Counted from the stretch's first letter, positions 1 to 39,135 are shown. The stretch is DNA of 39,135 bases from Chitinivibrionales bacterium (GCA_014728215.1 WJLZ01000100.1:1-39135); one strand, 5' to 3'. Numbers and translations: made by a program. The notes: generated by a model from the sequence alone, not told the origin.

Positions 1-938
1 ATTTCAGAGCGGGCCGTCAGTGGTTATATAACTTTTCCACCCCCGGAAGATATTTTGACGGACTGAACATATCCTATAAATTCGGACAATTTGCTCATCT
101 TTCGGGCTATGGCGGACTTCAGGTCCCCTCACGCTATAACGAGGACATCTTTCAGGAAAATACCGATCGTTATGTCGGTGGCTTCTGGAGCGATTTTTTT
201 ATTGGACAGAATCTAATCGCCGGGATCGGATTAACTGCGGAACAGTGTGAATCGCTCGATGACCTTCTGCGGGCCTCCGGTAAAGCCGAATACCGCCTGG
301 GTTACCGTGGCAATATCAAAGGGTTCGCACGCTATGAAATCAACAGCAGTACCCTGGAAAAAGCAGGGGGCCAGTTTCAGTACTCTTTTCTCGGCCCGGT
401 AACGGCACGTATTCATTTCGAAAAACAGGCCGAACTGATCGACTCGGTCAACTTTTACGAGAAAATGATTCTCGAAGAATTCACCCAAACAGGTGTGGAA
501 CTCGGCTATTACATCAACCGGAATACCTATGCCTATGCCGATTATACGGCACGGGTCTTTGACGACGGTACCGACCATATGATCGGTACGAATGTCTATT
601 TCAAAGGCGCGACGGTCCATTTTACCATGCTCAAAGGCGTCAACGGCCAGAGCTATCAACTCTCTCCGGGATACACCTACCAGATTTTCAAATTTCTTGA
701 AGCCGGAGCGCAGGGGAGACTGTATCATTACCGGATCGACGATGATACCACCTGGCAGCGGGCTACCGGTATTTTCGGATTCACCCGCTTGTATCTGCCT
801 TTTTTCGTACCATCACTGGAACTCGTTATCGAACCGCAAATCGAATACCTGACTAATCAAGTATACGAGCGAGATATCAGATTTCTATTTATATCGGAAA
901 TACGACTTCACCGTTTCTGGAAGACAGAAGATTTGTAA
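1..938 (+). CDS. Outer-membrane beta-barrel protein, C-terminal part (cut by window start)
   Basis: The reading frame is open from base 3 to the TAA at 936-938, giving 311 visible residues; the N-terminus lies outside the window. The chain alternates short polar and aromatic/hydrophobic stretches (many Tyr, Phe, Gly, with Asp/Asn turns), typical of transmembrane beta-strands. The last predicted strand ends in RLHRFW, followed by five polar residues. The stop codon overlaps the ATG of the next gene (TAATG), so the two are probably translationally coupled. That next gene is an 11-haem cytochrome, which suggests this barrel is the outer-membrane sheath of an electron conduit. This role is inference from context; the barrel itself carries no motif I can name. 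An unrelated outer-membrane porin remains possible. Confidence 0.7.
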   Translation, partial: FRAGRQWLYNFSTPGRYFDGLNISYKFGQFAHLSGYGGLQVPSRYNEDIFQENTDRYVGGFWSDFFIGQNLIAGIGLTAEQCESLDDLLRASGKAEYRLGYRGNIKGFARYEINSSTLEKAGGQFQYSFLGPVTARIHFEKQAELIDSVNFYEKMILEEFTQTGVELGYYINRNTYAYADYTARVFDDGTDHMIGTNVYFKGATVHFTMLKGVNGQSYQLSPGYTYQIFKFLEAGAQGRLYHYRIDDDTTWQRATGIFGFTRLYLPFFVPSLELVIEPQIEYLTNQVYERDIRFLFISEIRLHRFWKTEDL

Positions 939-1864
939 TGATCAACAAAAAATCCGAATACCGTTTCACAAGAGTTTTTCACAAGGCTTTACTTGCACTG
1001 CCCCTCGTTGTGGGTATGGGAGCGCTTATCGGATATGGCAAAAACAACGATGAAACGATAAGTACCGATACGGTCACGGTTACTGATGTCCAGCGGCATA
1101 TTACCGGCGATGACACCGGCGCCTTCAAGGAAACATTTAATTTTTCGATGCCCGCGGTCAAAATGTCCCATATCGGGCACGAAAAAGGCGGCGTAACCGA
1201 GTGCATAACCTGCCACCACAAACACGACAATGATGACCGGATCAAAGAGTGCGCACAATGCCATAAGGGTGTTGAAGGCATGGAGATTATGCACGAAAAC
1301 TGCGGTGTATGCCATAAGGAAAACAACATTTCCACCGATTGCCGGAGCTGCCATAAAGAAGAGAAAAAAGAACGACGGTTCCTGTTTGGAATACCTTCAA
1401 GCCAGGCGCAGCTTCACAATGTAACGTTCTCTCACGTGAGACATCACCCCCGTGAAGAAGAGTGTCAACGCTGTCATACGACTACCGATAACACGAAACG
1501 TTTTTACAAAAGCGCAAATTACCCGCTTATGGAAGAGTGTCTCACCTGCCACGACAATAAAAAAGCACCGGAAAACTGTGCAGTATGTCATGGTGATTCC
1601 GATACACTGATGCCCCGGTCCCATGCCAACCGGTGGTTGTGCAGAGGCGGCCATGGCATGGAGGCCAATTTCGATAAGCAGAGCTGCCTGCAATGCCATC
1701 AGGAAATGCAATGTAACCAGTGCCACCGGGGACAGGCAGATTTCAAGATTCATCCTGCCGGTTACCGGTTTTCCCACGGCATGGATGTCAAAACCGGAAA
1801 AAACAACTGCACAATGTGTCACGAAACGCGAAGCATGTGTGCACGGTGTCATGAACGGCGGTAG
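938..1864 (+). CDS. Periplasmic 11-haem cytochrome c (class III-like)
   Basis: This 308-aa protein has an N-terminal hydrophobic signal/anchor segment (about residues 16-33) and eleven canonical CXXCH haem c sites: CITCH, CAQCH, CGVCH, CRSCH, CQRCH, CLTCH, CAVCH, CLQCH, CNQCH, CTMCH and CARCH, between residues 89 and 305. Extra histidines between the motifs can supply distal ligands, as expected for bis-His haems. A CRGGH at 235-239 looks like a twelfth site lacking its second Cys. It sits in a W-x(n)-HG context, however, that is common in this family as a ligand segment, so I do not count it. There is no lipobox, so a periplasmic or inner-membrane-anchored position is likely. The start overlaps the stop of the barrel gene. 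Likely role: carrying electrons between inner membrane and barrel. The physiological donor and acceptor are unknown. Confidence 0.9.
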   Translation: MINKKSEYRFTRVFHKALLALPLVVGMGALIGYGKNNDETISTDTVTVTDVQRHITGDDTGAFKETFNFSMPAVKMSHIGHEKGGVTECITCHHKHDNDDRIKECAQCHKGVEGMEIMHENCGVCHKENNISTDCRSCHKEEKKERRFLFGIPSSQAQLHNVTFSHVRHHPREEECQRCHTTTDNTKRFYKSANYPLMEECLTCHDNKKAPENCAVCHGDSDTLMPRSHANRWLCRGGHGMEANFDKQSCLQCHQEMQCNQCHRGQADFKIHPAGYRFSHGMDVKTGKNNCTMCHETRSMCARCHERR

Positions 1865-1898
1865 CGGGGTAAGAACAGGGTTAAAGGTTGAAAGCGAT

Positions 1899-1919
1899 AC
1901 ACTGAGTTTGTCGAAGTGT
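1899..1919. repeat. Short dyad in the gap between the two cytochrome genes
   Basis: In the 138-bp gap between the cytochromes, ACACT (1899-1903) and AGTGT (1915-1919) flank GAGTTTGTCGA. The core resembles the short TTCGACAAxCTCAG intergenic repeat that I recall from many environmental genomes. The rest of the gap is A/G-rich filler with AAGGAAT upstream of the next ATG. It could be a processing or attenuation hairpin, but the stem is short. Confidence 0.4.
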
Positions 1920-2002
1920 TAAAAGTCGAAAGGTGAAGAGTAAAACTTTTAACCGCAACCGGTAATCTGAGAGCGATGAAAATTTTAAGGAATTGATAAA
2001 AA

Positions 2003-2878
2003 ATGAAATATGTGACAGTGGCAGTAACGTTTTCAACAGTGTTTTTACTGGCTACCGGATGCAGTGAGTTGGGGCAGGATGTTGATGATGCAGCCACCGC
2101 CCAATGCGGAATTTGTCATTCAATCCCTCCGGCAACCGCACAACACAAAGTACACGTTGATACGCTGGAGTTCGATTGTGATGCCTGCCACGAAGGCAAC
2201 AGTGCAGACCCTCTGGAGGTCGCTGAAACCCATCATGATGGGGATACCAACGTTGCCTTTTCCGGTTACTGGGATCCCTCCATGGCAGGGAGTTTCAACA
2301 AAGCATCACGTACCTGCGACAATCTCTATTGCCACGGTAATTTCGAAGAAGGTAATACGGTATCGATTCAAATCGGTGATCACGCGAGTTGCGGAAGCTG
2401 TCATGGCGATCCTGCCGAGCATCTTGCGATCACGCAGAACCCCTATCATGCTATTCATGCCGGGCAATATGATAAGAAATGCCAAGCCTGTCACGCCGGT
2501 TATTATGGTAGATATGGAATAAACGATTCGCTCCACTGTAACCGGCAAATCGATGTTACTTTCGGCGATGCATTCGATCCAAAGGGAACCGGGCAATTCA
2601 ATCAATCGCAACAGAGCTGTTCCAATGTCTATTGTCACGGCAATTTTTATCAGGGCACCGGTGCGACCGTATCTTTAGATGATGCAATCGGTGGAAGGTG
2701 CACGGCATGTCATGACACGGCTGCAATCGCAGGAGGTCATCACGGCTTTGACCGGACGAACCATGATATCATGGATTGCAACCAATGCCATTCGGGATAT
2801 AGCATTACAAGCCAAACAATCGATAGTAAGACTCACGCAAACGGCGTTGTCGACATCAAAAACCAGCTGCCTTTTTAA
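2003..2878 (+). CDS. Multihaem cytochrome c lipoprotein with CX4CH motifs (GSu_C4xC-type)
   Basis: The protein has 291 aa. The N-terminus is a lipoprotein signal with lipobox LATGC and acylated Cys20, so the mature protein is probably tethered to the outer membrane. Haem motifs: six CXXCH (CGICH 35, CDACH 59, CGSCH 130, CQACH 160, CTACH 233, CNQCH 259) and two expanded CX4CH (CDNLYCH 105, CSNVYCH 206). The pairing CX4CH...CXXCH, repeated twice with similar surroundings (YCHGNF both times), matches the Geobacter CxxxxCH...CXXCH domain (TIGR01904). The two halves look like an internal duplication (about 85-165 and 185-265). Following the barrel and 11-haem protein, this is the best candidate for the outer-surface cytochrome of the conduit. 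Whether the CX4CH sites bind haem cannot be seen from sequence. Confidence 0.88.
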   Translation: MKYVTVAVTFSTVFLLATGCSELGQDVDDAATAQCGICHSIPPATAQHKVHVDTLEFDCDACHEGNSADPLEVAETHHDGDTNVAFSGYWDPSMAGSFNKASRTCDNLYCHGNFEEGNTVSIQIGDHASCGSCHGDPAEHLAITQNPYHAIHAGQYDKKCQACHAGYYGRYGINDSLHCNRQIDVTFGDAFDPKGTGQFNQSQQSCSNVYCHGNFYQGTGATVSLDDAIGGRCTACHDTAAIAGGHHGFDRTNHDIMDCNQCHSGYSITSQTIDSKTHANGVVDIKNQLPF

Positions 2879-2970
2879 TCAATCGAATAGCAGCCCCACA
2901 GGGGATTACATAAAATCAAAAAGCAGTTGCTTTCCACCGGCACTGTTAAATTCAAACCGGCGAGGAGCTT

Positions 2971-4374
2971 ATGAAAACGGATATTTCTCTTAAATCAGTC
3001 GATCTTTATTTTCTTCCGGTAGAAACCCGCGTTCCGCTTAAATTCGGTCCTGAAACGCTGACATCGGTAACCTGTGCCCGCGTATGTGCCACGGTCGCCG
3101 ATACCTCGGGACAAAAAGCTCATGGATGGGGTGAGACACCGCTCAGTGTGCAGTGGGCCTGGCCCAGTAACGCACTCTCCTATCAGGATCGTCACGAGGC
3201 GATGAAACAGTTCTGCACCATGCTCGCCGAATCCTGGGCACACTACGACAAATCGGGCCATCCGATGGAACTGGGTAACGACTATATTGAAGATGTTCTT
3301 TTGGGGTTATTGGAAAAACTCAATGCATCGTCGGGTCTTAAAGAAAAAATGCCCCGGCTGGCAGCCCTGGTCTGCTGTTCCACATTCGACATCGCAGTCC
3401 ATGACGCCTATGGAAATCTCCTGGGTAAAGATGTGTATGAAACCTATACAAAAGAATATATGAACCGCGATCTTTCATCGTTTCTGGAACCTGCAGAGAA
3501 TTCGTCGGTATCCTTTGAAGGCAAATATCCTGCCGACTATTTTAGAGAAAATGTGCCTGCAACCATGCCTGCCTGGCATCTGGTGGGCGGAAAAGATCTT
3601 TTAGATGACTCTGAGCTGACCGGTAATGAACCCGATGATGGGTATCCGGTGCTGCTTACCGAATGGATTAAACGTGACGGCCTGAAATGCCTGAAAGTCA
3701 AACTCCGGGGCAACGATGCGGAATGGGATTATGACCGGCTGGTTAAAGTAGGAAGAATATCTCTGGACAATGGCGTACTCTGGCTTACCAGTGATTTCAA
3801 CTGCACCGTCACCGATCCCGGTTATGTTAATGACATTTTAGACAAATTGATTATTGAGTACCCACATATTTACCAGATGATTCTCTATGTTGAACAACCA
3901 TTCCCCTACGATCTCGAATCGAACCGGATCGATGTCCACAGTGTATCGGCACGGAAACCGTTGTTCATGGATGAAAGCGCCCACGACTGGAAAATCGTCC
4001 GGTTGGGAAGAAGTCTTGGATGGACCGGTGTGGCCCTGAAAACCTGCAAGACCCAAACCGGTGCCCTGCTGAGCATGTGCTGGGCAAAGGCGCATGGTAT
4101 GACCCTTATGGTGCAGGATCTGACAAATCCCATGCTGGCACAAGTCCCCCACTGCCGGCTCGCAGCATATGCCGGGACTATCATGGGCGTGGAAACCAAC
4201 GGTATGCAATTCTATCCGGCGGCATCGGCGGCAGAGGAAACCGTTCACCCGGGCCTTTACAAGAGGCGTAACGGACGGGTCGACCTGTCGACTCTTGGAG
4301 GAAGCGGGTTCGGATACCGTCTCAATGAAATTAAACGGGAATTACCCGATAAGGCAGCCGGATTCGAGAAATAA
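2971..4374 (+). CDS. Enolase-superfamily (mandelate racemase / muconate lactonizing-like) enzyme
   Basis: This 467-aa protein follows a good Shine-Dalgarno (gaggag). The C-terminal barrel carries the full catalytic signature: KVK at 242-244, metal ligands D275 (SDFN), E308 (VEQP) and E335 (MDES), and K357 (ALKTCK). The superfamily abstracts a proton alpha to a carboxylate; the substrate is not predictable here. The protein is long: between the helical DAYGNLLG segment (about 145-152) and KVK there are roughly 90 residues where most relatives have 15-25, so it has an insertion in or before the barrel. The next two genes encode a sugar isomerase/epimerase-type barrel and a Gfo/Idh/MocA dehydrogenase. 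This points to a sugar or sugar-acid dehydratase/epimerase rather than a dipeptide epimerase. That assignment is inferred from context. Confidence 0.85.
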   Translation: MKTDISLKSVDLYFLPVETRVPLKFGPETLTSVTCARVCATVADTSGQKAHGWGETPLSVQWAWPSNALSYQDRHEAMKQFCTMLAESWAHYDKSGHPMELGNDYIEDVLLGLLEKLNASSGLKEKMPRLAALVCCSTFDIAVHDAYGNLLGKDVYETYTKEYMNRDLSSFLEPAENSSVSFEGKYPADYFRENVPATMPAWHLVGGKDLLDDSELTGNEPDDGYPVLLTEWIKRDGLKCLKVKLRGNDAEWDYDRLVKVGRISLDNGVLWLTSDFNCTVTDPGYVNDILDKLIIEYPHIYQMILYVEQPFPYDLESNRIDVHSVSARKPLFMDESAHDWKIVRLGRSLGWTGVALKTCKTQTGALLSMCWAKAHGMTLMVQDLTNPMLAQVPHCRLAAYAGTIMGVETNGMQFYPAASAAEETVHPGLYKRRNGRVDLSTLGGSGFGYRLNEIKRELPDKAAGFEK

Positions 4375-4466
4375 ACCGGAATTAAAGTACCGGGTATTCG
4401 TCTGGAAAATACCGAACGTAAAAGTACCGAAAAAATATTGGATAATTAAAACAGGAGTAACTACCA

Positions 4467-5303
4467 ATGGCTAAACTGAGTGCATTTGCAGATGAAGTAA
4501 CAAACGATTTAAAAGGACAGGTCGATTTTCTTGTTAAAGAGAAGGTTGAATACATTGAGATTCGCTTTCTTAACGGCAAAAATGTAATGGCCCTTTCCGA
4601 ATCGGAATTAAAAGAAGCCAAAAAGATGCTGGATGACAACGGCATAAAGGTAAGTGCAATCGGTTCACCAATTGGAAAAGTATCGCTTGATGAACCCTTT
4701 GAACCTCATCTTGAAAAATTCAAACATGCCATCGAGCTGGCGCAATTCTTTGAAACCCCCTTTGTCCGCATGTTCAGCTATTATGCTCCCGGTGATCTGA
4801 ACATTGATGATTTGCGGGACCGGGTTATGGACCGGATGGCGCAGAAAGTAGAGCTTCTTTCGGGTATCGATGTTATCATGGTCCACGAAAATGAAACGGG
4901 TATTTACGGTCACAGTGCGGAAAATTGTAAAGATATTGTAGAAACAATCGATTCTCCGAACCTTCGCCTGGTCTATGATTCGGCCAATTTTGTGTGGGGG
5001 CAAAAAATCACCGATAATATCACCCGGTGCTGGCCGCTTATGAAACCCTATATCGCCCATATCCATATCAAGGATTGGAAACTGGGATCGGAAAAACTTG
5101 GAAGCATGCCCGGCGAAGGCGATGGTCAGATAAAGGAGCTTCTGGCAGAGCTTGCGGCAATGGACTATTCAGGCTGCATGACCATGGAACCTCATCTCCA
5201 GGAGGGCGGACAGTTTGGTGGTCATACCGGACCGGAGCTTTTTTCTCAAGCAATTGCAGCGGTACGAAAAATGTCCGATGAAGTTGGATTGGAATGTAAA
5301 TAA
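4467..5303 (+). CDS. Sugar phosphate isomerase/epimerase-type TIM barrel (AP endonuclease 2 fold)
   Basis: This 278-aa protein belongs to the xylose isomerase-like TIM-barrel family (PF01261). The divalent-metal ligands are visible: E141 in MVHEN, D171 in VYDSAN, H200 in HIHIKD and E241 in TMEPH. The start has a clear ribosome site (aggag) nine bases upstream. It lies 92 bp after the enolase-family gene and 14 bp before the dehydrogenase gene, so it is very probably co-transcribed with the latter. Members isomerise or epimerise keto-sugars and inositol derivatives; the exact substrate is not readable from sequence. The combination with a Gfo/Idh/MocA oxidoreductase is a recurrent catabolic pairing for oxidised sugars and inositols. 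Confidence 0.87.
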   Translation: MAKLSAFADEVTNDLKGQVDFLVKEKVEYIEIRFLNGKNVMALSESELKEAKKMLDDNGIKVSAIGSPIGKVSLDEPFEPHLEKFKHAIELAQFFETPFVRMFSYYAPGDLNIDDLRDRVMDRMAQKVELLSGIDVIMVHENETGIYGHSAENCKDIVETIDSPNLRLVYDSANFVWGQKITDNITRCWPLMKPYIAHIHIKDWKLGSEKLGSMPGEGDGQIKELLAELAAMDYSGCMTMEPHLQEGGQFGGHTGPELFSQAIAAVRKMSDEVGLECK

Positions 5304-5317
5304 GAAACGGGGTTGTT

Positions 5318-6358
5318 ATGAAAACATATAATTTTGGAATAGTCGGCACTGGCTTGATTGCCGATTTTCACGCAAAGGCAATCGGCGATATTCCCAACGC
5401 AAAAATTGCAGGATGCTACGACGCCGTAGCTGATCGAACAAAACAGTTTGCAGAAAAACATTCCTGTAAAGGGTTTGATTCTCTTGACGATATGGCCCAC
5501 AGCGATGAGATTGATATTATTACGGTTGCCACTCCCAGCGGCGCCCATATGGAACCGGTCATTGCTGCCGCAGAGGGCGGTAAACACGCAATTTGTGAGA
5601 AACCGCTCGAGGTAACACTCGATCGTGTCGATGCTATGGTCGAGGCACATAAAAAGGCCGGGACTCTTTTGGGCGGCATCTTTCAGAACCGCTTTACCGA
5701 TGCACAGAAGCCTCTTCGGGATGCGATCCAGTCGGGGCGATTCGGCACGATTACCTATGCCGGTGTCTATGTTCCATGGTGGCGCAGTGATGAATACTAT
5801 ACAAACTCATGGCACGGTAGTTGGAAACTCGACGGCGGTGGTGCGCTGATGAATCAATCGTGTCACATGATCGATATGCTTTGTGACCTCATGCCGCCGG
5901 TCGAATCGGTGATGGCCTATGCCGACAATAGAGGACATCCGCAAATTGAAGCCGAAGATACGGCGGCCGCAGCGCTCCGTTTCAAAGGCGGCGCGCTGGG
6001 AATAATCTATGGTACCAGCGCATCATTCCCCGGACAGTTCAAACGGTTCGAGATCTCCGGCACCAAAGGGACGGTTGTCTACCTCGAAGACAGTTTTACG
6101 GTCTGGCAGTTCGCCGATGAACGGCCTGAAGACGCCACGATAAGAAAGCAGTTCGGCCAGGTTGACGGTCTCGGGAGTGTTGACGATCCCGCCGCAATCA
6201 AACACACCAATCACACGCGCAATTTCAGGGCATTCATCGATTCACTGGAATCGGGCAATGATTTCGTTCTTAACGGCCGTGAAGCCCGCAAAGCGGTACA
6301 ATTGATTCTGGCTATCTATGAGTCTGCAAAGGAACGAAAAGAGATTGTGCTTGCGTAA
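5318..6358 (+). CDS. Gfo/Idh/MocA-family NAD(P)-dependent sugar dehydrogenase
   Basis: The protein has 346 aa, normal for the family. It has a Rossmann N-terminus ([12 protein letters not shown], glycines at 7-12), the EKP signature at 94-96 (CEKPLEV) whose Lys takes part in catalysis, and the C-terminal-domain motif [14 protein letters not shown] with H183/D186. It oxidises or reduces a hydroxyl of a sugar or inositol with NAD(P). It starts 14 bp after the TIM-barrel gene and is followed 5 bp later by the macrodomain gene. A second family member lies on the opposite strand at 8141-9160. The two are clearly different in sequence, so this is not a recent duplication. Confidence 0.92.
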
Positions 6359-6363
6359 GTGTT

Positions 6364-6867
6364 ATGAAAGTCGTTCACTCCGATATCACCACCTTGCATG
6401 TCGATGCCATAGTCAACGCGGCAAACAAATCGCTTTTGGGCGGCGGGGGCGTTGACGGCGCGATTCATCGTGCGGCAGGGCCCGAACTCCTGGAAGAGTG
6501 CAAAACGCTGGGCGGCTGCAATACCGGTGAAGCCAAAATCACCAAAGGATATAACCTTCCCGCAAAATATGTAATTCATACGGTCGGTCCGGTGTGGAGA
6601 GGCGGGACCAAAGGCGAACCCGAATTGTTATATGGATGCTACCGCAATTCGCTGTCTCTCGCACAAAAACATGAATGCAAAAGCATCGCTTTTCCCTCTA
6701 TCAGTACCGGAGTTTATGGTTATCCTTCAGACGAAGCTGCAAAAATCGCCGTAAAGGCCTGCGGTGATTATGTCAATACTCACGATTATGTCTGCGAGAT
6801 TATCTTTTGCTGTTTCTCGCAAAATGATTATGAGATCTATATCGATTTACTGAAAAAACGCACTTAA
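6364..6867 (+). CDS. Macrodomain protein, O-acetyl-ADP-ribose deacetylase (YmdB-like)
   Basis: This 167-aa single-domain macrodomain has the ADP-ribose-binding hallmarks: IVNAAN (16-21), the [10 protein letters not shown] loop (26-35) and the phosphate-binding STGVYGYP loop near 112-119. Its size and motifs match the MacroD/YmdB class that hydrolyses O-acetyl-ADP-ribose and removes mono-ADP-ribose from acidic residues. It starts 5 bp after the dehydrogenase stop with only a weak ribosome site, suggesting translational coupling. Its 3' end overlaps the 3' end of the opposite-strand flavoprotein gene by four bases (TTAA serves both stops). Placement in a sugar operon is unusual; it could deal with NAD-derived by-products, but this is speculation. 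Confidence 0.92.
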
Positions 6868-8141
6868 GGATTTTCTCCTGTTCCGGTGTTAGCGGCGTAA
6901 GCTGCTGCATGGTTTCCGGCCGCGTACCCGCTTGCCAGCGCCCAGTGGATATTGTATCCCCCGCATGGCCCATCGACATCGATAACTTCACCACAGAAAT
7001 ACAATCCGTTAATACGTCTGCTCTGCATGGTCCGGGGATCGATCTCATCTCGTATAACACCGCCACTCGTCACCATGGCCTTTTCCTTCGAATCAACACT
7101 GGTAATCCGGACCGGGAATGAGGTCATCGCCTGTATCAAAGCATGCTGGACTTTGGATCCTAAATCACCCATGCGAATGGCGCCGCAATTATCACATCGA
7201 TTGCACAAAAGCCCGGCAAGCGACTGAGGGAGCAGCTCAGAAAGTACATTTTTAACCAGCTTTCCGCCGCTTACTTTCCGCCATATGTTGAATTGTGCCG
7301 CCAAACGATCTTCTGAGAATAATGGAATAAAATTAATGTCGATATTCACTTCACCCCCTGAGTAGAGCCGTCGTGAAATTTCTCCCGAAATATCGAGTGC
7401 AACAGGTCCCGAAAGTCCTTTATGGGTTATAACCAGTTCCCCGCGACACCGCACCCGGGAACTGCGCCTTCCAGCGCCGGCAATTGACAGTTCACAATCA
7501 TCAAGCGAAATGCCGGCGAAGGCACGAAATGGATTGTTATCAATATGAAGTCCGGCAAGCGCACATCGCGGCTCGACAATCGTGTGGCCGGTTGGGCGAA
7601 TGCAATCGTATGTTTCCGATGAGCCGCCGGCCTGCGGCCAGGTCATGCCTCCGGATGCGCAGATGACGACAGGCGTGGATACAAAATTCCCCGAGGCCCT
7701 TACGCCGGAAACCGAGCCGTCTTTGGTCACGATTGCTTCAAGACGAGTGTTCAGCAGAATATCGACTGCTTTGGAGCGAGCCGCTTGCTCCAGCGCCGAT
7801 ACGACATCGACACCCCGCATCGAAGCCGGATAGATCCTGTTGTTCTCATCGATTACCGTGGGGCGCTCAATCGATGAAAAAAATTCCTGTACGTTATTTG
7901 AATCAAACGCATAAAGCGCATTTTTGACAAATGATTTTTGACTGCCGAATTTCGCAGCCATCATCGATGGCGGAACTGCATTGGAGAGATTGCACCGACC
8001 TCCGCCAGCAATCCGCAACTTTGCGCCGGGATAAGTATTCTTTTCGATTATGGCAACCCGGCTTTGTTTTGCCGCCGCACCGATTGCAGCCATTATTCCT
8101 GCCGGACCCGCACCGATTATGATGCAATCATAATTTTGCAT
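6864..8141 (-). CDS. NAD(P)/FAD-dependent oxidoreductase of the BaiN/HI0933 (YhiN) family
   Basis: The protein has 425 aa. The N-terminal dinucleotide fold [17 protein letters not shown] binds FAD. It is followed by the family-specific segment [16 protein letters not shown]. The C-terminus has the second FAD motif [18 protein letters not shown] and the [10 protein letters not shown] helix. Relatives are flavoproteins of poorly defined reductase function; BaiN was named for bile acid reduction, which should not be assumed here. The ATG overlaps the TAA of the upstream dehydrogenase gene (TAATG read on the minus strand), so the two form an operon. The 3' end overlaps the macrodomain gene by 4 bp, and there is no terminator between these convergent genes. 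Confidence 0.9.
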
Positions 8142-9160
8142 TACAGTGAAACAACCGACCCTGTTCCGGCCGATTCATATACTGCCAGAATAATTTCCGT
8201 TGCCCGTGATGCTTCTTCACCATTTACAAAAGGAGCCCGGTTTTCTGCAACTGCTGCAACGAAATCCTGTATGGCCAGTTCATGAAGGGATGTATCGGCG
8301 ACTGCTGCCGATGACGCTCCTGAATGGGAGCTGAGATTGCCTGCAGCCCCGGGATTTTCGATACCATCGATATTCCACTCAACAATACTGTTATTTACCA
8401 GAATAAAAGAGCCTTTATCGGTGAAGACCTCGATACGGGGATTATAGCCGGGTTTGGTGATTGTTGATGCGGTGAGAGTGCCCAAAGCTCTATTTTCAAA
8501 CTCCATAATGCAGACCCCATGATCTTCAACCGCAATTGTATGCGCCAAGGTGGCGGTTTTTGCGATAATCGTTTTTGGTTTCCCGAAAAACCACCCCATC
8601 AGATCGATCGTATGGGCACCCTGTTGCATGAATGGCCCGCCACCGTCGATGTCCCAGGTCCCGCGCCAGTCGGCGCTGTCGTAATACTTTTGACCCCGGT
8701 AAAATTTTGCACTGACATCCACTGCAAGCACTTGCCCCAACGCTCCCCTTTCGAGCAATTCTTTTATCGCCTTATTAACAGGATGAAACCGATGCTGATA
8801 GGCGACCCCGAGGGTGACCCCGGTCTCTTTGCACGTAAGAATCATCCGCTCCATACTTTTCATGGAAATATCCAGCGGTTTTTCGGTCAAAACATGCTTT
8901 CCTAAAGCAGCGGCCACACAGGTATCCCGCCAGTGGAGACCGTTCGGGGTGGCAACAATGACACTTTCAAAATCACCCTCGATACCATCCATTCTATCAC
9001 TCGATTCGGGGATACCATGTTCACCTGCAAACGATTGGGCCCGTTCTTTGGAGCGGGACACGACTGCGGCTATTTCCGCATTCTCGCATTTCTTCGCTGC
9101 CTTTACATAGGTAACGGCAATATTACCTGTTCCGATAAGGGCAAATTTCATTGGCGACAT
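8141..9160 (-). CDS. Gfo/Idh/MocA-family oxidoreductase (second copy in window)
   Basis: The longest frame starts at 9193, but aaggatctgcat places the ribosome site directly before the ATG at 9160 (MSPMKFALIGTGN), so I choose 9160 (339 aa). The Rossmann motif ALIGTGNIAVTY opens the protein. The EKP signature appears as LTEKPLDIS, and DGGGPFMQQGAHTIDLMG supplies the conserved His/Asp pair in the C-terminal domain. The function is an NAD(P)-linked sugar or inositol dehydrogenase of unknown substrate. It is transcribed divergently from the SDR gene at 9339 and coupled to the flavoprotein gene through an overlapping stop/start. Confidence 0.9.
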   Translation of the reverse strand: MSPMKFALIGTGNIAVTYVKAAKKCENAEIAAVVSRSKERAQSFAGEHGIPESSDRMDGIEGDFESVIVATPNGLHWRDTCVAAALGKHVLTEKPLDISMKSMERMILTCKETGVTLGVAYQHRFHPVNKAIKELLERGALGQVLAVDVSAKFYRGQKYYDSADWRGTWDIDGGGPFMQQGAHTIDLMGWFFGKPKTIIAKTATLAHTIAVEDHGVCIMEFENRALGTLTASTITKPGYNPRIEVFTDKGSFILVNNSIVEWNIDGIENPGAAGNLSSHSGASSAAVADTSLHELAIQDFVAAVAENRAPFVNGEEASRATEIILAVYESAGTGSVVSL

Positions 9161-9338
9161 ATGCAGATCCTTCCCGGCTGAAAGGTGAAACAAGATAAAT
9201 AATATAGTTTTCAGAACAGCGAGTATTCCTGTAATCTTCGACGAAACATTTCCTCAAATCATCTTTCCTGCATCGATCATATTCATTTATTATTTTTAGC
9301 TGCTGTCTCGATAAATCTGATCGGCAAGGAGTATTATC

Positions 9339-10052
9339 ATGAATAAACACACCACTCTAATAACCGGCGCGAGCACGGGTATCGGCCGTGCAACGGCAGA
9401 GATGCTTTCAAAGCAGGACCATTTTATTATCGGCCTGGCCCGTCGTGAAGTACACGATTTTCCCGGCGAATACATTCAGGTCGATGTACTGGATGAAAAC
9501 GCTACAGCGGATGTTTTAAAAGATATTACTTCCCGCCATTCTGTCGACGGCCTGGTTAATAATGTTGGAATAGTCCGTCCGGCGCCTCTGGAAGAAATCA
9601 CCCTGAAAGATCTTCGTGATGTCTATGAAGTCAACGTACGGGTTGCGGTACAATGCATGCAGGCGGTTGCACCGGCCATGAAAGAAAAGAATTATGGACG
9701 GGTGGTTAATATTGCCAGCCTGGTGACTTCCGGCGTCCCCTATCGGGGCGTGTATGCCTCGGCAAAATCAGGGTTGGTAAGTTTTACCCAGACCTGGGCC
9801 CTTGAGCTGGCCCGGTATGGAATTACGGTCAACGCGATTTCTCCCGGACCAACCGCAACCGAAATGTTCAACCGGAATAACCCGGTGGGCAGTGAGGGCT
9901 ACCAACGATATACGAACATGACTGCCATGAAACGGGTAGCGCCGCCCGAGGAAATCGCCTGTACCATATGTTTTTTCATGAGTGAAGGAGCTTCATTTGT
10001 AACCGGACAGCACCTTTATGTTGATGGCGGAGCATCGGTAGGACCGAGTTAG
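9339..10052 (+). CDS. Short-chain dehydrogenase/reductase (FabG-like SDR)
   Basis: The 237-aa classical SDR starts after a strong aaggag site. The cofactor motif TGASTGIG is at residues 9-16, and the NNAG motif appears as NNVG (74-77). The catalytic Ser is likely S127 (NIAS), with Y139 and K143 in YASAK. The C-terminal PG motif (ISPGPTATEMF) and the VTGQHLYVDGG end are typical of FabG-type enzymes. The loop between Ser and Tyr is one residue shorter than in FabG. It stands alone between a divergent dehydrogenase operon and convergent minus-strand genes. It is therefore more likely a sugar or alcohol dehydrogenase than the fatty-acid synthase FabG, although sequence alone cannot decide. Confidence 0.9.
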   Translation: MNKHTTLITGASTGIGRATAEMLSKQDHFIIGLARREVHDFPGEYIQVDVLDENATADVLKDITSRHSVDGLVNNVGIVRPAPLEEITLKDLRDVYEVNVRVAVQCMQAVAPAMKEKNYGRVVNIASLVTSGVPYRGVYASAKSGLVSFTQTWALELARYGITVNAISPGPTATEMFNRNNPVGSEGYQRYTNMTAMKRVAPPEEIACTICFFMSEGASFVTGQHLYVDGGASVGPS

Positions 10053-10071
10053 CGTAAACCCGAAATTCACC

Positions 10072-10782
10072 CTACCATGCGTAGTTCATTGCAAGGTTTA
10101 CATATACCGGCGCTCCGCTGTAGGTAATTTGAAAGCGCTCGTCAACCCGCATGCCGGTACGGAGGTTTACTCCCCATTTTTGTAGGAAAACAATGCCGCC
10201 TCTGATTCCGAAATCGAATTTTCCCCCGGCACTCCCGTACCAACCGTCAACGACATCTTCGTAAACATTTTTTTTATACTTTTCGGAATGAGCGCTATGG
10301 GTCAACATGAACCAGGCAAAAGAAGCTTCGAGGGCGATATAGAAGTCTTCATGATAGAACCCGGGCAACAATCCCTCCTCAAGAGTGATCGTATGGTCGG
10401 CCGCGACCCAGTTTTCCTGACGCATGAGCCGGGTGGTAAATGAATTGACAAATTTCAGATTATTATACTGATACACAGGAACCATTGCTCCGGCTTCCAT
10501 AATGTAATTCTGTCCGGTCATAAGCATTACCGGTGTTGTAAAATCAGCCGAGAGAGTCAGAGGCCATTTATTCTCACCCAGAAAAAGAACACGAGCATAT
10601 CCTACATTCAATGTGAAGGAGGGATCGAAATTGAAACCGAACAGAAAGCTGTTGGGAAAAACTCCTGCGGGATGGTGAATGCCCTTGGGAAAGACAGAAA
10701 CACTGCCTGTCAAAATAGCGAGGAGCATTAAAATAATGAGATGATTACTACAGTATTTTTTTAAAATATTTACCACAATCAT
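10072..10782 (-). CDS. Exported outer-membrane beta-barrel-like protein, unknown function
   Basis: The 236-aa protein has a hydrophobic signal sequence (about residues 14-30) and then alternating aromatic/glycine strands (for example FLFGFNFDPSFTLNVGYARVLFLG). It finishes in YVNLAMNYAW, a C-terminal aromatic strand as used for BAM recognition. I recognise no family. It lies 21 bp downstream of the lipoprotein hydrolase gene on the same strand, so the two are probably one transcription unit. Its 3' end is only 19 bp from the convergent SDR gene, with no obvious terminator. The barrel assignment is inferred from composition and pattern. Confidence 0.6.
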   Translation of the reverse strand: MIVVNILKKYCSNHLIILMLLAILTGSVSVFPKGIHHPAGVFPNSFLFGFNFDPSFTLNVGYARVLFLGENKWPLTLSADFTTPVMLMTGQNYIMEAGAMVPVYQYNNLKFVNSFTTRLMRQENWVAADHTITLEEGLLPGFYHEDFYIALEASFAWFMLTHSAHSEKYKKNVYEDVVDGWYGSAGGKFDFGIRGGIVFLQKWGVNLRTGMRVDERFQITYSGAPVYVNLAMNYAW

Positions 10783-10803
10783 TTTTTATGGTATCCGGGA
10801 TTA

Positions 10804-11766
10804 TTATTGACGGATAAATTGTCTGATTTTCGATGCAACTTTTTCATGCTGTATCCATCCGATATCATGCCCTGCGCTGTCTATTTCCACACTCTGATAA
10901 TTGGAAAAAAAGTCCATCTGTTTTTTCTGAAATTCACGGCCGAAAACGTTATCATCCGAGCCGGAAATAAAAAGGACCGGCCGGGTAAATGAATCGAGTC
11001 CATCGGTAAAATCAAAATCCAGATACCCGTTTTTGTCGGCAAGAAGAACCGCATTGCACATACCGCCTCCTCTCACTGAAGGCACAGGATCGTATTTGCT
11101 GCAATTATATGTCCGTGGAAGCAGCTCGGGCATGATCGTTTTAAACATATAGTCCAGTTTTTCATGTGATGTCCCCACTGTCATAAACTGACTGTTCCAG
11201 AGTACTGTATGAAGACGGGGGTCTGAAAGCGGCGGATAGGACAACGGCCATTCATCACTGGTAAAAGGACCGCTTGCAATAAGAATTGCCTTGTCGACGT
11301 TGTCGGGATGCTCTGAAATATATGCCGCCGCATACATCCCGCCCCAGGAATGCCCCACAAGATATACCTGTTGATTTGCCGATTCCTGATAATGATCAAT
11401 CAGTTGGTGAAGATCTTCAATGTATAAATCGATGGTGATTTCTTCTTTATCATGACGACGGGACAATCCGGTGCTCCGCTGGTCCCAGAAAACACAGAAA
11501 TATGAGTCTTGAAGCGTATCAAGGCGGGTGAGATAACGGAAATCCAATCCCGGACCGCCATGGAGGAAGATAATAATATCATCGACCGGATCGCCGAACG
11601 TTTCTACATAAAGCTTTGTATCGTTTATGCGTAAGGAAGATAAATCAGGATCGTCATCCACCGTAGGCGGCACTAAATTACCCGGCTCCCCCGGATCGAG
11701 GATCGTGCAGGAAAAAACCAGTAGAAAAGGTACTATAATAAATTTTAAATGTCTGATACGGAACAT
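10804..11766 (-). CDS. Alpha/beta-hydrolase lipoprotein, proline iminopeptidase-like
   Basis: This 320-aa protein has a lipoprotein signal (LVFSC, Cys20) and therefore a membrane-anchored periplasmic or surface location. The alpha/beta-hydrolase elements are in order: oxyanion motif HGGPG (69-73), DQRSTG (95-100), nucleophile elbow GHSWGG with S140, acid D271 or D272 in SGSDDN, and H300 in SAGH. HGGPG plus DQRxxG is the signature of the proline iminopeptidase/S33 group, although many members are general esterases or aminopeptidases. The acidic, proline-rich linker at 22-42 fits a surface tether. The start has only a weak ribosome site (aaggcg, distant). It is followed 21 bp later by the barrel-like gene. 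Confidence 0.82.
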   Translation of the reverse strand: MFRIRHLKFIIVPFLLVFSCTILDPGEPGNLVPPTVDDDPDLSSLRINDTKLYVETFGDPVDDIIIFLHGGPGLDFRYLTRLDTLQDSYFCVFWDQRSTGLSRRHDKEEITIDLYIEDLHQLIDHYQESANQQVYLVGHSWGGMYAAAYISEHPDNVDKAILIASGPFTSDEWPLSYPPLSDPRLHTVLWNSQFMTVGTSHEKLDYMFKTIMPELLPRTYNCSKYDPVPSVRGGGMCNAVLLADKNGYLDFDFTDGLDSFTRPVLFISGSDDNVFGREFQKKQMDFFSNYQSVEIDSAGHDIGWIQHEKVASKIRQFIRQ

Positions 11767-11986
11767 ACCGGTGATTAATTCGCCTTAAAATCAATCAATA
11801 AGTATAGTATTTATTGATTCAGAAAGTTATTAAATATATTCTTACAGAAGGACTTTACTTTGCAGTAAGCCGGGCAGCAGATCTGCCTACACCAACATAT
11901 GAGCTATTATAGAATATAATAAAAAAACGGACAAAAAAATGGAAAATATTTCACGAAGATGTTTTTTGCTGCAATCGGCGAGGCTA

Positions 11987-13189
11987 TCATCCCAGAAGGC
12001 TTTTCAGTCCGAAAAAAAGTCCGAAAAGCGCCAAGCCCATACTGACCGGCACAGTGATCCGGCTATAATACCACTCTTTTTTCCAAAACCATACCGTTAA
12101 AGCTGCACCTGCACATAAAATCATTGCTATACCTCCGATACTTCCCAGCGAATAGGCGCCGGCAACCACCAGAGGACTATCGGTACCAAGCATGAACGGC
12201 GTGAGCAAGGTCGCCGAATAATAGCCGTGAAGGAACCCGAAGAGGGGCAGGAAAACGAGACGGGCATGGGAAAGTTTCCGGCTGAAAACGTTTTCGATAC
12301 CCACGGCGGCCGCAGAAAAGGCCACCAATGCTTCGGCATGATTGATTGAGATCGACAGGCCACCCCCTGTTACCAGGAAAAGAGCGAAAATATACGCTCC
12401 GGCAAAGAGTCCCACCTGACGGGCAACCATGCCTGCATTAACGGCGATAAACAGAAGTGCCAGAACAAAGAGCACATGCTCTTTCCCCGATGGAATAATA
12501 TTGAAAAATCCCAGATGAATAAATTTTGCAAAACGGGCTTGTGCCGCCACGGTGACCAATGAATCGAATGAAACATCATCCTTTGCCGATTTCATATCCG
12601 TTTGAATCACCGGCATTCCATTTTCGAGCTTCAGAAAGGTTCTGGAACCATCCTTTGCAAGGCGTAATGAAGCCCGCTCCTTTCCGGGAAGATGCAAAAA
12701 AACACCCACCAGAGGGAGCTGCTTGAGTTCGCGGATTGCCACGGGAGTGTTCGCTAATTCATAATCCGATGAAAGCGTATTGAGCTCTATACCCAGCCGC
12801 TGTGCATCGGTTGGTATGGGAAATTTTACTTTCACCGGGAAAACCGGAAACATCTCCCCAGCCTCCACCTCCTCGATTGTTTTGCCGAACTCAAAGGTAA
12901 TATAGGAAACCGGCTCACCATCAAGCGTGAAAAGAATACTTTTCTTAAGATATTCAAGGATCGTGGGCATCCGTGAAGCGATGACATCTCTTCTCAATGA
13001 GATATCATCGGGTAAAAGCCCCATACGATAGAGACTTACTTCAGCATCGATAATGAGTTTGGTCTCAACCGGAGTGGTATCGAAATACAAATGAATGGAA
13101 TTAACAACAACATCGTGGCCAAACCCGGGGATAGCCAGTAGAAAGAAAAGAAACAGAGAAGCGATTTTTTTTGTGATCGTTCGGTGCAC
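11987..13189 (-). CDS. HupE/UreJ_2-like membrane protein with large periplasmic N-domain
   Basis: The protein has 400 aa and starts at GTG (13189), preceded by aggatc. A signal peptide (about 1-24) is followed by a roughly 190-residue extracytoplasmic beta-rich domain. A C-terminal block of about six transmembrane helices starts near residue 225. That block carries HupE/UreJ-type motifs: HLGFFNIIPSGKEHVLFVLALL (His225, His238), a HAEALVAFSAAAVGIEN helix and LFGFLHGYYSA (His321). Conserved intramembrane histidines in this family are thought to handle Ni, Co or other metals. It is the last gene of the metal-uptake operon, 12 bp after the binding-protein gene. Which metal is carried, and whether this protein acts as a permease or as a partner of the ABC transporter, is unknown. 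Confidence 0.8.
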   Translation of the reverse strand: MHRTITKKIASLFLFFLLAIPGFGHDVVVNSIHLYFDTTPVETKLIIDAEVSLYRMGLLPDDISLRRDVIASRMPTILEYLKKSILFTLDGEPVSYITFEFGKTIEEVEAGEMFPVFPVKVKFPIPTDAQRLGIELNTLSSDYELANTPVAIRELKQLPLVGVFLHLPGKERASLRLAKDGSRTFLKLENGMPVIQTDMKSAKDDVSFDSLVTVAAQARFAKFIHLGFFNIIPSGKEHVLFVLALLFIAVNAGMVARQVGLFAGAYIFALFLVTGGGLSISINHAEALVAFSAAAVGIENVFSRKLSHARLVFLPLFGFLHGYYSATLLTPFMLGTDSPLVVAGAYSLGSIGGIAMILCAGAALTVWFWKKEWYYSRITVPVSMGLALFGLFFGLKSLLG

Positions 13190-13201
13190 CGGTACCAGAT
13201 C

Positions 13202-14119
13202 CTAGTTGAAAGCGTTACTGATATTCTCTATATTGCGATTCATGATTTTCATATAATCGAGTCCCTTCTCGCGTTCCTTGCGACCAAGTAATTCGCAAGG
13301 GCTGAAGAGGATACTTGTAAGGCCGCATTTTTCGGAAATATGTTTTTTAACATTCTCTTCCGGCGGGCCTTCCCAGACAAGGTAGCGGGCATGTGTCTTA
13401 GAGACAATGGTTGCAATGTCCTTTACATGTTCGTGTGAAGGCATCTTTTCAGGGTCGAGATCGAGATTGATTATGCTCCATTTATAACGGCGGGCAATGT
13501 AATTGTATGCAGGATGAGACATAAGCAAGGGGATTTCGTTTTTCCCTAAAGCTTTAAGTTTTTTATCGAGATTATCCAGGTCATCGATGAGGGAACGAAA
13601 CCGCCCGGCAAGAGTTTCTTTCTTTTCCGGAAGCAGCTCGATGAGCGCCTCCTGAATCCGCTCAGCCTGAACTTTCGCGTACACCGGATCCAGCCAGGTG
13701 TGTCCGTCAAGTCCTTCGTGGGCATGTTCGCCGCCGGGACCATGACTGTGCGTCACCGCTTTTTCATAGGTGATAAATTCATTTTTTAAAGGAGATGCGG
13801 TAACAACGACCTTTTCCCGGGGAAGCGTCACCATATCAACCCATTCTTCGAACCCCGCTCCATTGAGAACAATCAGATCGGCATTGTGGTATTTCCGGAT
13901 TATTTCCCTCGGAGGAAGCCAGAAAATGGGGTCTTCATTTTCAGGAACAGGGTTTACAACAGCAACATCATTTCCCCCGATCCTTTGGGTGAAATACTGT
14001 GTCGGATAAAAAGTTGTATATACAACCGGTTTTTCATTCTTTGGTCCTGCCTGCAGCGAAAACAGGATACCCGCCGAACCCGCAATGAGCATAAATCTCC
14101 AAATCTGCCGTACAAACAT
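13202..14119 (-). CDS. ZnuA-like metal-binding periplasmic protein (cluster A-I) with altered ligands
   Basis: The 305-aa protein starts after a strong aaaaggag site and has a signal sequence (about 1-24). The family features are clear: YTTFYPTQYFTQRIGG at the start, a His-rich loop at 123-140 (H124, H126, H132, H134), ligand H140 in GHTWLDP, ligand H202 in SHPAY and the C-terminal NIENI helix. The usual first ligand motif DPH is DPI (residues 63-65), and the late DP position reads SP (273-274). Two of the four typical coordination positions are therefore changed. It probably still binds a transition metal, perhaps with the His-rich loop helping, but specificity may differ from Zn or Mn. It lies between the FtsX-type permease and the HupE-like protein, with no ZnuB or ZnuC nearby. 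Confidence 0.87.
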   Translation of the reverse strand: MFVRQIWRFMLIAGSAGILFSLQAGPKNEKPVVYTTFYPTQYFTQRIGGNDVAVVNPVPENEDPIFWLPPREIIRKYHNADLIVLNGAGFEEWVDMVTLPREKVVVTASPLKNEFITYEKAVTHSHGPGGEHAHEGLDGHTWLDPVYAKVQAERIQEALIELLPEKKETLAGRFRSLIDDLDNLDKKLKALGKNEIPLLMSHPAYNYIARRYKWSIINLDLDPEKMPSHEHVKDIATIVSKTHARYLVWEGPPEENVKKHISEKCGLTSILFSPCELLGRKEREKGLDYMKIMNRNIENISNAFN

Positions 14120-14134
14120 TGTCTCCGACTCCTT

Positions 14135-15349
14135 TTAAAGAATTGTGATAACCAGAGGAATAACCCTGACAAGGGCGAGTGCCCCGATAAGGGCGATAAT
14201 TCCACCTGCCATGCATATAGCGAGAATTTCTCCCGCCACCAGCACACCAACCGTCCATCGGGAACAGCCGATCTTATGCAGCACCGAGAATTCTCTTTTC
14301 CGTAAACGATAGGAAAGCGTAAACACAAGAGCGGTCAAGCAGACCATTGACGCCAGCACAACCGCAAAATTGGCATCAAAAAATCGCTTGATTCTGAAAA
14401 CAAATCCCATAAGCTCTTCAATGACTATCTCCGGCACAAGTGCATCCCTGGTCTCATGGACCGTAAACCTTCCCCGGGCAATGGTATACATCTTCGCGCT
14501 TTCGGGAACCAGGATGCAGGAGGTTGCCGGAAAATGCTCTCGGTCACCATGGAAATGGAAGGTTTTACGATTGGCAGCGGTGATCTCCTGATATTGGATC
14601 ACCTTCGATGTGCCGACAACGTTTGTATCACTACTGCGCATTTTATCAACAATGGCGGGATCCTGTATCGCGGTCAGGTCCTCATGACCGTGGCCGATCC
14701 CCTCAATCACCCATGCTGTTTTCAGGTCCACAAAGACAGCCATGTCGTCGGGAGAATCGCATTTTTCGAGGATACCCACCACCGGCATTTTGAGCTGATA
14801 GGTCCGGGCCTGATCATACAAGGTTTTCGGATTCGAGACAAGATAATCTCCAATGCCGACGCCCGTTTTTTCCGCAAACTCCTTCCCTACGACAGCATCA
14901 CCCAGATAGAGAGGAAAAGAGCCCTCGTTGGCATCAATATCCCGGAATTCGAAATAGGACAATTCGGTTCCCACGATGGGGGCCGAAATGGCGGCTGTTA
15001 CCGGTGATGTTTCGTTCGCAAAAGGCCGGGCAGTAAAGCGTACATGAAGCGGAATCACCGTGCCCCACCCCTGATCTCTGATATAATCGATATCGGCCAT
15101 TGAAATTGACCGGTTATAATCGGTGGAGAAATAGAGCGATTTGAGAACCAGATCGTACCGGTCCCCCTTTGCGCCGATAATCAACGGCGTTTTCTGCGCC
15201 CGAATCATCAGTACCCGGTTGTAATGATTGACAAGAAAGGTGATTGCCACAGGCAGCAAAAAGAGTATCCCCAGAGAAAGAATCAGCACAAGAGTCTTTC
15301 CCCAGTGATACATCATATACCGTCCGGTAAGGTGAAAAAGTCCTCTCAT
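14135..15349 (-). CDS. FtsX/MacB-type ABC transporter permease of the metal operon
   Basis: This 404-aa protein has one N-terminal transmembrane helix (about 17-40), a large periplasmic domain (about 45-310) and three C-terminal helices separated by the LRKREFSVLHKIGCSR coupling segment. This is the topology of LolC/MacB/FtsX permeases, not of ZnuB. The start ATG overlaps the ATPase stop (ATGA). The periplasmic domain opens with TPLIIGAKGDRYDLVLKSL. It also has a His-containing stretch (GIGHGHED, and FHFHGDREH near the end), which could touch metal handed over by the binding protein. The pairing of a mechanotransmission-type ABC unit with a metal-binding protein recalls the Vibrio ZrgABCDE zinc system; this comparison is from memory and is an inference. 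Confidence 0.85.
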   Translation of the reverse strand: MRGLFHLTGRYMMYHWGKTLVLILSLGILFLLPVAITFLVNHYNRVLMIRAQKTPLIIGAKGDRYDLVLKSLYFSTDYNRSISMADIDYIRDQGWGTVIPLHVRFTARPFANETSPVTAAISAPIVGTELSYFEFRDIDANEGSFPLYLGDAVVGKEFAEKTGVGIGDYLVSNPKTLYDQARTYQLKMPVVGILEKCDSPDDMAVFVDLKTAWVIEGIGHGHEDLTAIQDPAIVDKMRSSDTNVVGTSKVIQYQEITAANRKTFHFHGDREHFPATSCILVPESAKMYTIARGRFTVHETRDALVPEIVIEELMGFVFRIKRFFDANFAVVLASMVCLTALVFTLSYRLRKREFSVLHKIGCSRWTVGVLVAGEILAICMAGGIIALIGALALVRVIPLVITIL

Positions 15350-16017
15350 GCCCTTTCTCCCTTTAGTAACGAAGTAAAATCAACAACCCTGTCGAACCTG
15401 TCTAAAAGGGAATGATCGTGCGTGACCATACAGAATGTACATCTCCTGTGTGTCACCTGGTCCTCCAAAAGCTCCATGATATGAAGCGCCGTGTTTGGAT
15501 CAAGGTTCCCGGTCGGCTCATCGGCTAAAATCAGTGATGGATTATTGATCAAGGCTCTGCACAATGCCACCCGTTGCCGCTCTCCCTGAGAGATGCGCTC
15601 CGGATATTTATCCAAAAGGGCCGCAACGCCCACAGACTCTGCAACGGAAACGACCCTGTCGCCGCTCTTTGCGGGTACGTTCGTTTGGTCGGAAACATAG
15701 AGCGGAAGAAGGATATTTTCATAACAGGTCAGATATTCCAGAAGTTCGAATTCCTGAAAAACAAAACCGATATTCGCAATGCGGAAATTCCGTTTCTCTT
15801 TGTCGGGTAAGGATGAAAACACTTGGTTATCACATCTGATTGTCCCCTTTTGCGGAGACAAAATACCGGCTATCAGGTACAGTAATGTTGTTTTGCCGCA
15901 CCCCGAAGGGCCCACGATTGCGGTTTTACTTCCCTGAGGAATAGTTATTTCGGGAACATGAATGCTGAAGCTGCCGGGTGAATAGGAAAAAGAGGCATCC
16001 TTTACCGTTATCATCAT
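15346..16017 (-). CDS. ABC transporter ATP-binding protein (LolD/MacB-type) of the metal operon
   Basis: The 223-aa nucleotide-binding domain has Walker A GPSGCGKT (36-43), Q-loop Q88 in FVFQEF, signature ISQGERQR (142-149), Walker B LILADEPTGNLD (162-173) and switch H200 (VTHDHS). The signature is a variant: the usual second residue pair SG of LSGGQ is SQ, leaving ISQGE. The ERQRVALCRAL continuation and DEPTGNLD are diagnostic of the LolD/MacB/FtsE subfamily rather than of ZnuC. It starts 2 bp after the upstream gene and overlaps the permease gene by 4 bp, so it is tightly coupled. It powers the permease at 14135-15349. Confidence 0.92.
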   Translation of the reverse strand: MMITVKDASFSYSPGSFSIHVPEITIPQGSKTAIVGPSGCGKTTLLYLIAGILSPQKGTIRCDNQVFSSLPDKEKRNFRIANIGFVFQEFELLEYLTCYENILLPLYVSDQTNVPAKSGDRVVSVAESVGVAALLDKYPERISQGERQRVALCRALINNPSLILADEPTGNLDPNTALHIMELLEDQVTHRRCTFCMVTHDHSLLDRFDRVVDFTSLLKGERA

Positions 16018-16019
16018 GG

Positions 16020-16649
16020 TTAATTAAATTCCCTCCGTCTGTGGAGCGTATCTCTGGTATTTTCCTGAAGAAAAATCTCCAGACTGTCGGTCATGGTATT
16101 TGTCCAATCCCTGTCGACCCGTTTCTGCGACAGGATCGTATTATCGACTATTTTCCATACCGCATCATTTAAAACCAGGGTATAGACCCCTTCGTACCGG
16201 TTTGTTCGTGGATGAAAATGGCCCCAATGTTTGAGAATACTGTTGACTTCCCAGGTACACCGGATCCCGAAGGAGGGCTTTGAGCTTTTTTTCGACCTCT
16301 CTGTTTCAATGAGTTCTGAAGAGAGAATATCGACCGAAAATATTTTTGTGAGCGCCCCCTGATGTTCTTCCCGAAGCACAAGGCCCTCATAGACTTCGGT
16401 ATACACCTTTGTCAGCAGCTCGCCGTCAATACTCTTACTCAAGGCATCGTAGATTTCACTCTCGGTCGAATAATCGAATGCGCTGTAGATGTTCCGGTGA
16501 AGGGCTTTGAATATGGCCCGGGCTTCGTGCGGTGAGGCCTTTATAAGCGATGACCGCTTCAGCTCAAGCCGGCTGTCGACATAAAACAGGAGCGGGAGCC
16601 CAAGAGCGAGTACCAGGAAAAGGATTATTGCTTTATGAACAGTAGCCAT
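16020..16649 (-). CDS. Membrane-anchored periplasmic protein, first gene of metal operon, unknown family
   Basis: The 209-aa protein has one N-terminal hydrophobic anchor (about 6-24) and a mixed alpha/beta soluble domain. Near residues 130-175 it contains a Trp/His-rich segment (TWEVNSILKHWGHFHPRTN) followed by DAVWKIVDN, resembling an NTF2-like fold with a His cluster H140/H143/H145. I recall comparable W-GH-H-R-N segments in proteins encoded beside HupE-like and metal ABC genes, which would suit metal handling, but no named family is certain. It is separated by 2 bp from the ATPase gene. The ribosome site before the ATG is weak. A strong inverted repeat lies about 50 bp upstream and may control the operon. 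Confidence 0.62.
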   Translation of the reverse strand: MATVHKAIILFLVLALGLPLLFYVDSRLELKRSSLIKASPHEARAIFKALHRNIYSAFDYSTESEIYDALSKSIDGELLTKVYTEVYEGLVLREEHQGALTKIFSVDILSSELIETERSKKSSKPSFGIRCTWEVNSILKHWGHFHPRTNRYEGVYTLVLNDAVWKIVDNTILSQKRVDRDWTNTMTDSLEIFLQENTRDTLHRRREFN

Positions 16650-16698
16650 GGAAACTGGAATTTATTATTCTATACCGCTTATTGAGTACTCCACTACT

Positions 16699-16732
16699 CC
16701 GTTCAAAATTGATTGAAGTTAATTTTGAACGG
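16699..16732. promoter_or_regulatory. 12-bp perfect inverted repeat between divergent genes (operator candidate)
   Basis: CCGTTCAAAATT (16699-16710) and AATTTTGAACGG (16721-16732) are perfect reverse complements around a 10-base spacer. The site lies in the roughly 300-bp gap between the metal operon (minus) and the thioredoxin-fold gene (plus), 50 bp from the operon start. The centre-to-centre distance of half-sites is about two helical turns, as for a dimeric regulator. As RNA it would also form a hairpin, with no T-run. It does not match the Zur or Fur boxes I know. The rest of the gap is AT-rich, with nothing else recognisable apart from a tactcc-type repeat fragment at 16685-16700. Confidence 0.5.
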
Positions 16733-16947
16733 GTAATCTTTAAAAATATATTAATTGCTGCACAATCGAGAGAAAAGCCGAGTACCGATACCTGATATCA
16801 GACCTTTTGAGATTTCAAGGATCTTTTCACTAACCGCCTCATCAAAAAACAAAAAAGACAGAACATAACGGTTCATCATAAGCCTGAAGGCTGCCGATAT
16901 CGGTAACCGATATTTATATTCTTGCTTAAACCTAAAAGGAGCATACT

Positions 16948-17412
16948 ATGACTGTTTCTGTTATTGTCATCGGAACCGAGCCGCCCTGTCCACGATGCGC
17001 GCTGATGGGCTCTCTGGTCACCAAAGCGGCAGAGGAGAGTGGAATATCGGTTGCCCTCGATCATATCAGCTTTGACTCTCCCCGGGCACGGGAGATTGCC
17101 CAAAGAAAAAATCTCATTCCCGGCACGGCCAAACATGTCCTTACCAAAGTCGGAATCGAGGTAGGTATGCACGAGATCTATGCACTGATCGAAAATCCTC
17201 CCCCGACTTCACCCTATGCTTCGGAAGTTGACGGCATTGCGGCTCGATGGAGTCCGGAGCTGGATGAAGCGCTCAGGCCCTGCGAAAAAATTGCCGAATC
17301 GGTGGGCATCCTCATGACCCCGGTGCTTATCGTGGATGGTGAAATCAGGCATGCTGGAAGCGTTCCGGGCTTTCAGCGAATAAGAGAATACCTGCATGGT
17401 GCAAACTCGTAA
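16948..17412 (+). CDS. Thioredoxin-fold protein with CPRC active-site motif
   Basis: The 154-aa protein starts after aaaaggag. The redox motif is C14-P-R-C17 in EPPCPRCAL, after a first beta strand. The fold ends with MTPVLIVDGEIRHAGSVP, where P125 is the cis-proline and VDGE the typical hairpin seen in the short thioredoxin_3/MTH895 group. It is about twice as long as those 77-80-residue proteins because of a roughly 60-residue stretch between the N- and C-terminal halves. This stretch includes helices and one further Cys (C112). There is no signal peptide, so it is cytoplasmic. Possible roles are disulfide/thiol exchange or metal/thiol transfer. It is transcribed divergently from the metal operon. 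Confidence 0.75.
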   Translation: MTVSVIVIGTEPPCPRCALMGSLVTKAAEESGISVALDHISFDSPRAREIAQRKNLIPGTAKHVLTKVGIEVGMHEIYALIENPPPTSPYASEVDGIAARWSPELDEALRPCEKIAESVGILMTPVLIVDGEIRHAGSVPGFQRIREYLHGANS

Positions 17413-17521
17413 GGGGTACTTTTATCCTGTTGAGAATATTATCTTCCCCGAACCGGATATTATTTTCTTTTCCCTGTATAATCAGCTGTCCATAATCATA
17501 AACCCCGGGTAATTTCTTTTT

Positions 17522-18481
17522 ATGGAACACACAACTTTCGGCACTCCCCCCATTACCATTTCCCGTCTCTGCCTCGGCTGCTGGCAGGCCTCGGGATGGG
17601 CCACCTCTGATGATACCCGATTTATCCGGACAGTTGAACATGCCCTCGATCAGGGCGTCAATTTTCTCGATACCGCAGCGGCCTACGGCAACGGGCATTC
17701 CGAAGAGCTGGTTGCCAAGGCGATTAAAGGGAAACGGGACAAGGTGGTGATCGCCACGAAATTCACCCACACGATGAGCCGTCCGGATAAGATCAGGCGA
17801 AGTCTCGAACAATCGCTTCGGCTGCTCAACACCGATTATATTGATCTTTTTCAGCAGCACTGGCCGCCGAAAAATGTCCCCCTTGCCGACACAATCAATG
17901 AACTGATAAAGCTCAAGGATGAAGGGAAAATCCGGACGATCGGAGTCTCCAACTGGATGGAGCCGGAATGGGAGGAGTTTGACGGCGACCTGTCGGTTAT
18001 CGATTCGCTCCAGCCCTGCTATAGTCTTCTGTGGCGCTCGGTTGAAAAAAATATCCTTGCTTTATGCAAAAAGCATTCGATCGCGATATTCACCTACTCG
18101 CCCCTTGCCCAGGGGATTTTAGCAGGACGGTTCCGTTCGATCGATGACCGCCCGAAATCAAATGATCCTCGCGCCTATAACCGTCTGTTTGACAAGGACC
18201 GGTTCCCGCAAGTCCTCACCGTTGTCGACTGCCTCGAAGAGATCGCGACAAAACACAACAAATCCCTGAGCCAGACAGCTCTCAGATGGCTCCTCGACCG
18301 CGAGGGCGTTACTTCGGTCATTGCCGGCGCCTCCAGACCCGAACAGGTTGAAGAAAATTGCGGGACAGTGGGATGGTCACTCGACCCCGAAGACCGGGAG
18401 AAACTCGATACGGTCTCCCGGCCGCTGTCCGAAGATCTCAAACCGCACGATACTATTTTCGGGTGGCATTCGAGGGGATAG
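17522..18481 (+). CDS. Aldo/keto reductase
   Basis: This 319-aa (alpha/beta)8 NADPH-dependent reductase shows the catalytic tetrad: D50 (NFLDTA), Y55 (AAYGNG), K80 (IATKF) and H113 (FQQHWP). The C-terminal cofactor-binding region GVTSVIAGASRPEQVEEN is also present. It belongs to the broad bacterial group (YajO/YccK/general-stress-like) that reduces aldehydes and keto-sugars; the substrate is unknown. The ribosome site is weak (only a distant ccggg run), and no better start is seen. It lies 109 bp after the thioredoxin-fold gene. Its 3' end marks the boundary with the accessory region that follows. Confidence 0.92.
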   Translation: MEHTTFGTPPITISRLCLGCWQASGWATSDDTRFIRTVEHALDQGVNFLDTAAAYGNGHSEELVAKAIKGKRDKVVIATKFTHTMSRPDKIRRSLEQSLRLLNTDYIDLFQQHWPPKNVPLADTINELIKLKDEGKIRTIGVSNWMEPEWEEFDGDLSVIDSLQPCYSLLWRSVEKNILALCKKHSIAIFTYSPLAQGILAGRFRSIDDRPKSNDPRAYNRLFDKDRFPQVLTVVDCLEEIATKHNKSLSQTALRWLLDREGVTSVIAGASRPEQVEENCGTVGWSLDPEDREKLDTVSRPLSEDLKPHDTIFGWHSRG

Positions 18482-18876
18482 CGATTTTTGCAGAAAGCTT
18501 TCCTTCAGCCTGTTTTCTGCTGACAAGCGATTTTTGAAGATTTTGCTTTGATTTTACCAGTGCGATTTTTATATAAACTCCATGAATAATAACGGTGATT
18601 TCTAATTATTAGTAGTAGAAATGTGACGGTTCAAATGTACAGGGAATTTATGTTCATCCCTTAGAATGTATTCGGCAATTTGGGGCTACTAAAAGTTCCA
18701 ACAATGGGGCTACTCACTATGAGAAAATGTTTGCAATATGTAAATAACAATAAATTATAGTCGGCGGCAAAGAAAGGGTATGATTGGAGCTTGAAATAAG
18801 GTATTTTAAGAAGAGCGCCCCCAAGACACGCCCCGAGCTGGGGCTAAAGCATTAAATAACAAACAGTTAAGAGATT
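18482..18876. other. 395-bp non-coding boundary of the accessory island
   Basis: I see no gene here. Just after the reductase stop there is a 7-bp dyad (GCAGAAA...TTTCTGC, about 18490-18520) without a T-run, and AGCGATTTTTG occurs twice (near 18480 and 18524). A direct repeat is annotated separately at 18681-18714. Directly upstream of the methyltransferase, GCCCC (18830-18834) and GGGGC (18840-18844) enclose GAGCT. This compact dyad could be a self-repression operator, as known for some solitary methyltransferases, but nothing proves it. The methyltransferase ATG has only a weak aagag ribosome site. Confidence 0.4.
18681..18714. repeat. Direct repeat of TGGGGCTACT, possible IS-end remnant
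   Basis: TGGGGCTACT occurs at 18681-18690 and again at 18705-18714, 24 bp apart. Repeated GGCTACT-type blocks at 20-25 bp spacing are found at the termini of IS21-group elements, so this may be an orphan element end. No transposase gene of that group is in the window. Confidence 0.35.
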
Positions 18877-20103
18877 ATGGCAAAACAGAAAAAATATAAA
18901 ATTCCGGATCCGAAAGCCTTTTTCTGTAGGGAAGACGAGCAGGTTTATGGTCTAAGAAGCGAAGGTGATCTGCCCAAGCAAAAGCCGACCTTTAAACTGA
19001 TTGACTTGTTTTGCGGGGCGGGCGGCATGACCTTGGGCTTCACAGAAGCTTTGGGGCACCATTTTAAGCCGATTTGGGCAAATGACTTCAACAAGTATTG
19101 TGTAGATACATATAACGCAAATTTCGGGAACCACTGCCATGCCGGAGATATTGTAGATATTTTAGAAGATAAAACCGTAACAATCCCCAAGGCAGATGTT
19201 GTAATTGGAGGCCCTCCATGCCAAGGTTTCAGCCTCTTAAATCGGAACCGGGATAATGATCTCCGGCGGCAATTATGGCGGCCATATTTAGAAGTTGTTG
19301 AAAGAAGCGATGCGAAAGTCTTTGTGATAGAAAATGTTCCGCAATTGCTCGGAACTTTCGAACATGGCGAGATTGTCGGTATCGCGGAAAAACTTGGTTT
19401 CAAAGTTGATTCCGGCAAGATTTGTGCTGCGGATTATGGGGTTCCACAAACACGAATAAGGGCAATAATAATTGGCTCACGAGTTGGAGACCCATCATTT
19501 CTATTTCCTCCTCGCAGGACGCATTATAATCCTAATGGTAATGGCCACTATCAGAGCAAATTAGACTTTTCAGGAGGTACAGATTTCCTTCCGTCGCCGG
19601 CAAAATGGCAAACTGTCCGGGACGCTATATCCGATTTACCTCCTCCCACCGGGACAGACATCCGTGATGTTGCTCCGCCATTAGACCTTCATTTCGGCAG
19701 AACACCCACGCCGATGAGCATGAAAAGATATCGTTCAATTCCTAAGGAAGGTATGAATAGATTCGACCTTCAAAAACGAGCACCTGAATTAACTCCACAA
19801 TGCTGGATTCGAAAAAAATCGGGTGGGACCGACTTGTTCGGCAGATTATGGTGGAACAGGCCGGCTTTTACTATGAGGACTGAATTTTACAAACCGGAAA
19901 AGGGCCGATACTTACATCCGGAACAGCATAGACCGATAACGCATAGAGAAGCGGCACGATTTCAATCTTTTCCAGATCCTTTCGTTTTTATGGGAACCAA
20001 GATAGAGATTGCAAAGCAAATCGGCAATGCTGTCCCCCCCCTTATGGCAGCACGTATTGCCGATATTGTTTATGTTTTGCTTGCAAAAGGCTCAAAGGCT
20101 TAG
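18877..20103 (+). CDS. DNA (cytosine-5-)-methyltransferase
   Basis: This 408-aa C5-methyltransferase has all core motifs: I, DLFCGAGGMTLGF (43-55), binding S-adenosylmethionine; IV, GGPPCQGFS (111-119), with catalytic C115; VI, IENVP (151-155); VIII, QTRIRAIIIG (191-200); IX, REAARFQSFPD (357-367); and X, QIGNAVPP (381-388). The target-recognition region is about 205-345, and the recognised sequence cannot be read from it. An additional N-terminal segment of about 38 residues precedes motif I. No restriction endonuclease gene is adjacent. Instead a degenerate vsr follows after 6 bp, the arrangement typical of Dcm-like enzymes. It could be an orphan regulatory or protective methyltransferase, or the remnant of a restriction-modification system. 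Confidence 0.95.
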   Translation: MAKQKKYKIPDPKAFFCREDEQVYGLRSEGDLPKQKPTFKLIDLFCGAGGMTLGFTEALGHHFKPIWANDFNKYCVDTYNANFGNHCHAGDIVDILEDKTVTIPKADVVIGGPPCQGFSLLNRNRDNDLRRQLWRPYLEVVERSDAKVFVIENVPQLLGTFEHGEIVGIAEKLGFKVDSGKICAADYGVPQTRIRAIIIGSRVGDPSFLFPPRRTHYNPNGNGHYQSKLDFSGGTDFLPSPAKWQTVRDAISDLPPPTGTDIRDVAPPLDLHFGRTPTPMSMKRYRSIPKEGMNRFDLQKRAPELTPQCWIRKKSGGTDLFGRLWWNRPAFTMRTEFYKPEKGRYLHPEQHRPITHREAARFQSFPDPFVFMGTKIEIAKQIGNAVPPLMAARIADIVYVLLAKGSKA

Positions 20104-20109
20104 TCCGTT

Positions 20110-20234
20110 TTGGATAAGTTTGACAAAAACAAGCGAAGCCTGATAATGAGCCGCATAAAAGGCAAGGATACTAAACCGGAAGTATTTGTCAGGTCTATGG
20201 TGTAAGAGTTAAATACAAGAATATTGATCAGTGA
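20110..20234 (+). pseudogene. vsr: Very short patch repair endonuclease (vsr) remnant, frameshifted and truncated
   Basis: Six bases after the methyltransferase stop a TTG-initiated frame reads DKFDKNKRSLIMSRIKGKDT then KPEVFVRSMV and a TAA at 20203-20205. The MSRIKGKDTKPE block is the signature N-terminus of Vsr, the T:G mismatch nickase that repairs deaminated 5-methylcytosine. Overlapping in the +2 frame from 20196, YGVRVKYKN continues the Vsr-like sequence (family: GYRxRLHxK) before a TGA at 20232-20234. The gene is thus broken by a small deletion or frameshift and has lost the catalytic two thirds. The methyltransferase it served is intact. Confidence 0.85.
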
Positions 20235-20298
20235 ATCATAAATGCGCAATTATTTCACAAAAACAGGAATGAAGTTTACGATATACAATTATTCTGAT

Positions 20299-20381
20299 TA
20301 TAGAACGCCGATGACACCAATTTGGCCGATTATACTGATATTTTTAACTTTCTGATCAGCGTAATTAGCGTTCTATTTTGG
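20299..20381 (+). repeat. MITE-like repeat, copy A
   Basis: This is an 83-bp element with inverted termini ATAGAACGC (20300-20308) and GCGTTCTAT (20368-20376). Internally it carries further GAT/ATC-rich blocks (CCGATGAC, GGCCGATTAT, GATCAGCGTAATTA). A clearly related element in opposite orientation lies at 22006-22117. There is no coding capacity. It resembles the non-autonomous palindromic intergenic repeats that are abundant in some environmental bacteria. Confidence 0.7.
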
Positions 20382-20520
20382 AAAAGACTGAAAGCATTTT
20401 GCAACTCAAAAGTTTTTAAGCCGGGAAATACCGGAAAAATATCGTTTTGCACCCCCTTCCTTTAAATTGTAAACTTCACTTCGCCGGCAATAAAAAAATG
20501 AAATTTTTTCAAAAAAGTTC

Positions 20521-20549
20521 TTGCTTTTACATTTTGCATTTACTATTAT
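20521..20549 (+). promoter_or_regulatory. Sigma70-like promoter candidate for the orphan gene
   Basis: TTGCTT (20521-20526) and TATTAT (20544-20549) are separated by exactly 17 bp in an AT-rich setting. The next gene on the strand starts at 20859. Confidence 0.4.
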
Positions 20550-20755
20550 TTACATATTGAAATAAGGTTGATTTAGTGGAAGCCGTCAGGATTATAATCG
20601 AGTGGTGCTGTAGGAACACGGTTTTCTTCATGATTGACATCATATATACGCCCTTGTGGCGCGTATAGTTATTTTTACCGCAACTGGTGCAATTCTTAAT
20701 CAAACAGAACAAACAGTAATCATTTCAATCCAGTAGCGAAAAAGAATTGGGGTTT

Positions 20756-20821
20756 TGGAGTACTGGAGTATTGGGCTTTGTAACCCTATCACTCCGGTAT
20801 TCCACTATTCCATTACTCCAT
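20756..20821. repeat. Imperfect palindromic GGAGTA/TACTCC repeat
   Basis: GGAGTACTGGAGTATTGGG (20758-20776) is mirrored by CCACTATTCCATTACTCC (20802-20819), giving a long imperfect hairpin just before the orphan gene's ribosome site. A fragment of similar wording (GTACTCCACTACTCC) occurs at 16686-16700. It looks like a dispersed intergenic element of this genome. Confidence 0.5.
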
Positions 20822-20858
20822 CATTTCATATTATTTCTTTTCACAGAAAGGAGCCATT

Positions 20859-21626
20859 ATGGCTGTTTCAGAAGAGTTGAGGAATGAGATTGAGCAGGAA
20901 GCTGCTGCACTTTCGCCGGACAAGTACCGTCGGGCGGGCATGGGCATGAATAAGTTTATCGGCGAGTACAGTGCTTTACTCGCTCAGGCGGATGAAGACC
21001 GTGATGCTCTTGTTGCTTCGGGTTTTGACTGGTCGGTTATGGAGAAGTATCGTGGTTATCTGGAGATGTTGTCGATTGCTTATGGTGAACGGTTGGGTGT
21101 GACCCCCGATTCGCCGGAAAAGCGGTCGGAATTCGACCGGCTGCTTGCGCAGGCGGAAATGGACCGCCGTCGTCTTGCGGTTGTTGCGGGATATATAACC
21201 GAAAAAAGCGATGACGGCAGGGCATTGCAGAATTACCGGAATATTCAGAAGGGTGACGGAATTGTTGATACGCTTACCGACAATATCGGTTTTGTTTCGC
21301 TTATTAAGGATTTTCCGGAATATGCAGCGGAAATAAAACCCGGCGGTGTGGCAATTGATGAGTCGTATATGAATGATGCTGTTGCTCGTGCGGTTTCGCT
21401 TTTGAAACAAAAAGGCTATGTTGTTCAAAGTGGTGTACCGCAGAATGAAGCAGTCGACCGCAAGAACCGGCTTCTGACCTTATGTCTCAATGCCCAGTCG
21501 CATATCAAACAATTTGCAGCCGCGGCTTTTTTTGATATGCAGGATTATTATAACAGTAATTATGCAAGTTCATATTTCAGTGGGTCTAAAAACCAGATAA
21601 GTCAAGAAACGGCTGTTGCAGAGTAA
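20859..21626 (+). CDS. Orphan 255-aa protein of unknown function
   Basis: I do not recognise a family. The protein is hydrophilic and mostly helical, with no signal peptide, no membrane segment and a single Cys. Two stretches look related: FIGEYSALLAQADEDRDALVASGFD (about 33-57) and EFDRLLAQAEMDRRRLAVVAGYI (about 90-112). Both contain LLAQAxxDR followed by a hydrophobic helix, suggesting an internal duplication of a helical hairpin. The C-terminus (about 200-255) is rich in Gln, Asn, Ser and Tyr. Codon use favours T-ending codons (gtt, gct, ctt, tat) more than the neighbouring genes, hinting at recent acquisition. It is flanked by palindromic repeats, ends in a perfect 10-bp hairpin, and is followed by an iteron-like array. 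A DNA-binding or replication-related role is possible but not shown. Confidence 0.75.
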   Translation: MAVSEELRNEIEQEAAALSPDKYRRAGMGMNKFIGEYSALLAQADEDRDALVASGFDWSVMEKYRGYLEMLSIAYGERLGVTPDSPEKRSEFDRLLAQAEMDRRRLAVVAGYITEKSDDGRALQNYRNIQKGDGIVDTLTDNIGFVSLIKDFPEYAAEIKPGGVAIDESYMNDAVARAVSLLKQKGYVVQSGVPQNEAVDRKNRLLTLCLNAQSHIKQFAAAAFFDMQDYYNSNYASSYFSGSKNQISQETAVAE

Positions 21627-21633
21627 CAATAAT

Positions 21634-21658
21634 ACAGTGCCGGTTTTTCCGGCACTGT
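21634..21658 (+). terminator. Perfect 10-bp hairpin after the orphan gene
   Basis: ACAGTGCCGG (21634-21643) and CCGGCACTGT (21649-21658) form a perfect stem with a TTTTT loop, 8 bp after the stop codon. There is no T-run after the stem on either strand, so it may act as a weak or rho-assisted terminator, or as a 3' stabilising hairpin. Confidence 0.6.
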
Positions 21659-21792
21659 TAATCAAGCTGCAAAAACCTCTTACAACCCGCAACAATGCTC
21701 TTACACAATAAAAAAACGCCCTTTTTGATATTATTTGCCCTTTTCATAATTAAATTTTCCGCTGATTATTTCATTTTCAAACAAAAACATGC

Positions 21793-21926
21793 TTGTCAGA
21801 GCAATTTTTAATACTGCCAGAGATGTTTTTAATATTGTCAGAGCAATTTTTGATATTGTCAGAGCATGTTTTTCGTTGTCAGAGCACCTTCTCTTTCTGT
21901 CAGAGCGATATTTTTGTTGCCGGAGC
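21793..21926. repeat. Iteron-like array: seven TTGTCAGAGC units at 20-21 bp spacing
   Basis: Units begin at 21793, 21814, 21835, 21856, 21876, 21897 and 21917, giving steps of 21, 21, 21, 20, 21 and 20 bp. The consensus is (T/C)TGTCAGAGC, followed by a T-rich half (often AATTTTT). Units 1, 3, 4 and 5 are exact over the 10-bp core; the others differ by one to three bases. The constant step of about two helical turns puts every core on the same DNA face. The 20-bp steps break any reading frame, so the array is unlikely to be coding. Confidence 0.75.
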
Positions 21927-21950
21927 ATTGTTACTGTATGGATTTCGGAT

Positions 21951-21985
21951 TGCGGGTGGTTTTTGGGCAGACCACCACTACCGCA
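21951..21985. other. Bulged hairpin directly after the array
   Basis: TGCGG (21951-21955) and GTGGT (21956-21960) pair with ACCAC (21971-21975) and CCGCA (21981-21985). The pairing leaves a 10-base loop and a CACTA bulge. It could cap the array as a structural or protein-binding element. There is no T-run for termination. Confidence 0.45.
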
Positions 21986-22005
21986 TTCTTAAAACAACAG
22001 CCTTA

Positions 22006-22117
22006 TCCAAAATAGAACGCTGATTACGCCGATCCTGCCGATATTCGCCGGTCGGAAAAATAAAAATGCCGGAAAATCAGCGATAATCAGCCCCATTAGC
22101 GTCATCGGCGTTCTATA
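22006..22117 (-). repeat. MITE-like repeat, copy B (inverted relative to copy A)
   Basis: Read on the minus strand this 112-bp element begins TATAGAACGCCGATGACGC and ends GCGTTCTATTTTGGA, matching copy A (20299-20381) at both ends and through the GGCxGATTAT block. Its middle is about 30 bp longer. The terminal inverted repeat AATAGAACGC / GCGTTCTAT is also intact. The two copies bracket the orphan gene and the array. Confidence 0.72.
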
Positions 22118-22602
22118 CTTATGTAATCGGGAAATAATCCACTCCATTTTGCTGATTTTGTTTGATTCGTAAAGGGCTTTTAGTATATTTCTTTTAGTTG
22201 ACAATGATCACTTTTAATACCGCGCTCTGGTCCTGACCTGCTCCTCTGCTCAACCCTCATTCCAAAGCGCTCATAATGAAATAAAACTTCGGGATTGAAG
22301 GCCCTGTGTCCATTCATGCCGAAGTTTTTTGGAGGTTTTTTGGAAAATTTTGAACTTTAGGGAATTTCGATATTTACTAGTTGTTGCTGCAATAGCCGGC
22401 CAGCCCATTTTTTTGAATGAATTGTAGCCTTTGGAAGAGAAAGAGCGCGCGCAGAATTGCGAAAACATGGTAGCAAAAAATGATCTGGCCGGCAAAAGAC
22501 AAACAACGAGACTGTAGAAAAAGCCCATATATATTTAACTTTCTATTGTAAACAAAACTTTTTTTCCTTGTATTATTGCAATGTATAAGGAAAGGTGGAA
22601 TT
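22118..22602. other. Non-coding stretch before the truncated transposase
   Basis: I see no convincing gene. A 9-bp inverted repeat GCCGGCCAG (22395-22403) / CTGGCCGGC (22486-22494) spans 100 bp. The IS-end-like sequence at 22508-22526 is annotated separately. The 85-codon open frame on the minus strand (22271-22528) runs through the repeat and IS end, has no ribosome site and is judged non-coding. Confidence 0.4.
22508..22526 (+). mobile_element. Probable left terminus of an IS1182-type element
   Basis: GAGACTGTAGAAAAAGCCC lies 77 bp upstream of the transposase ATG. CTGTAGAAAAA-type ends are common at termini of IS5/IS1182-like elements. No matching right end (reverse complement) is found downstream, consistent with loss of the 3' part. 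Confidence 0.45.
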
Positions 22603-22896
22603 ATGGCACACTATAAGGATTATTCATACGAGCAAACGAAGATGGTGGCGATATCATATGATCGGCAGGTTCTTCCCGGGACATTCGAGCATACGCTGAG
22701 TGATGTAATTGATTCCCTGGACATGTCTGTATTCGATGATCGGTACCGGAACGATGAAACCGGAGGGCCGGCATATGATCCAGGGATACTGTTAAAAATT
22801 ATTCTTTTTGCGTATTCCAAAGGGATTATTTATTCCCGCCGAATAGCACAGCTCTGCAATGAAAATGTTGCTTATTTACAAAACAAATATCTATGA
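22603..22896 (+). pseudogene. IS1182-family transposase, N-terminal fragment
   Basis: From the ATG at 22603 (ribosome site aaggtgg) the 97-residue frame reads MAHYKDYSYEQTKMVAISYD and continues through the DUF772-type domain. Recognisable pieces are LPGTFEHTL, FDDRYRNDETGGPAYDPGIL, LLKIILFAYSKGI and SRRIAQLCNENV. After ENV, where full-length transposases continue into the catalytic core, it switches to AYLQNKYL and stops. The catalytic DDE domain is absent, so the element cannot move by itself. The break coincides with the 3' end of the convergent radical SAM gene (6-bp overlap), suggesting a deletion joined the two. Confidence 0.85.
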
Positions 22897-24300
22897 AGGT
22901 TTCCGTATATCTTCAAGAAATTGAATATACTCTTCATAAATCGTGATATACTGCTTTACCAGAAAGGTCCCGCCCGCCTTGACCATCAGACTGAAAAAGC
23001 CATACCGCAAAACCCGCTGAAAATCCCAGACAAGGGCATCGAGAACAACATTGGCCAATTGCTTCAACCCCTCCATCATTACCCGTGGAAGGGAATAGAA
23101 TTTCCTGTATGCAATAAGCACTTCCTTCTGAAGAACGGAGGCACTCATCGACTTTGGCTGAAACACCAGGTACATACCATTGAAAAATTCCCATCGGGTA
23201 TGGTAGAGGCGGTTCTCGTTTTCAATTTTTTCATACACCTGCGTACCGGGGAATGGGGTCAGGATCATGAATTGCACGGTGTCGATATGATGGTGAATGG
23301 CAAAATCGACTGTTTCGTGAATCGTGGCGGGCGTATCGTTGTCTTCACCAAACATGAACATACCATGGATGCTTATTCCTTTTTTATGAATAATGTCGAT
23401 TGCCTTTTCGATATCACTTTTTGTCTGCGATTTATGCAGTGCCTTCAAGGTCGCATCGTTGATCGATTCGAATCCGATAAAAAAGAATCGGCATCCGGTC
23501 CGTTCCATCCTGCCGATCAGCTCGGGACTTTTGGAAATATCCGAGCGTACCTGGGCAGTCCAGGAAATGTCGAGTTTTTCCTGCTCGATCAGATCGCAGA
23601 GGCGTTCGACACGCTTCTTGTTTGCCGAAAAATTATCATCATAGAAAAAAATATCCCGCGTTTTAAAGAACTTCAGGGCATGCTTGATTTCCTCGACGAT
23701 CCGCTCCGCCGACTGCATCCGGAATTTCTTGCCGAAAATCTTGGTGACCGTGCAGAAATTACAATCAAAGGGACAGCCCCGTGAGGTCATGATCGGAATG
23801 ATGCTCATCGTTTCCACCCCCTCCAAAAGGGAATACTCGATAAGCGGGAGGTTTTCGATGTTTTCGATCGCCTTCCCCTGAATGATTGTCTCCTCATAGG
23901 CCCCTTCAATAATATCGACAATATTTGCTTCTGCTTCTCCCTGGATTACATGGTCCGCACAGTCCACAAACTCCCGGGGAAGCAATGATGCATGAATGCC
24001 TCCGATAAGGATTTTGGCGTGGGGATATACTTTTCTGATCTGGTTGGCGAGATGCTTGGCCCTGTTTGCGCTGACAGTCAAGGCGGAGATACAGTATACA
24101 TCGGCCTGGATCGCAAAGGGATCGATTTTTTGCGACAAAATGTTTTCATTATATATTCTGACCGGATATCCGGCATTATGCAGAATGGTACCCAGATACA
24201 GGCACCCGGTCAGGGGAAGACGCATATAATTTTCAAAGACATTCGCTTCGCTTCCGGCCGGCTCGATAAAAACAACAGATTTCTTTGTACGCGGATTCAT
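22891..24300 (-). CDS. B12-fold radical SAM protein
   Basis: The 469-aa protein has an N-terminal cobalamin-binding-like Rossmann domain (about 8-135: IPLTGCLYLGTILHNAGY-type opening, ILIGGIHASLLP, VIQGEAE). It is followed by a radical SAM domain with the [4Fe-4S] motif C176-PFD-C180-NF-C183 (TSRGCPFDCNFCTV). The B12 histidine motif DxHxxG is not present (YNENIL at that place), so if cobalamin binds it is base-off without the His ligand, as in many members of this group. The C-terminal about 130 residues are family-specific. The family methylates or rearranges diverse substrates (lipids, bacteriochlorophylls, phosphonates); the substrate here is unknown. The ATG overlaps the stop of the upstream membrane-protein gene (ATGA). 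Confidence 0.9.
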   Translation of the reverse strand: MNPRTKKSVVFIEPAGSEANVFENYMRLPLTGCLYLGTILHNAGYPVRIYNENILSQKIDPFAIQADVYCISALTVSANRAKHLANQIRKVYPHAKILIGGIHASLLPREFVDCADHVIQGEAEANIVDIIEGAYEETIIQGKAIENIENLPLIEYSLLEGVETMSIIPIMTSRGCPFDCNFCTVTKIFGKKFRMQSAERIVEEIKHALKFFKTRDIFFYDDNFSANKKRVERLCDLIEQEKLDISWTAQVRSDISKSPELIGRMERTGCRFFFIGFESINDATLKALHKSQTKSDIEKAIDIIHKKGISIHGMFMFGEDNDTPATIHETVDFAIHHHIDTVQFMILTPFPGTQVYEKIENENRLYHTRWEFFNGMYLVFQPKSMSASVLQKEVLIAYRKFYSLPRVMMEGLKQLANVVLDALVWDFQRVLRYGFFSLMVKAGGTFLVKQYITIYEEYIQFLEDIRKPS

Positions 24301-24782
24301 CGGGCCCTCTCAGATATAAGGATACTCATGCCGGCAAGAATGAAAATGGTCCACCATAACTGCCCGCTGATCGAAAAAACCAGGAAAAAGACCGAAGAAA
24401 TCGAAACAAGCATCAAGCCGGTCAACAAATATAATGCCCGCTGCCGGGCAAAAAGAAAGGAGAGAAAAAAGGACAGCCCTAAAAAGGCGATGAACAGCGG
24501 CCATGTCCGGGTAAGAATCGACCAGGAGTAAAAATTTGCAAATAATGCAAGAATACTGAAACAGATCAGGTAAACTCCCGGTATCAGATAGACGACTTCA
24601 CGCCTCCCCCTGGCCTTGAATATGCCGATGAAACCTATTCCGAGCATGGTAATCAAAAGGGGCCATAATTTATGAATAAATGAAAGGTCGGTGAAACTTT
24701 CAAGGGCCAGCAAACCGCCGATTCCTATAAATAAAAGGGCAAATCGCCCGTTCCGATGAGCTGTTTCATGTGCCTGGTCCAT
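24297..24782 (-). CDS. Small polytopic membrane protein (LiaI/DUF5668-like)
   Basis: The longest frame starts at 24833, but aaaggatttaact puts the ribosome site before the ATG at 24782 (MDQAHETAHRNG), giving 161 aa. There are about six hydrophobic segments in pairs, with repeated wording LLFIGIGGLLALE, LWPLLITMLGIGFIGI and TWPLFIAFLGLSFFL. This resembles the LiaI/LiaF-like transmembrane repeat (a WPLxxxxxG motif appears twice). It has no enzymatic motif. It overlaps the radical SAM gene by 4 bp and is first in that two-gene operon, so it may anchor or regulate the radical SAM pathway at the membrane. The function is unknown. Confidence 0.75.
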   Translation of the reverse strand: MDQAHETAHRNGRFALLFIGIGGLLALESFTDLSFIHKLWPLLITMLGIGFIGIFKARGRREVVYLIPGVYLICFSILALFANFYSWSILTRTWPLFIAFLGLSFFLSFLFARQRALYLLTGLMLVSISSVFFLVFSISGQLWWTIFILAGMSILISERAR

Positions 24783-24943
24783 AGTTAAATCCTTTATTTG
24801 AAAAGTAGTGATAACATCGATGTATACCACCAAAATAGGTCGTTCCTCGACAGGTAATCAAAAACACATCTCCTGAAAACAAAGAGAGCAAATAACAGGC
24901 CATAAAAACAGACAGACAAATACCCGTCCCGGCAACAAAGGTG

Positions 24944-24995
24944 TTGACAATTCTCAGAAATTGTGGTATATTATTAACAGGTTTATGATATAAAC
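24944..24995 (+). promoter_or_regulatory. Strong sigma70-like promoter with two nested dyads
   Basis: TTGACA (24944-24949) and TATATT (24967-24972) are spaced by exactly 17 bp. Between them ACAATT (24947-24952) and AATTGT (24959-24964) form a 6-bp dyad. Just after the -10, GTTTAT (24981-24986) and ATAAAC (24990-24995) form a second. Both sit where a repressor would block polymerase. The downstream operon encodes a winged-helix regulator as its second gene, a plausible autoregulator. The gene start follows 24 bp later, after a ggag site. Confidence 0.7.
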
Positions 24996-25018
24996 TTGTT
25001 TAAATACGCGGAGACACT

Positions 25019-25690
25019 ATGACCCACATCAACGAAAAGCAGGCCAATGAGCTACTTGAAGACCTCGCTTTAATAAAAAAGGCGATACAAAAAAACACCC
25101 CGGTTCTTCAGCAGATAGCCCTGGACAAGGCATTTTGGCTCCTCTCGCTTTTCGGTGGAATCGCCATTATCCTGATAAGCCTTCTGTTCGACTATTTTAT
25201 CCGGCAGGCCGGAAGCTTCGACGCCCTTGCCGGGGGTACGAAGATTTTTCTTTTTTCGCTCATCGGACTGTTTATCATTATAACCGGTACCTACAAATGG
25301 ATACAGTTCACCCGCTCGGCAAGAGCGGTGGAGCCTGCTATTACGGGCTGGGGCCTTTTCAAAGAGCTTCACGCCTCTCAGATACTTATCTCGCTCCATA
25401 TTCCCGTTGGACTATTAATGCTCTTTCTGACATTTTATTCCATTGCGCAGGGGCATCCTGAACTATCGGTTCCGATTATTTCAATCGGCGTGGGAATACT
25501 CTGGAATGCCTACGGCTCTCTATTCAGGACAAAGCAATTTTATGTGGGGGGATACTGGATGATGATTACCGGAGCGATTTCGCTCCTGCTTTCGCACGTG
25601 TCGCCGTTTATTAATCTCTCCTATTCTGTAGGGATGGGATTAATAATTTTCGGGATTGCATCATGGACAACGACACCTCGTGGGGAGTAA
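25019..25690 (+). CDS. Polytopic membrane protein, first gene of envelope-transport operon
   Basis: This 223-aa protein has an N-terminal cytoplasmic helix rich in charged residues (about 1-35). About six transmembrane segments follow (roughly 38-60, 75-97, 120-142, 148-165, 175-192 and 195-213). I recognise no family. It is followed 3 bp later by the winged-helix regulator, whose GTG start uses a ribosome site overlapping this gene's end. Membrane proteins paired with a HTH_34-type regulator can act as sensors that modulate it; this is inference. It may alternatively be an accessory subunit of the ABC exporter. Confidence 0.72.
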   Translation: MTHINEKQANELLEDLALIKKAIQKNTPVLQQIALDKAFWLLSLFGGIAIILISLLFDYFIRQAGSFDALAGGTKIFLFSLIGLFIIITGTYKWIQFTRSARAVEPAITGWGLFKELHASQILISLHIPVGLLMLFLTFYSIAQGHPELSVPIISIGVGILWNAYGSLFRTKQFYVGGYWMMITGAISLLLSHVSPFINLSYSVGMGLIIFGIASWTTTPRGE

Positions 25691-25693
25691 GAC

Positions 25694-26008
25694 GTGGCAT
25701 CCAATGATTCACAACCATCTTTGAACGACAAAATTATACACGAACGCTCGCGGCTTCTGATTCTCACGAGTCTTGCCGGAAGCGAAAGCGGTTCGCTTTC
25801 CTTTACCCGATTGAAAGAAAGCCTTGAACTCACCTCCGGCAACCTTTCAATACAGTTGAAAACGCTGAAAAATGCAGGATATGTAAAGATAACGAAAAAA
25901 TTCGTTGACGACAAACCCTTAACGACCGCAAAAATAACGCCACAGGGAACAGGCGCGTTAAAAAGATATCTCGGCGAAATGGAACAGTTGATAAAAAACC
26001 TGAAATAA
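25694..26008 (+). CDS. Winged-helix transcriptional regulator (HTH_34-like)
   Basis: The 104-aa protein starts at GTG (25694) after ggggag. It has a single winged-helix domain: IIHERSRLLILTSLAG (helix 1), LSFTRLKESLELTSGNLSIQLKTLKNAGYVKI (recognition helix-turn-helix, about 38-68) and a wing with ITKKF...TTAKITPQG. The C-terminal helix probably dimerises. This arrangement matches the PF13601 group related to ArsR/MarR regulators. No metal- or ligand-binding Cys/His cluster is present. It lies between a membrane protein and an ABC exporter, in an operon whose promoter has two dyads, and is therefore a likely local regulator. Confidence 0.87.
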   Translation: MASNDSQPSLNDKIIHERSRLLILTSLAGSESGSLSFTRLKESLELTSGNLSIQLKTLKNAGYVKITKKFVDDKPLTTAKITPQGTGALKRYLGEMEQLIKNLK

Positions 26009-26022
26009 AGGAACAGGAGTTT

Positions 26023-26712
26023 ATGATGGCTTTCTTGGAATTGCAGGAAATCAGGAAGTCCTTTCACAAAGGGGAACGGGAAGTTCATGCCCTCCGGGGA
26101 GTTGATCTGTCGATCAACCGGGGCGATTTCTGCGCGATTGTCGGTCCCTCGGGCAGCGGTAAAACCACCCTGCTCAATATTGTAGGCTGCCTCGATACGC
26201 CGACATCGGGAACCATGGAATACGACCACCGCCCTTTGGGCGCCCTCACCGACAAGGAGCTGTCTTGGTACCGAAGGGACAATATCGGATTCATATTCCA
26301 GTCTTACAATCTCATTCCGGTGCTGACAGTGAAGGAGAATGTCGAACTCCCCATGGTGATCGAAAAGAAGTTGAGCAAGGCCGCAATGGCCCGCAAGGCC
26401 CGTGAAATCATCGATGCTGTCGGGCTGGCTTCCATGGCACATCGTCTCCCCCGCGAGATTTCGGGCGGCCAGGAGCAGCGAGTGGCTATTGCCCGGGCCC
26501 TGGTCAAAGATCCGCTGGTGGTGCTTGCCGATGAACCTACCGCTAATCTCGACACCGTAACAGCCGAAGAAATTATCGCCCTCATGCAGAAAATCAACCG
26601 GGAACGCCAAACAACCTTCGTCTTCTCCACCCACGATCTCAGGATGCAAAAACATGCGCAAAGGGAAGTCGTTCTCAAAGACGGCCTCATTACCTCGGAT
26701 GAAAGGAGATAG
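26023..26712 (+). CDS. LolD/MacB-type ABC transporter ATP-binding protein
   Basis: The 229-aa nucleotide-binding domain has Walker A GPSGSGKT (41-48), Q-loop in FIFQSYNLIP, signature ISGGQEQR (146-153), Walker B VVLADEPTANLD (166-177) and switch H204 (STHD). The QSYNLIPxLTVxENVELP segment and EQRVAIARAL are typical of the LolD/MacB/SalX exporters. Its codons 1 and 2 are both ATG; aggag fits either. It lies 14 bp after the regulator and 3 bp before the first permease. A single ATPase serving two different permeases matches a LolCDE-like heterodimeric arrangement. Confidence 0.93.
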   Translation: MMAFLELQEIRKSFHKGEREVHALRGVDLSINRGDFCAIVGPSGSGKTTLLNIVGCLDTPTSGTMEYDHRPLGALTDKELSWYRRDNIGFIFQSYNLIPVLTVKENVELPMVIEKKLSKAAMARKAREIIDAVGLASMAHRLPREISGGQEQRVAIARALVKDPLVVLADEPTANLDTVTAEEIIALMQKINRERQTTFVFSTHDLRMQKHAQREVVLKDGLITSDERR

Positions 26713-26715
26713 GGC

Positions 26716-27975
26716 ATGAAATCGCTCCTTATTATCGCATTCCGCAATCTTCTCCGCCACAAACGACGGACAATCCTGACCGGTATTATCATCTCTTTCG
26801 GGTTATGGATGTATATCTTCATGGATTCCCTCATGGCCGGACTCGACCGGGGATCGATCGACAACATGATCACCCTCTCGACTTCGGCGGTAAAGATACA
26901 TACCCAAAAGTATGACAAAAACAGAGAATCTTTTCCTCTCGAATACGGTATTCAAGTCGGAGATCAGATCAAACAGGCTATTCAGGACCACGACAGAGTC
27001 GAGGCAATTACTCCCCGCACACAATTCCTGGGAGAACTCTCAAACTACGAAGAATCGATCCCGGTGGCGGGAACGGTGATTGCCCCTCACAGCGACACCG
27101 CCGTGTTTTCGCTGAATCCGTACCTTGAAGGTGAGTATTTCTCGGAAAACAACCAACAGGAGATCATACTTGGAAAGACCCTTGCCGGGGACCTGAATGT
27201 CAAACCCGGTGATTTCATTACCCTCTACGGACTCACGAAATACGATACCCGTAACGCCGATGATTTCAAAATAGTCGGCCTTTACAACACGACCGATCCG
27301 GAACTGAATAAAAACGCCGTCTTTATCACCTACGACGCCGCAAATACCTTCTTAGACCTCGAAAACACGGTCACCGAACTGAATGTCGGGCTTAAACGGC
27401 GGGTCAACTTCAAGAATCTTCTGACCGACATGAAAGAAGTCCGGCAGATTGTGGAGACCGAATTTCCCTCACTGACCACCTATACCTTTGCCGAACTGGG
27501 CGCGGGGGTGCTGGAACTTGCCCGTCAGAAACGGCTGTGGGGGGCGGGAATGACGCTGGTTTTCCTGCTGATCGCCGGAGTAGGTATTGTCAACTCGGTC
27601 CTCATGAGCGTGTATGAGCGCATTCGCGAGATCGGCGTATTGCGCGCCCTTGGATTTGAAGGTGATCGGGTTATGCATATGTTTATGCTCGAAGGCGTTA
27701 TTATTGGCTTTATCGGCAGCCTCGCCGGGGTGATACTGGGATGTATTACCGTAGTATATCTGTCAACCTGGGGTTGGCCCCTGGATAAACTGTATGGTGA
27801 CATGGCCGTCGATACCACCGGCTTCCCTGTCTGGGGCACAATCTACGGGGAATGGAATGTCCCGCTTATTATCGGCTCATTTTTCTTTGGCCTGGTCACT
27901 GCGCTTATAGCGAGCATTCCCCCGGCCGGAAAAGCGGCATCCATGGAAGTCACCCATGCCTTGAGGTTTGTGTAA
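26716..27975 (+). CDS. FtsX/LolC-like ABC permease 1
   Basis: The 419-aa protein has TM1 at about 18-40, a large periplasmic MacB_PCD-like domain (about 45-265) and three C-terminal helices (about 275-298, 325-350, 383-405). Between the second and third helices is the coupling motif YERIREIGVLRALGF, highly conserved in FtsX-family permeases. A roughly 30-residue periplasmic loop rich in Gly and Trp (WGWPLDKLYGD) precedes the last helix. The ribosome site aaaggag is ideal, and the gene begins 3 bp after the ATPase. It likely forms a heterodimer with the permease encoded at 28087. The substrate is unknown; lipoproteins or lipids are suggested by the downstream LolA-like gene. Confidence 0.9.
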   Translation: MKSLLIIAFRNLLRHKRRTILTGIIISFGLWMYIFMDSLMAGLDRGSIDNMITLSTSAVKIHTQKYDKNRESFPLEYGIQVGDQIKQAIQDHDRVEAITPRTQFLGELSNYEESIPVAGTVIAPHSDTAVFSLNPYLEGEYFSENNQQEIILGKTLAGDLNVKPGDFITLYGLTKYDTRNADDFKIVGLYNTTDPELNKNAVFITYDAANTFLDLENTVTELNVGLKRRVNFKNLLTDMKEVRQIVETEFPSLTTYTFAELGAGVLELARQKRLWGAGMTLVFLLIAGVGIVNSVLMSVYERIREIGVLRALGFEGDRVMHMFMLEGVIIGFIGSLAGVILGCITVVYLSTWGWPLDKLYGDMAVDTTGFPVWGTIYGEWNVPLIIGSFFFGLVTALIASIPPAGKAASMEVTHALRFV

Positions 27976-28019
27976 CGATGAGAGGGATCGGGGGTTCCTG
28001 CGGAGGGAGACTTCCGCTA

Positions 28020-28034
28020 CGCTCCAGCGGAGCG
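28020..28034. repeat. Hairpin repeat between the two permease genes
   Basis: CGCTCC (28020-28025) and GGAGCG (28029-28034) flank AGC in the 111-bp gap. The whole gap is G-rich (GGGATCGGGGGTTCCTGCGGAG), unlike the coding DNA around it. It looks like a dispersed intergenic element inserted in an otherwise tight operon and could uncouple expression of the second permease. Confidence 0.5.
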
Positions 28035-28086
28035 CAGGACCTGGTTTGTATATCACCTTTGGAGTTTAATAGATAAGGAACATCAA

Positions 28087-29328
28087 ATGTTGTACCTGCT
28101 CAAGATGGCTTTCCGCAATATCAACCGTAACCGCCGGCGGTCGATCCTGGCCTTTACGTCGGTGGCAATTTCCATAGCCGCGGTCACCTTTTTCCGGGGT
28201 TTTGCCGGAGGAGTCATACAGTCGATTGTTAAGAATTCGACCAAGAATGAAACCGGGCATATCCGCATAACCACCACCGGGTTTCAGGAAAAATCCCGAT
28301 TTTTTCCGGTGACCGAAAATATTTCGGCCCCCGGTACAATTATCAAAAAGATCAAAAATGATCCCCAAACAGGCAATAAATTGGACATTATCACCGAACG
28401 CATTAATATCGGTGTTCTTCTCAATAACAGGGGGCTTAACAAAAGTGCCGTGGGGCTTGCCGGCGATCCGGAGGTGGAAAAGGAACTGCTTCTTCTGCAG
28501 AATTCCATTATCGGCGACGGCCGCTATATTAAAAATGAGCGGGAAACCATCGTGGGAACCGGGATTGCCGGGGCCCTCAACCTGAGTGTCGGCGACACCC
28601 TCAAAGTCATGACCCGCGGCGCCGATTATGCCCTTCACCTCCGCAAATTCACCGTGGTGGGGCTCTTCCAGACCGGCCTTAACATGCTCGACGACCGGAT
28701 TTTCCAGATACCGCTTGATGACGCCAAAAAACTACTCCGCACAGGAGGCGCTACCCAGCAAATAGTCATCATGCTCAAAGATTATAAAAAATCGGAGGCC
28801 GTCGCCGCAAATATCAGAAACCTTCTCTCCAACCGCGACAACCTCTCGGTCGTCTCATGGACCGAAAACGGTGAGTGGGGCGCCATGGTAAAAATGTCTT
28901 CGGCTATCTATAACTATGTCTATTTCTTTATCGCCTTTTTAGGAGCATTTATTATCACCAATATCATGATGATGGTTGTTCTGGAACGCCGCAAGGAGAT
29001 CGGTATTCTCAAATCGATGGGAATAACCAACAGAGAAGTCATGCTACTGTTTCTCTGTGAAGGCATGATTCTTGGTCTTATCGGTAGTCTCGTGGGAATG
29101 GTGGTAGGTATGGCAATCAATACCTGGTTTGCATTCAAGGGCCTTGATATGTCTTCCATGATGGGCGGTTTCAACTTTCCCATGGATTCGGTGCTCTATT
29201 TCGATATCAGCCCCCTGAGTGTTGTCTACGTTCTCATGATCGGTATTATCGTGTCGGCGGCCGTGTCGGTACTCCCCTCATGGAGAGCATCGAGGATGAA
29301 TGCGGTGGATGCGATTAAGAGCGTATAG
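28087..29328 (+). CDS. FtsX/LolC-like ABC permease 2
   Basis: The 413-aa protein has the same topology as the preceding permease: TM1 (about 18-37), a periplasmic domain (about 40-270) and three C-terminal helices starting with YNYVYFFIAFLGAFIITNIMM, with LERRKEIGILKSMGIT as the coupling motif. It differs clearly in sequence from permease 1, so the two are old paralogues that probably pair as LolC and LolE do. The ribosome site is aagga, six bases upstream. The periplasmic domain begins with a glycine-rich FRGFAGGVIQSIV stretch. Confidence 0.9.
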   Translation: MLYLLKMAFRNINRNRRRSILAFTSVAISIAAVTFFRGFAGGVIQSIVKNSTKNETGHIRITTTGFQEKSRFFPVTENISAPGTIIKKIKNDPQTGNKLDIITERINIGVLLNNRGLNKSAVGLAGDPEVEKELLLLQNSIIGDGRYIKNERETIVGTGIAGALNLSVGDTLKVMTRGADYALHLRKFTVVGLFQTGLNMLDDRIFQIPLDDAKKLLRTGGATQQIVIMLKDYKKSEAVAANIRNLLSNRDNLSVVSWTENGEWGAMVKMSSAIYNYVYFFIAFLGAFIITNIMMMVVLERRKEIGILKSMGITNREVMLLFLCEGMILGLIGSLVGMVVGMAINTWFAFKGLDMSSMMGGFNFPMDSVLYFDISPLSVVYVLMIGIIVSAAVSVLPSWRASRMNAVDAIKSV

Positions 29329-29361
29329 GGGACCATGAGTTGCTATAACTATCATGCGTGG

Positions 29362-29380
29362 CATGGCTTTCAAAGCCATG
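29362..29380. repeat. Palindrome between permease 2 and the LolA-like gene
   Basis: CATGGCTTT (29362-29370) and AAAGCCATG (29372-29380) are perfect complements around one base, so RNA would form a tight hairpin. GTTTTGG follows, without a proper T-run. It may be a processing hairpin or a REP-like repeat in the 123-bp gap. Confidence 0.5.
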
Positions 29381-29451
29381 AGTCGTTTTGGTTTCCACAG
29401 GTGTTATTTGAAATCTGATATTTGGAATTTACCAACCACAAGGAGTTTACC

Positions 29452-30186
29452 ATGATACGAAATCTGATGCTTGTCGCTCTCATCGCCGCCGCGCCCTCTT
29501 TTGCGTTGACGGGCGAGGAGATCCTCGAAAAAATGGACCAAAACCGGAACCACACAACGATTTCCTACAAAGGAATCATGGAGATCCATATCGACGATGA
29601 AGTGCGGACTAAACAAATGTCGGCCAAAGCGATGGCCGGTAAAAAGGAAAAGGCGATCGTCACATTCCTCAACCCCGCCGATGAAGGGACCAAATACCTC
29701 ATGATCGACGATAAGCTCTGGATCTATTTTCCCGAGGAGGAAGATGTAGTCAAGATATCGGGACACATGCTCAAGGAAGGGATGATGGGTTCGGACGTCT
29801 CTTATGAAGACGCGCTGGAATCCGACAAACTCTCAGATAAATACGACATTCAGCGTGTGGGGGAAGAAACAATCGACGGCTACGACTGCTATGTGATAAA
29901 ACTCGACGCCAAGGTCAAGGATGTCCCCTATTTCAAGCGCAAAATGTGGGTGACAAAGTCGAATTTTGTGCAGATCAAGGAAGAGATGTATGCCAAAAGC
30001 GGGAAACTGCTCAAAACCTCCAGAACCCTGGAGATAAAGAAAATCGGCGATCGGGATTTTCCGGTCAAGGTCGAGATGGTTAACAAGCTGCGCAAAAACA
30101 GCAAGACAATATTTACCATGAGGAACATTGAATTCGATAAACCTATGAATGAGTCGACCTTTTCGATGCGGTATTTGCGACGATAG
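29452..30186 (+). CDS. LolA-like outer membrane lipoprotein-sorting protein (PF17131-type)
   Basis: The frame is open from 29422, but aaggag lies just before the ATG at 29452 and the protein from there begins with a signal peptide (MIRNLMLVALIAAAPSFA). The mature part (about 227 aa) matches the LolA-like fold family: GEEILEKMDQNR, YKGIMEIHI, FLNPADEGTKYLMIDDKLWIYFP, the GSDVSYEDAL turn, and later GYDCYVIKLDAK and KMWVTKSNF. Such proteins form an incomplete beta-barrel that shields acyl chains and ferry lipoproteins or lipids across the periplasm. Placement after two FtsX-type permeases and before a barrel gene supports a shuttle role in one pathway. Confidence 0.9.
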   Translation: MIRNLMLVALIAAAPSFALTGEEILEKMDQNRNHTTISYKGIMEIHIDDEVRTKQMSAKAMAGKKEKAIVTFLNPADEGTKYLMIDDKLWIYFPEEEDVVKISGHMLKEGMMGSDVSYEDALESDKLSDKYDIQRVGEETIDGYDCYVIKLDAKVKDVPYFKRKMWVTKSNFVQIKEEMYAKSGKLLKTSRTLEIKKIGDRDFPVKVEMVNKLRKNSKTIFTMRNIEFDKPMNESTFSMRYLRR

Positions 30187-30197
30187 GTGAAGGATGG

Positions 30198-31325
30198 ATG
30201 ATGATGGTAGATACAATGAAAAAAAGATTGCTTAGGGTGGCAGTAGTTCTTTCAGCAGCCTGTTTTGCCGGTGCTGCTGAGAAATCGGGGCTGGAATTTC
30301 ACGGTTCCATGTACTCGGATCTTGGGATTGTCCAGCATTACAATGAACCCGGGACCGATGAGTTCGATTTCACGGGATTTTCGACCCTGTCACTCTCGTT
30401 TAAAAATCGTAATCGAAGATTCGGCAAAGTCGAAGGGCTTCTCGATCTGATTATCCCCTACGGCACTGCGGGAGAACAATTGAGCGGCCTGCTCCCGACG
30501 GAATCGGTTTCCGACAGCGCCACCCGGAGCATGGTGAGCCTCTTTTCGCTCAGAGGAACGCCGGTCCTCCTCGATTTCAGAAAACTCTCACTCTCCTTTT
30601 ACCTTCCCTTTGTCGACATAACTATCGGCCGTCAGATAATCAATTTCGGAAAGGGAACACTTTTCTCTCCCGTGGATATTTTTTCAACGGTCGATATTAC
30701 CGATCTGGATTTCCGCCGCTCCGGAAGCGATATTGTCACCTTCCGGTTTCCCTTCGGTCCCCTTTCCGGCTGCGACATCGTGGCGGGAATACCCCAATTT
30801 GACAACTCTTATTCAGGAGCAATTAAAATTTTCGGTACCCTGGCGGATTTTGACCTCAGCCTGATCGGGCTCCATAAAGACGCAGGTGATTCCCCTTTTA
30901 AAACCACCGAAACCACCGCGGGATTTGCCTTCAAGGGAGATATCATCACCGGCGCCTATGGTGAAGCTGTCGTGCACTATGACCATGACCGGAAAACCGA
31001 GTTCTTCGAAGGAATGTTTGGCTTGGATTACTCGATCGACGATCGCTGGATATTTGTGGGGGAATATCTGTACAAAGAACCCGGTTACAACGAATATCTC
31101 TGGGGAAACCATACTATCTTCGGCTCCACTCAATATGTGATCAACGATATCATGAACCTCTCGGCGAGTATAATCGGCAACATAACCGACCGTCGATTAA
31201 TCGGTACCATAAACTATTATTACGACATCCTCCAGAATGTCGATACTCATCTCTATATTCAAGGTATCGAAAGCGAAGCCGGAACTTCCCTCAATTACAT
31301 GATACGCTTTGACGTACAATTTTGA
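30198..31325 (+). CDS. Outer-membrane beta-barrel partner of the LolA-like carrier
   Basis: This protein is 375 aa from the first of three consecutive ATGs; another ATG at 30216 is directly before the signal peptide (KKRLLRVAVVLSAACFAGAA). The mature chain alternates amphipathic strands with short turns and ends NYMIRFDVQF, a C-terminal strand with terminal Phe as required for BAM insertion. Conserved-looking elements include ITIGRQIINFGKGTLFSPVD, a pattern (GRQ...NWG/FGxGxxxSPxD) seen in DUF1302-like barrels that accompany LolA-like proteins. It lies 11 bp after the LolA-like gene. The likely role is acceptor or exit port at the outer membrane; this is inferred from order and fold. Confidence 0.8.
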   Translation: MMMVDTMKKRLLRVAVVLSAACFAGAAEKSGLEFHGSMYSDLGIVQHYNEPGTDEFDFTGFSTLSLSFKNRNRRFGKVEGLLDLIIPYGTAGEQLSGLLPTESVSDSATRSMVSLFSLRGTPVLLDFRKLSLSFYLPFVDITIGRQIINFGKGTLFSPVDIFSTVDITDLDFRRSGSDIVTFRFPFGPLSGCDIVAGIPQFDNSYSGAIKIFGTLADFDLSLIGLHKDAGDSPFKTTETTAGFAFKGDIITGAYGEAVVHYDHDRKTEFFEGMFGLDYSIDDRWIFVGEYLYKEPGYNEYLWGNHTIFGSTQYVINDIMNLSASIIGNITDRRLIGTINYYYDILQNVDTHLYIQGIESEAGTSLNYMIRFDVQF

Positions 31326-31559
31326 CTTTTTTCCATTTCGGCTGAATTTTTGCCGGTTTTGTATTAGATTATATAGAGTGAGGTAAAAGGAAGACTTTCA
31401 GCAAAAGTGGATAAACCGGGGTATCGTGTTCAGTAAAAGGGCCGTCTGGATTTTCACTCCTTTCTTTTTTCACCCTACGGTTTCGAACACACAATTTTTC
31501 TTGAGCCCACTATTCAATCAGGCAATTTATTATCTCTCAATTTGTATCGAGGAGGCTTT

Positions 31560-34136
31560 ATGAAGTGCCTTATCAATGTTTTTCTGTTCCTTTCAGTCGC
31601 CTGGTCGGCTACCTTTTATGTTTCTCCCGACGGCGACGATTCCAATGACGGTTCGCAATCGAGCCCCTTCAAGACCCTGCATCAGGCCCAACAGGCCTGC
31701 AGAAATATTGGCGGCGAAGCAAAGACCGTGATCCTTCGGGAGGGAAACTATTATCTCGACAGCACCCTTCGTTTCGATGAAAATGATGCAGGCGCCGAAC
31801 AGAATCCGGTTCTGTGGAAAAGCGCCGACGGTGAAGAAGCCGTTATCTATGGCGGCAAACGAATTACCGGGTGGGAAGTTTATGAACAGATTGAAGGAAA
31901 GACGCCGGGTATTCCCCAGTTTCCGTTGAACGGAACTATTTACCGTGCCCCGCTTTCGGATCCCGACTGGGTATTCTGGAACCTTTCGGAAAACGGCAAA
32001 CGGTCATCCCATGCCCGTCACCCCAACCACCGGGACCCACGCCCGACAGGTCATGGATGGGGCGCCCTCATTCATGTTAACCCCGACGGAACCCCGGCAA
32101 ACAGAACAAACAACGATTTCCGGTATCAAGACGGATGGTTTCCCGACAATTGGGAATACAGCCATGCCCGTCTGGTTTTTGGTCCGGGATGGTTCACCGA
32201 TGCCCGCCCTGTCAGTAATGTCGATTATACCAATAAGGTCATTACCGTTGAGCCCAACACCAACCCAACGACCAGGTATTGGGCCGAAGGATCAATAGAT
32301 TTTATCGACCAACCGGGTGAATGGGCCATCTCCGACGACGGCTATGTCTACTATTGGCCTAAAAATACCCCCATCGAAGAGCAGGTTGTCGTGGGCGCCA
32401 CAATGAAACGTACGATCGAATTCCGGGGAAGCTCACCTTCGAATCCGGTGAAGTATATCTCACTTGAGAATCTGACCATTTCAACTTCGAATTCACCGGC
32501 CGAGGCCTATTCCAGTAAGACATCACCATCTTCCCCCGGCGATGAGGACCACGAAAACAACTGTGAAATCGATGAAATGCGCCACGGACTGGTCCATTTT
32601 GAAAATGCCGAGTACTGCACGGTCAAATTCTGCAAAATTTTCAATGCCGGTACGCAGGGAGTGCTCTTCAATTACTATGCGAAACACAACACCCTCTATG
32701 GGTGCTGGGTTGAAGGATGTAATCATCATGGGGTCTTTCTCACCAGCTACTGTGTCAGCGCCGGCCCCTGGGATTACATCAACAGCTTTAACACCATTTC
32801 AAACAATTACATCCATAATTACGGCAAACTTTCCAGTGGTGTTGCAGGCGTTGGATTGTACCAGAGCGGCGATAATGAAATCACGCACAATGAGATCCGT
32901 AACGGTCCCCGGTATGCTTTGTCGATGAAAGGACAGCGGACCGGCGTCTGGGGGGTAGACGTCACCGAGCAAATGCTTCTGTGCGACAATAACATCATGC
33001 GGTATAACGATATTTCCCACGTGACCCACTCGACGGTCGATCTTGGCGCCTACGAGAGCTGGCATCCCAGCCGGGGGAATATCCTGGATAACAACCTGTT
33101 TCACGATCTCTATCACATTACCTGCGCCGGCAGGGGCGGGGATACCCACGAGGACCCCGCGGGATTCTGCGGTCTCTCTCAGCGCCACTGTATTTATCCC
33201 GATGCGGGCGCGAACCCTGAAATCACCGATAACGCAGCCTATAACTGCCTGGATATGGTCAACTGGTATGTCGAGGGTTTCGGGCAGCCCCTTCCCTTTA
33301 CCCGCTCGGCTGCTCAACGAATCGCTCAGAACCGAGGCTTCAGTATCGATGAGACGGGGTTACTCGACGACTTTCCCTGGCATACTCCGGGACAGGAAAA
33401 CAGTGAGTATGAGTGGCCCGAAGAAATAATCTGGGATCCCGATCTGATCCACTATTTTGAAGATCTTTTCATGAACGGCGACGGCCTCACTGCCGAATAC
33501 TATTCGACGAGCGCCCTCACAGGGACTCCCACCGAAACAAAAGTCGAACCCTACCCCGGTCTCGACTGGACCTCGGAAACCAATGTCCGCCTGACCGGCT
33601 GGGTGGTACCCCTCTTTTCCGAAGAATACCGTTTCTGCGCCGATGCTACCGGGACAGTAAAAATATGGGTGGACAATACACAGGTCCTCACCGAATCCGC
33701 TCCCACCTATCAGAAGGTACATTTCGGTGATTTTATTCCCCTCCAGGGAGGACAGGCCTATCCTATTAGGATTGAATTCACCGGGGGCAAAAATCTCAGT
33801 GTCGACTGGTACAGCCAGACCCAGCCACAGCAGGTATTACCCCAGTCACAACTTTTCACAAACGCCGTGGATGTCGTTCAAAAGAAAAAATCAATACTTC
33901 CCCAGCGAATTGCCGTGAACACTTTGAATAATGGAATTTCAGTGGCAGTTCCTCACTACAGCTCGAATTTCAGTGTCACGCTCCTCAGGCCTAACGGTTC
34001 GGTGGCCCAACGGGTCGATGCACGAAACCAGACCAGCTGTATGATCACCACGGCAGGACAGGCATCCGGTATCTACATGCTCCGTGTCAAAGCCGGAACG
34101 ACTACCCTGACACGAAAAATTGTGCTGGGGAGGTAG
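31560..34136 (+). CDS. Secreted right-handed beta-helix protein with PA14 domain and C-terminal sorting tail
   Basis: An upstream TTG (31542) extends the frame, but gaggagg precedes the ATG at 31560, followed by the signal peptide KCLINVFLFLSVAWS (858 aa). The mature N-terminus FYVSPDGDDSNDGSQSSPFK is the typical opening of pectate-lyase-like parallel beta-helix proteins. The helix coils run from about 60 to 560, with repeated xxNxI/xxNTI turns. A PA14 domain follows (about 639-765: GLTAEYYS, GTVKIWVDN, YPIRIEFTGG), which usually binds carbohydrate. The last about 70 residues (SVTLLRPNGS...GIYMLRVKAG...KIVLGR) form a beta-sandwich tail like type IX secretion C-terminal domains. It probably acts on an extracellular polysaccharide; lyase or hydrolase chemistry is not decided. 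Confidence 0.88.
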   Translation: MKCLINVFLFLSVAWSATFYVSPDGDDSNDGSQSSPFKTLHQAQQACRNIGGEAKTVILREGNYYLDSTLRFDENDAGAEQNPVLWKSADGEEAVIYGGKRITGWEVYEQIEGKTPGIPQFPLNGTIYRAPLSDPDWVFWNLSENGKRSSHARHPNHRDPRPTGHGWGALIHVNPDGTPANRTNNDFRYQDGWFPDNWEYSHARLVFGPGWFTDARPVSNVDYTNKVITVEPNTNPTTRYWAEGSIDFIDQPGEWAISDDGYVYYWPKNTPIEEQVVVGATMKRTIEFRGSSPSNPVKYISLENLTISTSNSPAEAYSSKTSPSSPGDEDHENNCEIDEMRHGLVHFENAEYCTVKFCKIFNAGTQGVLFNYYAKHNTLYGCWVEGCNHHGVFLTSYCVSAGPWDYINSFNTISNNYIHNYGKLSSGVAGVGLYQSGDNEITHNEIRNGPRYALSMKGQRTGVWGVDVTEQMLLCDNNIMRYNDISHVTHSTVDLGAYESWHPSRGNILDNNLFHDLYHITCAGRGGDTHEDPAGFCGLSQRHCIYPDAGANPEITDNAAYNCLDMVNWYVEGFGQPLPFTRSAAQRIAQNRGFSIDETGLLDDFPWHTPGQENSEYEWPEEIIWDPDLIHYFEDLFMNGDGLTAEYYSTSALTGTPTETKVEPYPGLDWTSETNVRLTGWVVPLFSEEYRFCADATGTVKIWVDNTQVLTESAPTYQKVHFGDFIPLQGGQAYPIRIEFTGGKNLSVDWYSQTQPQQVLPQSQLFTNAVDVVQKKKSILPQRIAVNTLNNGISVAVPHYSSNFSVTLLRPNGSVAQRVDARNQTSCMITTAGQASGIYMLRVKAGTTTLTRKIVLGR

Positions 34137-34368
34137 GGCCCGCTCTTTTTGATTTTTCGTTCTCCTGCCCCGAAGGGCTTCTCATGCGATCACCGGCAGT
34201 ACGCTCGAGGACGTCGTCGAAGGGGACTCGCCGCGCACTCCTCCTTTGAGATTTCCGTGATGCGGGGCTGGAACGAATATCGAAATTACCACTCAAACAG
34301 CCCGCACGGGAGCATGCCGGCAACCTTATTCACAATGATTGGCGGGGTGTAATGAAAGGAATACGGGT

Positions 34369-34401
34369 AAAAAAAGCCCGGGACGAAACATCCCGGGCCT
34401 T
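34369..34401 (-). terminator. Rho-independent terminator for the minus-strand PA14 gene
   Basis: Read on the minus strand, AAGGCCCGGGA (34401-34391) pairs with TCCCGGGC (34383-34376) around a 7-base loop and is followed by seven Ts (34375-34369). It lies 27 bp after the stop of the minus-strand gene. The preceding 34137-34368 stretch between the convergent genes holds no recognisable gene. Confidence 0.88.
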
Positions 34402-34427
34402 CAATGATTACTCATACTAAGGAGGCG

Positions 34428-35648
34428 CTATTTAACGGCGGATTTTTTCCGCAGACGGGCCTTCTTCGAATCAACGGCCTCTTGTTTGATGATATATTGA
34501 CCACTGGCGGGAAGCGTTTTGTTTGCATCGAGCAACACCTTGTCGTTGACCCGCTGTCCTTTTACGTTAAAGACCTGACTTTTCGCTTCTTTCTCGAGTT
34601 TCAGTGTAGCGTCCTGACTGAGGCCCCACTCAAGTGCGTGGGTCCCACACTCCGCCGTATCGGGACCATAAACATAGATCACGTTACATGACCCTTCGTA
34701 GACCTGCGACTGTCTGCCGTCGTTGGTTTCGGCCCAGACGACATACTCAACAACTTCCTGCTCCTGGCAAGTCACAAAAGTGGTCTCGTAGACAGCTTCG
34801 GTAGTGCGGATGTCCTCACCGTCGGGAGTGCCGCCCTCTTCAAAGAAGTCGTAGACATACCAGATCGTATCTGGCGGTTCGACACAGGGTTTTGGGGGGT
34901 ACCGGAAAGGAAGGGTGAGCGGGGTAGGAACATCGTCATCACCGGGCGCACATTCCGGATCGATCCATTCAATCTCAAATTCACAGAAATCCCGTCGAGG
35001 AGGAAATGCCGACGCCGGAACGACAACCGAATCGGTTTCACCGGGTTTTTTCCACCAGAGTTCGGCTTTTGTATTGCTGGATCCTTCCCAGAAGTAAATT
35101 TTAAAATCATGAGATCCGGCGGTGAGAGTTACTGTTGCCTGATATTCTTCAGCCGCGGGAATCCCATCGGCGCCCAGTCCAGGATCTAAATCTTCACCAA
35201 GAGTAGCGTACATGAAATTTTCCGAAGGATTATCGCTGATAATCTGACCGTCGATTTCGATAAACAACCCATTATCAGCCTTGATGGTAAAAACATATTC
35301 GCCGTCTTCGGGCACCTGAAAATCTTCGGCAACACCAACCACGAGATAATTGTCGAATTTCCACTGCATGGGATTGGGCATCTTGTTTGCGTAGACATTG
35401 GGACCGGATGTATAAACCGAATCTGCCCAGATTGCCTCGGAGTCGGTGACATCAAGGGCCGGTGAAACCTCAACGGCGCCGGACAACATTGAGTCGTAGG
35501 CTGCGGTTCTGAACCATAAAGAATCGCTTCCCTTCCCCAGCGCGGCTTCAAGCTCTGACGTGCCGGCGATATGCAGCTTAATAGAAGCAAAGGATGATGA
35601 AACAATAAATGCAAGCAAAGGTACCACAAAACGCAACGTCCGTTGCAT
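34428..35648 (-). CDS. Secreted PA14-like protein with C-terminal tail
   Basis: An upstream TTG adds two residues, but aaggagg is correctly spaced for the ATG at 35648 (406 aa). It has a signal peptide (about 1-22: LRFVVPLLAFIVSSSFAS). A PA14/fibro-slime-like beta domain covers about 85-210 (FQVPEDGEYVFTIKADNGLFIEIDG, AGSHDFKIYFWEG, KAELWWKKPG). A Cys-bearing region follows (C219, C230, C252, C293 and others), with a proline-rich loop. The C-terminal tail has VFNVKGQRVND...LPASGQYIIKQE, resembling the type IX/Fibrobacter-type sorting tail, then a basic end KKARLRKKSAVK. Probably a surface carbohydrate-binding or adhesive protein. It ends in a strong terminator and is convergent with the beta-helix gene. 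Confidence 0.8.
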   Translation of the reverse strand: MQRTLRFVVPLLAFIVSSSFASIKLHIAGTSELEAALGKGSDSLWFRTAAYDSMLSGAVEVSPALDVTDSEAIWADSVYTSGPNVYANKMPNPMQWKFDNYLVVGVAEDFQVPEDGEYVFTIKADNGLFIEIDGQIISDNPSENFMYATLGEDLDPGLGADGIPAAEEYQATVTLTAGSHDFKIYFWEGSSNTKAELWWKKPGETDSVVVPASAFPPRRDFCEFEIEWIDPECAPGDDDVPTPLTLPFRYPPKPCVEPPDTIWYVYDFFEEGGTPDGEDIRTTEAVYETTFVTCQEQEVVEYVVWAETNDGRQSQVYEGSCNVIYVYGPDTAECGTHALEWGLSQDATLKLEKEAKSQVFNVKGQRVNDKVLLDANKTLPASGQYIIKQEAVDSKKARLRKKSAVK

Positions 35649-35901
35649 AACCAACCTCCTTCTTTAATAGTAATTTAGTTTGTCTGTTCTTGCCGCACTA
35701 AAAGAATACCCCCCAATGTATTCTACACATAAATATAAATACTTGAGAGGGGTAGTATGAATAGAAATATAAAAATTTAGTTTTTCAATTGCTTATAGAT
35801 ATGCTGCAACAAATTAAATTGTTCTTTGGAATTTATGGTACACCGTCTCTGTTTCGGAAGAAAAAAGCAGCACAAATGGAACAACCGGTAAATTATCCCC
35901 A

Positions 35902-36867
35902 TTAATGGTTCTTAAAATTAAAAGTAAGCCCCAGGGACATCGTTTCTTTTAACTGGGGACTATTTTTGTACATATCCGGTTGCTTATCTCGATCGTATAT
36001 CAATTGAAGGTATACATTGAGCATGATATACTTTGTGAAATTGATATTCAGGCTGTTTTCCCAGTTAACATCAGGATACCGCCAATCATCGGGTTCGGTG
36101 TTATCGTCGGGATCTTTCCCGGCTAATTTCCGATATTCATCGCTGTCGGAATAAAGAAGGGCCTCATAGACCCTCAAAAGGGTTGAAAACTCCCACCATT
36201 TTTCTCTGTTATTTGCCGTGAGTTCAGTCACCAGTTCAATTCCGCCATCATTGGTAAATTCGGTTTTCTTTTGAGTGGGGATAAGATCGGTATTCCATGC
36301 ATCCCGGTCGACATACTGCCTTACGGCGCCACCTAATCGGCCATTCCAGGTAAGAACATCTTCTTTTTTAAGCAGTTGCCGTGCAACACCAAAGCTTTCG
36401 GTAATCTCAAGTGGATTTATGTACCGTTCGTTTACAGGATCGCGGAGGTCATAAAACTGCGATACCAGACGTCCGGCAACGAACGGATCGATCACTGTTT
36501 TCAGCGTAAATTTCAACACCGATTCAAAATCGATAAGGTCGGTCGATTTCTGAGGGCGAGACCAGTGCCATTCACCACTTGAGTCCTGCTCGCCGATCTG
36601 GGTCTGGCCGAAGGCCAGTTTCAAGGTGTTTTCATTGTGTACCCGGGGATTAAACTGCTTTTCAGCCTTTGCATTCAAATGAACGGCCCATGAAAAATTG
36701 CTCTGCTCACCCCCCATCCAGCTCTCACTGTAGGCATTCTGATTGACGGTCAGATTTGTATTGGTAGACATAAGCCAGCGATCGGGATTCTTTTCCACGG
36801 CAGAATCGGATTGGGCAAAAAGCCGCGGATTAACGATCAAAAGCGATAAAAGGACAACGATTCGCAT
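35902..36867 (-). CDS. DUF3078-like outer-membrane beta-barrel protein
   Basis: The longest frame starts at 36960, but agggaggtact precedes the ATG at 36867 and the protein from there has a signal peptide (MRIVVLLSLLIVNPRLFAQ), giving 321 aa. The mature sequence opens with the DUF3078 pattern W...NTNLTVNQNAYSESWMGGEQSNFSW, then KLAFGQTQ and the STDLIDFESVLKF strand. The family is a barrel of unknown function best known from Bacteroidetes. The C-terminus is LGLTFNFKNH, a strand rich in aromatics. It is separated from both neighbours by gaps of 143 bp (upstream) and about 250 bp (downstream; the latter holds nothing recognisable). Confidence 0.78.
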   Translation of the reverse strand: MRIVVLLSLLIVNPRLFAQSDSAVEKNPDRWLMSTNTNLTVNQNAYSESWMGGEQSNFSWAVHLNAKAEKQFNPRVHNENTLKLAFGQTQIGEQDSSGEWHWSRPQKSTDLIDFESVLKFTLKTVIDPFVAGRLVSQFYDLRDPVNERYINPLEITESFGVARQLLKKEDVLTWNGRLGGAVRQYVDRDAWNTDLIPTQKKTEFTNDGGIELVTELTANNREKWWEFSTLLRVYEALLYSDSDEYRKLAGKDPDDNTEPDDWRYPDVNWENSLNINFTKYIMLNVYLQLIYDRDKQPDMYKNSPQLKETMSLGLTFNFKNH

Positions 36868-37010
36868 AGTACCTCCCTGCGAGTTACGCGCAATTATTAC
36901 AAAACGATTCAGATTAATTGCAACAACAATGCCGGACCACAAAATAAATATCTCGCACAACCAATGCAGGAAATATGGTGGAAAAGAATTATCAGCCGGG
37001 ACCTGGAATC

Positions 37011-38159
37011 TTATTCGGATTCTTTCCGCGCATATATTCGTTTTGCCTGGGTGTACCAGAAATGGGGATCATCGTAGGAAGGCATCATTCCAGGTTGAAT
37101 TTTGTTGGTCAAATCGGTAAGCCGGTCGAATGCAGCATAGGATTCGTTTTTTTTATCCAGATAATAACCAATATTCATCATCATGAAAAGCACTTTTGCA
37201 TATTCGGAATTGTTATACGCCATTTCATCATCCATTGCGCTTTTAAGCCATGTCCTGGCCTTACTCAGGGTATCCTTTACTTTTGAGGTGTGCGCATATT
37301 TTGAAGCACAATAGTGGTAAAATCCACGATGAAAATTGTTATAGGTCTCAACCCGTTCGACGCAATCTGCGGCAAGGCAATAAATCAGATAGCAGACTTC
37401 ATTATCTCGTGGATGGGAAAAATAAGCGTCGGTTATCACCGCCCCGGTTTGCATTATGCCGTTTCTCGCTTTTCGTGTTTTTTGCAGCCGGCTTATTTGA
37501 GAAGGTTCAAGTATGGAATGAATTGCTATTTCAGAATCCTTGCGGGCACTGAACCAATCGGGCTCGATAGAACAAATCCAGCATTCGGGGCAGATGATTG
37601 GTTGCAAAGCAAAGAAATCAAATTCAATACCGCTTTCCTTTAACGTTGCATGAGGGAAAAGCTCGTCGCCTTCCCATTTCCATTCGCTCCATTGCCATTC
37701 ACAGGCATAGGGATCAATACTGTAACCAACGACATGAGATGAACTGCAGGAAGGACAGAAAAGATCCATACGGCGAAACTCTCGTTCGGAACGGGTATAG
37801 GGTTCGTATTTTCTCACCTGCGCCCCCAATGCCCGGGAATAAACCTGCTCACACGAATCTACAATGTCCATTACATTGGTAAGATTAACACTTTGAAACA
37901 TTTCCCTGACCCGTTCGGAGGGAGAAAGGATATACAGTTTTCTGTTGGTCTCCTCTTTTTTTTTCTTCAGATTAACCAGCAGACGGATTGCGCTGGAATC
38001 TACAAAACCTGTGTTTGAAAGATCCAGAATCAAATCTTTTTCCGGGTTTGACAGAATATGAGACTGGAGTTTCGGGCTTACACGGGGAATGCTGTCAATC
38101 TTGAGCTGCCCTTCAAGTGTAAATACATCATAGGCTTTAAATGCACCGGTTAATTCCAT
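37011..38159 (-). CDS. STAS-domain protein fused to a DUF2225-like zinc-ribbon/helical domain
   Basis: The 382-aa protein has residues 1-105 as a STAS domain (anti-sigma-factor antagonist fold): LILDLSNTGFVDSSAIRLLV contains the phosphorylatable Ser at D54-S55-S56, followed by the ILSPSERVREMFQSVNL strand-helix. Residues about 125-200 contain two zinc-binding knuckles, CPSC (135-138) and CPEC plus C196 (190-196). The remaining C-terminal half is alpha-helical with TPR-like spacing (AKVLFMMMNIGYYLDKKNESYAAFDRL). The zinc-plus-helical part resembles DUF2225. It probably integrates partner-switching signals, controlled by a kinase/phosphatase elsewhere. It has a good promoter and ribosome site (aaggatgcgat) and stands alone. 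The fusion itself is unusual. Confidence 0.8.
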   Translation of the reverse strand: MELTGAFKAYDVFTLEGQLKIDSIPRVSPKLQSHILSNPEKDLILDLSNTGFVDSSAIRLLVNLKKKKEETNRKLYILSPSERVREMFQSVNLTNVMDIVDSCEQVYSRALGAQVRKYEPYTRSEREFRRMDLFCPSCSSSHVVGYSIDPYACEWQWSEWKWEGDELFPHATLKESGIEFDFFALQPIICPECWICSIEPDWFSARKDSEIAIHSILEPSQISRLQKTRKARNGIMQTGAVITDAYFSHPRDNEVCYLIYCLAADCVERVETYNNFHRGFYHYCASKYAHTSKVKDTLSKARTWLKSAMDDEMAYNNSEYAKVLFMMMNIGYYLDKKNESYAAFDRLTDLTNKIQPGMMPSYDDPHFWYTQAKRIYARKESE

Positions 38160-38195
38160 ATCGCATCCTTTTTAAAGTATTAAATGAGCACTAAA

Positions 38196-38224
38196 AATCT
38201 ACAATGCTAAACGGCTTTTGTCAA
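38196..38224 (-). promoter_or_regulatory. Sigma70-like promoter for the STAS gene
   Basis: On the minus strand TTGACA (38224-38219) and TAGATT (38201-38196) are separated by exactly 17 bp. The ATG of the STAS gene is about 37 bp downstream of the -10, giving a short leader with its ribosome site. Confidence 0.65.
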
Positions 38225-38781
38225 GACTTATTTTAAATTATTTCCCAAAAGAGCATTTCTTGTATTTCTGGGCGCAGTCTCCATTTTACGCGACTTTAGC
38301 ATATGATTTATAACAATCCCAGGCCGCATCCCATCTATTTGATTTTACAATTGTGCGAATATCCAGTATCTTCTGTCCTTCGGAATGTGACCATCGCATG
38401 CCACTTCGACACATGCGGCTTTTTACAATCGATTTACATCTTGAAGACCAACATAGGCAATGACTCTCCTAAAAACAAGCTTCAGTGCTTAAAAGCAGCA
38501 GAAGAGGGGGTTTCCCCCACCCCCCTTTGAAGACATTGTTAAATCAGGATATTAATAAATCTCCTCATGGGAACTTTTAATTGTCGTTAAGGGTAAGTAT
38601 AATTGTCGCCGTCCAATCACACACTTTTCACAGATATGGTTTTGCACCCATGCAAAACTATCATTCAGTTAGGTCCAGCCGGGCACATTTTTGGGAGATT
38701 ACAAAAGGAAATGAGTGTTTCCACTTATTTTTTTTAATTGACAAGTTAAGACACATAACAAAGGAAACGCTCAATATCATA
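38225..38781. other. 557-bp stretch without an intact gene
   Basis: No gene is supported. GGGGG (38506-38510) and CCCCC (38514-38518) around TTT form a short hairpin, followed by ACCCCCCTTTG. An open frame from 38581 on the plus strand runs into the transposase remnant at 38782, but its first part has no recognisable content or ribosome site. Confidence 0.4.
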
Positions 38782-38964
38782 AATAGTATTTCCGCAACAA
38801 GAAAGCGACACAAAATCTTCCAGCAGGTACGATTTGAATCACAAAAAATGACTAGCTTTGCCGGTTTGATTCGTTTTGAGCGTTTTCTGCAAAAAATTGA
38901 CATCGGGGCGAAGCTCGCCGAATGTTTCCGCCACCTCAAAGATGACGGCATGTATGGCGTTTAA
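38782..38964 (+). pseudogene. Transposase N-terminal remnant (IS1380/IS4-superfamily-like)
   Basis: The frame reads NSISATRKRHKIFQQVRFES then QKMTSFAGLIRFERFLQKID and LGxxLxxCFxHL-type residues (AKLAECFRHLKDDGMYG), then stops. ISATRKR...VxF...MTSFAGL...CFxHLK is the N-terminal wording I recall from IS1380-like transposases. Full-length members run past 400 residues, so more than 80 percent is missing, and no start codon is found where homologues begin (ATC or ATA instead). It is an inactive relic. The exact IS family is uncertain. Confidence 0.65.
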
Positions 38965-38968
38965 ACTC

Positions 38969-39121
38969 TCAGTTGGTAACTTCTACGATTTTTTCGTATG
39001 TTTTTCGCAATATATCAAGATCGATTCCGGCTGACGTCTGACCTCTCCGGCGAAGCCGGTTTAGCGGGGAGATAAATAATGCAACATATGCAACTCCGTC
39101 CCTAGGATGCGGAAAAGCACC
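38969..39121 (-). other. Possible C-terminal gene remnant at window edge
   Basis: On the minus strand an open frame of about 50 codons ends at TGA (38971-38969). It has protein-like composition (VAYVALFISPLNRL, then SAGIDLDILRKTYEKIVEV). It is closed upstream by an in-frame stop at 39124-39122, so it would be a broken gene end rather than a complete gene. No family is recognised. It may be chance. Confidence 0.25.
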
Positions 39122-39135
39122 TTAATTTGAGTGCA

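Follow-up and report, generated by a model that had tools for sequence, protein, structure and literature searches.

We have analysed a stretch of 39,135 nucleotides from a Chitinivibrionales bacterium (GCA_014728215.1 WJLZ01000100.1:1-39135; hereafter the window), in which five genes form an operon. The first four (P0001 to P0004), encoding an anchored protein, an ATPase, a permease and a ZnuA-like protein, are a conserved block. On balance, we lean slightly towards the operon encoding a periplasmic, ATP-driven machine for metal handling that belongs to the MacB/FtsX (type VII) ABC class, is distantly sister to ZrgBC and would probably capture a scarce metal, with nickel or zinc the likeliest. 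The system can be described as a variant, related to Zrg, among the type VII ABC metal systems, new relative to Zrg in its four permease histidines, the missing fourth transmembrane (TM) helix, the lost first ZnuA ligand and a shuffled Ang/ZrgA-fold domain. It is widespread, conserved and apparently undescribed; no account of it was found in the open-access literature.

Operon layout and distribution

The five tightly spaced genes described in the sequence-only reading are all present and run on the minus strand from 16649 to 11987 (Table 1). In gene order, they are separated by 2 bp, a 4-bp overlap, 15 bp and 12 bp, so that all gaps are of 15 bp or less. Pfam searches identified ABC_tran in P0002 (114 bits), FtsX and MacB_PCD in P0003 (32.7 and 29.4 bits), ZnuA (PF01297) in P0004 (161.5 bits) and HupE_UreJ_2 (PF13795) in P0005 (43.2 bits vs. 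a cut-off of 24.5), with no Pfam match for P0001. The ATPase motifs of P0002 are all intact. Its earlier description as a LolD-like ATPase holds for the ATPase part, with FtsE scoring slightly above LolD (176.7 vs. 171.9 bits) and both lying below the curated cut-offs; the best matches of the protein are FtsE, LolD and bacteriocin exporters.

Table 1. Genes of the operon, in order of transcription
Product	Position	Strand	Features
P0001, membrane-anchored periplasmic protein	16020..16649	-	Conserved W133, H141, H144, H146, R148, Y152
P0002, ATPase subunit	15346..16017	-	Walker A GPSGCGKT (residue 36), SQGERQR signature, LILADE and TH motifs
P0003, MacB/FtsX-fold permease	14135..15349	-	Three TM helices; periplasmic H220, H222, H265, H267
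P0004, ZnuA-like binding protein (separate clade)	13202..14119	-	HxH...HxH loop H124, H126, H132, H134
P0005, putative N-terminal periplasmic Ang-like domain plus divergent HupE_UreJ_2 membrane domain	11987..13189	-	Predicted mature N-terminal His25

An upstream operator candidate at 16701-16730, GTTCAAAATT-N10-AATTTTGAAC, was rejected because four further copies occur elsewhere in the genome. Two of these lie ~5 bp past stop codons and none precedes a recognised metal gene; the element looks like a dispersed hairpin. Riboswitch searches gave no Rfam match within the window, and a tRNA was the sole Rfam match in 19 relatives.

We have then scanned one genome per species with a permease profile and retained the best 80 of at least 120 confirmed loci. 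The scan patterns ([PA]DD[QMD]AVFV and DL[TV]L[NKA][AS]LYF) bias conservation within those stretches, not at the His motifs. The retained loci span at least eight bacterial phyla, the carriers including Methylococcales, Rhodobacterales, Planctomycetota, Verrucomicrobiota, Gemmatimonadota, Myxococcota, Riflebacteria, Rokuibacteriota, Thermoanaerobaculales and others. Among these best 80 loci, the ATPase gene adjoins the permease in 72/74 testable cases, and a P0001-like gene is found near it in 56/71. The association of a ZnuA-like gene with an FtsX-type permease, for which the sequence-only reading had proposed a neighbourhood search, holds across phyla (63/73 testable loci). Since the block of the first four genes reappears in many phyla, the operon is more than a chance arrangement.

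Within the phylum of the window, the permease was found in 1/168, the window genome itself. A genus-mate retains the HupE gene and the genes downstream, its contig ending inside HupE. A plasmid search for the permease returned relatives in Methylomagnum and Paracoccus with the gene order of the window. The patchy occurrence of the system suggests horizontal transfer.

Permease fold and relation to Zrg

The AlphaFold model of P0003 (pLDDT 92.2) contains three long helices (residues 16-53, 306-349 and 364-403). Foldseek returned MacB (5gko) as the best match (E 7e-12) and also grouped the model with LolCDE and HrtB, placing P0003 in the MacB/FtsX fold. This supports a fold of the mechanotransmission type, the mechanotransmission mechanism proposed in the sequence-only reading being itself a conjecture. 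P0003 has three TM helices, one fewer than the four of type VII (MacB/FtsX) ABC proteins. The truncation is visible at its C-terminal end, with ~53 residues following E353 in the P0003 family vs. 95-100 in ZrgB and a Thermus relative. The Pfam FtsX match in P0003 halts at position 73/120; that of the other FtsX protein of the window (26716-27975) reaches 119/120. As P0003 lacks the fourth helix of its superfamily, it probably does not itself act as a channel. P0003 shares with MacB, LolCDE and FtsEX the fold class, in which the nucleotide-binding domain may be separate or fused, and differs from them in its helix number and in having putative metal-binding proteins as partners. The four periplasmic histidines (H220, H222, H265 and H267) are invariant in 78/78 permeases from the best 80 of at least 120 loci.

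The P0003-family profile scored 118-138 bits against 14 ZrgB proteins and ~25 bits or less against E. coli FtsX, LolC, LolE, MacB and YbbP. Judged by these scores, ZrgB would be the nearest characterised permease relative of P0003, yet the P0003 family appears as a separate group without the fourth TM helix in a long-branched tree. ZrgB has one of the four histidine columns of P0003 (H222), and the FHFHG stretch is missing from it. The resemblance to ZrgABCDE (Vibrio; PA4063-PA4066 in P. aeruginosa) lies in an FtsX/MacB-type permease and a separate ATPase, which are homologues of P0003 and P0002, respectively, and in a ZrgA-fold periplasmic metal-binding domain occurring in relatives of the operon. 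What sets the operon apart is the ZnuA-like protein, the permease without TM4 and the GHGH/FHFHG motifs.

These data bear on whether the unit is an ordinary antibiotic or lipoprotein exporter lying beside metal genes by chance, a possibility to which the best matches of the ATPase lend weight and which we regard as very improbable. The ABC pair is metal-linked rather than part of an unrelated antibiotic-export group, its permease profile being closest to ZrgB and coupled to ZnuA-like proteins. Such linkage, kept over phyla, already contradicts a chance neighbourhood, as do scores of 23 bits or less against E. coli LolC, LolE, MacB and YbbP and the invariant His motifs.

Export of a metallophore or of surplus metal, on the model suggested for pyochelin-cobalt and P. 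aeruginosa PA4063-PA4066, would agree with the MacB fold of P0003 and with the mutant data for that related operon (PMC11481552). We consider it quite unlikely, since the recurrent neighbours, in a general tally, show no MacA or TolC-type partner, P0003 is without TM4 and the periplasmic metal-binding proteins come from uptake-type families.

Putative periplasmic metal-binding partners

Pfam confirmed the proposed ZnuA-like (cluster A-I) binding protein, P0004 being of the ZnuA family though of a separate clade. The P0004-type proteins stand apart from five canonical ZnuA proteins (support 100/99, in a tree with long branches), and their clade travels with the FtsX unit. As metal ligands we have used E. 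coli ZnuA H60, H143 and H207, which we take to be the relevant positions. The first is never a histidine, being replaced in 65/65 ZnuA-like proteins (isoleucine in the window); the second is a histidine in 15/65, the window included, and replaced in 50/65; and the third is kept in 56/65. The canonical His ligand set of ZnuA is thus not retained in the P0004 family. The loop histidines H124, H126, H132 and H134 are 98-100% conserved among the 65 proteins.

The operon resembles ZnuABC in its ZnuA-family protein and departs from it in the loss of ligand H60, the separate clade of P0004 and the lack of ZnuB, the sole PF00950 match of the genome lying on contig C54. There, ZnuB adjoins a ZnuC-like ATPase, and a canonical ZnuA is encoded on contig C215. 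A ZnuBC pair that could have been the true partner of P0004 therefore exists elsewhere, but the C215 ZnuA suits it and could serve it, so that P0004 need not.

The first gene product had been called a His-rich anchored protein. It is anchored (N-terminal membrane anchor), but with 8 His in 209 residues it is not His-rich. Its HxxHxH motif is conserved in the family (H141 57/57, H144 56/57, H146 57/57). Long P0001 relatives bear an additional N-terminal domain, and the model of one of them (L062) gave Foldseek matches to ARC6/Tim44-type NTF2-like folds; through this relative, the C-terminal family domain of P0001 models as NTF2-like. With E 3e-4 in both cases, the L062 model further matches ZrgA (8ezw) and, in 9gce, an Ang-1 domain from a HupE protein. 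As the Foldseek output carries no residue ranges, we assign the ZrgA/Ang match to the N-terminal half from the fold order, which is our own reading of the model. At the sequence level, a HupE/Ang profile matches the N-terminal region of the long forms L033, L038 and L067 (domain E-values of 1.1e-6 for L033 and 9e-6 for L038). A histidine directly follows a signal-like segment in 14/40 long forms, by a rough pattern that some may satisfy by chance.

Seed searches of the loci and the window for ZrgA (PF10986) gave no match, the only one being that of the fold in the long P0001 relative; the loci were likewise without a match to ZrgE (DUF3299), and an hhalign comparison showed no kinship between P0001-family sequences and either protein. 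The view that the binding protein differs from that of Zrg thus stands by sequence and has to be qualified by the ZrgA fold recurring in the anchored protein of relatives.

Many relatives carry the N-terminal-His (putative Ang/ZrgA-fold) domain as a fused part of the anchored protein; in the window it is fused to HupE. Each version of the system appears to supply N-terminal-His metal binders by a different route, and the differently supplied binders may be functionally equivalent. For P0005, a kinship in fold of the N-terminal domain with Ang-1/ZrgA is suggested through the relatives; its comparison with PDB sequences gave no match. The protein resembles the Ang-1-HupE/UreJ-2 proteins (PMC12537917) in its two-domain architecture and predicted mature N-terminal His, and is unlike them in sitting in an ABC operon and in a membrane domain short of two conserved His and one Asp.

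The HupE/UreJ-like membrane protein is present, though divergent. H238 and H321 are retained, whereas H230, H266 and D237, invariant in 16 other HupE rows, are changed to N, Y and E, respectively, and are lost in both the window and the genus-mate. The conserved membrane His set of HupE/UreJ is accordingly incomplete in P0005. This HupE is restricted to the window and the genus-mate, HupE-like genes lie near two further loci (L083 and L056), and most loci (from the best 80 of at least 120) have none. HupE as the actual permease, as the sequence-only reading had it, is hence possible in the window operon and cannot hold for the system in general. A scheme with metal stripped off the binding proteins by the FtsX unit and then imported to the cytoplasm through HupE, as the sequence-only reading suggested, would be a special case overlapping our preferred explanation. 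It would fit the position of P0005, 12 bp past the ZnuA-like gene, the HupE retained next to the same downstream genes in the genus-mate and the HupE-like genes at L083 and L056. We hold it to be unlikely given the rarity of HupE and its lost residues.

Candidate metals and a proposed mechanism

Some 16 loci contain DUF4198 (191 bits) and NikL-type genes, the latter scoring 57.8 bits against a curated cut-off of 100. DUF4198 binds Ni with a Kd of 18 nM, and Ang-1 binds Cu/Ni (PMC12537917). The genes are present in 14/16 loci with short P0001 forms (Rhodobacterales) vs. 1/43 with long ones (p 1e-10, a value behind which stand few independent events, as the short forms come mostly from a single lineage). 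The relationship to the NikKMLQO nickel/cobalt transporters is confined to these Rhodobacterales relatives, which have DUF4198 and NikL-type genes within their operons; in the window operon none of NikM/Q/O, NikK and NikL is present. Among ten such Rhodobacterales genomes checked, urease was present in 10/10, which is weak evidence as urease is common in the group, and CbiM/NikM was not found in 7/10. NikR adjoins two loci (chance ~2.5e-4). As a general regulator it was rejected, being present in just 6/34 system-bearing genomes. The window genome has a separate CbiM, only at contig C72, and a distant NikR, so nickel need not be the metal of the window operon. CopC in seven Methylococcales loci hints at copper there.

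A zinc-uptake system, that is, a Zrg variant with the ZnuA-like protein substituting for ZrgA, also has to be weighed. ZrgB is the nearest characterised permease, ZrgABC aids V. cholerae growth under zinc limitation (PMC9820375), as does ZrgA in V. parahaemolyticus (PMC9817125), the ZnuA family is mostly Zn/Mn and locus L042 has zur and znu genes nearby. We have compared the system with ZrgA loci from Gammaproteobacteria read with their flanks (18 loci for zur). In terms of gene linkage only, zur is near 1/82 system loci vs. 9/18 ZrgA loci (p 2e-7), and COG0523 is near one locus. Together with the absence of ZrgA and ZrgE, the first canonical Zn ligand lost throughout and the DUF4198/NikL/NikR links favouring Ni, this makes zinc uptake in this form somewhat unlikely. 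Regarding the metal alone, nickel or cobalt comes close to an even chance, zinc would be appreciably less probable, and other metals take what is left.

In the ATP-driven machine that we favour, three components would bind a scarce divalent metal in the periplasm, namely the ZnuA-like protein, the anchored NTF2-like protein and the Ang domain with its N-terminal His. Driven by ATP binding and hydrolysis in P0002, two P0003 subunits, acting as a dimer, would move their periplasmic domains, whose four invariant histidines may take up or strip the metal, and the metal would be handed to either a transporter or some extracytoplasmic client. Against this model stand the zinc link of Zur-regulated Zrg, which argues for zinc by homology, the lack in most loci of a linked membrane transporter to take the metal, and the export role proposed for the related PA4063-PA4066 (PMC11481552).

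A narrower proposal, which we advance only tentatively, is a new nickel (or nickel/cobalt) acquisition class. Its three-helix FtsX-type ABC unit would not transport the metal but spend ATP on stripping it from N-terminal-His domains and from a protein derived from ZnuA. If true, this proposal would also account for part of the orphan NikK/NikL genes that have been described from genomes lacking NikMQO (PMC2667541), for whose products the family is a candidate partner. The role of MacB-like ABC proteins such as Zrg in metal nutrition is disputed, between zinc uptake in Vibrio and cobalt-pyochelin export in Pseudomonas. With its wide spread, sharply conserved candidate metal ligands and missing TM helix, the family offers a direct test of whether a MacB-like ABC unit serves metal uptake without being a channel.

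Neighbourhood of the operon and an upstream palindrome

Besides the operon, the window encodes a second ABC pair, a DNA methylase and a radical SAM protein (see table). The FtsX/MacB permease of that pair served as the four-helix reference for the permease comparison. Upstream of the operon lies a perfect palindrome, GTTCAAAATT-N10-AATTTTGAAC, with four further copies in the genome (contigs C211, C31, C167 and C219; 1-3 mismatches), two of them closely preceded by a stop codon. It is probably a dispersed hairpin element.

Features located in the window and at the Phycisphaeraceae locus L083
Feature	Stretch	Position
Perfect palindrome	Window	16701-16730
C-5 cytosine DNA methylase	Window	18877-20103
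B12-binding radical SAM protein	Window	22891-24300
Second ABC pair, ordinary type (ATPase and full-length FtsX/MacB permease)	Window	26023-27975
Separate Ang-HupE-like protein	L083 (Phycisphaeraceae genome)	5432-6595

Gene context of related loci

BNR/sialidase-like and CopC-like genes and a gene for an unknown protein were found upstream of the Methylococcales versions of the operon (L005, L010, L013-L017), and a similar TonB receptor lay no more than ~8 kb away in five of these loci. In the genome studied here, the canonical ZnuA (contig C215, L004), which has a TonB-receptor-like gene nearby, and ZnuBC (C54, L111) occupy separate contigs. At L134 (~4648-6811, minus strand), ZrgA is encoded beside zur-like and canonical ZnuA genes; ZrgB and ZrgC had no match within the 10-kb stretch of this locus.

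Relatives at L083 and L007

The L083 Ang-HupE-like gene lies immediately upstream of the gene resembling that of the anchored protein (P0001), and the membrane domain of its product is strongly divergent. A permease relative encoded on a Thermus plasmid (L007, 257 bits) has kept TM4 and lacks the His motifs; it may represent an intermediate without ZnuA.
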